From positions 1,922,001-1,986,000 of the forward strand of contig LS483371.1 in NCBI GenBank assembly GCA_900475325.1: a stretch of 64,000 bases of DNA, written 5' to 3'. Shown piece by piece: positions 1 through 64,000 of the stretch. Every line of letters starts with the position of its first letter. Positions within the stretch are counted from its first letter, which is position 1. Below the pieces are notes generated by a model, which was not told the DNA's origin, did not search any database, and saw only the letters and a list, made by a program, of their open reading frames with translations. The DNA comes from Paucimonas lemoignei (lineage in GTDB: Bacteria > Pseudomonadota > Gammaproteobacteria > Pseudomonadales > Pseudomonadaceae). Position numbers and translations under genes: made by a program.

Positions 1-1
1 G

Positions 2-379
2 CCCTATCTGCGTGCTCACGCTGGCAGCATCATCAATCTGGCCTCGACCCGCGCCCGTCAATCAGAAGCCGATACAGAGGCTTATGCGGCGAGCAAGGGC
101 GGTCTGCTGGCATTGACGCACTCGCTCGCGATCAGCCTTGGGCCTGAGATCAGAGTCAATGCCGTCAGCCCCGGCTGGATCGATACCCGTGATGCCGCTG
201 TGCGGCGCGCTGAGCCCCTCTCAGAGGCCGATCACGCCCAACATCCGGCTGGCAGGGTAGGGACTGTTGAAGACGTCGCAGCGATGGTTGCCTGGCTGTT
301 GTCCAGAAATGCAGGATTTGTCACCGGCCAGGAGTTCGTGGTCGACGGCGGCATCAGCAAGAAGATGATCTACCTGTAG
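2..379 (+). CDS. SDR-family oxidoreductase, C-terminal part (5' end outside window)
   Basis: The reading frame is open from base 2, so the gene begins before the window. The visible 125 residues are the C-terminal half of a short-chain dehydrogenase/reductase. They hold the strand ending in the catalytic Ser region (INLAS), the active-site YAASK motif (YxxxK), the [10 protein letters not shown] segment that follows the active site, and the usual C-terminal [11 protein letters not shown]. The N-terminal Rossmann glycine motif lies outside, so cofactor preference cannot be read. A terminator follows at 410-434. The substrate is unknown; the family is certain. Confidence 0.9.
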
Positions 380-409
380 GAGCGGCAAGCTGCAAGCGAC
401 AAGAGAAAA

Positions 410-434
410 GCGAGCCGTTCGGTTCGCTTTTTTT
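410..434 (+). terminator. Rho-independent terminator after the SDR gene
   Basis: A 7-bp stem (GCGAGCC/GGTTCGC with one G-U pair) and a GTTC loop are followed by seven T. It sits 31 bp after the SDR stop. It lies between two imperfectly complementary CAAGC-rich stretches (about 381-403 and 442-474), a pattern common between pseudomonad genes. Confidence 0.8.
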
Positions 435-561
435 GTTTCTGGCTTGCAACTCGACGCTTGGCGCTTGAAGCTGCTTTTTTGCTTCTTCTAAAAAAAACTT
501 CAAGCAGGGTATTGACTTAGGTTCGTTAGGTGCGTAAATTTCGCGGCCTCAACGAAGCAAA

Positions 562-637
562 GGGTGATTAGCTCAGCTGGGAGAGCAGCTGCCTTACAAG
601 CAGCGGGTCGGCGGTTCGATCCCGTCATCACCCACCA
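562..637 (+). tRNA. tRNA-Val (anticodon TAC)
   Basis: This is a complete 76-nt cloverleaf. The 7-bp acceptor stem is GGGTGAT/ATCACCC and the D-arm contains AGCTCAGCTGGGAGAGC. The anticodon stem GCTGC/GCAGC encloses loop CTTACAA with anticodon TAC at 595-597. The T-arm is GGTTCGATCCC, and A634 plus an encoded CCA (635-637) end the gene. It leads a three-gene tRNA cluster. Confidence 0.98.
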
Positions 638-646
638 CTTCGTGAG

Positions 647-668
647 TTTCAATGTTGCAACATTGAAA
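647..668. repeat. Perfect 22-bp palindrome between tRNA-Val and tRNA-Asp
   Basis: The stretch is a perfect palindrome with 11-bp arms (TTTCAATGTTG and its complement) and no spacer, 9 bp after the tRNA-Val CCA. It has no T-run, so it is not a standard terminator. In the tRNA precursor it would fold into a hairpin and could mark a processing point. That role is inference. Confidence 0.6.
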
Positions 669-705
669 GGTTACATAGCGACACCGGACGCAAGTCCACC
701 GACAA

Positions 706-782
706 GCAGCGGTAGTTCAGTCGGTTAGAATACCGGCCTGTCACGCCGGGGGTCGCGGGTTCGAGTCCCGTCCGCTGCGCCA
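706..782 (+). tRNA. tRNA-Asp (anticodon GTC), first copy
   Basis: A 77-nt cloverleaf with acceptor stem GCAGCGG/CCGCTGC, anticodon GTC at 740-742, T-arm GGGTTCGAGTCCC, discriminator G779 and encoded CCA 780-782. It is identical to the second copy at 911-987. Confidence 0.98.
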
Positions 783-851
783 TATTTTACGGATCAGGTC
801 AGCCTGGTCTGCGATTGAAAAGCCTCAAGGCTGATCAGTCAGGGTTACAAC

Positions 852-877
852 GAAACAGTTTCTCGAAAGACTGTTTC
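852..877. repeat. Hairpin in the spacer between the two tRNA-Asp genes
   Basis: Arms GAAACAGT (852-859) and ACTGTTTC (870-877) pair perfectly around a 10-nt loop. No T-run follows, and the second tRNA-Asp begins 34 bp downstream. It is likely a feature of the polycistronic tRNA precursor. Confidence 0.5.
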
Positions 878-910
878 AACGATTCAAACGGACGAAAGTT
901 CGAGCGATAC

Positions 911-987
911 GCAGCGGTAGTTCAGTCGGTTAGAATACCGGCCTGTCACGCCGGGGGTCGCGGGTTCGAGTCCCGTCCGCTGCGCCA
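911..987 (+). tRNA. tRNA-Asp (anticodon GTC), second copy
   Basis: Identical in all 77 bases to the copy at 706-782, including the encoded CCA (985-987). The spacers before the two copies differ, so only the gene body is duplicated. A terminator at 1029-1056 closes the cluster, consistent with one transcript carrying all three tRNAs. Confidence 0.98.
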
Positions 988-1028
988 TACATAGCTTCGA
1001 GGCCCTTGAACTCCTTGAAGCGAAAGAA

Positions 1029-1056
1029 AGCGACCTTAACGGGTCGCTTTTTTTTT
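1029..1056 (+). terminator. Rho-independent terminator of the tRNA cluster
   Basis: The 7-bp perfect stem AGCGACC/GGTCGCT with a short loop is followed by nine T (1048-1056), 42 bp after the last tRNA-Asp. It should end the tRNA transcript. Confidence 0.92.
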
Positions 1057-1446
1057 GCTCTTTTTTTGAGGTCCGTGCTGGAGCAAGTTGGTGAGGCGAA
1101 GCCGACTGTGCTGGTCTGCTCTACAACTGCTGCACGGATTCCATGGAAGGACTCGCGACTTCTGGCACCTCTTTCTGCGATCTACGTTGCTGACTCTCTT
1201 GGGATGTCCGAAAAGCTGGGCCATCCGCCGTGGATCCCATCAGATCCCGCTACCTTCCTGCACAAAAATAGAGCTTCGATGTGCTATTTGGTAGCACATA
1301 CGCCTCTGCGCTTTACGCACCTCCTCCGTGTGTAAATTGAAAAATCTTAGCTTAATCAGATGCTTAACCATGAAGTGAATGTTGGCATGCATAATGCTAA
1401 TTTGGATTTATGGATAATTGGATACAAAAATACAAAGAGGCTGCCC
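1057..1446. other. Gene-free stretch between the tRNA cluster and the GntR gene
   Basis: Open frames exist here (one of 109 codons from 1006) but overlap the tRNA terminator, lack a ribosome binding site and encode no recognisable protein. The last 120 bp are AT-rich and probably hold the promoter of the GntR gene. Nothing else is recognised. Confidence 0.6.
1418..1427. promoter_or_regulatory. Candidate operator for the GntR/FCD regulator
   Basis: The sequence TTGGATACAA, 20 bp before the regulator's ATG, has the TTG...CAA half-sites of the TTGTATACAA type bound by several FCD-subfamily GntR proteins, with one central departure from symmetry. It would allow autoregulation. This is a pattern match only. 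Confidence 0.3.
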
Positions 1447-2115
1447 ATGCAATTCGCCCCCGCTTACGTTGATCGCCAGCCTCTCACTGCAGAGGAGGAG
1501 GCCTACACCTTCCTCCTCGACGCCATCTGTGGCGGTCGCTACCGCAAAGGTGATCGCCTGATTGCCGAGGATATCGCCGGCGAGATCGGCATGAGCCGCA
1601 TGCCCGTGCGCGAAGCATTCCGCCGCCTGGATGCCCAAGGCTTGGTGACGCTGCGGCCCAATCGCGGTGCCATCGTGAGCGGTCTGGATATTGATGAGCT
1701 GCATGAAGTGTTCGAGATGCGCAGCGCACTTGAGGGCCTGGCGGTTCGTGTCGCGGTCAGTCGCATTGGCGAGCGTCAGATGGCGGCCCTGGAGCGGCTG
1801 CTGGACGCGATGGATGATTATCGCGACGAGAGCACCGCGTGGGTCCGCTGCCACCGTGCCTTTCACGAGTACCTGTGCAGCCTTAGCGGCCGCCCGCGCC
1901 TGATGAAGCAGATTTGCGCACTGTATTCGCTGGTCGAGGCGCCCATGCGCTTGTGGCTGCAGCACAGTGAGAAACCCCTCAGCGCGCGCGAAGAACATGC
2001 GGTGATCCTCGACGCGATTCGCGCAGGTGACGCCGCTCGTGCCGAAGCCGTGGTGCGCGAACATATCGAAAGCACCGTCCCGTTACTGATTCAGTTTCTG
2101 CAATCGAGAAAATAA
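1447..2115 (+). CDS. GntR-family regulator, FCD (FadR/VanR) subfamily
   Basis: A 222-residue repressor-type protein. The N-terminal winged helix has the GntR hallmarks (GRYRKGDRLIAEDIAGEIGMSRMPVREAFRRL, given as pieces GRYRKGDRL, EIGMSRMPVREAFRRL), ending in LRPNRGAIVSG. The rest is the all-helical FCD ligand domain with HRAFHEYLC and REEHAVILDAI. The frame extends up to 1360, but ATG 1447 is chosen because AGAGG lies 6 bp upstream and the added residues are not GntR-like. It precedes an ABC importer and gamma-glutamyltransferase-like gene, so it probably senses their substrate. Ligand unknown. Confidence 0.9.
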   Translation: MQFAPAYVDRQPLTAEEEAYTFLLDAICGGRYRKGDRLIAEDIAGEIGMSRMPVREAFRRLDAQGLVTLRPNRGAIVSGLDIDELHEVFEMRSALEGLAVRVAVSRIGERQMAALERLLDAMDDYRDESTAWVRCHRAFHEYLCSLSGRPRLMKQICALYSLVEAPMRLWLQHSEKPLSAREEHAVILDAIRAGDAARAEAVVREHIESTVPLLIQFLQSRK

Positions 2116-2192
2116 GAGAGACGGGGTCCTGACCCGTCCGTGTTTTGACTTTAGTCCTGCCCCCTTTATCCAACGAAGTGGAGTGTCTGGTC

Positions 2193-3002
2193 ATGCATAA
2201 ACAACGCCGCGCCTTGCTGGTGGCTGTAACCCTGGGTCTCTGCACTCAATGGGCGTCTGCCACGCCCCAAGTACCGGAGCGTCTGCAAAAGGTCAATAAA
2301 CTCACGTACTGCTCGGGGATGGATTCACCGCCCCTGGTGTCGTTCGACGAAGCCCAGAAACCGCGCGGGCTCACGGTTGATCTGGGGCTTGAGATCGCCA
2401 AACGGCTGGGCGACAAGCAGGTGCAGTGGCGGGTGATTCCGTTCTCCGGCCTGCTACCCGCGCTGCTTGCCCAGCAGTGCGACATGATCGTCGATCAGCT
2501 GTTCGACAAGCCCGAGCGGCGCGAAGTCATCGATATCGTCAACTACATGTATTCCAGCCAGTCGGTGGTGGTGCCCAAGGGCAACCCTAAAGGCATCAAG
2601 ACCCTGGATGACCTTTCCGGCCGCAAAGTGGCGGTGCTCAACGGCTCCACCATCAAAACCCTGCTGGACACCCGGAACGAAAACCTCGTCAAGGCGGGCA
2701 AGCCACCGATGAAGCTGGTGGTCTACAACACCGACACTGATGCTTTCCAGGCGCTGCGCATCAGTCAGGCCGATGCCTACGGCACCACTGTAGAAACCGC
2801 GGGCTACTACGCGGCGATGGCACCGAACCTGTTCGAGGAAGGGGTGCCAGCATTCAGCCGCATCCTCACCGGCCTGGGCATGCGCAAGGACGACCCACAA
2901 CTGACCGCCGCCGTGCAGCAGATCATCAGCGACATGCGCAGCGACGGCAGCTACGCGCAATTGCTCAACAAATGGCATGTCAGCAGCGACACACTCGACT
3001 GA
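2193..3002 (+). CDS. Periplasmic amino-acid-type substrate-binding protein (ABC importer)
   Basis: A family 3 solute-binding protein of 269 residues. A Sec signal peptide (basic MHKQRRA, hydrophobic LLVAVTLGLC, cleavage near ASA-TPQ) is followed by the SBP_bac_3 fold: GLTVDLGLEIAKRLG, VDQLFDKPERREVIDIVNYMY, LSGRKVAVLNGSTIKTLL and a C-terminal GMRKDDPQL. Start 2193 is preferred over an upstream non-ATG start because it restores the signal peptide. The permease and ATPase follow directly. The partner gamma-glutamyl enzyme suggests a glutamyl compound or related amino acid as cargo, which is inference. Confidence 0.92.
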   Translation: MHKQRRALLVAVTLGLCTQWASATPQVPERLQKVNKLTYCSGMDSPPLVSFDEAQKPRGLTVDLGLEIAKRLGDKQVQWRVIPFSGLLPALLAQQCDMIVDQLFDKPERREVIDIVNYMYSSQSVVVPKGNPKGIKTLDDLSGRKVAVLNGSTIKTLLDTRNENLVKAGKPPMKLVVYNTDTDAFQALRISQADAYGTTVETAGYYAAMAPNLFEEGVPAFSRILTGLGMRKDDPQLTAAVQQIISDMRSDGSYAQLLNKWHVSSDTLD

Positions 3003-3014
3003 GGCTCTACAACG

Positions 3015-3791
3015 ATGAATTTCAATTGGGATGTGTTCTGGCAATACCTGCTGCAGCCCAGTGGGGTCTACCTCACCGGGCTGTGGCTGACTTGCCTGAT
3101 CAGCGTACTGGCGATGCTGCTGGGCTGTGCGCTGGGCCTGGCGGCGGCGCTGTTGCGTTTGTCGACGAACCCGCTGCTGCATCTGCCGGTGCGCCTTTAC
3201 GTGTGGCTGATGCGCGGCACGCCGTTACTGGTGCAGATCGTGTTTTTGTACACGGCGCTGGCGGCGGGCGGGATCTTCCGCTTCGAGGACATTGAGCTGT
3301 TTGGGCTGATCATCCCCGGCAATATCCAGGCGGCGATCATTGCTCTGGGCCTGAATGAAGGCGCTTACATGGCCGAGATCATCCGCGCCGGGATCGGCGC
3401 GGTGGACAAGGGCCAGTACGAAGCGGGGCGTTCCCTGGGCATGGGGTTCGGCAAGCTGATGCGGCGCATCGTGTTGCCCCAGGCATTTCGGGTGATCGTG
3501 CCGCCGCTGGGCAACGAGTTCAATGTAATGCTCAAGAACACCACGCTGGTCAGTGTGATCGGTGTGCAGGAGTTGTTGCTCAGTACGCAGATGGTGACCT
3601 CGGCGACTTTTCGCGTATTCGAGTTGTACCTGGTCGTCGCGATTTACTTCCTGACGTTGACCACCCTGTGGGGCTTTTTTCAGAGCTGGCTCGAACGCCG
3701 CTTCGGCCAGTCCGATCGACCTTCGGCGCCACCTCCGGCCGCTAGCCGTATGTTTGGTCGCAGCACCCTGAAACTGCTGAGGGGACGTTAG
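3015..3791 (+). CDS. Amino-acid ABC transporter permease (HisM/GlnP type)
   Basis: A 258-residue inner-membrane permease of the His/Glu/Gln/Arg/opine 3-TM family. Hydrophobic segments begin near residues 15, 60 and 90, with [14 protein letters not shown] typical of the family. The EAA loop reads [34 protein letters not shown], given here as EAGRSLGMG and [16 protein letters not shown]. It starts 12 bp after the binding-protein gene and ends 2 bp before the ATPase. One permease gene suggests a homodimer, or a partner encoded elsewhere. The last 30 residues are a polar tail. Confidence 0.93.
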
Positions 3792-3793
3792 CC

Positions 3794-4573
3794 ATGGCGC
3801 ACCAAAGTGAAGAGCTGATCATAGAGGCACTGGATGTTCAGAAGTCGTTCGGCGAGTTGCAGATACTCAAGGGCATCTCCCTGCAAGTGCGGCGCGGCGA
3901 AGTGGTGGTGCTGATCGGTGCCTCCGGTTCCGGCAAGACAACTTTTATCCGCTGTATCAACCTGCTCGAAGACATCCAGGGCGGGCGTATTCGGGTCAAC
4001 GGCCGCGCCATGGGTTACCTCGAACGCGCCGATGGAAGCCTGGTGCGCGATTCGGAGCGCAACATCGCCCGCCAGCGCCGCGACATTGGCATGGTATTCC
4101 AGCGCTTCAACCTATTCCCGCACATGACTGCGCTGGAGAACATCATCGAAGCGCCAATCCAAGTGCTCGGCGTGCCGCGTGCCCAAGCGCTGGAACAGGC
4201 TCGCGGCTTGCTGGCGCGGGTCGGCCTGGCGGACAAGGCCAGCCACTACCCGTCGATGCTCTCCGGCGGCCAGCAGCAGCGTGTGGCGATTGCCCGTGCG
4301 CTGGCGATGAAACCTCAGGCGATGCTGTTCGACGAACCCACCAGCGCCCTCGACCCGGAAACCGTCGGCGAGGTTTTGCAGGTCATGAAGGAGCTGGCCG
4401 AGGAGGGCATGACCATGGTGGTGGTCACCCATGAAATGGGCTTCGCCCGCGAAGTGGCCGACCGTGTGGTGGTGCTTGATCAGGGCGAATTAATCGAACA
4501 AGGGCCGCCAGAGCAGATTTTCAGCCACCCCAGCCATCCCCGGACCCGGGCGTTTCTCAGCCGCGTGTTATGA
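3794..4573 (+). CDS. Amino-acid ABC transporter ATP-binding protein (GlnQ/HisP type)
   Basis: A 259-residue ABC ATPase with all motifs in order: Walker [10 protein letters not shown] near residue 42, Q-loop [12 protein letters not shown], signature [15 protein letters not shown], Walker [16 protein letters not shown]-loop [13 protein letters not shown]. The long insert after Walker A ([12 protein letters not shown]) is usual in the polar amino-acid group. It begins 2 bp after the permease stop, so the genes are probably translationally coupled. The next enzyme gene starts 22 bp downstream, so all four are likely one operon. Confidence 0.96.
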
Positions 4574-4595
4574 CCTTTTTTGAAGAGTCTTTGCC

Positions 4596-6206
4596 ATGTT
4601 GAAATTCTCCGCTCACGAATACCCCTATGCGTCGCAACGCCAAAGCGTGTTTGCCCGTCGCGGCATGGTCGCGGCGTCCCAGCCGCTGGCGGCCCAGGCC
4701 GGCATCGAAATCATGCAGAAGGGCGGTAATGCCATCGATGCCGCCATCGCCACGGCGGCGGCGCTCACCGTCGTCGAACCTACTGGCTGCGGCATTGGCG
4801 GCGACGCATTTGCCCTGGTGTGGTGCAAGGGGCAGTTGCATGGCCTGAACGGCAACGGCCACGCACCGGCAGCCTTGAGTATCGAGGCGGTCAAGGCGGC
4901 TGGGCATGCGCAGATGCCGATGTATGGCTGGACCCCGGTCACCGTGCCGGGCTGCCCATCGGCCTGGGCCGAGCTGTCGCAACGCTTCGGCAAATTGCCG
5001 TTTGCCGAGTTGCTGCAGCCTGCTATCAGCCTGGCACGCGATGGTTTTCCGTTGTCGCCGGTGGTTGCCCATCAATGGCAGATCTCCTTGAACGAATTCG
5101 GCCCGCATCGCGATGAAGTGCTGCAAGCCTGGTTCGACACCTTTCTCATTGATGGACGCGCGCCCCAGGCGGGCGAGATTTTCCGCAACCCGGCCCAGGC
5201 ACGTACCCTGGAAGAACTTGCCGCCACCCGCTGCGAAAGCCTGTATCGCGGCGCTCTGGCCGAGCGCCTGGATGCGCATTCGCGTGCCAGCGGCGGCTAC
5301 CTGCGCGCCAGCGACCTCGAGGGTTATCGAGCGCAGTGGGTGGAGCCGATCCACATCAATTACCGTGGTGTGGATGTCTGGGAAATCCCGCCCAGCGGCC
5401 AGGGCCTGGTCGCATTGATGGCGCTGAAGATCCTCGAAGGCTTCAGCTTCGATCACCGCGACAGCCAGCACACCTGGCATCGCCAATTGGAAGCCATGAA
5501 GCTGGCCTACAGCGATGGCCTGCACTACATCACCGACCCGGCGCACATGCGTGTGGCAGTGGCCGACCTGCTCAGCGACGACTACAGCACCCGCCGCCGT
5601 GGCCAGATCGGCGAGCAGGCCCTGGCGCCCAAACCCGGCGACCCTCACGCCAGCGGTACGGTGTACCTGGCCACCGCGGATGCCGAAGGCAATATGGTCT
5701 CGTTCATCCAGAGCAACTACCACGGCTTCGGCTCCGGCGTGGTGCTGCCCGACAGCGGCATCGCCTTGCAGAATCGCGGGCAGGAATTCAGCCTCGATGA
5801 GGGGCATGCCAACTGCCTGGCGCCGGGCAAGAAAACCTTCCACACCATCATTCCGGGTTTCCTCAGCAAGGACGGCAAAGCCCTTGGACCGTTCGGCGTG
5901 ATGGGCGGCTACATGCAGCCTCAGGGCCATGTGCAGATGGTGATGAACCTGGTGGACTTCGGCCTCAACCCCCAGGCGGCATTGGACGCGCCGCGCTGGC
6001 AATGGCTGGGCGACATGAAGGTCGGCATCGAACATGGAGCTTCGCGCGACCTGGTCAATGCGCTGGCGCGGCGCGGGCACAAGGTGCAGACCGACAGCGA
6101 CCTGACCGACTACGGGCGTGGGCAGATCATCCTGCGTGACCCGGTCACCGGCGTGTTGTGCGGGGGCACTGAGCCACGGGCGGATTCGCATATCGCGGTC
6201 TGGTGA
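4596..6206 (+). CDS. Gamma-glutamyltransferase-family protein (YwrD-like, cytoplasmic)
   Basis: A 536-residue Ntn-hydrolase of the gamma-glutamyltransferase family. GGNAIDAAIATAAALTVVEP and GCGIGGDAFALVW are family hallmarks. The presumed self-cleavage and nucleophile threonine is Thr355 in HASGTVYLATAD, splitting large and small subunits. The C-terminal part has MGGYMQPQGHVQMVMNLVDFG and a final GGTEPRADSHIAVW. No signal peptide is seen, unlike periplasmic Ggt, so it probably hydrolyses a gamma-glutamyl compound after uptake by the adjacent importer. The exact substrate, and whether it is hydrolase or transferase, cannot be read. Confidence 0.9.
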   Translation: MLKFSAHEYPYASQRQSVFARRGMVAASQPLAAQAGIEIMQKGGNAIDAAIATAAALTVVEPTGCGIGGDAFALVWCKGQLHGLNGNGHAPAALSIEAVKAAGHAQMPMYGWTPVTVPGCPSAWAELSQRFGKLPFAELLQPAISLARDGFPLSPVVAHQWQISLNEFGPHRDEVLQAWFDTFLIDGRAPQAGEIFRNPAQARTLEELAATRCESLYRGALAERLDAHSRASGGYLRASDLEGYRAQWVEPIHINYRGVDVWEIPPSGQGLVALMALKILEGFSFDHRDSQHTWHRQLEAMKLAYSDGLHYITDPAHMRVAVADLLSDDYSTRRRGQIGEQALAPKPGDPHASGTVYLATADAEGNMVSFIQSNYHGFGSGVVLPDSGIALQNRGQEFSLDEGHANCLAPGKKTFHTIIPGFLSKDGKALGPFGVMGGYMQPQGHVQMVMNLVDFGLNPQAALDAPRWQWLGDMKVGIEHGASRDLVNALARRGHKVQTDSDLTDYGRGQIILRDPVTGVLCGGTEPRADSHIAVW

Positions 6207-6616
6207 GCGGCTACACAAGCGCTGAGCCAGACGGGTAATAACGATGGGGGTTGATGAGTTGTTTGATCTTTGCTGCGGCGGGTTGGCGCTCGTTGAAGCA
6301 AGGATTGAACCTCACAACTCAGACCTCTGTTGCGTCTATCTGTCTCTCGACATCCTTGCTCGTGCAACGCTGCTATTGGCCAGCACCTCGTCACTCACGC
6401 TCGCCGCGTCGTGGCAGGTAAATATCATGACATTGTCAATTTCTCTGATATTAATCGTCTTTTTTCAATCAGATAAAAGCGCCTAAATTCCACCTCCACG
6501 ACGTCAGCATCCATGCAAGGGAGCCCGGATTGTGGGAATTGCTGGGGCGAGAACAAGGCTCTTTGAGCCTGGATCCACCCTATATGTTCTTAAACTCTTT
6601 CCTGGCAGGAGATTCC
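6207..6616. other. Gene-free stretch upstream of the SDR gene
   Basis: Short open frames here lack ribosome binding sites and recognisable content. An AT-rich patch around 6415-6485, containing an AATATCA/TGATATT inverted pair, is the likely promoter region for the SDR gene. Nothing else is recognised. Confidence 0.5.
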
Positions 6617-7375
6617 ATGGCCCCTCGAACTGTACTTGTCACTGGCGCAGCAGGTGGTGTTGGTCGCGCGCTGGTTGAGCGTTTTTCAAATGAAGACTTC
6701 AAGGTTTTCGCGACAGATCTGGACGCGGGAAAGCTCGCGGACCTACAGGTTGAATATCAAGTGTCAGGTATTTTTTGCGGTGATATCCGCCAACCCGCTG
6801 TGTGTGCTGCAGCCGTTAATGCAGCCGTTATGGCGATGGGCCGACTGGATGTTTTGATCAACGCTGCGGGAGTATGGCGCGAAGGTCCGGTTGAAGATTT
6901 TACCGAAGAGGATTTCGACCTCGTTCTGGACGTAAACCTAAAGGCAACGTTCTTCATGTGTTCAGCCGCTATTCCCCATCTGAAATTATCAGAGGGTTCC
7001 ATCCTGAATATTTCAAGCGATGCCGGCCGGCAAGGCAATCGAAACGCCGCAGCTTATTGCGCAAGCAAGGGCGGCGTGACCCTGCTGACAAAAACCCTGG
7101 CATTGGACCTGGCACCCTTTGGCGTGCGCTGCAACGCTATTTCCCCAGGTGATATCGAAACCCCAATGCTCAAATTTCAAGCCACTCAATATGGGCAGGG
7201 AGACCCTCAGGCCTACTATCAGGATCTGTTGGACAAGTACCCCCAAGGTGCCCGAGCCCGATTTATCCAGCCGGAAGAGGTTGCCGAGCTGGCGTTTTTC
7301 TTGTCCCAACCCGGTGCGCGATCCATCACTGGCGCGGACATGGCGATTGATTGCGGCGTCTCCGCTGGAAACTAA
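6617..7375 (+). CDS. SDR-family oxidoreductase
   Basis: A 252-residue classical short-chain dehydrogenase. It shows the Rossmann motif TGAAGGVGRALVERF near residue 10, NAAGVW (NAG-like), ILNISSDAG with the catalytic Ser, the YCASKGG active-site Tyr/Lys and a NAISPGDIETPM tail. ATG 6617 is chosen because AGGAG lies 6 bp upstream; the frame continues upstream to a TTG without support. It is followed by an oppositely oriented LysR gene. It is somewhat less GC-rich than its neighbours. It could oxidise an alcohol produced in the amine pathway, but no substrate is indicated. Confidence 0.92.
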   Translation: MAPRTVLVTGAAGGVGRALVERFSNEDFKVFATDLDAGKLADLQVEYQVSGIFCGDIRQPAVCAAAVNAAVMAMGRLDVLINAAGVWREGPVEDFTEEDFDLVLDVNLKATFFMCSAAIPHLKLSEGSILNISSDAGRQGNRNAAAYCASKGGVTLLTKTLALDLAPFGVRCNAISPGDIETPMLKFQATQYGQGDPQAYYQDLLDKYPQGARARFIQPEEVAELAFFLSQPGARSITGADMAIDCGVSAGN

Positions 7376-7604
7376 CAGTGGCCCATTGATACCGATGGGG
7401 GCGATACCAAAGGGGGCGCTATGACAGCGGCCGAGAACCGTCGTCTCCAGACTGCGCGTTTAGCGCAGGCGTCTAGAAGGCATTAGTGAGGGGGCCATCG
7501 CCCTTGGCGATGGCTGCGTAACGGACGGCGAAAGTCGCTCTTGTGAATCATCCGTCGGGCCGCATCTGGACGCCGCCGCAAGCCTCAATGTGTACTTTTA
7601 CTCA

Positions 7605-8510
7605 TCAAACACGACGAGGTTCGCCCTCCGCAATTTCGCGTATCAGGCTCAGGTAACGAAGCGCGCCCAGTCCCAGGGGCCGGTTTTTTACCCAGATGAT
7701 ATCGACCCATAGCCGCATCTGACTCGGCATGTAGTCAAACACCACCTCCGTCAATGCGCCTGACGTGATGAGAGGGTGTACCAGCGATTTTGGAAGATAA
7801 GCCCAACCCAATCCTTGCTGCACCAGGTCCAGCGTGGCCAGATAATTGTCGCTGTGCCAAATCCGCCGCGACAGTACAACACGTGGGTCAGAGTCTGCAG
7901 GCCCTCCTGTAGCGACGATGATCTGCCGAACATTGACCAGTTGCTCCTCACTCAAGGGGCTTTTTTTGCCGGCGGCCGCAGGGTGATCCGGAGCAGCAAC
8001 CGCGATTAACAATTGGCTCCCCGCCTCAAGAAATGTCTCGCGCTCGTCAAGCCCTGGTCGTTCGAACCCAAGTGCCAATTGCACACGCCCTTCATGGAGC
8101 ATGCGCATCGCTTCTGGATGGGATGCGGAGCGAATCTCGATTTCCAGCGTGGGAAACTCCCTGGCGATAGTGGACAGCGGACGATTCCAGATGCCTGTTT
8201 GCAACTCCGGCGCCATCGCAAGGACCAAGCGCTCTTCCAACCCCTGATGAAGCTGCAGCGCATGGGCGTCCAGCAGGTTCAGTTGGCTCGCGACCTGTCT
8301 TGCCTGGGGCTCAAGTGCTTTGGCGGCAGCCGTTGGAATGGCTTTGCGGGTTGATCGGTCAAAAAGCAACAAATCCAGCTCGGCTTCAAGCTGCGCCACC
8401 GCCATGTTGATGGCCGAGGGCACCCGGCCTAATTTTCGCGCCGCCGCCGAAAAGGATCCGCTGTCGATGACCGAGAGGAAAATTTTAAGTGACTCACTGG
8501 TAAACGCCAT
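7605..8510 (-). CDS. LysR-family transcriptional regulator
   Basis: A 301-residue LysR protein. The N-terminal helix-turn-helix reads FLSVIDSGSFSAAARKLGR, then SAINMAVAQLEAEL and LLLFDRSTRKAIPT. The remainder is the two-lobed inducer domain. ATG 8510 is used; a TTG four codons upstream is less likely. The gene is divergent from the SDR at 8606 with 95 bp between, the usual arrangement for a LysR regulator and its target. It probably controls the SDR and perhaps the aminotransferase, ligase and dehydrogenase genes beyond it. Confidence 0.93.
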   Translation of the reverse strand: MAFTSESLKIFLSVIDSGSFSAAARKLGRVPSAINMAVAQLEAELDLLLFDRSTRKAIPTAAAKALEPQARQVASQLNLLDAHALQLHQGLEERLVLAMAPELQTGIWNRPLSTIAREFPTLEIEIRSASHPEAMRMLHEGRVQLALGFERPGLDERETFLEAGSQLLIAVAAPDHPAAAGKKSPLSEEQLVNVRQIIVATGGPADSDPRVVLSRRIWHSDNYLATLDLVQQGLGWAYLPKSLVHPLITSGALTEVVFDYMPSQMRLWVDIIWVKNRPLGLGALRYLSLIREIAEGEPRRV

Positions 8511-8605
8511 AGGTGTTGTCAAATTTTCTGATGATGATCGACTTTATGTATCAGGTTTATTCGCCTAGTTTCTACTCTCTTTCAAATTAAATACGTGGGC
8601 ACACC

Positions 8606-9391
8606 ATGTTGGATACGCAATTGAGAGGGCATGTCGCAATCGTCAGCGGTGCCGGAAGTGAAGCCGGGATCGGCATGGCTATCGCTCGCAGGCTAGGTAC
8701 ATCCGGGGCGAGGTTGATCATTACTGCGAGCAGCCCTCGTATTCTGGATCGGGTGAATGAACTGCGCGCTGAAGGGTTCGATGTTGAAGGCCGACCCGCT
8801 GACCTCACTGATGAAATTCAGGTGCGTGAGTTCAGCCTGTGGGCAGAGTCAGTCTGGGGACGGGTCGATATTCTGGTGAATAACGCCGGTATGGCCATGC
8901 AAGGAAGCCCTGAGGTTTTCTCGGAATTGGCAACGATGAAACTTCATGAGTGGAATCTTTCACTGGCTAGAAATTTGACCACGGCGTTTCTTCTGACCCG
9001 CGCTTTTTTGCCTGGTATGAGGGCGAGAAGTTACGGGCGCATCGTCAATATCAGCTCCACCACAGGCACCCGTTGCAGCAATCCTGGTGAAGCCGCTTAT
9101 AGCGCCGCCAAGGCCGCGATGGTGGGTATGAATATGGGGCTTGCACTTGAAGTCGCCAGGCAGGGAATTACTGTAAACAGCGTGGCGCCGGGATGGATCA
9201 GCACCGGCTCAACCACGGCCGCTGAAGCAGAGGCGGGGCGCTTTACCCCGATTGGGCGTGCAGGCAGCCCCCGAGAAGTAGCGGCGGCGGTTGCATTTCT
9301 GGCGTCGCCTGACGCCAGTTACATCACCGGTGAAGTCCTCGTGGTGGATGGCGGGAATTGTCTGGTCGAGAACAAATCCCCTCACACCTGA
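8606..9391 (+). CDS. SDR-family oxidoreductase (FabG-like)
   Basis: A 261-residue short-chain dehydrogenase. Motifs are VSGAGSEAGIGMAIARRLG (Rossmann glycines with a short insertion), VDILVNNAGMAM, IVNISSTTG (catalytic Ser), AAYSAAKAAMVGM (Tyr and Lys) and VNSVAPGWISTGST. The end, ITGEVLVVDGGNCLVEN, is typical of FabG-like enzymes. It is divergent from the LysR gene and heads a run of four same-strand genes. Probably an NAD(P)-dependent alcohol dehydrogenase; substrate unknown. Confidence 0.92.
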   Translation: MLDTQLRGHVAIVSGAGSEAGIGMAIARRLGTSGARLIITASSPRILDRVNELRAEGFDVEGRPADLTDEIQVREFSLWAESVWGRVDILVNNAGMAMQGSPEVFSELATMKLHEWNLSLARNLTTAFLLTRAFLPGMRARSYGRIVNISSTTGTRCSNPGEAAYSAAKAAMVGMNMGLALEVARQGITVNSVAPGWISTGSTTAAEAEAGRFTPIGRAGSPREVAAAVAFLASPDASYITGEVLVVDGGNCLVENKSPHT

Positions 9392-9575
9392 CGTCAAAAA
9401 CGGGGCTATCACTGCGCGCTATAAAAGCTTGAAGTTTCGAAGAATGGGTAAGTTTGCCGAGCCGTATTAATGCATCCGTCGGGAGCCGATAACGCTTGAA
9501 TGTGGTGTTGGATTTTCCCTCTCTGAGCGGCCAGGACTTTTAACTGGTTTTTGTAATTAACATAGAGTGTTGATC

Positions 9576-10970
9576 ATGTCGAAAAGTGGAATTAGTGAAT
9601 CAGCGATTGCTGCTTTTACCGCCTCCGAGCGTGCTCGTTTTATAGAAAACAACCCAACGTCAATGGCGCTGGCCAAACGCGCCAAGGCGAATCTGTTCAA
9701 CGGTGTTCCCATGCACTGGATGAGCGATTGGTCGATGCCTTCGCCGCTTTTCGTCCAGCGTGCCAAAGGGGCGCGCTTCACCGATGTTGACGGTCATGAG
9801 TACATGGATTTTTGCCTGGGCGACACCGGCACGATGTTTGGTCATTCACCTGATCCTGTTGCTCGTGCAATAGCCGAGCAGGCCAATAATGGCTTGACCA
9901 CGATGCTGCCTGGCGAAGACGCGGTTATCTGCGGCGAGTTGCTGGCTGAGCGATTCGGGCTGCCTTACTGGCAGGTGACCGCCACTGCGACAGACGCCAA
10001 CCGTTATGTGTTGCGCTGGGCGCGCGCGATTACCAAACGCAACGTCTTGCTGGTGTTCGACGGCTGCTATCACGGCACCGTGGATGACGTCATGGTGCGC
10101 TACCGCGACGGCAAAACAGTGCACCGTTCAGGTCTTGTGGGCCAGGCCTATGACTTGACCCAGTACAGTCGATCCATCCCCTTCAACGATGTCGACGCAC
10201 TGGAGGCAGCTTTAGCCCAGGGCGATGTGTGCGCGCTGATGTGCGAGCCGGCAATGACGAACATAGGCATGGTCCTGCCCGATCCGGGGTTCATGCAGAA
10301 GTGCCGAGAGTTGACCCTCAAATACGGCAGCCTGCTGATCATTGATGAGACCCATACCATTTCCACTGGCCTGGGTGGATGCACTCGCCAATGGGATTTG
10401 AAGCCTGACTTTTTCGTGGTGGGTAAACCCATCGCGGGGGGCGTGCCTTGCGCAGTGTTTGGCGTGACCGAGCAAGTGGCCCAGGCCATGCACGACGCAC
10501 AGAAGAGCGCACAGGCCGGCGGGCATGGCCACAGCGGTATGGGAACAACGCTGTCCGCCAACTCGCTGGCGATGCGTTGCATGCGAGTCAGCCTCGAAGA
10601 GGTCATGACAGAGTCCGCCTACCAACATATGTTGCCTCTTGCCTCGGGATTGGCTCAGGGACTTCGGTACTTGTTCAAGCAGCACCAACTGAACTGGTCC
10701 GTCACAGAGTTGGGGGCTCGTTGTGAGTTTCAATTCTGTGCCACCTCGCCCAGAACCGGTGCGCAAGCCGAGGCGGCTTTTAATGACAGCCTTCAAATGG
10801 CGCTGCACCTGTACTTGATCAATCGCGGCATCCTGATCACGCCTTTTCACAACATGACCCTGTGCTGTCCGCAAACAAGCCATTCGGATGTCGACAGGCT
10901 GATCGGTGAGTTGGATAACGCGTTGACCACGCTGCTTGCCATGCCTGATGCCAGGGTCATCCCTTCATGA
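9576..10970 (+). CDS. Class III aminotransferase (glutamate-1-semialdehyde aminomutase-like)
   Basis: A 464-residue PLP enzyme of fold type I, subgroup III. It has GHEYMDFCLGDTGTMFGHSP near the start, LLVFDGCYHGTVDDVM, LLIIDETHTISTG (the Asp that binds the PLP ring nitrogen), and the Schiff-base Lys284 in VVGKPIAGGVP. The closest well-known relatives are the glutamate-1-semialdehyde 2,1-aminomutases, but the context is catabolic, not heme synthesis. ATG 9576 is used rather than GTG 9567. The adjacent ligase and aldehyde dehydrogenase suggest it transfers an amino group from the pathway amine to a keto acid. Confidence 0.88.
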   Translation: MSKSGISESAIAAFTASERARFIENNPTSMALAKRAKANLFNGVPMHWMSDWSMPSPLFVQRAKGARFTDVDGHEYMDFCLGDTGTMFGHSPDPVARAIAEQANNGLTTMLPGEDAVICGELLAERFGLPYWQVTATATDANRYVLRWARAITKRNVLLVFDGCYHGTVDDVMVRYRDGKTVHRSGLVGQAYDLTQYSRSIPFNDVDALEAALAQGDVCALMCEPAMTNIGMVLPDPGFMQKCRELTLKYGSLLIIDETHTISTGLGGCTRQWDLKPDFFVVGKPIAGGVPCAVFGVTEQVAQAMHDAQKSAQAGGHGHSGMGTTLSANSLAMRCMRVSLEEVMTESAYQHMLPLASGLAQGLRYLFKQHQLNWSVTELGARCEFQFCATSPRTGAQAEAAFNDSLQMALHLYLINRGILITPFHNMTLCCPQTSHSDVDRLIGELDNALTTLLAMPDARVIPS

Positions 10971-11039
10971 CTGGACGTTTGACGCCCCATCTTTTTCAAA
11001 TACTGCCAAGTCGCTTGAATGAGCGCGAAGAGGTTTGAC

Positions 11040-12407
11040 ATGCAATTTGCTGATAAAAGAGAGGCCGTGGATTATCTGGCCGCCCACCCTGAAGTCCTGA
11101 GTATCGAGTTGTTTCTTATAGACGCCAATGGTGTTCCGCGGGGCAAACTGTTGCATCGCGACGAGCTACTGGCGATCTACGAAAATGGTCGGCCGCTGCC
11201 CAGTTCCATTCTCGCCCTGACCGTTCAGGGGGAGGACGTGGACGAGACTGGCCTGGTCTGGGATGTCGCTGACGCTGATTGCTGGACCTATCCCTTGCCG
11301 GGGAGCCTTACCCTGCAACCCTGGCGCACCCAACCCACCGGTCAAGTGCAAGTGAGCATGCACCCGACCCAAGGACTTCCCGCCGCGCCCGCCGACCCGC
11401 GCCATGTACTGGTGAACACCATCGAGCGGCTCAAAGCCGATGGATTCCATCCGGTCATGGCCGTTGAGTTGGAGTTTTACCTGCTGGACCAGAAGCGCGA
11501 CGTCAATGGTCGCCCGCAGCCTGCGACGCAAACCAACGGCGTACGCCCTGTTGCTCCGCAGGTTTACGGCGTCTACGAACTGGAGCAGGTTCAACCGTTT
11601 CTTGATGACCTCTATGCGGCTTGCGCGCTGCAAGGGCTGCCGGTACGCACCGCGATCTCCGAGTACGCTCCGGGCCAGCTCGAGTTGACGCTGGAGCATC
11701 GTTTCGACGCACTCCAGGCCATTGATGAAGGCGTACGTTACAAACGGCTGGTCAAAGGCGTGGCCAACAAACACGGACTGCAAGCGTGCTTCATGGCCAA
11801 GCCATTCAGTGATCAGGCCGGTAGCGGTCTGCATCTGCACGTCAGCCTGGCGGACGTGCAGGGCAACAACCTGTATGCGAGCGAAGACCCGCAAGGCACG
11901 CCGCTGTTGCGTCACTCCATCGGCGGGATGATGGCAACCTTGTTTGACTCGCTGGCGATATTTTGCCCCCATGCCAACTCATATCGCCGCTTCCAGACCG
12001 GCAGTTACGCGCCGCTGGCCAAAAGTTGGGGCGTCAACAACCGTACGGTGTCGTTCCGCGTGCCCGGCGGCCCCGCGATAAGTCGGCACATCGAGCACCG
12101 GATTTGCGGTGCCGACGCCAACCCCTATCTCGCCGCTGCCGCATTACTGGCGGGCATTCACCACGGCATCACTCAGCAAAGCGATCCTGGCGCAGCGATT
12201 GTGGGCAATGGCTATGAACAAGCGACCGATTTTCTACCCACCGACTGGCTGACAGCGTTGCAGGCGCTGGAACGTTCTACCTGGGCACGCGAGGCGCTGG
12301 GCGCCGAATTCCTCAAGGTGTACCTGGCGATCAAGTGGCGCGAGTTCCGTACATTCAATGCCGAAGTCGGGGAACAGGACTGGCGCTGGTACCTCACTCA
12401 CGCCTGA
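11040..12407 (+). CDS. Glutamine-synthetase-family protein, probable gamma-glutamyl-amine ligase (PuuA-like)
   Basis: A 455-residue GSI-like ligase. The beta-grasp N-terminus (IELFLIDANGVPRGK) precedes the catalytic domain, with VELEFYLLD and EYAPGQLELTLEH metal-binding glutamates, KPFSDQAGSGLHLHVSL for nucleotide and metal, NRTVSFRVPGG and HRICGADANPYLAAAA. The adenylylation-site tyrosine of housekeeping GlnA is not apparent. This class joins glutamate to amines (PuuA, IpuC and aniline-type ligases). ATG 11040 has GAAGAGG 6 bp upstream, so it is preferred to ATG 11019. With the aldehyde dehydrogenase downstream and the gamma-glutamyltransferase-like gene at 4596 it fits a gamma-glutamylation route. 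Confidence 0.9.
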   Translation: MQFADKREAVDYLAAHPEVLSIELFLIDANGVPRGKLLHRDELLAIYENGRPLPSSILALTVQGEDVDETGLVWDVADADCWTYPLPGSLTLQPWRTQPTGQVQVSMHPTQGLPAAPADPRHVLVNTIERLKADGFHPVMAVELEFYLLDQKRDVNGRPQPATQTNGVRPVAPQVYGVYELEQVQPFLDDLYAACALQGLPVRTAISEYAPGQLELTLEHRFDALQAIDEGVRYKRLVKGVANKHGLQACFMAKPFSDQAGSGLHLHVSLADVQGNNLYASEDPQGTPLLRHSIGGMMATLFDSLAIFCPHANSYRRFQTGSYAPLAKSWGVNNRTVSFRVPGGPAISRHIEHRICGADANPYLAAAALLAGIHHGITQQSDPGAAIVGNGYEQATDFLPTDWLTALQALERSTWAREALGAEFLKVYLAIKWREFRTFNAEVGEQDWRWYLTHA

Positions 12408-12492
12408 ATGACGGCGCTGACTTCTGAGCCGTATCAACTCAACGTGTGGGGGCCGAGCTGCCACTCGGTTTCCAGTTAACCAGAGACAAACC

Positions 12493-13920
12493 ATGAACAA
12501 TGCGCTCAAGTTCTACATCGATGGCCAGTGGGTCGAGACTGGGTCGGGAAATACGCTGGAGGTGATCGATCCTTCCACCGAGCAAGCCTTCGTCAGCATC
12601 GCGCTGGGCAACACGGCGGACGTGGACAGCGCGGTAAACGCCGCTGCCAAGGCCTTTCCCGCGTTCTCGGTGACTAGCGTCGGCGAGCGCCTGGCACTGC
12701 TCGAAAACATTCTGCGGGTCTACAACCTGCGCTACGAAGATTTGGCCAAGGCCGTCAGCCAGGAGATGGGCGCGCCGCTGCATTTCGCCCGTGACTCGCA
12801 AGTCTGGAGCGGTCGCGCGCACCTGGAATCGACCATCAGTGCCCTTGAGACATTTCAGTTCAGCGAGACGCACGGCATCACTCAGGTGGAGCGTGAAGCC
12901 ATCGGCGTCTGCGCCCTGATCACACCGTGGAACTGGCCGCTGAACCAGATCGTCTGCAAGGTCGCGCCCGCCATCGCCGCTGGCTGCACCGTGGTGCTCA
13001 AACCCAGCGAAATCGCGCCGCTGACTGGCATCATCTTTGCCGAAATCCTGCATGAGGCAGGCGTGCCGGCCGGGGTGTTCAACCTGCTCAACGGCACCGG
13101 GGCGGATGTCGGCCAGTACATGGCCAGCCACCCGAAGGTCGATATGGTCTCGTTCACCGGTTCCACCCGCGCAGGTATTCTTGTCGCCAAGGCGGCTGCG
13201 GATACGGTCAAGCGCGTGGCTCAGGAGTTGGGCGGCAAGTCGGCCAATATCCTGCTGGAAGATGCGGACTTCGAAGTGGCCGTGGCCAAGGGGGTGAAGA
13301 GCTGCTTCTCCAACTCGGGCCAATCCTGCAATGCGCCGACACGTATGCTGGTGCCTCGCGCGCAGCTTGCCCGTGCCATGCACATCGCCAAAGCGGCCGC
13401 TGAGCAGTTGGTGACCGGCAGCCCGCTGGATGCCGGCACCCATCTCGGTCCGGTCATCAGCGAGGCACAGTTCGACAAGATTCAGGACCTGATTGCCATC
13501 GGTATCGAGGAAGGCGCCACGCTGGTGACGGGCGGTCTGGGTCGTCCTGAAGGTCTGGACAAAGGCTACTACGTGCGCCCCACCGTGTTTGGCGACGTGA
13601 CCGCGCAGATGACCATCGCCCGCGAAGAAATCTTCGGCCCCGTGCTGTCGATCATTCCCTATGACAGCGAAGCGCACGCCATCGAAATGGCCAACGACAC
13701 CGTGTACGGCCTGGCCGCCTACATACAGTCCGGTAATATCGAGCACGCTCGCGCCGTTGCCAGACAGATGCGGGCCGGCTCGGTGTACCTGAACTACCCG
13801 GTCTGGGACACGTTCGCGCCGTTCGGTGGCTACAAACAATCCGGCAATGGCCGCGAGTACGCGGGCTGGGGTATTCACGACTTTCTGGAAATCAAGGGTG
13901 TGGTCGGTTGGAGCGAGTGA
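12493..13920 (+). CDS. NAD(P)-dependent aldehyde dehydrogenase
   Basis: A 475-residue ALDH of usual length. The cofactor site has ITPWNWPLNQIVCKVAPAIA and FTGSTRAG; the general base is Glu245 in QELGGKSANI; the nucleophile is Cys279 in SNSGQSCNAPTRM; the C-terminal EEIFGPVLSIIPYD and NYPVWDTFAPFGGYKQSGNGRE are typical. It lies 85 bp after the ligase gene and probably oxidises the aldehyde (possibly still gamma-glutamylated, as with PuuC) made in the same pathway. Confidence 0.95.
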   Translation: MNNALKFYIDGQWVETGSGNTLEVIDPSTEQAFVSIALGNTADVDSAVNAAAKAFPAFSVTSVGERLALLENILRVYNLRYEDLAKAVSQEMGAPLHFARDSQVWSGRAHLESTISALETFQFSETHGITQVEREAIGVCALITPWNWPLNQIVCKVAPAIAAGCTVVLKPSEIAPLTGIIFAEILHEAGVPAGVFNLLNGTGADVGQYMASHPKVDMVSFTGSTRAGILVAKAAADTVKRVAQELGGKSANILLEDADFEVAVAKGVKSCFSNSGQSCNAPTRMLVPRAQLARAMHIAKAAAEQLVTGSPLDAGTHLGPVISEAQFDKIQDLIAIGIEEGATLVTGGLGRPEGLDKGYYVRPTVFGDVTAQMTIAREEIFGPVLSIIPYDSEAHAIEMANDTVYGLAAYIQSGNIEHARAVARQMRAGSVYLNYPVWDTFAPFGGYKQSGNGREYAGWGIHDFLEIKGVVGWSE

Positions 13921-14026
13921 CAGCTGGGCAGATCATATTTACGCGCTGAGCTAAAGATGGGTCGTAACTGTCGCAAGCAAGTACTTTATTTTCGGTAGTC
14001 TCCGATCCTGACTCAGGAGATTTGCA

Positions 14027-14941
14027 ATGATTCGACGCGCTTGTCTGACCGCTCTATTGGCATTGACTGTATCAAGTGCCTTTGGCGCCCCCCGCTATGA
14101 TCATCTTTATGCGTTCGGTGACAGCTACTCCGACAACGGTGCGGGTGAAAGCTTTACCAAAGCCTTGAGCACGCAGAAGGTCAAAGATGCCCAAGAGCTA
14201 CCTGGCTCTTTATATTGGAAGGGCCGCTGGAGCAATGGCCCCACCGCCGTAGAGAACGTGGCCAGTGCTCTGAAAGTACCCTTGACCGATTACGCGATTG
14301 GCGGCGCCAAGAGCGGTAACGGCAACTACTACGCCTGGATGCCGCCGTCTCGCGACACCGGTGTTTTCGGGCAAATCGCCGAACACCTGAACGCCGCTAA
14401 ATCACACAAAGCGGATCCGAATGCGCTCTATTTCATTTTCATTTCTGCCAACGACTTTTTTGAATGGGCCGATTTTTCGCACCCGGAGTCGATTGACGTG
14501 CTCAGCCAGAACAGCGTGGCGAACATAAAAAAGGCGACCGAAATGCTGATTGCCGCGGGCGCCAGGCACGTCATGGTGGTTGGCAGCACGGATTTGAGCC
14601 ATGTGCCGGCTGTGGTGCAGGGCAATCAAGTCAAGAATGCTGAGGAATACCAACGGATACTGGAACAAAAACTGCCGGAAGTGCTGACAACATTGGCTAA
14701 GGCCCAGCACGTCAGTCTCATCTATTTTGATCACTTGGCTTTCAGCAACAAGCTTCGCGCGGCGCCCGATGTGGCGGGGTTCAAGAATATGGATTCCCCT
14801 TGCCAACCCACCTACCCAGAGGTCAAAGCGGCCTGTGGAAATCCAGACACTTACTATTACTGGGATGAGTGGCACCCGACCCGCAAAGTCCACGCTTTGG
14901 CCGCTGAAGCGATGCTTGAAACACTAAAAGCCAGCCGTTGA
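14027..14941 (+). CDS. Secreted GDSL-type (SGNH) esterase/lipase
   Basis: A 304-residue protein with a signal peptide (MIRRACLTALLALTVSSAFGA-PR). The GDSL block YAFGDSYSDNG gives nucleophile Ser33; GG in DYAIGGAKSGNG and SAND in FISANDFFEW supply the oxyanion residues; Asp280 and His283 in DEWHP complete the triad. It resembles the thermolabile hemolysin/phospholipase group of GDSL enzymes. No autotransporter domain is present, so it is exported to the periplasm or beyond alone. It is probably a single-gene transcript. Confidence 0.9.
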   Translation: MIRRACLTALLALTVSSAFGAPRYDHLYAFGDSYSDNGAGESFTKALSTQKVKDAQELPGSLYWKGRWSNGPTAVENVASALKVPLTDYAIGGAKSGNGNYYAWMPPSRDTGVFGQIAEHLNAAKSHKADPNALYFIFISANDFFEWADFSHPESIDVLSQNSVANIKKATEMLIAAGARHVMVVGSTDLSHVPAVVQGNQVKNAEEYQRILEQKLPEVLTTLAKAQHVSLIYFDHLAFSNKLRAAPDVAGFKNMDSPCQPTYPEVKAACGNPDTYYYWDEWHPTRKVHALAAEAMLETLKASR

Positions 14942-15099
14942 TACTCTTTCACGGCCTCTTTTGAACTTCCGGCGAAAACGTTGAGTGTCGCTAAGGCCGC
15001 TCATAAGACATCTCATCAATGATCAGCCAGTACCGCATGGGGCCTGCGTTGATTGCGCCAGTTATGTAAGGATACCCTCCACCCTAAAAGGAGTACGTC

Positions 15100-15537
15100 A
15101 TGGAGAAAATAATAAGACTCGCCAACCTAGCGGATATCGATGCCATTTTTGATATTCGAACCAGCGTTCACGAAAATCACTTATCCCTTGTTCAGCTAGC
15201 GGAAATGGGGATTACTCCCAGCACTATACGACAGGCAATCCTAGAGGCCCCATGCGCTTGGGTCGCCGAGGTCAATGGTGCCCCTGTAGGTTTTTCTATG
15301 GTCGATGTCGAGGACGGATGTGTGTTTGCCGCTTTCGTTCTACCCGAATTCGAGCGGAACGGATTGGGGCGCAGACTGATGGATAAAGCAGAGACTTTCC
15401 TGTTTCAACACCACCAGGCGATATGGCTGGAAACAGCAGAGGCTAGCCGTGCCAGTGGCTTCTATCGAAGCCTCGGCTGGCAGCCCGTGCAGAACTTGCC
15501 AGACGGTGATATTCGTTTTGAGAAGTACCTGACGTAA
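15100..15537 (+). CDS. GNAT-family N-acetyltransferase
   Basis: A 145-residue GNAT protein. It starts IIRLANLADIDAIFDIR, has the strand GFSMVDVEDGCVFAAFVLPEF, the acetyl-CoA pyrophosphate loop ERNGLGRRLMDKAE (Q/RxxGxG/A), and ends with ASGFYRSLGWQPV typical of motif B. ATG 15100 follows AAAAGGAGT. Neighbours do not indicate the acceptor; it may act on a small molecule or a protein. Confidence 0.9.
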   Translation: MEKIIRLANLADIDAIFDIRTSVHENHLSLVQLAEMGITPSTIRQAILEAPCAWVAEVNGAPVGFSMVDVEDGCVFAAFVLPEFERNGLGRRLMDKAETFLFQHHQAIWLETAEASRASGFYRSLGWQPVQNLPDGDIRFEKYLT

Positions 15538-15669
15538 CAACTCACCAAGTATTCAGAGGCTAGGAGGGCGTGCGCGAAATCATGGGTGCCGATCTCTGCA
15601 TGTTCCTGAACGACGCCAGCCGGCCGCACTGGGTTAAGCTGCCTTTCTCTCCTTTCCTGGAAACGTTTG

Positions 15670-16581
15670 ATGCTTCATAAACAGCTTATCCGGCGTCTGG
15701 ATCTGGTCACCTTGCAGTTGTTCGTGGCGGTCCATGAGGAAGGCACCTTGACGCGCGCTGCGTCGAGAGAAGCCATCGCGGTTTCGGCTGCCAGCAAGCG
15801 GTTGGTGGAGCTGGAAGCGGTGTTGGGCATTGCCTTGTTTTCGCGCACAGCGAAAGGGATGACGCTGACGGCGGCGGGCGAAACGCTATTGCACCATGCC
15901 CGTCGCATGCTGACCGAGGTCGAGAAGGTCGGTATCGAGGTGGGAGAACACTTGCAGGGGCTGCGGGGCTACGTTCGCATGCTTGCCAATCTCTCCGCGA
16001 TCATCCAGTTCTTGCCGGAGGATCTGCACGATTTCGTGTTGAGTCATTCTCAAGTGAAGGTTGATCTCGAAGAGCGCCCGAGTGACGGGGTGGTTCAAGG
16101 CATCATCGACGGTGTGGCTGACGTGGGCATCTGTTCGATGGAGAGCGATGCGCGAGGTCTCTTCAGCGTGCCCTATCGCCGCGACCGGCTTATCGTTGCC
16201 ATGCGCAATGACCATCCGTTGGCAAACCTGGAAGAAATCGCGTTCCTCCAGACATTGCAGTACGACCAGATAGGCCTGCACTCCGCCAGCTCCATCAATA
16301 ACCGTATTCACGCGGCGGCCAAGGCATTAGGCGAACCTTTGCGCCTGCGCATTCATGTTCCAGGTTTCGACGCCGTGTGCCGTATGGTTCAAGCCAACAT
16401 GGGTATCGGCATCCTGCCGCTAAAAGCGTTCGAGCTATTTGGAAGAGGGTTGGGCCTGACAGCGGTGCACCTCAGTGATGAGTGGTCTCACCGGACGCTG
16501 ATGTTGCTGGTCCGTGAGCGCGAGTCCTTGTCGCCGGTCAGCCAGTTATTATTTGACCATCTGCAGCAATCCCGGCCTTGA
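15670..16581 (+). CDS. LysR-family transcriptional regulator
   Basis: A 303-residue LysR protein with N-terminal HTH (FVAVHEEGTLTRAASREAIAVSAASKRLVELEA, given as FVAVHEEGTLTRAA and SAASKRLVELEA), FSRTAKGMTLTAAGETLL, and a complete inducer-binding domain with GFDAVCRMVQANMGIGILP. ATG 15670 is used; a TTG one codon upstream is in frame. It is co-directional with the CoA-transferase, lyase and MFS genes, 107 bp before the first, and probably controls them. Confidence 0.93.
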   Translation: MLHKQLIRRLDLVTLQLFVAVHEEGTLTRAASREAIAVSAASKRLVELEAVLGIALFSRTAKGMTLTAAGETLLHHARRMLTEVEKVGIEVGEHLQGLRGYVRMLANLSAIIQFLPEDLHDFVLSHSQVKVDLEERPSDGVVQGIIDGVADVGICSMESDARGLFSVPYRRDRLIVAMRNDHPLANLEEIAFLQTLQYDQIGLHSASSINNRIHAAAKALGEPLRLRIHVPGFDAVCRMVQANMGIGILPLKAFELFGRGLGLTAVHLSDEWSHRTLMLLVRERESLSPVSQLLFDHLQQSRP

Positions 16582-16688
16582 ATCATTCGTTCGCGAAACG
16601 CGAACGCCTCTTTCCGAATCACCGTTGGATTACGCAGGCATCTGTCCTCTAGTCTTGGCTCAAATTCCAAGAAACAAGAGGACGTCCC

Positions 16689-17879
16689 ATGACTGCTCTG
16701 AGCGGTATCCGCGTAATCGAAATCGGTACTCTTATCGCTGCCCCTTTTGCTGCTCGCATCATGGCGGAGTTTGGCGCTGAGGTGATCAAGATTGAGACGC
16801 TGGGGCAGGGGGACCCTCTTCGGAAATGGCGAAAATTGCACGAAGGCACTTCGCTCTGGTGGTACCTGCAATCGCGGAATAAAAAGTCCCTGGCTTTGAA
16901 TCTCAAGTCCCCCGAAGGCATCGCCATCGTCAAGCAATTAGCGGAAAGCGCTGATGTGTTGATTGAGAACCTGCGCCCTGGTGCACTCGAGAAACTGGGC
17001 ATTGGCTGGGATGTCCTGCATGAGCTGAACCCCAGGCTGACGTTGGTGCGGATATCAGGTTATGGCCAATCGGGCCCTTATCGTGACCGCCCTGGTTTCG
17101 GCGCTATCGGGGAGGCGATGGGAGGCATTCGCTACACAACCGGCACTCCCGGGAGTCCACCGGCACGCGTCGGCGTGAGCCTTGGAGATTCGCTGGCTTC
17201 GATGCATGCGGTCATCGGCGCACTGATGTCGCTCCTGCGGGTCAAGACGGGGCAGGGTGAGGGGCAAGTGGTGGACGTATCCCTGGCGGAAAGCGTCTTC
17301 AACGTGATGGAAAGTCTCGTGCCTGAGTACGACATGCTGGGCCATGTCCGTGAGCGCAGCGGCGGCGCGCTACCGGGTATCGCACCGTCGAACACCTACC
17401 CTACCGCCGATGGTGCGTACGTGGTCATTGCAGGCAACAGCGACCCCATTTTCAAACGTCTTATGGCTGCAATTGGCCGATCTGATTTAGGCGAGGATCC
17501 TGCGTTTGCGCACAACGATGGTCGGGCTATCCAGTGCAACCTGCTTGATGAAGCCATCAGTCAGTGGAGCTCCAGCCATCCCATCGATTTCGTCCTCGAC
17601 ACGTTAGAAAAGGCCGAAGTGCCTGCCGGGCGCATCTATTCCGTAGCAGACATCGTTGCCGACCCACACTACCTGGCTCGGGGCATGATCCTGGATGCCG
17701 ATCTGCCAGGTGGAGCCTCCGTCAAGATGCCAGGCATTGTGCCCAAAATGTCGGACACGCCAGGCAATGTGAATTGGCAAGGCCCAAGCCTGGGCCAGCA
17801 CACCCAAGCGGTGCTGGGCGATCTAGGTCTGAGTGAAGAGACGATTCAGCGCTTGAAGGATGAGGGGGTGGTGCAATGA
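16689..17879 (+). CDS. CaiB/BaiF-family (class III) CoA-transferase
   Basis: A 396-residue class III CoA-transferase. It begins LSGIRVIEIGTLIAAPFAARIMAEFGAEVIKIE (given as LSGIRVIEIGTLIAAPF and AEFGAEVIKIE), has NLKSPEGIAIVKQLAESADVLIENLRPG, and the nucleophile Asp in GDSLASMHAVIGAL. The family moves CoA between carboxylic acids without ATP. Its stop overlaps the start of the HMG-CoA-lyase-like gene (ATGA), so the two are coupled. The pair suggests activation of a dicarboxylate such as 3-hydroxy-3-methylglutarate or citramalate, then cleavage. Confidence 0.93.
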   Translation: MTALSGIRVIEIGTLIAAPFAARIMAEFGAEVIKIETLGQGDPLRKWRKLHEGTSLWWYLQSRNKKSLALNLKSPEGIAIVKQLAESADVLIENLRPGALEKLGIGWDVLHELNPRLTLVRISGYGQSGPYRDRPGFGAIGEAMGGIRYTTGTPGSPPARVGVSLGDSLASMHAVIGALMSLLRVKTGQGEGQVVDVSLAESVFNVMESLVPEYDMLGHVRERSGGALPGIAPSNTYPTADGAYVVIAGNSDPIFKRLMAAIGRSDLGEDPAFAHNDGRAIQCNLLDEAISQWSSSHPIDFVLDTLEKAEVPAGRIYSVADIVADPHYLARGMILDADLPGGASVKMPGIVPKMSDTPGNVNWQGPSLGQHTQAVLGDLGLSEETIQRLKDEGVVQ

Positions 17880-18805
17880 TTACTGACTACTCGCAGCGTC
17901 TCATCATCCAGGAAGTCTCCCCGCGCGATGGGCTGCAAATTGAACCTGTCTGGGTTGAAACGGCGGACAAGATCAACCTGATCAATGAGCTGTCGTTGTG
18001 CGGTTTCAGCCGCATCGAAGCGGGCTCTTTTGTGTCTCCCAAGGCCATTCCAGCCTTGCGCGACGGGGAAGAAGTGTTCCAGGGCATCAAGCGTCAGGCG
18101 GGTGTGATCTACGTTGCCCTCATACCGAATTTGAAAGGCGCTCAGCGGGCTATTCAGGCTAATGCAGATGAACTGAACCTGGTGTTGTCGGCAAGTCAGA
18201 GCCACAACCAGGCGAATATGCGAATGACCCGCGAGCAGTCGCTGGCCGCCTTCGGTGAAGTGGTGGCGCTGGCCCGCGACAGCTCGGTTCGCCTGAACGG
18301 CACGGTGGCGACAACGTTCGGCTGCCCCTTCGAAGGCCACATTGATGAGGACGTCGTCATGCGGCTGGTCGACGCCTATCTGGAACTCGGAGTACAGGGC
18401 ATTACGTTGGCAGATACAACCGGCATGGCAAATCCCCGTCAGGTTTATCAACTCGTGCAACGCCTGCTAGGTCGATTGCCAGCATCCGCAATCACCCTTC
18501 ACTTTCACAATACCCGTGGCTTGGGACTGAGCAACGTATTGGCTGCTTATGAAGCGGGCGCTCGTCGGTTTGACGCTTCGCTGGGCGGGTTGGGTGGATG
18601 TCCTTTTGCACCGGGTGCGTCTGGAAACATATGCACTGAAGACTTGGTGAATCTCTGCGATGAGATGGGTATTACGACAGGCGTAGACCTGCCGCAGTTA
18701 CTGACGCTATCGCGCACCTTGCCGTCATTGCTGGGCCATGACCTGCCTGGACAAGTGGTGAAGGCAGGACGCAACTGTGACCTGCATCCGCTACCCCCTC
18801 ACTGA
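17876..18805 (+). CDS. Hydroxymethylglutaryl-CoA lyase-family protein
   Basis: A 309-residue TIM-barrel lyase. Motifs match HMG-CoA lyase: EVSPRDGLQIE (catalytic Arg-Asp), RIEAGSFVSPKAIP, TTFGCPFEGH, TLHFHNTRGLGLSN (metal-binding His-x-His) and the signature GGLGGCPFAPGASGN with the mobile-loop Cys. It would cleave a 3-hydroxy-acyl-CoA into acetyl-CoA or pyruvate plus a keto product. The 4-bp ATGA overlap with the CoA-transferase ties the reactions together. Whether the substrate is HMG-CoA or a relative such as citramalyl-CoA cannot be decided. Confidence 0.9.
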   Translation: MITDYSQRLIIQEVSPRDGLQIEPVWVETADKINLINELSLCGFSRIEAGSFVSPKAIPALRDGEEVFQGIKRQAGVIYVALIPNLKGAQRAIQANADELNLVLSASQSHNQANMRMTREQSLAAFGEVVALARDSSVRLNGTVATTFGCPFEGHIDEDVVMRLVDAYLELGVQGITLADTTGMANPRQVYQLVQRLLGRLPASAITLHFHNTRGLGLSNVLAAYEAGARRFDASLGGLGGCPFAPGASGNICTEDLVNLCDEMGITTGVDLPQLLTLSRTLPSLLGHDLPGQVVKAGRNCDLHPLPPH

Positions 18806-18893
18806 ATCTGATTTTTAAAAGACGGCCAGTGTCGTCAGCCAGACAACAAAAACAAAGTAGCCCCTTAAAGGGAGCTCGCCTGGAGAAAGTACC

Positions 18894-20225
18894 ATGTCCA
18901 TTTCTGTTTCTACCGTTGATGTAGGCACCGCTGCTGCGTCGATAGATGAGAAAAAGCTCATTTCAAAAGTGGCGTGGCGTCTCATGCCATTGATCATGGT
19001 CTGTTATTTATTCGCGTTCTTTGACCGAATAAATATCAGCTTCGCAAAGTTTCAGTTGCAGACAGATCTTGGCTTGAGTAACACCGCCTATGGTTTAGGT
19101 GCCGGCCTGTTTGTCGTCGGTTATGTGTTGTTCGAAGTGCCCAGCAACATGATGCTTTACAAGGTGGGTGCGCGTCGCTGGATTGCACGCATCATGATGT
19201 CTTGGGGTGTGGCAACGGCCTTGATGATTTTCGTGACGACCGAATGGCAATTCTATGTGCTTCGATTTCTTATCGGCGCCATGGAAGCTGGCTTTGCGCC
19301 GGGTGTGCTCTACTACTTGACGTTATGGTTCCCGCAAAACTATCGAGGTCGTATTACCTCAACATTGTTCCTGGCCTCTGCTTTCGCCGGGTTGATAGGC
19401 GCGCCCGTGTCCGGTTTGGTGCTGGGTCATATGGACGGCTTGTTCGAGGTGCGTGGTTGGCATTGGCTTTTTCTCCTGGGAGGCATTCCCTGCGTAGGGC
19501 TAGGTCTGGTGGTTTTCTTCACGCTAAAAGATCGCATTGCCGATGCCCATTGGCTCAGCCCTGATGAGCAAACTTACCTGGCCTCTCGTATTGCAAGCCA
19601 TGAGCCTAATCAGCAACATGGTTCATTGCTGTCGGCCTTGAAACTGCCAGGTTTCGCGATGCTGGCGTTGATTTATTTCCTTATTCAAGTGGCGTCCTAC
19701 GGGCTTAACTTCTGGGCTCCACAGTTGATTCGCAGCGCAGGGACTGAAAGCCCGACGATTATCGGTCTGTTAACGGCCATACCCTACGTCTGCGGTGCGA
19801 TCAGCATGCTGGTGATTGGCCGTTTGTCTGATGCAACAGGCGAGCGACGCAAGTTTGTCTGCGGCTTGATAGTTGTGGGCGCAATCGGGTTCGTCAGTGC
19901 CGGTGTATTCGCCAATCACACGGTGTTTCTGATCGTGTCACTGGCGTTGATGGGCACCGGTATCATCGCCTCGATACCGGCGTTCTGGGCTCTGCCGCCG
20001 AAGTTGCTTGCGGGTGCAGGAGCCGGGGCTGCTGGCGGTATAGCGTTAATCAATACGGTTGGGCAAATGGGCGGCATTGTCAGTCCCGTGATGGTTGGGT
20101 ACATAAAAGATATTACCGGCAGCACAACGCCGGCTCTTTACATCATTGGGGCGACAAGCCTGATCGCCGCAGCACTTCTCATCTGGGGTTTGCCTGAAAG
20201 TCTCAGGACCCGTGATAAAAAATAA
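18894..20225 (+). CDS. MFS transporter, anion:cation symporter (ACS) type
   Basis: A 443-residue twelve-helix carrier. It has the ACS signature FFDRINISFAKFQLQTDLGLS after the first helix (given as FFDRINISFAK), VLFEVPSNMMLYKVGARRW, and GAMEAGFAPGVLYYLTLWFP. These features mark importers of organic acids such as phthalate, glucarate and tartrate. Transcribed after the CoA-transferase and lyase genes, it probably brings in their substrate. GGAG upstream supports ATG 18894. Confidence 0.94.
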   Translation: MSISVSTVDVGTAAASIDEKKLISKVAWRLMPLIMVCYLFAFFDRINISFAKFQLQTDLGLSNTAYGLGAGLFVVGYVLFEVPSNMMLYKVGARRWIARIMMSWGVATALMIFVTTEWQFYVLRFLIGAMEAGFAPGVLYYLTLWFPQNYRGRITSTLFLASAFAGLIGAPVSGLVLGHMDGLFEVRGWHWLFLLGGIPCVGLGLVVFFTLKDRIADAHWLSPDEQTYLASRIASHEPNQQHGSLLSALKLPGFAMLALIYFLIQVASYGLNFWAPQLIRSAGTESPTIIGLLTAIPYVCGAISMLVIGRLSDATGERRKFVCGLIVVGAIGFVSAGVFANHTVFLIVSLALMGTGIIASIPAFWALPPKLLAGAGAGAAGGIALINTVGQMGGIVSPVMVGYIKDITGSTTPALYIIGATSLIAAALLIWGLPESLRTRDKK

Positions 20226-20253
20226 CGTCCAAGGCTGCCATGTCCGCCACGAC

Positions 20254-20631
20254 TCATGCCGGTAGATTGACCATTCGATGTGTCCATCGTGCTTCGCTTT
20301 GCAGTTCGAGGACTTGCCGATGGAAACCCTCCAGCGACGTATTGTGGCCAATGCTGATCAGGATGGTGTCTGGCAGGACCTGTTTCAGCAGCTCATAGCA
20401 GCGTGCCTCGTTCACTTTATCCAGCGCTGAACTGGCCTCATCGAGAAACAGCACGGCGGGACGCGCCAGCAACGCGCGGATGAAGGCGCAACGTTGTTGT
20501 TCGCCCACGCTCAGGATTTGCGACCAGTCATGTTCCTGATCCACATCACCAATAACCGTGGCGGCGACATCATTGATGCCGGTGCGCCACGCACCTTTGG
20601 TATGGCTGTGCGCTACGACCTGTAAGCCCAT
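20254..20631 (-). pseudogene. Remnant of an ABC transporter ATPase (YddA/SbmA-like), C-terminal piece
   Basis: The 125-residue frame keeps only the end of an ABC ATPase: DWSQILSVGEQQRCAFIRALL (signature), VLFLDEASSALD (Walker B) and TILISIGHNTSLEGFH (H-loop). This order and the DWSQ lead-in are typical of fused permease-ATPases of the YddA group. Walker A, the Q-loop and the membrane domain are absent; the first ~33 residues do not match the family. No continuation is found beyond a 10-bp hairpin at 20634. Best read as a decayed fragment. Confidence 0.75.
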
Positions 20632-20633
20632 GA

Positions 20634-20658
20634 ACGCGGGGAGGGTGACTCCCCGCGT
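20634..20658. repeat. GC-rich 10-bp hairpin, possible bidirectional transcription stop
   Basis: ACGCGGGGAG (20634-20643) and its exact complement (20649-20658) surround a 5-nt loop. No T-run follows on either strand. It lies 39 bp past the MBL-fold gene's stop and abuts the ATPase remnant. It could stabilise or end the MBL transcript. Confidence 0.5.
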
Positions 20659-20696
20659 CTGCTACACCTGATTCAGCTGCGGGTTCCCGGATTTGC

Positions 20697-21575
20697 TCAC
20701 CACTTCATCTCGCCCTTGGCCACTTTCGCGCTCAGTTCGAGGGACGATTCATCCGCCAGTTTCGGGTAGTGCGCTTTCATCGCTTTGATTAACGCGGCGG
20801 AATCTTTGGCCTTGGCTGTCTCGGCATCAAAGGTCTTGATGTAGGCAGCGGTAAAGGCGGGGGATTGCTCAGCCTTCAACTCGCCCGGCAGGAAGTGGCC
20901 TGGCACGACGATCGATGGTTTCAACTTTTCAATGGTCGCCAAGGTCGCTAGCCAATCCTGGTGGGATTTAGCGCTTTGGGTGTCAGCCATCCACACGTGG
21001 ATATTGCTGGACAGCACCACGCCGCCCACCACTGCCTTGACCGATGGAATCCAGACGAAGCTGCGATCAGGCTGCGGACCGTCCAGGCCAATGACCTGCA
21101 GTTTCTGCCCTTCGAGCGTCAGCTCGTTGCCTTCCAGGACTTGGGGAACGATAAGCTTGCTCGGTGCCGCTGCGCCCAGCTTGGGGCCCCAGTACTGAAG
21201 TTTGGCGTCTTTGGTTTCGTTGATGTGCGCGACGGTCTGGGCGCTGGCAACCACCTTGGCTTTCGGGTACGCAGCGGTAAGGGTCTGCAGGCCGAAGTAG
21301 TAGTCTGGGTCACCATGGCTGACGTAAATGGTGGTGAGGTTTTTGCCGCTCTTGCGGATCTTTTCGACGACTTTGCCCGCATCGCTGCTCGAGAACTGCG
21401 CATCCACCAGCACGGCGTCTTTCTCGCCGGTCACCAGAACCGAAGACACCGGAAAGATCCCTTCTTCCCCAGGGTTATACACATCCAGCTTCAGTGGCTG
21501 TGCAGCATAGCTGGCACCGGCGAAGCCAAGCAGGGCAGCCGTGGCGAGCAGGCGGCGGGTAGGCAGTGAAAACAT
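20697..21575 (-). CDS. Exported MBL-fold hydrolase-like protein with altered metal motif
   Basis: A 292-residue metallo-beta-lactamase-fold protein with a signal peptide (LATAALLGFAGASYA-AQ). The fold is clear: VLVTGEKDAVLVDAQFSSSDA, TIYVSHGDPDYYFGLQTL and IVVPGHFLPG. The canonical HxHxDH is SHGDPDY here, so the second His is Asp and the last His is Tyr, while the first His and central Asp remain. It is divergent from a LysR gene 104 bp away that probably controls it. Whether it binds two metals is uncertain; activity is unknown. Confidence 0.85.
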   Translation of the reverse strand: MFSLPTRRLLATAALLGFAGASYAAQPLKLDVYNPGEEGIFPVSSVLVTGEKDAVLVDAQFSSSDAGKVVEKIRKSGKNLTTIYVSHGDPDYYFGLQTLTAAYPKAKVVASAQTVAHINETKDAKLQYWGPKLGAAAPSKLIVPQVLEGNELTLEGQKLQVIGLDGPQPDRSFVWIPSVKAVVGGVVLSSNIHVWMADTQSAKSHQDWLATLATIEKLKPSIVVPGHFLPGELKAEQSPAFTAAYIKTFDAETAKAKDSAALIKAMKAHYPKLADESSLELSAKVAKGEMKW

Positions 21576-21679
21576 GTCGAGCTCCAGAAGACTGATACAA
21601 GAGTCGGCAGGTTAATTGAGATTTATCGTACGAAAAACGCTAACTTGGCGGCTGGTTTGTTTCTGAAAGCGGTCGAATC

Positions 21680-22609
21680 ATGGACAGGTTGTTGGCAATG
21701 CAGGCGTTCGTCACGGTGATTGATTGCAAAAGTCAGACTGCAGCGGCAGACAAACTTGGTATATCCAGGCCAGTGATTTCAAGATTGCTCGCCGAGCTTG
21801 AAGACTGGACAGGCGCGCGCCTGATGCACCGCACGACGCGACGCCTGACGCTGACGGCAGCGGGGGCTGACGTGTTGCCGCTGTGCCGACGCATGCTGGA
21901 CCTGGCCGAAGACATGCGTGCCGTGGTCGCAACCCCGGAAGACGAGCCCAAAGGGCTGCTGCGCATCACCGCCAGCACCTCATTTGGACAGGCGCAGCTG
22001 ATGCACGCGATCACCGAGTTTGTCGCACGTTATTCACAGGTCAATGTGGACATGGTGCTGCTGGACCGCACGGTCAATCTGGTCGATGAGCGTCTGGACC
22101 TCGCTATCCGCATCACCAATGAGCTGGACCCCAACCTGATCGCCCGACGCCTGACCACGTGCCGCTCGGTGGTGTGTGCTTCGCCGGGATATCTAGAGCG
22201 GCATTCAGCGCCACAGGTCGTTGCGGACCTGACGCTGCACAATTGCTTGACCCACAGCTATCACAGCAGCAGCCTCTGGCACTTCACGCGCAAGGAGCTG
22301 CCCCACAGCGTTGCCGTCAAAGGCAATCTGAGCAGCAATGATTCGGTGACCACGATGCAGGCGGCCCTGTGTGGTGGTGGGGTGGCGTTATTGCCTACTT
22401 ATCTGGCTGCGCCGCTGATCAGGCAAGGCCAACTGGTGGCGCTGCTCACGGACTACCAGCCTATGGAGCTGAGCATCTTTGCGGTCTACGCCTCGCGCAA
22501 ACACATGTCATCCGCGTTGCGCGCCATGATGGATTTCCTGGCCGAACGCTTCGGGCCCGAGCCTGTCTGGGACGCCATTGAAGGTGTCAGCGGTAACAGC
22601 CGGCGCTGA
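21680..22609 (+). CDS. LysR-family transcriptional regulator
   Basis: A 309-residue LysR protein of the CrgA-like type: MDRLLAMQAFVTVIDCKSQTAAADKLGISRPVISRLLAELED (given as AFVTVIDCKSQTAAADKLG and SRPVISRLLAELED), TGARLMHRTTRRLTLT, and an effector domain with DLAIRITNELDPNLIARRL. It is divergent from the exported MBL-fold gene, the arrangement expected for regulator and target. Confidence 0.93.
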   Translation: MDRLLAMQAFVTVIDCKSQTAAADKLGISRPVISRLLAELEDWTGARLMHRTTRRLTLTAAGADVLPLCRRMLDLAEDMRAVVATPEDEPKGLLRITASTSFGQAQLMHAITEFVARYSQVNVDMVLLDRTVNLVDERLDLAIRITNELDPNLIARRLTTCRSVVCASPGYLERHSAPQVVADLTLHNCLTHSYHSSSLWHFTRKELPHSVAVKGNLSSNDSVTTMQAALCGGGVALLPTYLAAPLIRQGQLVALLTDYQPMELSIFAVYASRKHMSSALRAMMDFLAERFGPEPVWDAIEGVSGNSRR

Positions 22610-22747
22610 TAAAGCAGCCTTTAACCGCCTTCGCACGGCCCTGCTGTGCTCCGGCTGATCGTGACGAGCTAGCGCTTGAACAGCTCACGGCTCTGCTCTT
22701 TGCAGATAGGGCCTCGCCGCGTCGGCAAAGGCCTATCCAGTTGCTAC

Positions 22748-24067
22748 TTATCGAGCAATCATTCCGGCGGCTTGTTCGGTGGCTTCAGTGGTGCGCGTCG
22801 CGAGCTTGCGGACCTCGTCGGCTACCACGGCGAAACCTCGTCCGGCTTCTCCCGCGCGTGCAGCTTCAATCGCCGCGTTCAGGGCGAGCAGGTTTGTCTG
22901 ACTTGCAATGCTCTGGATCGTACCGACGATTTGCGACAGTTGGGCAATATTGGTCTCCAGCGTTTGTTGGTGAACCGCCTCAGCCGATCGCAGCGCTTCC
23001 TGCTCGTGCTGCAGATGAACGTCTACCAGTGCACCCACCACGCGAAGTGGTGCGCCATGCGGGTCGCGCCGAGTCTGACCGCGAGCCCTGAACCAGCGAT
23101 ATTCACCACTCTTCATCTTCAAGCGGTATTCGATGTCGAAGGGTGTTTTTCCAGACTTGTCATTCAAGTGAGCACCGAATGCGTTGAGGCTTCGCTCTTT
23201 ATCATCCGGGTGCAGTCTGGATGCCCAGCTATCGAGCACATCAGGAAACTCTTCAACGGTTTTAAAACCGAGCAATCTTCGGAATTGCGGCGACCACCAG
23301 AAGGGATTGTTCGGATTGACGGGATCTCCGGCGATCACTTCCATATCCCACAAGCCATCGGAGAGCATCTCTCTGGCCAGTTCAAACCGGGTGATGATGA
23401 CGTCGTGTTCACGGTCGCGTTCCAACTGATCATGAATATCGCGCAGCGAGCCGGCGACCCGGATGGGCATGCCGCGTTCATCACGCAGTGTTTCACCTTG
23501 CGCGTGAAACCAGCGAAAGGAACCATCCTTCATCGCAAGCCGGTTTTTTACCTTGTAGGGGGTGTTGCCTGTTTTGTCGTTGAGATGACGAGCAAAGGCG
23601 TCAAGGGTGGCCTGCTTGTCCTGCGGATGAAGGCGATCGGCCCAGCTGGCGAGAACATTGGGGAAGTCGCGTTCGTCCTTGAACCCCAGGAGGTTGCGAA
23701 ACTGTTGCGACCACCAGAAGCGGTTCTTTGGATTAACCGGATCACCGGCCACCACTTCCATATCCCAAAGGCCCTCACTGGAGGCCCGATTGACCAGGTC
23801 GAACCTGATGTCGTAGGCCAGCGCGGAAGCTGCCGACTCGCGAAGCAATTCACGGGCCGATTCCAGCTCCTGTTCGAGCTGGCTTATGTGCAGTTGGGAT
23901 TCATGACGCGAGGATTCAAGCTCACTCCAGGCGCTCAGAACGGCAGGCGCTTCTTTGCACCCGTCAACGTCAGGTGCCTTGCCCGTCCTGATCGCGGCTG
24001 TCAGTTGCTGCAGGGCATAACGATCACGGCGCAGAAAGGAAAAAATGGACATAGGGTAAAGGCTCAT
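22748..24067 (-). CDS. Soluble tandem-PAS chemoreceptor-like protein with a short signalling tip
   Basis: A 439-residue protein with no membrane segment. After a coiled coil (about 45-85) come two closely similar PAS domains (about 95-212 and 228-345), each with [25 protein letters not shown] and YRWF or FRWF motifs, evidently an internal duplication. The last ~95 residues are an MCP signalling hairpin reaching the conserved tip ([33 protein letters not shown]), but the protein stops about 16 residues later at AAGMIAR, so most of the descending helix is missing. BdlA has the same domain order but a full signalling domain. The start could also be ATG 24052. Confidence 0.85.
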
Positions 24068-24295
24068 TAAGCGTGGCGGGCCTCATCCATGGCACCTCAT
24101 TTAGCTGTATCGTCGCGCCTTGCAAAAACTGTACATTTTTTTTGTTTTTGTATAGCTCTGTGAACACAAGCTGCAATCTTGATGCATTCTTTATCGCTGC
24201 AGAAAGGCTCGACCTCGAACTTCGCGTCGATGAAATGCTTCAGCGGCTGAACTGCTGAGACGATCTTGCAGTTTCAGCCGCTGATCGTGCACCTC

Positions 24296-26320
24296 TTAAA
24301 GCTTGAAGCGCGCCACTACCGTGCGCAGTTCACCCGCCAGCAACGACAACTCGTCGGCGGTGATTTCGTTCTCTTCCACGCCTTGCATCAGCGTCACGCT
24401 GCCATTACGGATGCCCATCACGTTGCGGTTGATGTCTTCCGAGACGGCATGTTGCTGGACCGCTGCGCTGGCAATCTGAGTGTTCATGCCCACGATGCGC
24501 TCAACCTCTTCATTGATATCACCCAGGCTTGCCGAGGCTTTGACGGCTGAGTCGATACAGGCTTGCGCGCGACTCTGGCCGGCGGTCATCTGTTCCACTG
24601 CGGCGCCCGTGGCCTGTTGCAGCTCCTGGATGATGCGGCGGATTTCCTCGGTGGAGTTCTGAGTGCGCGAGGCCAGCGTGCGCACTTCGTCAGCCACTAC
24701 CGCAAAACCGCGACCCTGTTCACCCGCCCGTGCAGCTTCGATGGCAGCGTTCAGGGCCAGCAAGTTGGTCTGATCGGCAATGTTGCGGATGACCTCGATC
24801 ACGCCGCCGATTTCCTGGCTGTGAACCGCCAGGGCAGAAACCCGCTGGGAGCTGACTTCCACTTCCTTGGCCAGCGCCTCGATGGTGGTGCGGGTCACCT
24901 GCATGACATCCAGGCCGATGCTTGAGGCACTTCGGGCCTGTTCTGCCGCACGGGCTGCGCCTTCGGTGTTCTGCGCGACGTCCGCGACACTGGCGGTCAT
25001 CTCGTTGATGGCGGTCGCCACTTGTTCGGTTTCGGCTTGCTGCGAGTTCATCGACTGCTTGGCGTTCTGGATCGACAGCTCCATGCGCCGGGCGGCATCG
25101 GATACCGATTGTGAGCTGCGCTCGACCTGGGCCAGAGAGCTGGCAAAGGCCTCGGCCATCAGGTTCAGCCCGTTGCCGATATCCGCCAGCTCGTCCTTGC
25201 TGCGCACTTTCACCCGCGCGCTCAAGTCGCCCTGGGCAATGGACCGCGTGGCAGCGAGCACTTCTTCGATGGCGCCGCGCATGGCGCTGTAGATGCCGCT
25301 AAAGGCGTAGATCAGCAGAAAGCCCATTAAAGCGAATGCCGACAGGATTATCGTCCGCTCCAGAGACATCTGCTGTTCGCGACTGGCCAGTTCGTTGTGC
25401 AAAGCGTCCTGCAGAAGATCCTGTGCCTTGAAGAACTCGGCGACCGTGGCGTTGCCCTCGGCCGTCAGGGTATCGATGTTCTTGATCACGCTGTCACTGG
25501 CGGCCAATAGGTCGGCCAAGTCTTTTCGGAACTGCTCCATACTCTTCATCGCAGCAAGAATGGGAGGCTCGATCCGGTCTGTCAGTGCAGGCTCTTTGCG
25601 GCGCAGCAGTTTCAGGCTCTGCAACAGTTCCTGGCGGATCTGGGTTTCCTGCCTGAACATCGATTGCGCCACATTGCGGGTGGCCTCGGTGATCGGCTGG
25701 CCGTTGCGCAGGCCGCTGGTGAAGCCGCGCAACTGACCGACGATGTTGATCTGGCGCGGCAGCCGCAAGGTGCTCTGATCGATCATGAACAGCGTGGCGT
25801 AGTCTTCATCCAGCACCATCCCCGAAGTGGCGGATACGAAGTAGATAAAGTCCAGGGTGGCGGTCAGTTGATCGTTCCAGTCGTCGAACGCTTTAGCCTG
25901 ATTGGCGCCGGGTTTGACCTGGGCAATCAATTGTTGAGCGGCGCTGCGCAGGCGCTGAACCCGGTCACCGGTTTCCAGTGTGGCGTTGTAGCGGGCGTCC
26001 GTGCTGCTCAAGGTGGAGAATGCATCCTCAAGCTTGGCCTGGTTGGCGGCCAGGTCACTTGCCGCGCTCGGGTCGCCGCTCAGCAAGCGGTTGCTCAGGG
26101 CGCGTTGGGTCATGGACAGGCGAAGCACCGGGGTGGCGTCCAGAAGATAGCCCTGGCCGGACTGCTCCAGGCGCACAGCCTCAATGCTGTTGTTGATCTG
26201 GTTCAGAACCCGGTATCCCAAGAGGACGATCGGAATCAGCACAATGATTGCCAAAACAGTGAACTTGGCAGGGAAGCGTAAGCGGTTGGTCAGGTAAACG
26301 GCAGGCGCAAGAAGGCTCAT
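24296..26320 (-). CDS. Methyl-accepting chemotaxis protein, transmembrane
   Basis: A 674-residue receptor. TM1 ([17 protein letters not shown]) is near residue 25, followed by a periplasmic region of about 290 residues, then TM2 ([17 protein letters not shown]), a HAMP domain ([24 protein letters not shown]) and a complete signalling domain with tip [20 protein letters not shown]. The sensory region is not a simple four-helix bundle I can name. ATG 26320 has GAGAG 6 bp upstream and is preferred to ATG 26332, beside which lies a GCCGATTA element like a flagellar-sigma -10. No CheB/R-binding pentapeptide is seen at the C-terminus. Confidence 0.92.
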
Positions 26321-26807
26321 GGGATCTCTCATGCCGACTAATCGGCAGTAAATTTCTAAGTATGAGAAAGATCCGTTTCTCTGGTTATGAAGGTCTCACC
26401 AGACCTTGTTTTGTTTGTTCTGATAGTTATCGGGCACACTTTTGAAAAAAAGAGGCGTATTGCCACTATCCGGACAGATCTGTGACCGGTGGTCTTTTGG
26501 GAAGGTTGCATCGGGTTTTGAAATTATTTGTAACGTGCTGAAATAGTCGGGTAAATGGCGGTTATGCCCTCATGTGGGAACTGTTAATAAGTCTCATATC
26601 CGCGTTGGGGAAGGGCTGTAGCCTGATTCGCTCAAATCGTTACGAGCACTTGTCTGTTTGCATCCGGACCCCGGTCATGAGCGTTCGGCTTTCTTGTAAC
26701 AAGATCCATCCAATGTCTGCGTTGATCCTGCGCCAGCCTTGTTGCAGACTTACCGACGTTTTTCCGGTCCGCAGATCTGCTGACCGTGACTTTCTCCAGG
26801 ATTCTTG
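26321..26807. other. Gene-free divergent control region (chemoreceptor and lipoprotein genes)
   Basis: AT-richer than its surroundings. On the minus strand GCCGATTA (26334-26341) resembles the -10 of FliA-dependent chemotaxis promoters, though no TAAA-type -35 is found at the normal distance. A perfect 7-bp hairpin AAGGTCT/AGACCTT (26390-26407) followed by GTTTTGTTTG looks like a weak plus-strand terminator with no gene before it. Open frames here have no coding character. Confidence 0.4.
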
Positions 26808-27632
26808 ATGCCTAACTCAGTTAATTTTCGCCTCGGCTGCTGTGCTATTGCCTTACTGGCAATCTCAGGCTGCGCGGCGAAAAAAACAGCCGTCTACGAA
26901 CACGAGAATTTCGACGACGCGGGGACTTTCTCGAGAAATTACCCGGTCAGTGATTCCGCTTCCTGCGAGGCCGCACGGCGGGCCTTGCTCAGCCAGGGTT
27001 ACATCATCACCAGCAGCGACCCGAAGATGATCAGCGGCCATAAAAGCTTTCAGCAAACCGGCGAAACCCACATGGAGATCAGCTTCAATGTGGTCTGTGC
27101 CGCTGATGGCTCCGCTGACAATGGCTCGACGATGTTCGCCAATGCCTTGCAGGATCGCTACGCACTGAAGAAGACCAACAACTCTGCCAGTCTTGGGGTC
27201 GGGGTATTGGGTTCTCTGTCGATGCCGATTGGCTCCACGGACGACTCCATGGTCAAGGTGGCCAGTGAGACGGTGGCCTCGGACAAGTTCTACGACCGCT
27301 TCTTCATTCTGGTGGAAAACTTCCTGCCGCCCGAAGTGAAGAAAGCCGCGCATATCAAAGAAAAGCCCAAGACTGATCTGGGGATGCCAGAACCGGCTCC
27401 GGCTGCGGCTAAACCTGCTGGGTTGGTGGAGCAGAAAGCGGCTGAGCCAAAAGCAGCTGAGGCTGCGCCTGCGACCAAGGCAGCACCAGAAGCACCGGCT
27501 GTTGAATCAAGTGAGCCAGTGGCAGCGCCGGCCACTAATGATTCATTCAAGGCTGAGCCAGTGGTTGCTCCTCAGACTGAGCCGGTTGAGGCCGCTCCGG
27601 CGGCAGAGCCGCAAGCGACCCCGGCGCAGTAG
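26808..27632 (+). CDS. DUF2242-type lipoprotein with Ala/Pro/Glu-rich tail
   Basis: A 274-residue lipoprotein. The signal peptide ends in lipobox LAISGC; Ala at +2 predicts sorting to the outer membrane. Residues ~30-180 are a compact domain (YPVSDSASCEAARRALLSQGYIITSS, FQQTGETHMEISFNVVC, DKFYDRFFILVENFL) that I associate with DUF2242. The last ~85 residues are a low-complexity tail of AP, AAE and PVEAA units. ATG 26808 directly follows an in-frame TTG. Function unknown; no operon partner is evident. Confidence 0.8.
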   Translation: MPNSVNFRLGCCAIALLAISGCAAKKTAVYEHENFDDAGTFSRNYPVSDSASCEAARRALLSQGYIITSSDPKMISGHKSFQQTGETHMEISFNVVCAADGSADNGSTMFANALQDRYALKKTNNSASLGVGVLGSLSMPIGSTDDSMVKVASETVASDKFYDRFFILVENFLPPEVKKAAHIKEKPKTDLGMPEPAPAAAKPAGLVEQKAAEPKAAEAAPATKAAPEAPAVESSEPVAAPATNDSFKAEPVVAPQTEPVEAAPAAEPQATPAQ

Positions 27633-27655
27633 TCATCGCCACAACACAAACCCCC

Positions 27656-27745
27656 TGTGGGAGCGAATTCATTCGCGAAGAGGCCGGTACATTCGACACA
27701 CGTTCATCGTCTGTACCTTTGCCTTCGCGAATGAATTCGCTCTCA
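27656..27745. repeat. REPIN, class GAATTCATTCGCGAA, imperfect right arm
   Basis: Two inverted REP units (TGTGGGAGCGAATTCATTCG... and its complement) flank a ~44-bp variable loop. The right arm reads CTCTCA instead of CTCCCA. It lies between the DUF2242 and ilvA stops, where it could shield or end both convergent transcripts. Confidence 0.9.
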
Positions 27746-27782
27746 TCAAACAAGAAATAACTGCTTGAATTGAAATACTTTT

Positions 27783-27892
27783 CTGTGGGAGCGAGCTTGC
27801 TCGCGAAGGCTATTTTCCTGCCTTCAGAAATATGTCTCAATGTCCTGGCCTCTTCGCGAGCAAGGTGGAGCGCCACCCCGGTCGTCCCACAG
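27783..27892. repeat. REPIN, class GAGCTTGCTCGCGAAG, with a damaged right arm
   Basis: The left unit (CTGTGGGAGCGAGCTTGCTC) is intact. The right unit starts well (CTTCGCGAGCAAGG) but is interrupted by about 15 bp before GTCCCACAG, suggesting an insertion or rearrangement inside the arm. It is placed in tandem with the REPIN at 27656, downstream of ilvA. Confidence 0.8.
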
Positions 27893-27970
27893 GTCCTGTG
27901 TTTGCTGCGGGACAGCGCGGGGTCGAAGACGGAGCGGATCTCCCACGGGGAATGCGCGAACCTCTGAGCA

Positions 27971-29490
<1,520 letters not shown>

Positions 29491-29494
<4 letters not shown>

Positions 29495-29568
29495 CGCGGC
29501 GTCCCCGTACCGTGGGCGCCGAGGCGCTGAACGTTGGTGGAGAAGAGGGCGGCTTTGATAATGATCAT
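29491..29568 (-). CDS. Small ORF (25 aa) overlapping the ilvA start
   Basis: ATG 29568 is preceded by a strong CAGGAG ribosome binding site, better than anything in front of ilvA. The peptide starts MIIIKAALFSTNVQRLG and its TGA overlaps the ilvA ATG in an ATGA arrangement. Third codon positions are mostly G or C, as in real genes here. It probably loads ribosomes that re-initiate at ilvA; with three Ile codons at positions 2-4 it could also sense isoleucyl-tRNA. I do not recognise it as a named protein. Confidence 0.6.
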
Positions 29569-29604
29569 GTCTGACTCCTGGTTCAGGGGGTTGGCCCAGG
29601 AGAC

Positions 29605-29631
29605 AGAAAAAACCCGCCTCTAGGGCGGGTT
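29605..29631 (-). terminator. Attenuator terminator upstream of ilvA
   Basis: On the minus strand AACCCGCC and GGCGGGTT pair perfectly (8 bp) around a CTAGA loop and run into a T-tract. It lies 15 bp after the leader-peptide stop and 36 bp before the small ORF, so it would stop transcripts before ilvA. Confidence 0.92.
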
Positions 29632-29673
29632 GGGTGCACGCGTCGGCTAACCCGCCATGATAGGAATGGCGGT
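29624..29673 (-). promoter_or_regulatory. Pause and antiterminator arms of the ilvA attenuator
   Basis: In transcript order: arm 1 ACCGCCAT (29666-29673) lies just after and among the Ile codons of the leader; arm 2 ATGGCGGGTT (29649-29658) lies at its end; arm 3 AACCCGCC (29624-29631) is the 5' half of the terminator. Arm 2 can pair with arm 1 (pause hairpin) or arm 3 (antiterminator, 8 bp). A ribosome stalled on the Ile codons would cover arm 1 and free arm 2 to sequester arm 3. This matches the classical amino-acid attenuation layout. Confidence 0.8.
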
Positions 29674-29712
29674 AATAATAATCTGGCCGAAGACGTGCTG
29701 ATTTGAGTTCAT
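29647..29712 (-). CDS. ilvA leader peptide (21 aa, Ile-rich)
   Basis: The peptide begins MNSNQHVFG and ends QIIITAIPIMAG, with five Ile in eight residues (11-18) and one Thr, then TAG. It lies just before the terminator and antiterminator arms, with the Ile run placed to position a stalled ribosome over arm 1. No Shine-Dalgarno is visible; the best promoter places the transcript start 2-4 nt before this ATG, so it may be translated leaderless. Its job would be to sense charged isoleucyl-tRNA. Confidence 0.82.
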   Translation of the reverse strand: MNSNQHVFGQIIITAIPIMAG

Positions 29713-29721
29713 GACCCGAAG

Positions 29722-29749
29722 ACTATTTCGGTTGCCTGGGGCAAGTCAA
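29722..29749 (-). promoter_or_regulatory. Candidate sigma-70 promoter of the ilvA leader
   Basis: On the minus strand the -35 TTGACT (29744-29749, five of six) and -10 AATAGT (29722-29727, four of six) are 16 bp apart. Transcription would start near 29715, only a few bases before the leader ATG at 29712. The REPIN at 29761 lies just upstream and limits how far control sites can extend. Confidence 0.55.
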
Positions 29750-29760
29750 GGGGGCGACGG

Positions 29761-29855
29761 CTTGTGGGACCGGCTTTAGCCGGGAAGGGGTAGGTTCATT
29801 CAGTACATCTGCGGGATCCGGGGCGCCGCCTTCCCGGCTGAAGCCGGTCCCACGG
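29761..29855. repeat. REPIN, class ACCGGCTTTAGCCGG
   Basis: Arms CTTGTGGGACCGGCTTTAGC... and the complement (one change, CTGAAGCC) flank a ~41-bp loop. This is a second sequence class, also seen at 38007-38100. It separates the ilvA promoter from the small gene at 29997. Confidence 0.9.
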
Positions 29856-29996
29856 GTTTGCGTGGCTTTTAAATTACCTTTGGTGCGCCACGTATCTTTA
29901 ATCACCGGGTCATTTTTCCTTCACGCTGGCACTTTATGGTGAAGGCCGTGGTCAGTGAATGACGTCATTTAAAGAACAGCCAAGAGGGCACGCGTT

Positions 29997-30083
29997 ATGG
30001 ACGACTATCAAGAAGAATTGCTGGAATATCAGGCTTTTGAACTCGATCCGCTGGAGCCGGCGGATGATGCGACTGAGTTGTAG
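29997..30083 (+). CDS. Small acidic protein (28 aa), hypothetical
   Basis: ATG 29997 has AGAGG seven bases upstream. The peptide starts MDDYQEELLEYQAFELDPLE and ends DDATEL, so 12 of 28 residues are Asp or Glu and none is basic. Divergent from ilvA. Its length is below most gene-calling cut-offs. No function is known to me; the good ribosome binding site and strong composition bias favour a real gene. Confidence 0.5.
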   Translation: MDDYQEELLEYQAFELDPLEPADDATEL

Positions 30084-30168
30084 AATCTCGCGAACGTTGT
30101 AGATACTCTGTTAGAAGAGCACTAAAACCATGCATATCCAGCAGCGGCGGTGACGCTGATTCACCTTT
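30084..30168. other. Short spacer before the inverted-repeat element
   Basis: No gene or terminator was recognised. It leads into the repeat element at 30169. Confidence 0.4.
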
Positions 30169-30753
30169 GCGCCCTTACGGCGCGTCACTTTCGAAAAGCC
30201 GGAATGCCGGCCCAGACGAAAGTAACCAAAGCGCTCCCGCTCCTTTGTCCGGGTCTTCGCCAAGGCTCAGACTTCCCTCACTCCGGCATTGCTCCGTGGG
30301 CCGCCGCAATGGGCCATCCATGGCCCGGTGCGGCTAACCCGGCATCCATGCCGGGTTGCCCACTGCGCAATACCTGCGCTCGGCCGGCCACAAGTCGCAA
30401 TTTATGTCGCTCATAAATTTTGCGCAGACCCACAGAATCAAAAGCAGCGTGTGGGTCAGGAAGGAATTGATGCTAAAAATCTGCAAAGCAGATTTGCTTT
30501 TGCCTTTGCTTTTCCTGCCACGATTTCACAGGCGACGCAAAATGCGCGTCGGGAGGCTGAGTGGAGGTGCCGTGGGGTGGGTCGCTCGGCATGGATGCCG
30601 AGCGAGCGCCGTTGGGCCATGGATGGCCCGTCGGCGCGTGCCCGCCCCACGGTGCCGGAGCGAAGGTACCGCCGCGAAGCGGGGGCCGTACGCCAGCGCA
30701 GAGGTTTTGGTTACTTTTGGCACCAAAAGTGACCCGGCCGTCAGGACGGAACC
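30169..30753. repeat. Imperfect inverted-repeat intergenic element (~585 bp)
   Basis: The ends are related in inverted orientation: left GCGCCCTTACGGCGCGTCAC and AAAGTAACCAAAG, right CTTTGGT-type GGTTACTTTTGG and GTGACCCGGCCGTCAGGACG. Both arms carry the palindrome GGGCCATCCATGGCCC or its near copy, and GGCATCCATGCC or GGCATGGATGCC. The same motifs, in the same order, form the longer element at 43189-44127. Open frames crossing it are by-products of the GC-rich repeat. No transposase is present, so it is a non-coding repeat. Confidence 0.7.
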
Positions 30754-30836
30754 TGACTCAGCAGCACCCGGATGCTGTTGTTGCTACTCCATTCAAGGCG
30801 CAGTGCTTTGATTCGTCGAAGCTACAGACATACAAA

Positions 30837-30906
30837 GAGCTGCCGAAGGCTGCGAATCAAAGTGTGTCATATGCAGTGCTTTCGCAGCCTGCGGCAGCTC
30901 CTACAG
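30837..30906. repeat. REPIN, class GAGCTGCCGAAGGCTGCGAA
   Basis: Inverted units GAGCTGCCGAAGGCTGCGAA and TTCGCAGCCTGCGGCAGCTC flank a 24-bp loop; the outer TAGGAG cap survives only on the right. The third sequence class, also at 33231 and 61440. It ends 7 bp before the AraC stop. Confidence 0.88.
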
Positions 30907-30913
30907 GTTGAAC

Positions 30914-31954
30914 TCAACCTTGCTGCCGCTGGCCCCGCCGAAATTCCCCAGGTGTCTGACTGCTCCAGCGCTTGAACGCGCGCTGGAAGGCTTCGGCCGA
31001 GGCAAAGCCCAGCAGGTAGGCAATTTCACCAAACGCCAGTTCAGTATCCCGAATGTAGGTCATGGCCAGGTCGCGTCGAGTATCGTTGAGCACGTTACGA
31101 AAACCAGTCCCTTCTTCGGCCAGCTTGCGGCGCAATGTCCAGGCCGGGAGTTTGAGCCTGGCAGCGATTTCGTCCAGCTCCGGCTCCCTTCCGCCATTGA
31201 GCAATGGTCCCAGTAACTGGCTGATCCGTTCGCGCAGGCTGCGGGTGCGGGTCAGCTGTTCGAGTTCCTTTTCGCACAACTGCAGCAAATGGTGCCAAGT
31301 GCCGGGGCAGTGCTGGGGGTTGCGCAGACCCAGTGCGGTGTTATCGAGCCTGATCTGATTGGCCCCTGCGCCAAACACCACCGGTTGGCTGCACAAGCCT
31401 GCATAGTCGGCGGCATAGTCCGGTGCGTCGAATTCGATTTCGACTTTCTGCGCCCGTATTTCGACCCCGCTCAAGTCGGACAACTGCTGTAGCCAGCTGG
31501 CGAAAATCGAGTCCACGACAAAGCGGTTATAGCTGTTGTAAGGGCTGATGGAATAGAAGCGCAGCCAGGCGCCTTCGGCGTCCTCATGCAATGACGACTG
31601 ACCGCGATAGTTGGAGCCGTACAGTGCCTCGAAACGAATCAAGGTCCGGGCAGCTTCGCGCACGTCGGGGGCCTGCGCGGCGGTGACACCCGCCAGGCCG
31701 GTCTGGCTGATGCGGCTGACTCGGCCCATGCGCAAACCCAGTGCAGGTTGGCCGGTGAGCTGGATAGCCGCGTGGCCCAGGCGCATATAGCGCGGTATCG
31801 ATAACCGTCCGGCAGGTTCTGCGAGCCAGGTGGCATGCAGGCCATATTGCTCCAGCAGCGGCGCCGGGTCGTGGCCGAAGCTGCACACCGCGTCGGCCAG
31901 ATTCTGCACGAAGCCTGTGGACAGGTCCCCCAGACGCATCGGTGATGGGCTCAT
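30914..31954 (-). CDS. AraC-family transcriptional regulator
   Basis: A 346-residue regulator of the OruR/ArgR-like group. The N-terminal ~230 residues are the effector domain (SIPRYMRLGHAAIQLTG, GLRMGRVSRISQTGLAG, AARTLIRFEALYG). The C-terminal AraC domain has both HTHs: LDEIAARLKLPAWTLRRKLAEEG and FGEIAYLLGFASAEAFQRAFKRW, ending TPGEFRRG. It begins 2 bp after the nitrilase-fold gene, so the two form an operon, unusual for a regulator unless their roles are linked. Confidence 0.94.
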   Translation of the reverse strand: MSPSPMRLGDLSTGFVQNLADAVCSFGHDPAPLLEQYGLHATWLAEPAGRLSIPRYMRLGHAAIQLTGQPALGLRMGRVSRISQTGLAGVTAAQAPDVREAARTLIRFEALYGSNYRGQSSLHEDAEGAWLRFYSISPYNSYNRFVVDSIFASWLQQLSDLSGVEIRAQKVEIEFDAPDYAADYAGLCSQPVVFGAGANQIRLDNTALGLRNPQHCPGTWHHLLQLCEKELEQLTRTRSLRERISQLLGPLLNGGREPELDEIAARLKLPAWTLRRKLAEEGTGFRNVLNDTRRDLAMTYIRDTELAFGEIAYLLGFASAEAFQRAFKRWSSQTPGEFRRGQRQQG

Positions 31955-31956
31955 GC

Positions 31957-33099
31957 TTACAACCAGATGTTGATCAGGCGCGCGCCATGGCTGGCTTTGT
32001 CATCGCCCAGCGGCTCGACAACGTGCTGGCCGTCTCGGCTGGCGAAACTGTGGCCCGAACTGCCTTGATCCCAGAGTTGGCCCCGCATGAACACACTGAC
32101 GCCGGCGCGGGCGCTGCTGATGGTTGGCTGGCTGGTCAGCGTCAGGCGTTGCCAGGCTTCACCTTCGGTGGCATCGGCTGGGGCGCCGGTCTGGCTGACA
32201 ACCGTGGGTGTTCGATAGCCACGCCATGGACGCGCCCAGTTGTTGGCACCGATCACGAAGGCCGGTACGGCGATCAGCTCGGCGCCTTTGGCATTGAGGG
32301 TTTTGTAGTTGGCCGGGTACCAGCTGTCGCTGCCAATCAGAATGCCAAGCCGCCCGGCCGGGGTGTCGAACACGTTCAGCTCAGTGTCCCCGGCGGCGTG
32401 GATGTAGTTGAGTTGATAGGCGTTGGGAAACAACTGGCGCTGCGGCTGGCCAATGGGCTGGCCGTCGCTGGCGAAAGCAACGCTGCTGTTGTATAGCGGG
32501 CCACTGCCGGATTTCAGCTGGCCGCCGTCGATACTCGGCTCGGGCAGCACGATGGAGCCCGCCACCAGCGTCACGCCAAACTCTTTGGCAAGCCCGCCGA
32601 ACAGCGCCTGGTACTGCGCGGCCATGTATGGCGCCTTCATACGCAGGTGAGCGTCGTCGACGCGATTGTCACCCTTGGCCTGCAGCATGGCGGTGATGAA
32701 TTTGAGCGGGTTGCTGGCCGATACCCAGCTCATGGCCTCATCAATGGTGGTGGCCTGATAGACCTCATTTTTCTCGCCGCTGGCAAACAGCCAGGTGCCC
32801 ACGTGCTCGGGCAGCACGACAATGGTTTTGCTGTTGATCAGCCCCTGGTCGCGGGCCTGTTGCAGATAGGCCGCCAGCTTGCGATGCAGGCGTGCGGTGC
32901 TTTGATAGTCGGCGGGGAACAGTTCGGGCTGGATGCCCAGCAGGTTGCCGCGCTCACTGGGCTGACCTTCATCGACCGCCAGTTGGATGCGCAAGTCAGA
33001 CAGGTAGTGACCCACCGGACGCTGTTGTGTCCAGATGCCGTAGCCAGCGAGTGCAACGATCAGCCCGAGGCCGAAAACGGTAATGATGAATGTACGCAT
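31957..33099 (-). CDS. Membrane-anchored nitrilase-fold protein lacking the catalytic Cys
   Basis: A 380-residue carbon-nitrogen-hydrolase-fold protein. An N-terminal TM or uncleaved signal (FIITVFGLGLIVALAGY) anchors it with the domain in the periplasm. TIVVLPEHVGTW carries the first active-site Glu. The stretch that should hold the nucleophile (usual I-C-x-D) reads LGILIGSDSWYP, so Cys is replaced by Gly, and the catalytic Lys site reads PQRQLFPNAY with Arg/Gln. Two of the three catalytic residues are thus lost. It probably acts as a binding or sensory protein. The AraC regulator follows 2 bp later. Confidence 0.82.
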   Translation of the reverse strand: MRTFIITVFGLGLIVALAGYGIWTQQRPVGHYLSDLRIQLAVDEGQPSERGNLLGIQPELFPADYQSTARLHRKLAAYLQQARDQGLINSKTIVVLPEHVGTWLFASGEKNEVYQATTIDEAMSWVSASNPLKFITAMLQAKGDNRVDDAHLRMKAPYMAAQYQALFGGLAKEFGVTLVAGSIVLPEPSIDGGQLKSGSGPLYNSSVAFASDGQPIGQPQRQLFPNAYQLNYIHAAGDTELNVFDTPAGRLGILIGSDSWYPANYKTLNAKGAELIAVPAFVIGANNWARPWRGYRTPTVVSQTGAPADATEGEAWQRLTLTSQPTISSARAGVSVFMRGQLWDQGSSGHSFASRDGQHVVEPLGDDKASHGARLINIWL

Positions 33100-33230
33100 A
33101 GGTGGCTGGAAGCGCTGAAGATCCCGGATCGTGAGTCACTCAAAAAGTGGGCCCGAGCCTACGGGAAAACAACGGTTTAACGAAGTTTTTTTGCCTGTTT
33201 GCGCACGATCAGGGGACTGAAATACAGAAA

Positions 33231-33306
33231 CTGTAGGAGCTGCCGAAGGCTGCGAAGGCATTCTGACGGGCGCTGCGCCATTCGCAGCCTGCGGCAACTC
33301 CTACAG
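33231..33306. repeat. REPIN, class GAGCTGCCGAAGGCTGCGAA
   Basis: CTGTAGGAGCTGCCGAAGGC... and its complement with two changes (CTGCGG, CAACTCC) around a 24-bp loop. It lies between the divergent-side end of the nitrilase-fold gene and the katG stop, 18 bp from the latter. Confidence 0.92.
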
Positions 33307-33324
33307 GGGCTGTGTGGTTACGCG

Positions 33325-37978
<4,654 letters not shown>

Positions 37979-38006
37979 TACCCGAACTTTCAGCTCACAC
38001 ACCTCT

Positions 38007-38100
38007 CTTGTGGGACCGGCTTTAGCCGGGAAGAGGTCGGCACAGGCGCTGCATTTGCCTCGTTAGATACGCCGCCTTCCCGGCTAAAGCCGGTCCCACG
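38007..38100. repeat. REPIN, class ACCGGCTTTAGCCGG
   Basis: Near-perfect inverted arms (CTTGTGGGACCGGCTTTAGC and complement) flank a 43-bp loop, just after the fadH stop. It is the same class as 29761-29855. Confidence 0.95.
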
Positions 38101-38153
38101 AGAAACTCCAGGCCAAATGCTAAACTCCCGCTTTTTCCTGGCGGCCCACTTCT

Positions 38154-39185
38154 GTGTCTGTCCCTTTTATCGACTGGCAACCCAGCGCTCCCCTCGAACG
38201 CCTGAACCTACATTGGCTTGCCCAAGCCGGGGTTGAGGTCGCGGTGCTGCGCCTGGACCTTATCGACCCGCTCATCAGTGGCAACAAGTGGTTCAAGCTC
38301 GCGCATCATCTGGCGGCCGCCAGCGACGCGGGGGCTCAAGGCGTTATCAGCCTCGGCGGCGGCCATTCCAACCATTTGCATGCCTTGGCAGCAGCGGGCA
38401 AGCGTTTTGGCTTTGCCACGGTGGGGCTGCTTCGTGGGCATCCCGTGCAAACGCCCACCATCGAAGACGTGCAGGCATTCGGCATGCAACTGCACTGGCT
38501 GGGTTATGGCGGCTATCGGGCGCGGCATGAGGCCGGTTTCTGGAGGCCTTGGTTAGAGCAATACCTCGATTTCTACCCGATCCCTGAAGGCGGAGGTGGT
38601 GTGCCGGGTGCGTTGGGCTGTGCCGGATTGCCGGGTATGGTTCGCGATCAGCTGAGCCAAATGGGGTGGGATGACTACCACGGCTGGTGGCTGGCCGCCG
38701 GGACTGGCACGACCCTGGCTGGATTGGTGCTGGCCGAGGCCGGAGCGCGGCCGGTGTATGGCGCGATGGCGGTGCCGGATGATCATGGGGTTGCGCAGAA
38801 TGTCGCGGCGATCTGTGGGTTGAGCAAAACCTGTGGGAGCAAGCTTGCTTGCGAAAGCGATTTTTCAGGCGCAAAAGATGCGTCGATTGTAATGGCCTCT
38901 TCGCGAGCAAGCTCGCTCCCACGGGAGCTGTATTCCGGGGCAGACCGTGATGCCTACCACTTGATCAACGCCAGCCGTGGCGGCTTCGCCAAAACCGATC
39001 CGCAGTTGCTGGATTTCATCGCCCGCAGCGAAGCGCAATGCAGTATTCCACTCGAACCGCTTTACACCGGCAAGGCACTGTTGGCGCTGCATGATGAAGT
39101 GCTCGGCGGGCGATTTCCTCGTGGCACGCGGCTGATCTTTGTGCACACCGGTGGCCTGCAAGGTCGGCGGGGCATGGGGCTGTAG
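38154..39185 (+). CDS. D-cysteine desulfhydrase / ACC deaminase homologue carrying an in-frame REPIN
   Basis: A 343-residue PLP enzyme of the ACC-deaminase/D-cysteine-desulfhydrase family. PLP Lys lies in LISGNKWFKL; GGGHSNHLHALAAAGKRFG and AAGTGTTLAGLVL are family motifs; the end reads LLFVHTGG-like LIFVHTGGLQGRRGMG. GTG 38154 starts the gene. Between VAAICGLS and DAYHLINASRGGF about 35 residues (KTCGSKLACESDF...) are encoded by a REPIN at 38830-38925. The frame stays open through it, so a longer protein is possible, but activity may be altered. It could equally be an inactivated gene. Confidence 0.85.
   Translation: MSVPFIDWQPSAPLERLNLHWLAQAGVEVAVLRLDLIDPLISGNKWFKLAHHLAAASDAGAQGVISLGGGHSNHLHALAAAGKRFGFATVGLLRGHPVQTPTIEDVQAFGMQLHWLGYGGYRARHEAGFWRPWLEQYLDFYPIPEGGGGVPGALGCAGLPGMVRDQLSQMGWDDYHGWWLAAGTGTTLAGLVLAEAGARPVYGAMAVPDDHGVAQNVAAICGLSKTCGSKLACESDFSGAKDASIVMASSRASSLPRELYSGADRDAYHLINASRGGFAKTDPQLLDFIARSEAQCSIPLEPLYTGKALLALHDEVLGGRFPRGTRLIFVHTGGLQGRRGMGL
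38830..38925. repeat. REPIN inserted in frame within the desulfhydrase gene
   Basis: CCTGTGGGAGCAAGCTTGCT and the inverted GAGCAAGCTCGCTCCCACGGG flank a ~41-bp loop. The class is that of 27783. The element is 96 bp, 32 codons exactly, without a stop in the reading frame. It replaces a region where relatives join the end of the PLP domain to the next strand. Confidence 0.93.
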
Positions 39186-39332
39186 GCCCGGCAACCCGGC
39201 GCGTGGCATGAATCATGCGCTGTGGATGGACGACGAGTCGGTCCTGACTATGTGGATGACACTTTCAGAGTGAGCCATCGCGGCGACTGTCTCGATAATC
39301 GAACGCTTACTGATGAAACGTCGAGGTCCAGC

Positions 39333-40670
39333 ATGACAAGCGCCGCTACCGAGCAAGTCAGCCCCAAAACCCTGAGAAAAGTGATTGTCGCCGCGGCCAT
39401 CGGTAACTTCGTCGAATGGTTCGACTTCGCTGTCTATGGCTTTCTGGCCACCACCATCGCCCAGCAGTTTTTTCCCAGTGGCGACCCTAGCGCGGCATTG
39501 CTCAAGACCTTCGCAGTGTTTGCCGTGGCATTTGCCTTTCGGCCGCTGGGCGGGATTTTCTTCGGCATGCTGGGTGACCGGATTGGCCGCAAACGAACCC
39601 TGGCGATGACCATATTGCTGATGGCAGGGGCTACGACCTTGATCGGCGTGTTGCCGACCTATGCCGCTATTGGCGTCATGGCGCCGATTCTCCTGACCTT
39701 GATCCGCTGCGCCCAGGGCTTCTCTGCCGGGGGCGAATACGCCGGGGCCTGCGCTTACCTGATGGAGCATGCGCCCAATGACAAACGCGCCTGGTATGGC
39801 AGCTTCATTCCGGTGTCGACCTTTTCCGCCTTTGCGGCGGCAGCGGTGGTGGCCTATGCCCTTGAAGCGTCGCTCTCGGCTGAAGCCATGGGCAGTTGGG
39901 GCTGGCGTCTGCCGTTCCTGATTGCTGCACCGCTGGGCCTGGTCGGTTTGTATCTACGCTGGAAGCTGGACGAAACCCCGGCATTCCAGGCCGTGACCCA
40001 GGAACATGCCGTCGCCCATTCCCCGCTCAAGGAAACCCTGCGCCACCATGGCGCGGCCATCTGCTGCCTGGGTGCGTTCGTGTCGCTGACGGCGTTGTCC
40101 TTCTATATGTTCACCACCTACTTTGCGACCTACCTGCAAGTGGCGGGCGGCCTGAGCCGTGCGACGGCCTTGCTGGTGTCACTGATTGCCTTGATCTTCG
40201 CTGCTGCCATCTGCCCGTTGGCCGGTTTGTACTCGGACAAGGTCGGACGGCGAGCCACGGTCATGACGGCCTGCGCGCTGTTGATAGTGGTCGTGTATCC
40301 GTCCTTCCTGATGGCCAGCTCCGGCTCGTTTGCCGCATCGATCGTCGGCGTCATGCTGCTGGCGGTGGGCGCCGTGCTGTGTGGCGTGGTGACAGCGGCG
40401 TTGCTGTCGGAGACCTTTCCGACCCGCACGCGCTACACCGCTTCGGCGATTACCTACAACATGGCCTACACCATTTTCGGTGGCACGGCACCGTTGATGG
40501 CCACCTGGCTGATCAGCACCACTGGCAGCAACCTGTCTCCGGCGTTCTACCTGATTGCGGTGGCGCTGCTGGCGTTGGCTGGCGGCCTGGCATTGCCCGA
40601 GACGTCGCGGATTTCGCTGCATGATGTTCCGGCGGGGGACAAGGCTGTGGGGGTAGGTGCGGCTGCCTGA
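39333..40670 (+). CDS. MFS transporter, metabolite:H+ symporter type
   Basis: A 445-residue twelve-helix carrier of the ProP/citrate/shikimate-like group. It opens with KVIVAAAIGNFVEWFDFAVYGFLA, has the loop motif GDRIGRKRTLAMTI, and RCAQGFSAGGEYAGACAYLMEHAP, diagnostic of the group. ATG 39333 has GAGG upstream; the frame runs further upstream without support. Substrate likely a small carboxylate or betaine-like solute, not determinable here. Confidence 0.93.
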   Translation: MTSAATEQVSPKTLRKVIVAAAIGNFVEWFDFAVYGFLATTIAQQFFPSGDPSAALLKTFAVFAVAFAFRPLGGIFFGMLGDRIGRKRTLAMTILLMAGATTLIGVLPTYAAIGVMAPILLTLIRCAQGFSAGGEYAGACAYLMEHAPNDKRAWYGSFIPVSTFSAFAAAAVVAYALEASLSAEAMGSWGWRLPFLIAAPLGLVGLYLRWKLDETPAFQAVTQEHAVAHSPLKETLRHHGAAICCLGAFVSLTALSFYMFTTYFATYLQVAGGLSRATALLVSLIALIFAAAICPLAGLYSDKVGRRATVMTACALLIVVVYPSFLMASSGSFAASIVGVMLLAVGAVLCGVVTAALLSETFPTRTRYTASAITYNMAYTIFGGTAPLMATWLISTTGSNLSPAFYLIAVALLALAGGLALPETSRISLHDVPAGDKAVGVGAAA

Positions 40671-40700
40671 GCCCACATCCCTGGATTCACACGATCCCCC

Positions 40701-40790
40701 GTGGGAGCGAATTCATTCGCGAAAGGTCCGGTACAGGCGATAGAAGTCCGTCGTCTGTACCTCCGTATTCGCGAATGAATTCGCTCCCAC
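40701..40790. repeat. REPIN, class GAATTCATTCGCGAA
   Basis: GTGGGAGCGAATTCATTCGC and its perfect complement flank a ~46-bp loop, 31 bp after the MFS stop. Confidence 0.95.
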
Positions 40791-40930
40791 CGATTATTCC
40801 TACAGGGATTTCCTGCAACAAAATGTAGCCCCAACGCCCCTAAAAGTGGCACATTGGCGGACCTTGTGCCGCCGACATATCTTGCAATGACTGGGTCGTG
40901 GCACATCCAATAGTTCCACGGATGAACTTC

Positions 40931-42154
40931 ATGGCCGTCAGCACTCCTCCTGCAACTGCAATTCCCACTGCCACCCCTGCAAGTACCTCAAGCCCTTTGG
41001 TCATGCGCATCATCGGCGCCGTGGCACTGGCGCATCTGGTCAATGACCTGATCCAGGCCGTGCTCCCTTCGATCTATCCGATGCTCAAGGAAAGTTACGG
41101 GCTGACGTTCACGCAGATCGGGCTGATTACCCTGACCTTTCAGATCACGGCTTCGCTGCTGCAACCCTGGGTTGGTTACTACACCGACCGTCACCCCAAT
41201 CCGCTGGTCCTGCCGGTAGGGTCGCTGTGCACTTTGATCGGGATTCTGATGCTGTCAGTGGTCGGTAGTTTTCCGATGATTCTGCTGGCGTCGGCCCTGG
41301 TTGGCATTGGCTCCTCGACCTTCCACCCAGAGGCCTCGCGCATCGCTCGACTGGCTTCTGGCGGGCGGTTTGGCCTGGCGCAGTCGACCTTTCAAGTGGG
41401 CGGCAACACCGGTACGGCTTTTGGCCCTTTGCTGGCGGCAGCGATCGTCATCCCGTTCGGTCAGGGGCATGTGGCGTGGTTCGGCCTTGTGGCGCTGTTT
41501 TCCATCGGCCTGCTTTACGCCATCAGCCGCTGGTATCGCAGCCACCTCAATCTGTTCAAGCTCAAACAGGGCCAGGCAGCCAGCCATGGCCTGTCCAAAG
41601 GCCGGGTGACGGCCGCACTGGTGGTGCTGGGCTTCCTGATGTTTTCCAAGTTCTTCTACATGTCGAGCATCACCAGCTACTTCACCTTCTACCTGATCGA
41701 GAAGTTCGACCTGCCGGTCGCCACCTCGCAGTTGTACCTGTTCCTGTTTCTCGGCGCCGTCGCGGCAGGCACCTTCTTCGGTGGGCCTATCGGCGACAAG
41801 ATCGGCCGTAAGGCGGTGATCTGGTTCTCGATTCTTGGCGCCGCGCCGTTCACCCTCGCGCTGCCCTATGCGGACCTGTTCTGGACCGGCGTGCTGAGCG
41901 TGATCATCGGTTTTATCCTGGCGTCGGCGTTTTCCGCGATTGTGGTGTACGCCCAGGAACTGGTGCCGGGTAACGTCGGCATGATCGCCGGGATTTTCTT
42001 TGGCCTGATGTTTGGCTTCGGCGGCATTGGCGCGGCCTTGCTCGGTTACCTGGCGGACAGTCACGGGATTCTGTTCGTCTACAACCTCTGCTCGTACCTG
42101 CCGTTGCTGGGCATTCTGGCGATTCTGTTGCCGCGCACCCGAAAAGCCGCCTGA
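40931..42154 (+). CDS. MFS transporter, fosmidomycin-resistance (Fsr) type
   Basis: A carrier of about 407 residues. Motifs of the Fsr group are AHLVNDLIQAVLPSIYPMLKESYGL, GSSTFHPEASRIARLASGGRFGLAQS and GGPIGDKIGRKAVIW. Fsr exports fosmidomycin in E. coli; the natural substrate is unknown. The start is uncertain: ATG 40931 and ATG 40922 are both possible, and neither has a strong ribosome binding site. It converges with the DUF1853 gene with only 3 bp between stops and no terminator. Confidence 0.9.
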   Translation: MAVSTPPATAIPTATPASTSSPLVMRIIGAVALAHLVNDLIQAVLPSIYPMLKESYGLTFTQIGLITLTFQITASLLQPWVGYYTDRHPNPLVLPVGSLCTLIGILMLSVVGSFPMILLASALVGIGSSTFHPEASRIARLASGGRFGLAQSTFQVGGNTGTAFGPLLAAAIVIPFGQGHVAWFGLVALFSIGLLYAISRWYRSHLNLFKLKQGQAASHGLSKGRVTAALVVLGFLMFSKFFYMSSITSYFTFYLIEKFDLPVATSQLYLFLFLGAVAAGTFFGGPIGDKIGRKAVIWFSILGAAPFTLALPYADLFWTGVLSVIIGFILASAFSAIVVYAQELVPGNVGMIAGIFFGLMFGFGGIGAALLGYLADSHGILFVYNLCSYLPLLGILAILLPRTRKAA

Positions 42155-42157
42155 GGT

Positions 42158-43141
42158 TTAAAGCGTTATAGCGGGCAATGCGACAGGCTGAGTCGCATTG
42201 CTCGTATCGCCGAGCCGGGGCCAGAGGTCGGACACCAGAAACACCCGCTCGGCTTCTTCCCACCCGCCGTCATCGTTTTGAATCAAACGTACCAACAGCT
42301 GCGCCGGTGCCAGCGGATTGAGTTGGGCCAGCCACTCGTCCAGTTGCTCGACACTCCAGGCCTGGGCGTAATGGGCCGGTGCCAGCCATGCGTGGCGGGG
42401 CAGCAATTGCCAGCGGCCGTTCGGACGTTGCGCCACGAATGGGTGCCAGTCTTTCTGATGCAACCAGCCGCCACGCAGGTGCTGATGGTGTGCACCGTGG
42501 GGCGATTGCGCTTGACCCGGCCACGGATACAACAGATAGCCACCCAGCCACAGTTCAGCGTTGAAACCGGAAATACCCAGTTCGGCGAGGGCCTGCTGGC
42601 TTTCCGGTCGCGAAGAGATCGGCAATTGGTGTTGGCTCAGGTGGGCGAGTTTGCGGTCCAGTCGATCATGGCAGCCGGGGCCGAGCCATTGTGCCGGGTC
42701 GCTGCCGTCGCCTTGTTGCGGTCCGAGATACAACTTGATCGCCAGTTCCACGTGGTGCACGCCTTCGGCATCGCGCAGCAGCATGTCCAGTTCGCCCAAG
42801 GTTTGCCCGGCCTGGCGGATCTGAAGGTTGGCGGCGATCATCTCTACGCCGGGTGCCTGGGCCACGGCGAACTGCCACAGTCGTTCGTAATACAAGCCCA
42901 GCCTCCGAGTAGCGCCCAGGGCCAGCCAGTGGAGCAGGGCGCGACTGTCCTGATCCAGGCGGCGGAGAAAGTCTGCCAGTTGCTGCGGCTCCTGAACCCA
43001 GTGGCTGGCTGTCAATGGATGGCGCTGCGGCCATGGGGTTTCACTCAGCATCGGCGGCGCGAGGATCACCCACGCCAGATCCCGCACTTGAGGGGTGCGA
43101 AGCTGGCGGGGCAGGTTGGTGAGGCTGGGGAATAGGGTCAT
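42158..43141 (-). CDS. DUF1853 family protein
   Basis: A 327-residue cytoplasmic protein, start ATG 43141 with family-type N-terminus ([23 protein letters not shown]). Other conserved pieces are [22 protein letters not shown] and [13 protein letters not shown]. The ExxD/E...K arrangement in the middle (GELDMLL...HVELAIKLY) resembles the core of PD-(D/E)XK nucleases, so a nuclease-like fold is possible; that is my inference. The gene is convergent with the Fsr-type MFS gene and starts 48 bp from a large inverted-repeat element. Confidence 0.85.
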
Positions 43142-43542
43142 GGTCGGAGAATAGCGGAATCCCAAGGCCGTATCTTTTGTGGAGTTCTGTTTGTGTACAT
43201 ATCCATTGTTGCGGTTATGGCTGCTATTGGTTGCGCCCTTACGGCGCCTCACTTATGGGCCCAAAAGTAAGCAAAAGGCTCTTGCCCCACCACTCGGTCC
43301 CTCGCTGGTGCTCGGCATGCCCGTAATCCGACATTGATGCGTGGGGCCGCCGCCAACGGCCATCCATGGCCTAGGGCGGCTAAACCGGCTTCCCTGCCGG
43401 TTTGCCCCACGCCTCAACATCGGATTCCGGCCAGCGTGGTTTAACGGGGCGCCTAAGATCAATAGCCAGTCCGAGGCCGCCTGATAGCCGGCCTGTTTTT
43501 TGTGTGAGCTTGTCTCGATTTATTTGTTGTCTGCACAATCGC

Positions 43543-43569
43543 CTTCGCGAATGAATTCGCTCCCACGGG
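43543..43569 (-). repeat. Solo REP unit (GAATTCATTCGCGAA class) in the element core
   Basis: A single right-arm unit (CTTCGCGAATGAATTCGCTC plus CCACGGG) without a matching left arm. It faces away from the solo unit at 43581. Confidence 0.88.
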
Positions 43570-43580
43570 TTTGTAAGTTT

Positions 43581-43604
43581 CTGTGGGTGCAAGCTTGCTC
43601 GCGA
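43581..43604 (+). repeat. Solo REP unit (GAGCTTGCTCGCGA class) in the element core
   Basis: CTGTGGGTGCAAGCTTGCTC followed by GCGA, one change from the class consensus. With the unit at 43543 it forms an outward-facing pair of different classes, suggesting that a REPIN was split or two landed here. Confidence 0.8.
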
Positions 43605-43699
43605 ATCAATCGAAGCGGTGGATCAGACACACCGCGTCATCGTTCGTCGGGGGCAAATTGGAATGCCGTCCACACGCTCTAACAGACAATTGCGTACCC

Positions 43700-43779
43700 C
43701 TGTAGGAGCGAACTTGTTCGCGAGGCGGTATTTATGTGCACGCAGGTCCATCGCCCTCGCCAACAAGTTGGCTCCTACA
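43700..43779. repeat. REPIN-like element (GTAGGAGCGAACTTGTTCGCGA class)
   Basis: CTGTAGGAGCGAACTTGTTC and the degraded complement (CCAACAAGTTGGCTCCTACA) surround a ~38-bp loop. It is a fourth variant, mixing the TAGGAG cap with the AACTTGTT core. Confidence 0.85.
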
Positions 43780-43788
43780 ACGTCCGCG

Positions 43789-43832
43789 TCTGCCGTTGAT
43801 CTGCCGTTGATCTGCCTTTGATCTGCTTTTGA
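43789..43832 (+). repeat. Four tandem 11-bp repeats
   Basis: Four consecutive units, TCTGCCGTTGA twice, then TCTGCCTTTGA and TCTGCTTTTGA, decay steadily towards the right inverted arm of the element. Confidence 0.85.
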
Positions 43833-44293
43833 TTTTGATCCTGGCGCCCCGTCAAACCACGCTGGCCGGAATTCGATATTGAGTCGGCGGGGCGCCCTTG
43901 ATTGAAAAGCAGGGCAGGGATGCCGGTTTAGCCGCGCTGGGCCAGGGATGGCCCTTCGCGGCGGCCCGCCGACTCAATGTCGGATTTCGGGCATGCCGAG
44001 CCTAGGCGAGGGACCGAGTGGTGGGGCAAGCGTTTTGGGTTACCTTTTAGGCGTTTGTAAAAGGTGACCCGCTGTAAGAGCGGAACCATAGGTGGCCATT
44101 ACCGCAGCAATGGATATGTACACAAACACCACATCATACCCACCACATAGCATCCACCCCCATCGCGGCCAAGCACCGTCCCACAGGTTTCAATGTTTAA
44201 CCTGGAAGACAAAATCACGCCCCGTTTGCCGCTACCCCAACCTTTCACCCATAATCCACGTCTCTAAGCCGTATCGACCCCCGCAGGAGCCCC

Positions 44294-45184
44294 ATGGAGC
44301 AATTTCGTAATATCGGCATCATCGGCCGCCTGGGCAGTGCTCAGGTGCTCGATACCGTTCGCCGACTCAAGAGATTCCTGCTGGAACGGCACCTGCACGT
44401 CATTCTGGAAGACACCATCGCCGAAGTACTCCCCGGCCACGGCCTGCAAACCTCCTCGCGCAAGATGCTCGGCGAAGTCTGCGACATGGTCATCGTGGTC
44501 GGCGGTGATGGCAGCTTGCTGGGCGCTGCACGGGCGCTGGCCAAACATAACGTGCCGGTGCTGGGCATCAACCGCGGCAGTCTGGGGTTTCTTACCGACA
44601 TTCGCCCCGATGAGCTGGAAGTCAAAGTCGCTGAAGTCCTCGACGGCCACTACCTGGTCGAGAACCGCTTCCTGTTGCAGGCCGAGGTTCGTCGTCACGG
44701 TGAGGCGATCGGCCAGGGCGACGCCCTCAATGACGTGGTGCTGCACCCAGGCAAATCCACGCGAATGATCGAGTTCGAGATTTACATCGACGGCCAATTC
44801 GTCTGCAGCCAGAAGGCCGACGGCCTGATCGTGGCCACGCCCACCGGCTCCACCGCGTATGCGCTGTCCGCTGGCGGGCCGATCATGCATCCCAAGCTCG
44901 ATGCCATTGTGATCGTACCGATGTACCCCCATACCTTGTCGGGTCGGCCAATTGTGGTCGACGGCAACAGTGAGCTGAAAATCGTGGTTTCCAAGGACAT
45001 GACGATTTACCCACAGGTCTCCTGCGACGGGCAGAACCACTTCACCTGCGCACCCGGTGACACCATTACCGTCAGCAAGAAGCCGCAAAAGCTGCGCCTG
45101 ATCCACCCTCTGGACCATAACTATTACGAAGTCTGTCGCACCAAGCTGGGCTGGGGTAGCCGACTTGGTGGTGGAGGCGACTGA
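44294..45184 (+). CDS. nadK: NAD kinase
   Basis: A 296-residue ATP-NAD kinase, making NADP+ from NAD+. Conserved motifs: GGDGSLLGAARAL (GGDG, catalytic Asp), INRGSLGFLTDI (NE/D-like region), DGLIVATPTGSTAYALSAGGPI and the C-terminal glycine-rich strand. CAGGAG sits 6 bp before ATG 44294. Its stop overlaps the next ATG by one base, opening a tightly packed seven-gene block to pepN. Confidence 0.97.
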   Translation: MEQFRNIGIIGRLGSAQVLDTVRRLKRFLLERHLHVILEDTIAEVLPGHGLQTSSRKMLGEVCDMVIVVGGDGSLLGAARALAKHNVPVLGINRGSLGFLTDIRPDELEVKVAEVLDGHYLVENRFLLQAEVRRHGEAIGQGDALNDVVLHPGKSTRMIEFEIYIDGQFVCSQKADGLIVATPTGSTAYALSAGGPIMHPKLDAIVIVPMYPHTLSGRPIVVDGNSELKIVVSKDMTIYPQVSCDGQNHFTCAPGDTITVSKKPQKLRLIHPLDHNYYEVCRTKLGWGSRLGGGGD

Positions 45185-46152
45185 TGCTCGATCCCGCGCG
45201 TAGCTACGATCTGATCGGTGACGTGCATGGATGTGCCCATACGTTAGAGCAATTGCTCAGCGTGCTGGGTTATCGCTTTCAGGCTGGCGTCTGGCGCCAT
45301 CCTGAACGCATCGCGTTGTTCCTCGGTGACATCATCGACCGTGGCCCGTTGATCCGCGAGTCGCTGCACATCGTGCGCGACATGGTGGTGGCTGGCCACG
45401 CCCTGTGCATCATGGGCAACCACGAGTTCAACGCCCTGGGCTGGGAAACACCTGCACTGCCGGAAAGCGGCAAGCAGTTCGTGCGCGAGCATTCGTTGCG
45501 TCACGCGCGCCTGATTGGCGAAACCCTGACCCAGTTCGAGCAATACCCTGCGGAGTGGCAGGAGTTCGTCAACTGGTTCTACGAGCTGCCGCTGTTCATC
45601 GATGCCGGACGTTTCCGGGTGGTGCACGCCTGCTGGGATTCGAGCCTGATCACACCGTTGCTGGCCATGCACGGCACTGGCTGCATCGATCGCCATTTTG
45701 TGCAGGCATCGGCCGTGCAGGGCAGTTTTGCCTGTGCGGTATTCGACCGGCTGCTGCGCGGCACTGACTTGCGCCTGCCCCACGGCATGACCTTGACCGG
45801 CGGTGACGGCCTGACGCGTGCGTTTTTCCGCACCAAATTCTGGGAAGACGATCCGCAAACCTATGGCGACGTGGTGTTCCAGCCTGACGCGCTGCCTGAA
45901 GGCGTGGCCAAGACACCGCTATCCACCACTGAAAAGAACGCCTTGCTGCGCTATGGCGTCGACGAACCGTTGCTGTTCGTCGGCCATTACTGGCGCAGCG
46001 GCATACCCGCGCCGATTCGACCGAATCTGGCGTGTCTGGATTACAGCGCCGTGCTCTACGGCAAACTGGTCGCCTACCGGCTGGACCAGGAAACCCGCAT
46101 CGATCCGGCGAAGTTCGTCTGGGTCGATGTAGAACGCCCCGAGGCTGTTTGA
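45184..46152 (+). CDS. Metallophosphoesterase (calcineurin-like)
   Basis: A 322-residue phosphoesterase with the complete metal site: YDLIGDVHGCAHTLE (GDxHG), LFLGDIIDRGPLI (GDxxDRG), CIMGNHEFNAL (GNHE), and later VVHACWD and FVGHYW supplying histidines. It resembles the PrpA/ApaH-like superfamily, with a substrate that cannot be read. One-base overlaps with nadK upstream and the rhomboid gene downstream show it is part of the operon. Confidence 0.92.
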   Translation: MLDPARSYDLIGDVHGCAHTLEQLLSVLGYRFQAGVWRHPERIALFLGDIIDRGPLIRESLHIVRDMVVAGHALCIMGNHEFNALGWETPALPESGKQFVREHSLRHARLIGETLTQFEQYPAEWQEFVNWFYELPLFIDAGRFRVVHACWDSSLITPLLAMHGTGCIDRHFVQASAVQGSFACAVFDRLLRGTDLRLPHGMTLTGGDGLTRAFFRTKFWEDDPQTYGDVVFQPDALPEGVAKTPLSTTEKNALLRYGVDEPLLFVGHYWRSGIPAPIRPNLACLDYSAVLYGKLVAYRLDQETRIDPAKFVWVDVERPEAV

Positions 46153-47024
46153 TGAGTCCTGTTGCTGTCATGCGTCTGCCGTTGACCACCGACCTGAGTG
46201 GTTTCGTCAGCCTGTTGAACCGCCTGCGCGTCCCCCATCGGGTCAGTGAAGAAGCGGGCGAGCAAGTGCTATGGGTGCCGGATACGCCGCAACTGGCTGA
46301 TGACGTTCGTGCCTTGTATCAGCAATACCCGCAAGGTGATGAGCACTACCAATTGCCAGCAGGCGAGCAGGGCGGCAACTCCTCGCGCCCTGGTTTTGTT
46401 CAGCAGTTGAAGGACAGCCCGGTCACAGCGCTGGTGCTGCTGGCCTCGCTGATCGTCGGCGGTATCACGCTGCTGGGCGACAACCTTGAAGCCGTGCGCT
46501 GGCTGACCTTTCTGGATTTCCAGGTGCGTGGCGATTACGCGACCTTCGTGCCCTTGGCCGATACCCTGGCGTCGGGCCAGTGGTGGCGGATCGTCACGCC
46601 GATGCTGATCCACTTCGGCATCCTGCACCTGGCCATGAACGCCTTGTGGTACTGGGAGTTGGGGCGGCGGATCGAATGGCGTCAGGGAGGCCTGCAGCTG
46701 CTGGGCCTGACGCTGTTGTTCAGTGCGGTATCGAACTTCATTCAATACCAGTTCGGCGGTCCCAGCCTGTTTGGTGGTTTGTCCGGCGTGCTGTATGGCC
46801 TGCTGGGCCATTGCTGGATTTTTCAAATGCTCGCACCCAACCCCATCTACCATCTGCCGCGCGGGGTGCTGGTGATGATGCTGATCTGGCTGGCGCTGTG
46901 CCTGTCGGGTCTGGTGAGCATGCTGGGCTTTGGCGAAATCGCCAATGGCGCGCATGTGGGTGGTCTGCTTATTGGTTGTGCCACAGGTCTGATCGGCGGT
47001 GTTATCGCTCGGGCCCGGACTTAA
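46152..47024 (+). CDS. glpG: Rhomboid-family intramembrane serine protease
   Basis: A 290-residue GlpG-type protease. A soluble N-terminal domain (~1-95) leads to six or seven TM helices. The dyad is Ser211 in FGGLSGVLYGLLG and His268 in NGAHVGGLLIG; the HFGILHLAMNALWYWELG segment carries the His-x-x-x-Asn of the oxyanion region. The frame is open further upstream, but ATG 46152 overlaps the phosphoesterase stop by one base and gives the right length. Confidence 0.95.
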   Translation: MSPVAVMRLPLTTDLSGFVSLLNRLRVPHRVSEEAGEQVLWVPDTPQLADDVRALYQQYPQGDEHYQLPAGEQGGNSSRPGFVQQLKDSPVTALVLLASLIVGGITLLGDNLEAVRWLTFLDFQVRGDYATFVPLADTLASGQWWRIVTPMLIHFGILHLAMNALWYWELGRRIEWRQGGLQLLGLTLLFSAVSNFIQYQFGGPSLFGGLSGVLYGLLGHCWIFQMLAPNPIYHLPRGVLVMMLIWLALCLSGLVSMLGFGEIANGAHVGGLLIGCATGLIGGVIARART

Positions 47025-47052
47025 TATTGACCGTTTAATTCAGGAGTGCTCT

Positions 47053-47313
47053 ATGTCCTCTTTTGCTGAAATGATTGAAAACATCACCCCGGACATCTAC
47101 GAGAGCCTGAAGCTGGCCGTGGAAATCGGCAAGTGGTCCGACGGCCGCAAGCTGACTCAGGAACAACGTGAGTTGTCCTTGCAGGCCTTGATTGCCTGGG
47201 AAGTGCAGAACCTGCCCGAAGACCAGCGCATCGGTTACATGGGCCCGCAGGAATGCGCCTCCAAGTCGACGACTGTGCCCAACATCCTGTTCAAGTCGGA
47301 TGCTATCCATTGA
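47053..47313 (+). CDS. DUF1315 (YeaC-like) small protein
   Basis: An 86-residue protein: MSSFAEMIENITPDIYESLK, WSDGRKLTQEQRELSLQALIAWE, LPEDQRIGYM. I recognise it as the YeaC/DUF1315 family of unknown function. ATG 47053 is preceded by CAGGAG. Its TGA overlaps the TTG start proposed for the next gene. Confidence 0.9.
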   Translation: MSSFAEMIENITPDIYESLKLAVEIGKWSDGRKLTQEQRELSLQALIAWEVQNLPEDQRIGYMGPQECASKSTTVPNILFKSDAIH

Positions 47314-48140
47314 TTGAGATTGGTCGTGGTGCAGTCAACAAAATGTCAGCGCGCCTTGATACGCCGCTGGTGCAGTACGCGTTTCGTCTGGGTGACAGCG
47401 AAATCCCGGTCAATCCGCTGATTGGCAAAACGGTCCGCCTGGAGTTTCTGGGGGCGATTCATTGCAGCCATTGCGGGCGCAAGACCAAATCCAGCTACAG
47501 CCAGGGCTATTGCTACCCGTGCATGCTCAAGCTGGCGCAGTGCGATATCTGCATCATGAGCCCCGAGAAGTGCCACCACGAACACGGCACCTGCCGCGAT
47601 CCGGCGTGGGGCGAACAGTTCTGCATGACCGATCATGTGGTCTATCTGGCCAACTCTTCTGGCGTGAAAGTCGGTATTACTCGTGCCACACAGTTGCCGA
47701 CCCGCTGGCTGGATCAGGGCGCCAGCCAGGCCTTGCCAATCCTGCGGGTTGCGACGCGCCAGCAGTCCGGTTTCGTTGAAGACCTGCTGCGCAGCCAGGT
47801 GGCCGACCGCACCAACTGGCGAGCCTTGCTCAAGGGCGATGCCGAGCCGGTGGATCTGGCTGCGATCCGTCAGCAGTTGTTCGAAAGCTGCGCCGAGGGC
47901 CTGGCCGGATTGCAAGAACGATTTGGCCTGCAAGCCATCCAAATGCTGCATGACGTCGAACCGATCGAGATCCGCTACCCCGTCGAGGCGTACCCGACCA
48001 AGATCGTCAGCTTCAATCTGGACAAGAATCCGATCGCCGAAGGCACACTGCTGGGGATCAAGGGCCAGTACCTGATCTTCGATACCGGCGTGATCAATAT
48101 TCGCAAGTACACGGCTTATCAGCTCGCCGTGCATCAGTAA
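47310..48140 (+). CDS. DUF2797 family protein with zinc-binding cysteines
   Basis: A 276-residue protein. The N-terminal part has paired cysteines (CSHCGRKTK, GYCYPCMLKLAQCDICIM, EKCHHEHGTC) fit for one or two zinc ions. The segment VVYLANSSGVKVGITRATQL resembles the start of a GIY-YIG nuclease domain. TTG 47310 is chosen, overlapping the YeaC-like stop (TTGA); ATG 47343 is an alternative, and an ATG at 47253 would overlap the previous gene by 60 bp. Function is unknown; position before pepN is typical of pseudomonads. Confidence 0.85.
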   Translation: MIEIGRGAVNKMSARLDTPLVQYAFRLGDSEIPVNPLIGKTVRLEFLGAIHCSHCGRKTKSSYSQGYCYPCMLKLAQCDICIMSPEKCHHEHGTCRDPAWGEQFCMTDHVVYLANSSGVKVGITRATQLPTRWLDQGASQALPILRVATRQQSGFVEDLLRSQVADRTNWRALLKGDAEPVDLAAIRQQLFESCAEGLAGLQERFGLQAIQMLHDVEPIEIRYPVEAYPTKIVSFNLDKNPIAEGTLLGIKGQYLIFDTGVINIRKYTAYQLAVHQ

Positions 48141-48151
48141 GAGGACTCATC

Positions 48152-50818
48152 ATGCGCACCGAACAACCGCAAATGATCTACCTGAAGGACTATCAGGCTC
48201 CCGAGTACCTCATCGACGAAACGCACCTGACGTTCGAGCTGTTCGATGACCATTCGCTGGTCCACGCCCAATTGGTGATGCGCCGCAACCCGGCCCGTGG
48301 CGCAGGTTTGCCGCCGCTGGTGCTGGATGGCCAGTTGCTGGAACTGCTCTCGGTGCAGCTCGACGATACCGAACTCAGTGCCGCCGATTACCAGCTGACC
48401 CCGGACCACCTGACCCTGCACCCCAAGGCCGAGTCGTTTACGGTCGACACCAGCGTGCGCATCCACCCGGAAACCAACACCGCCCTGGAAGGCCTGTACA
48501 AATCCAGCGGCATGTTCTGCACCCAGTGCGAGGCCGAGGGTTTTCGCAAGATCACCTATTACCTCGACCGCCCGGACGTGATGAGCAAGTTCACCACGAC
48601 CCTGAGCGCCGACAAACACAACTTCCCGGTCCTGCTATCCAACGGCAACCCGATTGCCAGCGGGCCGGAAGACGACGGCCGGCACTGGGCGACCTGGGAA
48701 GACCCGTTCATGAAACCGGCCTACCTGTTTGCGCTGGTGGCCGGTGATCTATGGTGTGTCGAAGACAAGTTCACCACCATGAGCCAGCGGGAAGTGACCC
48801 TGCGCATTTACGTCGAGCCGGAAAACATCGACAAGTGCCAGCACGCCATGACCAGCCTGCAGAAGTCCATGCGCTGGGATGAAGAAACCTACGGTCGCGA
48901 GTACGACCTGGACATCTTCATGATTGTTGCGGTCAACGACTTCAACATGGGCGCCATGGAAAACAAGGGCCTGAACATCTTCAACTCCAGCGCCGTGCTG
49001 GCCCGTGCCGAAACCGCCACCGATGCCGCTCACCAGCGGGTCGAAGCCATCGTCGCCCACGAATACTTCCACAACTGGTCGGGCAACCGCGTGACTTGCC
49101 GCGACTGGTTCCAGCTGTCGCTCAAGGAAGGTTTCACCGTGTACCGCGATTCCGGCTTCTCGGCGGACATGAACTCGGCCACCGTCAAGCGCATTCAGGA
49201 CGTGGCGTACCTGCGTACCCACCAGTTCGCCGAAGATGCAGGCCCCATGGCCCACGCCGTGCGCCCGGACAGCTTCATCGAGATCTCCAACTTCTACACC
49301 CTGACCGTGTACGAAAAGGGCTCTGAAGTCGTCGGCATGCTCCACACCCTGTTGGGCGCCGCTGGCTTTCGCAAAGGCAGCGACCTGTACTTCGAACGTC
49401 ATGACGGCCAGGCCGTGACCTGTGATGACTTCATCAAGGCCATGGAAGACGCCAATGGCGTGGACCTGACCCAGTTCAAGCGCTGGTACAGCCAGGCCGG
49501 TACGCCGCGTCTGGCGGTGAGCGAGTCCTACGACAGCGCCGCGAAATCCTACAGCCTGACTTTCCGCCAGAGCTGCCCGACTACACCGGGCCAGCCGGGC
49601 GAAAGCAAAAAACCGTTCGTGATCCCGGTCGAACTGGGTTTGCTGGACAAGCAAGGCGGCGAGATTGCATTGCGCCTGCAAGGCGAAGCAGAGGCTGGCG
49701 GCACCACACGGGTTATCTCGGTGACCGAAGCCGAGCAGACCTTCACCTTTGTCGATATCGCCGAACAGCCATTGCCATCGCTGCTGCGCGGCTTCTCGGC
49801 GCCGGTGAAACTCAGCTTCCCGTACAATCGCGACCAACTGATGTTCCTGATGCAGCATGACAGCGACGGCTTCAATCGCTGGGATGCGGGCCAGCAGCTG
49901 TCGGTTCAGGTGTTGCAGGAATTGATCGCCCAATATCAGCAAGGGCAGGCGCTGGTGCTGGATCAGCGGCTGGTCACAGCACTGGGCACGGTACTGGCTG
50001 ATACCTCGCTGGATCAGGCCATGATCGCGGAAATGCTGTCGTTGCCGGGCGAAGCCTATCTGACCGAAATCAGCGAAGTGGCTGACGTGGATGCGATCCA
50101 TGCGGCACGCGAGTTTGTGCGCAAACAGCTGGCGGACAGCCTGTTCGACGGCCTGTGGAAGCGCTACACCGCCAACCGTCAGGTGTCCAAAGCGACGCCT
50201 TATGTGGCAGAAGCCGAACACTTCGCCCGTCGCGCCTTGCAGAACATCGCGTTGTCGTACCTGATGCTCAGCGAGAAGCCAGAGGTGCTGGCCGCCACCA
50301 TTGAGCAGTTCGACAGCAGCGACAACATGACCGAACGCCTGACCGCGTTGGCCGTGCTGGTCAACTCGCCGTTCACCGCCGAGAAAGACAAGGCGTTGGC
50401 GGTGTTTGCCGAGAACTTCAAGGACAACCCGCTGGTCATGGATCAGTGGTTCAGCGTTCAGGCTGGCAGCCCGTTGCCGGGTGGCCTGGATCGGGTCAAG
50501 GCGTTGATGCAGCACCCTGCGTTCAACATCAAGAACCCGAACAAGGTGCGTGCCCTGATCGGCGCTTTCGCGGGCCAGAACCTGATCAACTTCCATGCGG
50601 CAGATGGCTCCGGCTATCGCTTCCTGGCGGATCTGGTGATCCAGCTCAACGGCTTCAACCCGCAGATCGCGTCTCGCCAATTGGCCCCGCTGACCCGCTG
50701 GCGCAAATACGACAGCGGCCGTCAGGCGTTGATGAAGGCCGAGCTGGTGCGCATCCGTGATTCGGGTGAACTGTCCAGTGACGTGTTCGAGGTCGTCAGC
50801 AAAAGCCTTGCCGACTAA
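48152..50818 (+). CDS. pepN: Aminopeptidase N (M1 family)
   Basis: An 888-residue M1 metallopeptidase. It has the substrate-binding GAMENKG motif, the zinc site HEYFHNWSGNRVTCRDWFQLSLKEG (given as HEYFHNW and SLKEG; HExxH plus distal Glu), and the C-terminal DUF3458 helical domain typical of bacterial PepN (long, over 850 residues). GAGGA lies 6-10 bp before ATG 48152. It is the last gene of the nadK block and is followed by a strong terminator. Confidence 0.98.
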   Translation: MRTEQPQMIYLKDYQAPEYLIDETHLTFELFDDHSLVHAQLVMRRNPARGAGLPPLVLDGQLLELLSVQLDDTELSAADYQLTPDHLTLHPKAESFTVDTSVRIHPETNTALEGLYKSSGMFCTQCEAEGFRKITYYLDRPDVMSKFTTTLSADKHNFPVLLSNGNPIASGPEDDGRHWATWEDPFMKPAYLFALVAGDLWCVEDKFTTMSQREVTLRIYVEPENIDKCQHAMTSLQKSMRWDEETYGREYDLDIFMIVAVNDFNMGAMENKGLNIFNSSAVLARAETATDAAHQRVEAIVAHEYFHNWSGNRVTCRDWFQLSLKEGFTVYRDSGFSADMNSATVKRIQDVAYLRTHQFAEDAGPMAHAVRPDSFIEISNFYTLTVYEKGSEVVGMLHTLLGAAGFRKGSDLYFERHDGQAVTCDDFIKAMEDANGVDLTQFKRWYSQAGTPRLAVSESYDSAAKSYSLTFRQSCPTTPGQPGESKKPFVIPVELGLLDKQGGEIALRLQGEAEAGGTTRVISVTEAEQTFTFVDIAEQPLPSLLRGFSAPVKLSFPYNRDQLMFLMQHDSDGFNRWDAGQQLSVQVLQELIAQYQQGQALVLDQRLVTALGTVLADTSLDQAMIAEMLSLPGEAYLTEISEVADVDAIHAAREFVRKQLADSLFDGLWKRYTANRQVSKATPYVAEAEHFARRALQNIALSYLMLSEKPEVLAATIEQFDSSDNMTERLTALAVLVNSPFTAEKDKALAVFAENFKDNPLVMDQWFSVQAGSPLPGGLDRVKALMQHPAFNIKNPNKVRALIGAFAGQNLINFHAADGSGYRFLADLVIQLNGFNPQIASRQLAPLTRWRKYDSGRQALMKAELVRIRDSGELSSDVFEVVSKSLAD

Positions 50819-50835
50819 AGCCGACAGGTGATGCA

Positions 50836-50870
50836 GGGGCCTTCCGCGCATGCGGTAGGCCCCTTTTTTT
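50836..50870 (+). terminator. Rho-independent terminator after pepN
   Basis: GGGGCCT/AGGCCCC (7 bp) encloses a 14-nt loop that itself contains GCGCATGC; seven T follow. It lies 18 bp after the pepN stop. Confidence 0.95.
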
Positions 50871-51031
50871 GTGTGGCATTGTTGTAGGGGCTTTCCAGCG
50901 CTCTGCGGCGATTTTTCATACAGGTTCATAACGCTTTGTCTGGCAGAAGCATCCTGCGGCAAAGCTCATCCTTTCGGGCTCCTGCGTACCGGCCTCAACC
51001 GACGCGCGTATGACCCTGATCGAGGTGATGG

Positions 51032-52003
51032 ATGTTGTTGAAAAATGGACGCAAGATACTGCTTTTCATGACTGCGCTAGGGCTAAGTGCCATTGGCCAG
51101 CAGGCATTCGCAGATGCCAGGGTGACCAACGAACAGCGCTTGAAGGTGGGCAGCGTTGATTTGAGCATAGGGCTTGGGCTGTTGAATGGGCGATCTCAGG
51201 AAAAGGTCTACGACGATGGCGCCAAGATCAGCCAGTTGACCTGGGACATCAAGCAAGTCCCTACGTTGCATTTGGGCGTGGCGTTCCACCCGCTGGACTG
51301 GCTGTCTTATGACGTGCGAGGCTGGACGCGGATCAGCGACGGCAACAGCCACATGAAGGATTACGACTGGACCAGCGATGAGGATGTCGGCTGGACTCAT
51401 TATTCGGATCATCCCAAGACCCGCCTCAAGAACGCGTGGCAATTGGAGCTCGCGGCCACTGCCTGGGCGCTCAAGCGTGAAGACCTTGCCTTGGGGTTAA
51501 CGGCAGGTTACCAACGCAGCCGGTTTGACTGGGAATCGCGTGGCGGCAGCTATATCTATTCCTCTGACGACGGCTTTCGTGATGATGTCGGACAATTTCC
51601 GGCTGGCGAGAAAGGCATCAGTTATCAGCAGACCTATGACACGCCTTATCTGGGCCTCGTCGGGTTCTACACACTGAAGAATTGGACGTTGGAAAGCCGT
51701 TACAAGTACAGCCAGTGGGTCCGGTCAAGAGGGTTCGATACCCACCACGAGCGTGACACAACCTTCAGCGACAAAAATGGCAACACCGGCAGCATGCAAA
51801 GCCTTGCCCTGGGGCTGACGTATAGCGTGAATCCGCAGCTGTCGTTCAAGGCGGGTATCGATCATCAGTTCTACACGTCGACCAAGGGCAGTGCGTTGAT
51901 CAAAAACGCTTCCAACGGTTACACCGGGCGTACCGAACCCAAATCCACTGCTCAAACCAACCGCACCACCATGACCACCCTGGCGGTCGCCTACAAGTTC
52001 TGA
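51032..52003 (+). CDS. Omptin-family outer-membrane protease
   Basis: A 323-residue protein with a signal peptide (LLFMTALGLSAIGQQAFA-DA) that reads along its length like OmpT/Pla: SIGLGLLNGRSQEKVYD, AGYQRSRFDWESRGGSYIYS, GFRDDVGQFPAGEKGISYQQ, YKYSQWV and a terminal VAYKF. The catalytic residues are present: Asp110 and Asp112 in KDYDW, and Asp236-His238 in GFDTHH (OmpT Asp83, Asp85, Asp210, His212). It should form a ten-stranded barrel that cleaves after basic residues at the cell surface. Alone between pepN and a REPIN. Omptins are best known from enterobacteria. Confidence 0.92.
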   Translation: MLLKNGRKILLFMTALGLSAIGQQAFADARVTNEQRLKVGSVDLSIGLGLLNGRSQEKVYDDGAKISQLTWDIKQVPTLHLGVAFHPLDWLSYDVRGWTRISDGNSHMKDYDWTSDEDVGWTHYSDHPKTRLKNAWQLELAATAWALKREDLALGLTAGYQRSRFDWESRGGSYIYSSDDGFRDDVGQFPAGEKGISYQQTYDTPYLGLVGFYTLKNWTLESRYKYSQWVRSRGFDTHHERDTTFSDKNGNTGSMQSLALGLTYSVNPQLSFKAGIDHQFYTSTKGSALIKNASNGYTGRTEPKSTAQTNRTTMTTLAVAYKF

Positions 52004-52381
52004 TAATTGCAGGCCGGGCGCTCAAACCCGGCCTACACTCGGATTCGGGAGCGCCCGGCAGTCTTGGTAGCCCCTCGGACCTGTGGGAGCGAATTCATTC
52101 GCGAGGGCAATGTAATGACCGGCAGATATGTATCGGATTTACTGGCCTCTTCGCGAATGAATTCGCTCCCACAGGGTTTCATCAGGTTTCACGACCAAGT
52201 GTCTGCATCAGCCAGGCTGATAACCCGCCAATCACAACAGAGGGCTAGACCAAAGATAGGCCCATGTCGATTGTCACGGGTTTCCAAAGCTGGATAGGAT
52301 AGGTCTGCTTCCAGAAAGCCAAGCGCTAGAGCACCTGGCTGGGGTCGACCTCATAAAAATAAAATGGATAGGGGACGCTTC
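52004..52381. other. Gene-free stretch with one REPIN before the YCF48-like gene
   Basis: It holds the REPIN at 52081-52174. The remaining ~200 bp before 52382 presumably carry the promoter of the YCF48/MMPL pair. No gene is supported. Confidence 0.5.
52081..52174. repeat. REPIN, class GAATTCATTCGCGA
   Basis: CTGTGGGAGCGAATTCATTC and its perfect complement flank a ~47-bp loop between the omptin and YCF48-like genes. Confidence 0.95.
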
Positions 52382-53467
52382 ATGAGTGAGCCTGTTAAGC
52401 GGCGCACGCGATCCAGGGTGGATGCGGTAGTCGGTCAGCCACTGGTTTTACCCACAGGCACGCTCCAGGCCACAGCCTATTCGCTAGTGGCGGCCGTCGC
52501 TCTGGCGTGGGCCACCAGCCCAGCCTATGCAGTCACGGCGCCTGCCGATCCGGCGCAGTACGCCATCGAATCGGCAAAATCCTCCCGCGGCCTGCTGCTG
52601 GACGTCGACCACGCGGGGTCCCGGCTGGTGGTGGTCGGTGATCGCGGGCACATTCTCTATTCCGATGACCAGGGCAAATCCTGGGTGCAGGCCAAGGTGC
52701 CGAGCCGTCAGTTGCTGACCGCGGTCGCTTTTGTCGATGACAAGCATGGCTGGGCGGTCGGCCATGACGCGCAGATCCTCGCCAGCAGCGACGGTGGCGC
52801 GACCTGGACCAAACAATTCGAAGACCTCAAGCGCGAAGCGCCACTGCTGGACGTCTGGTTCAAGGACACCAGCAACGGCTTTGCGGTGGGTGCATACGGC
52901 TCTTTGATGGCCACCACCGACGGCGGCAAAGACTGGCAGGATGTCAGCGAGCGCCTCGATAACGAAGACCAATACCACCTCAACGGCATCACCCAGGTGG
53001 CTGACAGCGGGTTGTTCATTGTCGGCGAGGCGGGGGCGATGTTCCGTTCCGCTGATGACGGCCAGACCTGGGAAAAGCTCGAAGGTCCTTATCAAGGCTC
53101 GCTGTTCGGCGCGGTCGGCACCGGCCAGCCCGGCACGCTGCTGGTCTATGGCCTGCGTGGCAATCTGTTCCGCTCCACTGATTTTGGCGACAGCTGGACC
53201 CCCATCGAACTCAAGGCGGCCCGCGGGCCATTGGAGTTCGGCCTGTCCAATGCCACGGTGCTGGAGGATGGCTCTGTGGTGCTGGTGGGCAACGGCGGCA
53301 GCGTAATGCGCAGCACTGACGATGGCCAGACGTTCGAGGTCTTCAACCGTCCCGACCGGATTTCGTTGTCCGGGGTTACGGCCAATGCACAGGGCAATCT
53401 GATCCTCGTGGGGCAGGGGGGCGTGCGCCTCACCTCGCCGACGGGCGCCGAGTCGACCCAACAATAA
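52382..53467 (+). CDS. YCF48/BNR-repeat beta-propeller protein
   Basis: A 361-residue protein with an export signal beginning unusually late (hydrophobic YSLVAAVALAWATSPAYA at about 37-55). The rest is a propeller made of repeats with the Asp-box look S-x-D-x-G-x-T/S-W: SDDQGKSW, SSDGGATW, TTDGGKDW, SADDGQTW, STDFGDSW, STDDGQTF. Such YCF48-like proteins accompany MMPL transporters in pseudomonads. GGGGA before ATG 52382 supports the start. The MMPL gene begins 27 bp later. The role is probably structural or in binding the transported lipid. Confidence 0.88.
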   Translation: MSEPVKRRTRSRVDAVVGQPLVLPTGTLQATAYSLVAAVALAWATSPAYAVTAPADPAQYAIESAKSSRGLLLDVDHAGSRLVVVGDRGHILYSDDQGKSWVQAKVPSRQLLTAVAFVDDKHGWAVGHDAQILASSDGGATWTKQFEDLKREAPLLDVWFKDTSNGFAVGAYGSLMATTDGGKDWQDVSERLDNEDQYHLNGITQVADSGLFIVGEAGAMFRSADDGQTWEKLEGPYQGSLFGAVGTGQPGTLLVYGLRGNLFRSTDFGDSWTPIELKAARGPLEFGLSNATVLEDGSVVLVGNGGSVMRSTDDGQTFEVFNRPDRISLSGVTANAQGNLILVGQGGVRLTSPTGAESTQQ

Positions 53468-53494
53468 GAACTATCAGGGCGGGGAAAGTCCGGC

Positions 53495-55888
53495 ATGAGT
53501 AACCTTCAAGACACGCAGCAGCACAAGGGCGAAAAGGAAACCTTCCTTGAGCGCCTGATCTTCAATAACCGACCGGCCGTGATCGTGATCTGCCTGTTGG
53601 TCAGCATCTTTCTGTTCTGGCAGGCGACCCTGGTGCGGCCCTCTACCAGCTTCGAGAAAATGATCCCGCTGGATCATCCGTTCATTCAGAACATGATGGA
53701 GCACCGAAACGACCTGGCGAACCTGGGCAACACGGTGCGCATCTCGGTCGAAGCCCTTGATGGCGACATCTTCTCCAAGCAGTACATGGAAACCCTGCGC
53801 GAGATCAACGACGAGGTGTTTTACATTCCCGGCGTTGACCGCTCCGGGCTCAAATCCCTGTGGAGCCCCAGCGTGCGCTGGACCGAGGTGACCGAAGAAG
53901 GTTTTGCGGGCGGCGAAGTCATACCTCAGAGCTACAACGGCTCCGACGACAGCCTGGACCTGCTGCGTAACAACGTGCTCAAGTCCGGGCAGGTCGGGCG
54001 GCTGGTGGCCAACGACTTCAAGTCGAGCATCGTTGACGTCCCGTTGCTGGAGTCGTACCCCGACCCTGAGGATCAGGGCAAGCTGATCAAGCTCGACTAT
54101 CAGCAGTTCTCCCATCAGCTCGAAGAAAAGATTCGAGACAAATACCAGGCCCAGAACCCGAATATCAAAGTCCACATCGTCGGCTTCGCCAAGAAGGTTG
54201 GGGACCTGATCGATGGGCTGTTGATGGTGGTGCTGTTCTTCGGCGTGGCGTTTGTGATCACGCTGGTATTACTGATCTGGTTTACCCGCTGCATCCGCAG
54301 CACCATCGCCGTGCTCTGTACCACGTTGATTGCGGTGGTCTGGCAGCTGGGGCTGATGCATGTGGTCGGCTTCGGGCTGGACCCTTATTCAATGCTGGTG
54401 CCGTTTCTGATCTTCGCCATCGGCATTTCCCATGGCGTGCAGAAGATCAACGGGATCGCCCTGCAATCGAGTGACGCCGACAACGCGCTGACGGCGGCGC
54501 GGCGCACTTTCCGCCAACTGTTCCTGCCTGGCATGATCGCGATTCTCGCCGACGCGGTGGGCTTCATTACCTTGCTGATCATTGATATCGGGGTGATCCG
54601 CGAGCTGGCGATTGGCGCATCCATTGGTGTGGCAGTGATCGTGTTCACCAACCTGATCCTGCTGCCGGTGGCGATTTCCTACGCGGGCATCAGTAAAAGG
54701 GCGATCAGCCGCAGCAAGAAAGACGCGGTCTCCGAGCATCCGTTCTGGCGCCTGCTGTCGAACTTTGCCAGTGCCAAAGTCGCACCGGTGTCCATCGTGC
54801 TGGCGTTGCTGGCCTTTGGTGGCGGCCTCTGGTACAGCCAGAACCTGAAAATCGGCGACCTGGATCAGGGCGCACCGGAGCTTCGCCCGGACTCGCGCTA
54901 CAACCAGGACAACAGTTTCATCATCAACAATTACTCCACCAGCTCCGACGTGCTGGTGGTGATGGTCAAGACGCCCCGCGAAGGCTGCTCGGCTTACGGG
55001 ACGCTGTCGGCGATCAACGAATTGACCTGGAAAATGGAGAACACCCCGGGAGTGCAGTCGGCGATTTCGCTGGTCACCGTGTCCAAGCAGATGATCAAGG
55101 GCATGAACGAGGGCAACCTGAAATGGGAGTCGCTGTCGCGTAACAAGGACGTGCTCAACAGCTCGATTGCCCGGGCTGATGGCTTGTACAACAACGCCTG
55201 TTCACTGGCACCGCTGCTGATCTTCCTCAATGACCACAAGGCCGAAACCCTCGACCGCGCGGTGCATGCCGTGCAGACCTTTGCCGACGAGAACAATCGC
55301 GAGGGCCTGGAGTTTCTGCTGGCTGCCGGTAACGCGGGGATCGAAGCGGCGACCAACGAGGTGATCAAGCAGTCCGAGCTGATGATTCTGATCCTGGTTT
55401 ATATCTGCGTCGCGGCCATGTGCATGATCACCTTCCGCTCATGGGCGGCGACCCTGTGCATTGTGCTGCCGCTGGTGCTGACCTCGGTACTGGGCAACGC
55501 GCTGATGGCGTTCATGGGCATCGGCGTCAAGGTCGCGACCTTGCCGGTGGTGGCGCTGGGAGTGGGCATTGGCGTGGATTACGGCATCTACATCTACAGC
55601 CGTCTGGAAAGCTTCCTGCGCGCCGGTTTGCCGCTGCAGGAAGCGTATTACGAAACCCTGAAGTCCACGGGTAAAGCGGTGCTGTTCACCGGGCTGTGTC
55701 TGGCGATCGGTGTGTGCACCTGGATCTTCTCGGCGATCAAGTTCCAGGCCGACATGGGCCTGATGCTGACCTTCATGCTGCTGTGGAACATGTTCGGCGC
55801 ACTGTGGCTGCTGCCAGCGCTGGCGCGGTTCCTGATCAAACCGGAGAAAATGGCCGGGAAGGTGGGGAATTCGCTGTTTTCACATTGA
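53495..55888 (+). CDS. RND-superfamily (MMPL-type) transporter
   Basis: A 797-residue inner-membrane protein with the RND plan: TM1 (AVIVICLLVSIFLFWQA), a large periplasmic loop to ~240, TM2-6, a second loop, then TM7-12. Conserved pieces are FLIFAIGISHGVQKINGIALQ and the late GVDYGIYIYSRLESFLRAGL (GxDY motif). Proteins of this family move lipids and hydrophobic compounds rather than multiple drugs. The YCF48-like gene 27 bp upstream is its usual partner. The DUF1302 and DUF1329 genes often found with such pairs are absent here. Confidence 0.92.
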   Translation: MSNLQDTQQHKGEKETFLERLIFNNRPAVIVICLLVSIFLFWQATLVRPSTSFEKMIPLDHPFIQNMMEHRNDLANLGNTVRISVEALDGDIFSKQYMETLREINDEVFYIPGVDRSGLKSLWSPSVRWTEVTEEGFAGGEVIPQSYNGSDDSLDLLRNNVLKSGQVGRLVANDFKSSIVDVPLLESYPDPEDQGKLIKLDYQQFSHQLEEKIRDKYQAQNPNIKVHIVGFAKKVGDLIDGLLMVVLFFGVAFVITLVLLIWFTRCIRSTIAVLCTTLIAVVWQLGLMHVVGFGLDPYSMLVPFLIFAIGISHGVQKINGIALQSSDADNALTAARRTFRQLFLPGMIAILADAVGFITLLIIDIGVIRELAIGASIGVAVIVFTNLILLPVAISYAGISKRAISRSKKDAVSEHPFWRLLSNFASAKVAPVSIVLALLAFGGGLWYSQNLKIGDLDQGAPELRPDSRYNQDNSFIINNYSTSSDVLVVMVKTPREGCSAYGTLSAINELTWKMENTPGVQSAISLVTVSKQMIKGMNEGNLKWESLSRNKDVLNSSIARADGLYNNACSLAPLLIFLNDHKAETLDRAVHAVQTFADENNREGLEFLLAAGNAGIEAATNEVIKQSELMILILVYICVAAMCMITFRSWAATLCIVLPLVLTSVLGNALMAFMGIGVKVATLPVVALGVGIGVDYGIYIYSRLESFLRAGLPLQEAYYETLKSTGKAVLFTGLCLAIGVCTWIFSAIKFQADMGLMLTFMLLWNMFGALWLLPALARFLIKPEKMAGKVGNSLFSH

Positions 55889-55905
55889 TTGAGGTGGAAT
55901 GAAGC

Positions 55906-55999
55906 CTGTGGGAGCGAATTCATTCGCGAAGGCGGCCTGACAACCGACGATTGTGTATCGGATGTACCGGCCCCTTCGGGAATGAATTCCCTCCCACAG
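55906..55999. repeat. REPIN, class GAATTCATTCGCGAA
   Basis: CCTGTGGGAGCGAATTCATTC and a slightly changed complement (TTCGGGAATGAATTCCCTCC) flank a ~44-bp loop between the convergent MMPL and GntR genes. Confidence 0.93.
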
Positions 56000-56026
56000 T
56001 GATGTCATTGCCAGATAATCGGCCAG

Positions 56027-56749
56027 TTACAACCCCAACTCTCTCCCCAACACCACACTCAACGCATTCCTCGCATCATCCAGCTGCACCAAAGTGGCAT
56101 GCCGAGCGCCAAGGGCGTCACGGTTTTCGATGGCGGTCAGGATTGCCTTGTGACGCGGCAACGCCAGCTCATGCAGGTTCGGTCGTTTATTGGAGTGCTT
56201 GAGCGCCTCGCGCAGTGCCAGTGACAGCATGTTGCACAGGTGGGCCAGCAAGTCGTTGTGGGTCGCGTCGGCAATCCGGCTGTGGAAATCCAGGTCCGGT
56301 TGCAACAAGGCCTCAGGCGTTGGTGCGGCTTCCATGCGCTGGTAGGCCTCGCCAATGGCGGCAATTTCTTCGTCGGTGGCGTGCTGCGCGGCAAGGGCTG
56401 CCACGGCAGGTTCAATGACCGCGCGGACGCTGGTCAGCAGATGGAAGAACTCATTCTGCGGCGTGCTCTGCATGATCCAGTGCAGTACGTCCGGATCGAG
56501 CAGATGCCATTCGCGACGCGCCTTGACCACCGTGCCCACCCGCGGCCTGGAATACACCAGGCCCTTGGCGACCAATACTCGGGTGGCTTCACGCAACACA
56601 GGGCGGCTGACCGCATACTCTTCGCACAGCAGCGCTTCGGCAGGCAGTTTCTCGTCTGGCTTGAAACGCCCGGAGACGATCTGCATGCCCAGCTCCTGGA
56701 CGATGCGGGCATGCATGCTTTTACGTTCGGAGGGCTTTCGGTAATCCAT
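56027..56749 (-). CDS. GntR-family regulator, FCD (FadR) subfamily
   Basis: A 240-residue regulator. The winged helix is SGRFKPDEKLPAEALLCEEYAVSRPVLREATRVL (given as SGRFKPDEKLPAE and YAVSRPVLREATRVLVAKG), ending SRPRVGTVV. The FCD domain has RAVIEPAVAALAA, DLDFHSRIADATHN and H/R metal-site residues (LPRHKAIL). ATG 56749 is chosen; the frame extends to 56791 without support. It lies downstream of the sugar-acid dehydratase on the same strand and probably represses it and the divergent genes through the site at 58846. Confidence 0.92.
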   Translation of the reverse strand: MDYRKPSERKSMHARIVQELGMQIVSGRFKPDEKLPAEALLCEEYAVSRPVLREATRVLVAKGLVYSRPRVGTVVKARREWHLLDPDVLHWIMQSTPQNEFFHLLTSVRAVIEPAVAALAAQHATDEEIAAIGEAYQRMEAAPTPEALLQPDLDFHSRIADATHNDLLAHLCNMLSLALREALKHSNKRPNLHELALPRHKAILTAIENRDALGARHATLVQLDDARNALSVVLGRELGL

Positions 56750-56822
56750 GGGGTCGCAAGTCGATCCTGAGCGATGAATGCGGGGCATCATAGCATCGGC
56801 GATGAATCCTGGCGCCCATCCC

Positions 56823-56916
56823 CTGTGGGAGCGAATTCATTCGCGAAGAGGCCGGTACAGCCGATACATTTCTGCCGGCTGTACCGACGCATTCGCGAAT
56901 GAATTCGCTCCCACAG
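56823..56916. repeat. REPIN, class GAATTCATTCGCGAA
   Basis: CCTGTGGGAGCGAATTCATTC and its exact complement flank a 46-bp loop that itself holds GGTACAGCCGA/GCCGGCTGTACC pairing. It separates the regulator gene from the dehydratase gene upstream of it on the minus strand. Confidence 0.95.
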
Positions 56917-57012
56917 AGCCGGGGTCAGCCAAGGCCTCTATGTGTGTTCAGATGACCTGCACCTAGACATAGAACCTCCCAAAAGGGTATTCATTCGGCA
57001 TCAATCAGGCGA

Positions 57013-58758
57013 TCAATGCGAATGCCTCGGCACCTCAGCCCCGCGCATGCCCACCAGAAAATCAAAGTCGCAACCCTGATCCGCCTGCAGTACGTGCTTC
57101 ACATACAACTCGCGATAGCCGCCCACCAGCAGTTGCTGCTGTTGCGGTGGCTGCCAGTCGGCCAGGCGCGCGGCCAGTTCGGCGTCGGGGATGTCCAGAT
57201 GCAAGCGCCCGGTGGCGCAATCGAGTTCGATCCAGTCGCCTTCCTGCACCACCGCCAACGGCCCGCCAGCGGCTGCTTCCGGCGCCACATGCAACACCAC
57301 GGTGCCGTAGGCGGTGCCGCTCATGCGGGCATCGGAAATGCGCACCATGTCGGTCACGCCCTGAGCCAACAGCTTGGCGGGCAAGCCCATGTTGCCGACT
57401 TCAGCCATGCCTGGATAACCCTTGGGCCCGCAGTTCTTCATGACCATGATCGAATTGGCGTCAATGTCCAGATCCGGGTCGTTGATGCGTGCCTTGTACA
57501 TGTCGAAGTTTTCGAAGACCACGGCGCGACCCCGGTGCTGCATCAGCGAAGCGGTAGCGGCAGAAGGTTTGAGCACCGCACCCAGCGGCGCCAGGTTGCC
57601 GCGCAACACACAGATGCCGCCGTCGGCGCGGATCGGGTTGTCCAGGGCGCGGATCACTTCGTTTTCGCCATAGATCGGTGCGTTCTGGTTGTTCTCCCGG
57701 ATGGTTTTGCCGTTAACGGTCAAAGCGTCGGGGTTGGGCAGCAGATTGGCTTCGTCCATGCGCCGCAGCACAGCCGGCAGACCACCTGCGTAGTAGAACT
57801 CTTCCATCAGAAAACGCCCGGACGGTTGCAGGTCGACGATGGTCGGCATGCCGCGACCGATGCGGGTCCAGTCGTCCAGCTCCAGGTCGACGCCGATACG
57901 CCCGGCAATGGCTTTCAAGTGGATCACCGCGTTGGTCGAGCCACCAATGGCGGCGTTGACCCGAATCGCGTTTTCAAACGCAGCCTTGGTGAGGATCTTC
58001 GACAGGCGCAGGTCTTCTTTGACCATCTCCACGGCGCGCATGCCGGACATATGCGCCAGCACATAACGGCGCGAATCGACAGCCGGAATCGCGGCGTTGT
58101 GGGGCAGGGAAGTCCCGAGCGCTTCGGCCATGCATGCCATGGTCGAGGCAGTGCCCATGGTGTTGCAGGTGCCTGCCGAGCGGGACATGTCACCTTCGGC
58201 CGCCAGGAAGTCATCCAGGGTGATTTGCCCGCCTTTATAGGCTTCGTGCATCTGCCAGACCACGGTTCCCGAACCGATGTCCTTGCCTTTGTGCTTGCCG
58301 TTGAGCATTGGCCCACCGGTCACGACGATGGCCGGGACATCGCAACTGGCCGCGCCCATCAGCAGCGCCGGGGTGGTCTTGTCGCAACCGGTCAGCAGCA
58401 CCACGCCATCAATCGGATTGCCGCGAATCGCTTCTTCGACATCCATGCTGGTCAGGTTGCGGGTGAACATCGCGGTAGGGCGCAGGTTGGATTCGCCGTT
58501 GGAAAACACCGGGAATTCCACCGGCCAGCCACCGGCTTCGATCACGCCGCGTTTGACGTGCTCGGCGATCTGCCGGAAGTGGGCGTTGCAGGGGGTGAGT
58601 TCTGACCACGTGTTGCAGATCCCGATAATGGGCTTGCCCTGAAACTGATGGTCGGCGATGCCCTGGTTCTTCATCCAGCTGCGGTACATGAAGCCGTTCT
58701 TGTCGGCAGTACCAAACCATTGGGCGGAACGCAGGGGTTTTTTATCGGAATCAGACAT
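57013..58758 (-). CDS. IlvD/Edd-family sugar-acid dehydratase (arabonate-type)
   Basis: A 581-residue Fe-S dehydratase. Cluster cysteines are visible in ELTPCNAHF, LLTGCDKTTPALLMGA and GTCNTMGTASTM; NAAIGGSTNAVIHLKAIA and MVRISDARMSGTAYGTVVLHV are family motifs. IlvD itself is usually a different length and context; this one fits the pentonate/hexonate group (e.g. L-arabonate dehydratase) which removes water from an aldonic acid to give a 2-keto-3-deoxy acid. AGAGAG precedes ATG 58758. Divergent carrier and FAH-type genes support a sugar-acid route. Confidence 0.92.
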   Translation of the reverse strand: MSDSDKKPLRSAQWFGTADKNGFMYRSWMKNQGIADHQFQGKPIIGICNTWSELTPCNAHFRQIAEHVKRGVIEAGGWPVEFPVFSNGESNLRPTAMFTRNLTSMDVEEAIRGNPIDGVVLLTGCDKTTPALLMGAASCDVPAIVVTGGPMLNGKHKGKDIGSGTVVWQMHEAYKGGQITLDDFLAAEGDMSRSAGTCNTMGTASTMACMAEALGTSLPHNAAIPAVDSRRYVLAHMSGMRAVEMVKEDLRLSKILTKAAFENAIRVNAAIGGSTNAVIHLKAIAGRIGVDLELDDWTRIGRGMPTIVDLQPSGRFLMEEFYYAGGLPAVLRRMDEANLLPNPDALTVNGKTIRENNQNAPIYGENEVIRALDNPIRADGGICVLRGNLAPLGAVLKPSAATASLMQHRGRAVVFENFDMYKARINDPDLDIDANSIMVMKNCGPKGYPGMAEVGNMGLPAKLLAQGVTDMVRISDARMSGTAYGTVVLHVAPEAAAGGPLAVVQEGDWIELDCATGRLHLDIPDAELAARLADWQPPQQQQLLVGGYRELYVKHVLQADQGCDFDFLVGMRGAEVPRHSH

Positions 58759-58845
58759 GATCGGCTCTCTTATTGTAAGACTTAATGGCGTTTCTACCGA
58801 TTAAGTTAAGCGCAAATTCGCCTCATTGGAAGTGTTGTTAGCTAA

Positions 58846-58858
58846 ATAGTAATACTAT
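58846..58858. promoter_or_regulatory. Candidate FCD-type GntR operator in the divergent promoter region
   Basis: ATAGT-AAT-ACTAT is a perfect inverted repeat that matches the FadR-subfamily consensus TNGTNNNACNA. It lies 88 bp before the dehydratase start and 108 bp before the MFS start, where one repressor (probably the product of the gene at 56027) could govern both directions. Confidence 0.6.
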
Positions 58859-58966
58859 ATAGTCGATTTTCAGTGAGGGATTGACCCTGGCAAAAGCACG
58901 TCACGTGCTCGAAGCGAGAGGCAAAACCCGCGGGTTCCACAATAAAAACAAATGGAGACCACACAC

Positions 58967-60286
58967 ATGAGCCAGGAACTCAGGCTTATCCGTCGCATCA
59001 CCCTGAAATTGATCCCTTTCCTGATCCTGCTGTACCTGATCGCTTATGTGGACCGCTCCGCCGTGGGTTTCGCCAAGCTGCACATGGGCGCAGACATCGG
59101 CATCGGCGACGCCGCCTACGGGCTGGGCGCCGGGCTGTTTTTCATCGGTTATTTCCTGTTTGAAATCCCCAGCAACCTGATGCTCGAACGCTTCGGCGCC
59201 CGGCGCTGGTTTGCGCGGATCATGATCACCTGGGGCGCGATCACCATTGGCATGGCCTTCGTGCAGGGGCCGCATAGCTTCTATGTGATGCGCTTTCTGC
59301 TGGGGGCCGCCGAAGCGGGTTTCTTCCCCGGCGTGCTGTACTACATCACGCAGTGGTTCCCGGTTCGGCATCGCGGCAAGATCCTGGGCCTGTTCATCCT
59401 TTCGCAACCCATCGCCATGATGATCACCGGCCCGGTTTCCGGTGGTTTGCTGGGCATGGATGGCGTGCTCGGGCTGCATGGCTGGCAGTGGTTGTTCATC
59501 GTGATCGGTACCCCTGCGATCCTGCTGACCTGGCCGGTATTGCGCTGGTTGCCGGACGGTCCGAAGCAGGTCGACTGGATGGATCAGGCCGAAAAGGACT
59601 GGCTCACCGGTGAACTGAAAAAAGACCTGGAAGAATACGGCCAGACCCGTCACGGCAACCCGCTGCATGCCCTCAAAGACAAGCGCGTTCTGCTGCTGGC
59701 GTTGTTCTACCTGCCGGTGACCTTGAGCATTTACGGCCTGGGCCTGTGGTTGCCGACCCTGATCAAGCAGTTTGGCGGCACCGATCTGGTGACCGGCTTC
59801 GTGTCCTCGGTGCCCTACATCTTCGGCATCGTCGGCCTGCTGATCGTGCCGCGCAGTTCCGATCGGCTTAACGACCGTTACGGCCATCTCGCGGTGCTCT
59901 ATGTACTGGGCGCCATCGGCCTGTTCCTCAGTGCCTGGCTGACCTTGCCGGTGGCGCAACTGGCGGCGCTGTGTCTAGTGGCGTTCTCGCTGTTTTCCTG
60001 CACGGCGGTGTTCTGGACGTTGCCAGGGCGATTCTTCGCTGGCGCCAGTGCGGCGGCCGGTATCGCCTTGATCAACTCGGTGGGCAACCTGGGCGGCTAC
60101 ATCGGCCCGTTCGTGATCGGTGCGCTCAAGGAGTACACCGGCAACCTCGCATCTGGCTTGTACTTCCTGTCCGGGGTGATGGTGTTTGGGTTGATTCTGA
60201 CGGGCGTGGTTTACCGAGTGCTGGAGCGTAAACACGTGTTGCCCGCCAGCGATTTCGCCGCCAGCGCCCGTAGCCGACAGGCCTGA
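58967..60286 (+). CDS. MFS transporter, ACS type (sugar-acid importer)
   Basis: A 439-residue carrier with ACS marks: AYVDRSAVGFAKLHMGADIGI, FFIGYFLFEIPSNLMLERFGARRW (given as FLFEIPSNLMLERFGARRW), GAAEAGFFPGVLYYITQWFP. ATG 58967 is chosen with GGAG 8 bp upstream; ATG 58952 would overlap that site. Divergent from the dehydratase, followed by the AraD1-like enzyme, so it likely imports the aldonic or uronic acid degraded by them. Confidence 0.93.
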   Translation: MSQELRLIRRITLKLIPFLILLYLIAYVDRSAVGFAKLHMGADIGIGDAAYGLGAGLFFIGYFLFEIPSNLMLERFGARRWFARIMITWGAITIGMAFVQGPHSFYVMRFLLGAAEAGFFPGVLYYITQWFPVRHRGKILGLFILSQPIAMMITGPVSGGLLGMDGVLGLHGWQWLFIVIGTPAILLTWPVLRWLPDGPKQVDWMDQAEKDWLTGELKKDLEEYGQTRHGNPLHALKDKRVLLLALFYLPVTLSIYGLGLWLPTLIKQFGGTDLVTGFVSSVPYIFGIVGLLIVPRSSDRLNDRYGHLAVLYVLGAIGLFLSAWLTLPVAQLAALCLVAFSLFSCTAVFWTLPGRFFAGASAAAGIALINSVGNLGGYIGPFVIGALKEYTGNLASGLYFLSGVMVFGLILTGVVYRVLERKHVLPASDFAASARSRQA

Positions 60287-60306
60287 TATCTGTGGCGCGG
60301 TGAACC

Positions 60307-60397
60307 CTGTGGGAGCGAATTCATTCGCGAAGAGGCCAGCCTGAAAATACATCAGTGTCTGACACACCGCTTTCGCGAATGAATTCGCTCCCACAGG
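60307..60397. repeat. REPIN, class GAATTCATTCGCGAA
   Basis: CCTGTGGGAGCGAATTCATTC and its perfect complement flank a ~42-bp loop, lying inside the presumed operon between the MFS and AraD1-like genes. Confidence 0.95.
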
Positions 60398-60438
60398 GGA
60401 CCGCGACGCCTGCAATGACTTTGGAAAGGAGCAAAACC

Positions 60439-61431
60439 ATGAACCTGGTGCAATTTGAATTGAGCAACGGCCAGCGCCGCGTCGGCCTGGTAGACGGCGA
60501 GCTGATTCGCGAAGTGAAGGGCGCACAGAGCGTGCGCGAGCTGGCGTTGTCGGCGATTGATGCCGGTATCGGCCTGGCGCAACAGGTCGACAACCAAGGT
60601 CTGGGCGACAGTCACGATTACGCTCAACTGTTACAAGAGCTTCGCATCCTGCCGCCACTGGATCATCCCGATCCTGCTCACCTGTTGGTCAGTGGCACGG
60701 GCCTGACCCATTTGGGCAGCGCTTCGGCACGGGACAAGATGCATCAGCAGGCGGGTGACGAAGCCGCTATGACCGACACCATGCGCATCTTCAAATGGGG
60801 CGTCGAAGGCGGCAAACCTGAAGCAGGGCAGGCCGGGGTGCAGCCGGAGTGGTTTTACAAAGGCGACGGCAGCATTGTGGTGCGCCCCGGTGCGTCGTTT
60901 TCGTTACCGCCATTTGCCGAGGACGGTGGTGAAGAACCTGAGCTCAGCGGCCTGTATGTGATCGGCAACGACGGCAAACCGTATCGCCTGGGTTTCGCCA
61001 TCGGCAACGAGTACTCCGACCACATCATGGAACGGCGCAATTATCTGTATCTGGCCCATTCCAAGCTGCGCGCCTGTTCGTTCGGCCCGGAATTGCGGGT
61101 GGGTGAACTGCCACAAAATCTGGCCGGGACCAGCCGCGTCCTGCGCGACGGTGAAGTGCTGTGGGAGAAAGAGTTCCTCAGCGGCGAAGCGAACATGTGC
61201 CACAGCCTGGAAAACCTCGAATACCACCACTTCAAATACAGCCAGTTCCTGCGACCGGGTGATGTGCACGTGCATTTCTTCGGCACCGCAACCCTGTCCT
61301 TCGCCGATGGCGTGCGTACCCAGCCGGGGGATCAGTTCCAGATCAGCCAGAGCGAGTTTGGCAAGCCGCTGGTCAATGGCATCGAGAAGACCGAAGCAGC
61401 GTTTTTGCCGGGTGGGATAGGCCGGTTGTAA
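60439..61431 (+). CDS. AraD1/GguC-type fumarylacetoacetate-hydrolase-family protein
   Basis: A 330-residue FAH-family enzyme with AraD1-like features: LLVSGTGLTHLGSASARDKMH, EWFYKGDGSIVVRPG, IGNEYSDHIMERRNYLYLAHSKLR (given as IGNEYSDHIMERRNYL; metal ligands) and VHVHFFGTATLSFADG. The family acts on 2-keto-3-deoxy sugar acids, fitting the product of the neighbouring dehydratase. ATG 60439 has AAGGAG upstream; earlier in-frame starts lie within the REPIN. Confidence 0.88.
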   Translation: MNLVQFELSNGQRRVGLVDGELIREVKGAQSVRELALSAIDAGIGLAQQVDNQGLGDSHDYAQLLQELRILPPLDHPDPAHLLVSGTGLTHLGSASARDKMHQQAGDEAAMTDTMRIFKWGVEGGKPEAGQAGVQPEWFYKGDGSIVVRPGASFSLPPFAEDGGEEPELSGLYVIGNDGKPYRLGFAIGNEYSDHIMERRNYLYLAHSKLRACSFGPELRVGELPQNLAGTSRVLRDGEVLWEKEFLSGEANMCHSLENLEYHHFKYSQFLRPGDVHVHFFGTATLSFADGVRTQPGDQFQISQSEFGKPLVNGIEKTEAAFLPGGIGRL

Positions 61432-61439
61432 ACCGATCC

Positions 61440-61514
61440 TTGTAGGAGCTGCCGAAGGCTGCGAACCCTTCTGTCTGACACACCGCTGTTCGCAGCCTTC
61501 GGCAGCTCCTACAG
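61440..61514. repeat. REPIN, class GAGCTGCCGAAGGCTGCGAA
   Basis: TTGTAGGAGCTGCCGAAGGC and its perfect complement enclose a ~23-bp loop, 8 bp after the AraD1-like stop. Confidence 0.95.
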
Positions 61515-61553
61515 GTATCGCAACTCCCCTAATAACAACAAGGAGGTATGCCC

Positions 61554-62912
61554 ATGGCCATCAGCACTGTGCCGTCCGAGGCGTTCGACGAGGACGCTTT
61601 CGAGGAGAAGATCTATCGCAAGGTGAACTGGCGGATCATCCCGCTGTTCATCGTCTGCTTCCTGTTTGCCTACCTGGACCGGGTCAATATCAGTTTCGCC
61701 AAGCTGCAGATGCAGAGCGATCTGGGCTTCAGCGAGACGGTCTACGGGCTGGGTGCCAGCCTGTTCTTCGTCGGCTATTTTCTGTTCGAAGTGCCCAGCA
61801 ACATGCTCCTGCACAAGATCGGCGCCCGCGTCTGGATCGCGCGGATCATGGTCACCTGGGGGATTACATCGGCCTGCATGATGTTTGTGCAGACCGAATT
61901 CTGGTTCTACACCCTGCGCTTTCTGATCGGCGTGATGGAAGCCGGGTTTGTCCCTGGTGTGCTGTACTTCTTCACCCAGTGGTACCCAAGCAATCGTCGG
62001 GCCCGGGTCAACTCCTACTTCAAGAGCTCGATCTGCCTGTGCGGGATCGTCGGCGGACCGCTGGCGGGGTTGATCCTCGGCCATTTCGACGGGGTGCTGG
62101 GCATGCCCGGCTGGCGCTGGCTGTTTCTGCTCGAAGGCATTCCATCCATCGTGCTTGGGGTGGTGGTGTTCTGGTTCGTCTGTGACCGGATCGAAGACGC
62201 CAAGTGGCTCAACGATGCCGAAAAGAAAGTCGTGCTGGCGCGCATGGCCCGTGAAGTTCAGCCAGAGACGCCGCAGACCTTCAAGGACATCTGGAAACAT
62301 CCCACCACTTATGTGATGTCGGTGATTTACCTGTGTCTGGTGATGGCCCTGACCGGCTTGCTGTTCTGGATGCCGCAACTGATCAAGAGCGCAGGGGTGG
62401 CCGACACCATGAACATCGGGCTGTTGACGGTGATTCCGTACCTGGGCGCGGTGGTGGGCAACCTGTTGATCGGTTCCAGTTCCGACCGCCGTGGCGAGCG
62501 GCGTTGGCACATGGCCGGATGTGCGCTGCTCACCGCTGCCGGTTATCTGGTCTGTGCGTTGTTCCCTGGCCAACTGCTGCCGTTGATGATCGGCATGACC
62601 ATGATCCTCACCGGGATCATCGCCTGGATGCCGATTTTCTGGACCATCCCGCCACGCTTTCTCAGCGGTCTGGCCGCTGCGGCGGGCATTGCCTTGATCA
62701 ACTCGATCGGCCAGTTGGGCGGGATCATCGCGCCGTTCATGGTCGGGCGCATCAAGGACCTGACCGGCGCGGCCACGCCTGCGCTGTTCGTGCTGTGTGC
62801 AGTGTGCGTACTGGCTACGGCGCTGATTATCTGGGGCATCCCGAACCGTTATTACGTGCGCGAAACCACGCACGACAAGCCTCAAACGGGTGCAGTTCAA
62901 GCAACCGCTTAA
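61554..62912 (+). CDS. MFS transporter, ACS type (second)
   Basis: A 452-residue carrier: VCFLFAYLDRVNISFAKLQM, FLFEVPSNMLLHKIGARVWI, GVMEAGFVPGVLYFFTQWYP, all ACS hallmarks. AAGGAGG ends 7 bp before ATG 61554, so that start is preferred to ATG 61548, which sits directly against it. Its similarity to the carrier at 58967 is only family-level, suggesting a different or overlapping sugar-acid substrate. Confidence 0.94.
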   Translation: MAISTVPSEAFDEDAFEEKIYRKVNWRIIPLFIVCFLFAYLDRVNISFAKLQMQSDLGFSETVYGLGASLFFVGYFLFEVPSNMLLHKIGARVWIARIMVTWGITSACMMFVQTEFWFYTLRFLIGVMEAGFVPGVLYFFTQWYPSNRRARVNSYFKSSICLCGIVGGPLAGLILGHFDGVLGMPGWRWLFLLEGIPSIVLGVVVFWFVCDRIEDAKWLNDAEKKVVLARMAREVQPETPQTFKDIWKHPTTYVMSVIYLCLVMALTGLLFWMPQLIKSAGVADTMNIGLLTVIPYLGAVVGNLLIGSSSDRRGERRWHMAGCALLTAAGYLVCALFPGQLLPLMIGMTMILTGIIAWMPIFWTIPPRFLSGLAAAAGIALINSIGQLGGIIAPFMVGRIKDLTGAATPALFVLCAVCVLATALIIWGIPNRYYVRETTHDKPQTGAVQATA

Positions 62913-62966
62913 ACTTGCGGGTGGTTTTGGCCTATCATTCGCGCTTTTACACAGACGAAGACTGCC

Positions 62967-63257
62967 ATGACCACCAACTCGACCGACCTCAAAGCAGCCC
63001 TGAAAGAAGCCACCATGCTGGAAATCGATGGGCTGCATGCCTGGGATTTCTTTCTGGGTGACTTTCTGACGCTTGAGTGCATGGATGGTCGCGAGCGCAA
63101 GACCTGGCGTTTTGAAATGGCTCAGGTCGAGGCCGCAACCTTCGACGAAGCGCAGCAATGCTGGCTGCTCACCAAAGATGACGTGGTGTACCGGATGAAG
63201 TGCCTTGAAGCCTTCACCCCAGGCAAGGACGACGAAGAAGACGTGCAGGAAGACTGA
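62967..63257 (+). CDS. Small acidic cytoplasmic protein (possibly DUF5629)
   Basis: A 96-residue protein (LKAALKEATMLEIDGLHAWD, FLTLECMDGRERKTWRFEM, DDVVYRMKCLEAF) ending in an acidic tail DDEEDVQED. It resembles short Pseudomonas proteins that I believe are classed as DUF5629; that assignment is tentative. It has no signal or membrane segment. It lies 54 bp after the MFS gene and may be independent. Confidence 0.75.
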   Translation: MTTNSTDLKAALKEATMLEIDGLHAWDFFLGDFLTLECMDGRERKTWRFEMAQVEAATFDEAQQCWLLTKDDVVYRMKCLEAFTPGKDDEEDVQED

Positions 63258-63348
63258 TCCGCGTAAAACAATCAGGGGCAGGCAGTGTCATAGGGGGTTA
63301 CTGCGTCTATGGCGCCCGACAATAATCCTCGAAAGAAGGCCTAGCCCC

Positions 63349-64000
63349 ATGACTCGAACATTTCTGCCGTTGCTGGCGTTTGCCGGCGCAATGAGCGCTT
63401 TTCCGATACAGGCCCAAAGCATGACTGAATACGACGTGCTGATTGGTTCCTACACCCAGGGCGCCAGCGAAGGCATCTACCGTTATCGCTTCGACAGCCA
63501 GACCGGCAAGCTCGACAGCAAACCTGTACAAGTGATCACGACGGACAACCCGTCCTGGCTGACCTTGTCCAAGGATCAGCGCCACCTGTTCGTGGTCAAC
63601 GAAAACGGCCCCGGTGGCAAGGACGTAGTGGGTAAGGTCAGCAGCTTTGCCATCGATCCCAAGACCCATAACGTCACGCCGATCAACCAGGTGCAGAGTC
63701 GTGGCGAAGAACCGACGCATTCGAGCCTCAGCCCGGACCAGCGCTTCCTGTTCGTGTCCAACTACGCGGTACACCCTAATCCGGGTGGCGCGCTGGCCGT
63801 GATTCCGGTGGGCAAGGACGGCAAGCTGTCCGAGGTCGTGCAGGTCAGCAACAACCACGGCGCGAGCAAGGTCAACCCTGAGCGCCAGGCTTCTTCTCAC
63901 GTGCACTCGGCCATCCCGACGCCGGACGACAAATACGTGGTGACCAGTGACCTGGGCGCCGACAAGATGCTGGTGTTCAGCTATGACGGTAACCGCGCCG
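63349..64000 (+). CDS. Exported lactonase-family beta-propeller protein (3' end outside window)
   Basis: The first 217 residues of a YbhE/3-carboxymuconate-cyclase-like seven-bladed propeller. A signal peptide (LPLLAFAGAMSAFPIQA-QS) precedes YDVLIGSYTQGASEGIYRYRFD, NPSWLTLSKDQRHLFVVNE, EPTHSSLSPDQRFLFVSNYA and SSHVHSAIPTPDDKYVVTSDLG, the repeated family pattern. Periplasmic members could open sugar lactones, which would feed the neighbouring sugar-acid genes. The frame runs off the window. Confidence 0.92.
   Translation, partial: MTRTFLPLLAFAGAMSAFPIQAQSMTEYDVLIGSYTQGASEGIYRYRFDSQTGKLDSKPVQVITTDNPSWLTLSKDQRHLFVVNENGPGGKDVVGKVSSFAIDPKTHNVTPINQVQSRGEEPTHSSLSPDQRFLFVSNYAVHPNPGGALAVIPVGKDGKLSEVVQVSNNHGASKVNPERQASSHVHSAIPTPDDKYVVTSDLGADKMLVFSYDGNRA

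Follow-up and report, generated by a model that had tools for sequence, protein, structure and literature searches.

In the attenuator of the thr operon, the leader thrL, which has Ile and Thr codons, precedes thrABC, and in enterobacteria the ilvGMEDA and ilvBN attenuators, each ahead of a whole operon, read Leu, Val and Ile. According to the part of the article available to us, 11 of the 32 residues in the leader of one ilv operon are branched-chain amino acids (PMC6123439). A precedent for a leaderless arrangement is trpL of Sinorhizobium meliloti, the RNA of which begins with the leader ATG in the accessible portion of the report (PMC7298713). Here we describe a putative isoleucine attenuator in front of an ilvA gene of Paucimonas lemoignei, located in a stretch of 64,000 nt, called the window below. 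Leader-peptide attenuators are a known kind of element; what is new is the reassignment of the RNA P9, the probably leaderless design and the set of genes involved.

All elements of the attenuator lie on the minus strand of the window, at 29712-29611, as read from the sequence and the list of open reading frames. The leader peptide ORF (29647..29712, minus strand) encodes MNSNQHVFGQIIITAIPIMAG followed by a stop codon. It has 21 codons with Ile at codons 11, 12, 13, 16 and 18, exactly as in the original prediction of a 21-residue leader with Ile at five of positions 11-18, and the control codons are ATT ATT ATT at 11-13. Sequence, folding and covariation define arm 1 (CCGCCAU, 29672-29666, minus strand), the protector and partner of arm 2. 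Arm 2 (AUGGCGGGUU, 29658-29649, minus strand; folding and covariation) can pair with arm 1 or arm 3 and overlaps the leader stop codon, where an antiterminator arm at the leader end had been expected. Arm 3 (AACCCGCC, 29631-29624, minus strand; folding and terminator scan) is both the antiterminator partner and the 5' side of the terminator, the 3' side of which is arm 4 (GGCGGGUU, 29618-29611, minus strand; folding, terminator scan and covariation). The predicted intrinsic terminator indeed has an 8-bp stem and a T-run (29612-29607, minus strand; scan) that overlaps the end of arm 4, and from arm 4 to the ilvA start codon is 116 nt. Folding also predicted an outer stem enclosing 1:2 (29636..29698, minus strand; 29698-29693/29641-29636 and 29690-29686/29647-29643).

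The two exclusive pairings proposed for arm 2 were recovered, but not the claim that it pairs equally well with both partners. It forms 7 pairs with arm 1 and 8 with arm 3, and the calculated hairpin energies of −9.7 kcal/mol for 1:2 and −14.2 kcal/mol for 2:3 make the two pairings unequal; that of 3:4 is −13.6 kcal/mol. The pause arm placed over the Ile codons, arm 1, spans codons 14-16, directly after the III run, and the run itself lies outside it. The 150-nt region folded better than 200 of 200 shuffled sequences (z −3.77).

An Rfam scan of the whole window matched 29609..29682 on the minus strand to RF00624 (P9) with 91.5 bits, for a gathering score of 43, and E 1.6e-18. P9 was the sole match above its gathering score in 29480-29900, and a riboswitch or T-box identity was rejected since neither was among the five Rfam matches at E up to 1 in this region. 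The window's genome has one P9 match. Rfam describes the family as 'Pseudomonas sRNA P9', type sRNA gene, and the model spans the Ile codons to the terminator, with the leader start and the downstream gene outside it. P9 reportedly came from a screen for P. aeruginosa sRNAs, in which it is said to have been noted near a threonine dehydratase gene. In the titles and beginnings of abstracts covered by our literature search, no paper naming P9 and no description of P9 as an attenuator or of an ilvA attenuator in Pseudomonas was found; a 2004 survey of proteobacterial attenuators may contain an earlier account. From its sequence, we read P9 as the putative terminated product of an isoleucine leader-peptide attenuator. 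The proposal of an amino-acid attenuator before ilvA is supported, but the arms and terminator were already in Rfam as P9.

In the genus, 109 of 149 genomes had a P9 match at E ≤ 0.001, 105 of 149 had one above the cut-off, and 40 of 149 had no match. Loci were taken from 77 of the 105 genomes, and an IlvA match was found downstream of P9 in each (77/77). The core was located in all loci except L082 (76/77), and every core (76/76) had an open in-frame ATG 15-45 nt upstream, with 79 of the 81 ATGs of any frame in this interval being in frame; conservation of the leader frame and arms in relatives, which the original prediction had set as its check, was thereby observed. The distance from the terminator to the aligned IlvA start was 13-181 nt in 75 of 76 loci, the exception being L059, where the match is a fragment. 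Among 73 single-ATG genus leaders, a set selected for being in frame and including five of the kinase type, the ATG was 33, 30, 27 and 24 nt from the first Ile in 49, 15, 6 and 3 cases, respectively. The first half of the leader peptide is variable and its end usually reads (S/I)IITAI..(L/M)AG. Changes at codon positions 1, 2 and 3 numbered 208, 166 and 323 in 168 close pairs of leaders, counts that are supportive rather than decisive because the pairs have common ancestry. ATT accounts for 206 of 226 codons of the first Ile pair (L174 included); the Ile codons in the window's ilvA are ATC (23) and ATT (7). A short ORF with a repeated codon and a conserved frame, as is characteristic of ribosome-mediated leader-peptide attenuators, is thus present.

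A consensus scan predicted a −35 box, TTGACT, at 29744..29749 (minus strand), starting 37 nt before the leader ATG. The predicted −10 box, TAGTCT (29720..29725, minus strand), starts 13 nt before the ATG and was chosen from conservation of TAnnnT; the scan instead paired the −35 box with AATAGT at 29727-29722. Among 105 unique single-ATG leaders, TTGAC was present at −38..−34 in 93, compared with 0.81 expected from the same upstream regions. TAnnnT at −14..−12 was found in 80 of these 105 leaders, both motifs in 73, and an SD-like 4-mer in 5. TTGAC was missing from the −35 position in all eight tabulated leaders of the SnoaL/kinase-B type (see below) and in some ilvA leaders from outside Pseudomonas. 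Transcription usually starts 7 nt from the −10 box, and together with the box spacing this places the predicted start at the leader ATG, so that the leader mRNA is, judging by its sequence, probably leaderless. An inverted REP-like repeat pair of the ACCGGCTTTAGCCGG and CCGGCTGAAGCCGGT types is located directly upstream of the predicted leader promoter (window 29764-29853). The neighbourhood also holds a 28-codon ORF rich in acidic residues (MDDYQEELLEYQAFELDPLEPADDATEL, window 29997-30083, plus strand), and two Rfam TwoAYGGAY RNA matches just above the gathering score (30298-30360, minus strand, and 30579-30643, plus strand) in a stretch to which no gene is assigned.

The ilvA gene of the window (27971..29494, minus strand) encodes a threonine ammonia-lyase with a PALP and two regulatory Thr_dehydrat_C domains and is the accessory copy of two. 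The other copy in this genome (G000), at C1:504144-505658, is 98% identical to it, and no Ile leader was seen in the 260 nt before that gene. The description as a stand-alone ilvA was therefore rejected: the window copy is the second of two, and the other lacks the leader. The divergent gene adjoining C1:504144-505658 is presumably rpiA; an 80-residue piece of it gave no Pfam match. At the DNA level, identity between the copies is 94.8% across a 1680-nt segment that begins 30 nt inside ilvA and ends 186 nt past the gene end. The leader and promoter fall outside this segment, which would fit copying of the core ilvA in behind an older leader.

Two IlvA proteins at E ≤ 1e-100 were found in 15 of 16 P9-positive genomes, and G085 has one. 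A comparison set of 20 of the 40 genomes without a P9 match and four with weak hits only contained a single IlvA in each case (24/24; 84-91% identity, next matches 37% or less), and inspection by eye of the 330 nt before these 24 genes revealed no Ile leader with terminator. Among the 77 P9-linked ilvA genes, 41 have their stop near 330 aa, ahead of the regulatory domain, and 33 are open to 418 aa or more. Of the remaining three, L010 is cut off by a stop at residue 223, and the matches in L006 and L059 were only partial; L006 and L010 have intact P9 leaders, and their ilvA genes look incomplete. The one short P9-linked IlvA that was scanned contained PALP alone. In the available part of the source, isoleucine exerts feedback inhibition on biosynthetic enzymes that carry C-terminal domains of this sort, and enzymes with only the catalytic domain are of the catabolic type (PMC3901761). 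On these sequence comparisons, P9 appears to precede an accessory ilvA, not the housekeeping gene.

Leaders before other genes were first reached via second, weaker P9 hits. Alignment A1 and the covariance model R1 comprise 43 members: 19 Pseudomonas ilvA, 11 SnoaL/kinase B, 11 kinase C and 2 other ilvA leaders. R1 gave one strong match in the window's genome (7.2e-18; next 0.34), the window element being among the 43 that built the model. At E ≤ 0.001, R1 gave 48 hits in 43 of 390 genomes of the order, 6 hits in 5 of 369 genomes of the class and 39 hits in 36 of 398 genomes of the phylum, where the samples overlap, stricter filters were on, E-values are rough and some hits are R1's own building sequences. 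Most downstream genes were assigned by eye, using the first long frame. The order hits preceded ilvA (14, G833 partly masked), kinase C (21), SnoaL (4), ileS (3), citramalate/isopropylmalate-synthase-like (2) and unclear genes (4; G835:56592, G283, G154:389298 and G813), and the class hits ilvA (1), kinase C (1), SnoaL (3) and GNAT (1). In the phylum, they preceded ilvA (7), kinase C (8), kinase B (7), SnoaL (8), thrA-like (7) and unclear genes (2; G1139, and G1175:C6 at a contig end). The leaders found before thrA-like genes, such as MRNHSLTITTIIITTITTGNGAG, are an unplanned positive control, representing the known thr attenuator. At about 56592 of G835 C23, L227 is a decayed type C leader lacking a start codon, and an intact one follows 2 kb downstream. 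The weak P9 hits L040-L044, L163-L165, L169-L171 and L173-L175 were on inspection chance or unrelated, and the second P9 hit of L037 was a repeated terminator beside masked bases.

Profile checks were done on single members, among them an ilvA from outside Pseudomonas and one thrA-like piece. The ileS member matched TIGR00392 with 788 bits (cut-off 621), and the citramalate-synthase-like member scored 634 bits with NF042433 (cut-off 950), ahead of leuA models. The GNAT member matched Pfam Acetyltransf_3, its best NCBIfam match being to the GNAT part of NF040702, an unusual isoleucyl-tRNA synthetase (isoleucine-tRNA ligase with GNAT; 63 bits of 1999). By profile, the SnoaL member is SnoaL/DUF4440 and kinase B is AAA_33; kinase C reached neither the Pfam cut-offs nor the one for 'DNA topology modulation protein'. 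Four of five AAA_33 kinases matched NF040667, the best with 26.8 of 197 bits, and since these scores are far below the cut-off, the assignment as homoserine kinases was rejected and is kept as a lead only. With PADLOC, the type C kinase had a single weak match (mad8, 26 bits) and three other proteins had none, and sequence searches against solved structures yielded marginal hits only.

In some genomes, the SnoaL/DUF4440 gene is in an operon with the kinase; in L151 (1620-2506) and L176 (G241), the SnoaL/DUF4440 and AAA_33 kinase genes overlap by 4 nt behind one Ile leader. Relatives of kinase B are encoded in 318 stretches of the species-genome collection, and among the best 80 of these 318, an upstream, same-strand R1 hit (E ≤ 0.01) was present for 30 and absent for 50. 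The R1-positive stretches include Pseudomonas nitroreducens, P. chlororaphis, P. protegens, Methylomonas, Methylobacter, Sideroxydans, Silvimonas, a Methylotenera MAG, Pseudacidovorax, a Telmatospirillum MAG, Kosakonia and Enterobacter. In all 18 that were read of these 30, the leader frame has Ile beside Ile (in L279, beside Met). The leader before kinase, SnoaL and GNAT genes is more surprising than the ilvA element. We give an even chance to the view that a switch responding to isoleucyl-tRNA-charging stress is distributed across alpha-, beta- and gammaproteobacteria and that P9 represents one of its branches. Such a switch would control Ile supply (ilvA, citramalate-synthase-like), charging (ileS) and two P-loop kinase families, SnoaL/DUF4440 and GNAT genes, which may be undescribed Ile-supply enzymes, e.g., an amino-acid kinase upstream of threonine, or may protect against natural isoleucyl-tRNA synthetase inhibitors.

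The Rfam listing of P9 as an sRNA gene would suit a true trans-acting small RNA with its own promoter and terminator, to which the neighbouring ilvA is incidental. We consider this most improbable, given the ilvA match downstream in 77 of 77 loci (75 of 76 measured at 13-181 nt past the terminator), the protein-like leader frame and the position of related leaders before ileS and other Ile-pathway genes. P9 might have a trans role in addition to attenuation; according to the accessible portion of the report, the attenuator RNA rnTrpL of S. meliloti is able to act in trans too (PMC7298713).

The proposed pairings were evaluated across families in the 43 aligned rows. Arms 1:2 plus 3:4 were paired in 98.0% of cells and had five pairs and 32 cells changed on both sides, and 0 of 500 shuffles were as high on either measure. 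Compensatory changes are thus present in the protector 1:2 and terminator 3:4 over the 43 rows, as in pair 46/64 (AU in 22 rows, GC in 19). The 2:3 pairing was formed in 87.4% of cells versus 32-58% for slid partners; its double changes were confined to one pair (UA in 5 of 43 rows), with 39 of 500 shuffles as high, and its pair 68/100 was unpaired in 35 of 43 rows. The covariation of arms in relatives that the original prediction asked for was seen across these 43 divergent members. It stems from distant members, not from the Pseudomonas ilvA leaders alone, and no double changes in 1:2 were found within the 19 aligned Pseudomonas ilvA leaders. The covariation, together with the promoter spacing, frame and codons conserved directly upstream, leaves hardly any probability for a plain terminator of upstream transcription accompanied by a chance ORF, even if the terminator on its own is of a common kind.

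Stalling was simulated for 112 of 113 elements (L174 was dropped), with the RNA masked up to a point 13 nt beyond the A-site codon's first base. The stall score is the chance that arm 3 finds an upstream partner while arm 4 is still absent, minus the chance that arm 2 is already taken. Counted from the first Ile of the pair, the mean score was 0.06 at −3, 0.12 at −2, 0.49 at −1, 0.81 at 0, 0.91 at +1, 0.96 at +2, 0.97 at +3, 0.55 at +4 and 0.22 at +5, and beyond that 0.16-0.26 up to +9. In this model, stalls antiterminate mainly around the conserved Ile pair, where a stall would free arm 2 for arm 3. Once arm 4 was included, the most stable equilibrium fold of the stalled state was still the terminator, so that antitermination would depend on folding order. 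Ile made up 332 of 641 productive codons compared with 97 of 1493 others, an enrichment that is partly built in because the choice of elements demanded two adjacent Ile codons.

The same attenuator might have threonine, the substrate, or slow translation in general as its main signal instead of isoleucine. Most leaders have a Thr codon after the Ile run, inside the productive window (97/641 productive codons), and R1 also finds thrA-type leaders rich in Thr codons. Moreover, Ile-Phe replaces the Ile pair in three type B leaders (L333, L336 and L338), which with L038 (Met-Ile) count against a pure Ile rule. On the other hand, the 332 Ile codons among the 641 productive ones, the many type C leaders without Thr in the productive window (RIIIIP-stop), and the presence of ileS among the genes, with no threonyl-tRNA synthetase seen among the hits, make this reading unlikely.

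We consider it very probable that the element acts as a ribosome-mediated transcription attenuator, with charged tRNA-Ile as its signal and the second ilvA as its target. The leader frame, Ile codons, conserved pairings, terminator, stall geometry and promoter spacing, as seen by sequence and comparison, point to this mechanism, for which we infer the start site, translation, folding order and isoleucine response. RNA polymerase would start at or beside the leader ATG, and the leader would therefore be translated from a nearly leaderless mRNA. When isoleucine is sufficient, the ribosome would get to the UAG codon and cover arm 2, the 3:4 terminator would form, and termination would release the P9 'sRNA', about 100 nt long. 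If charged tRNA-Ile is scarce, the ribosome would halt at codons 11-13 and cover arm 1, allowing arm 2 to join arm 3 ahead of the synthesis of arm 4, and transcription would continue into ilvA. If the leader is untranslated, 1:2 would form, leading to termination.

With this reading, an RNA filed as an sRNA gains a testable function, and a probably leaderless attenuator is added in Pseudomonas. One genome would keep an ilvA without leader beside a spare ilvA that is switched by starvation, and in many relatives the spare ilvA is without the feedback domain. The common leader would tie genes of unknown function to isoleucine or isoleucyl-tRNA stress, making their roles searchable.

Compared with known systems, RF00624 (P9) shares its sequence and two hairpins with the window element (91.5 bits), but is an sRNA gene in Rfam, with the leader start and gene outside its model. 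S. meliloti trpL is leaderless, with an RNA starting with the leader ATG, whereas it senses Trp and its start was mapped, according to the part of the report available, while that of P9 is predicted (PMC7298713). The thr attenuator shares an Ile/Thr-codon leader and protector, antiterminator and terminator arms; in contrast, almost every codon of the P9 leader within the productive window is Ile, the gene is a single ilvA, and the P9 promoter puts the ATG at the predicted start. The ilvGMEDA and ilvBN attenuators have a leader peptide rich in the regulating amino acids and exclusive folds as well, whereas P9 would read Ile before one accessory gene.
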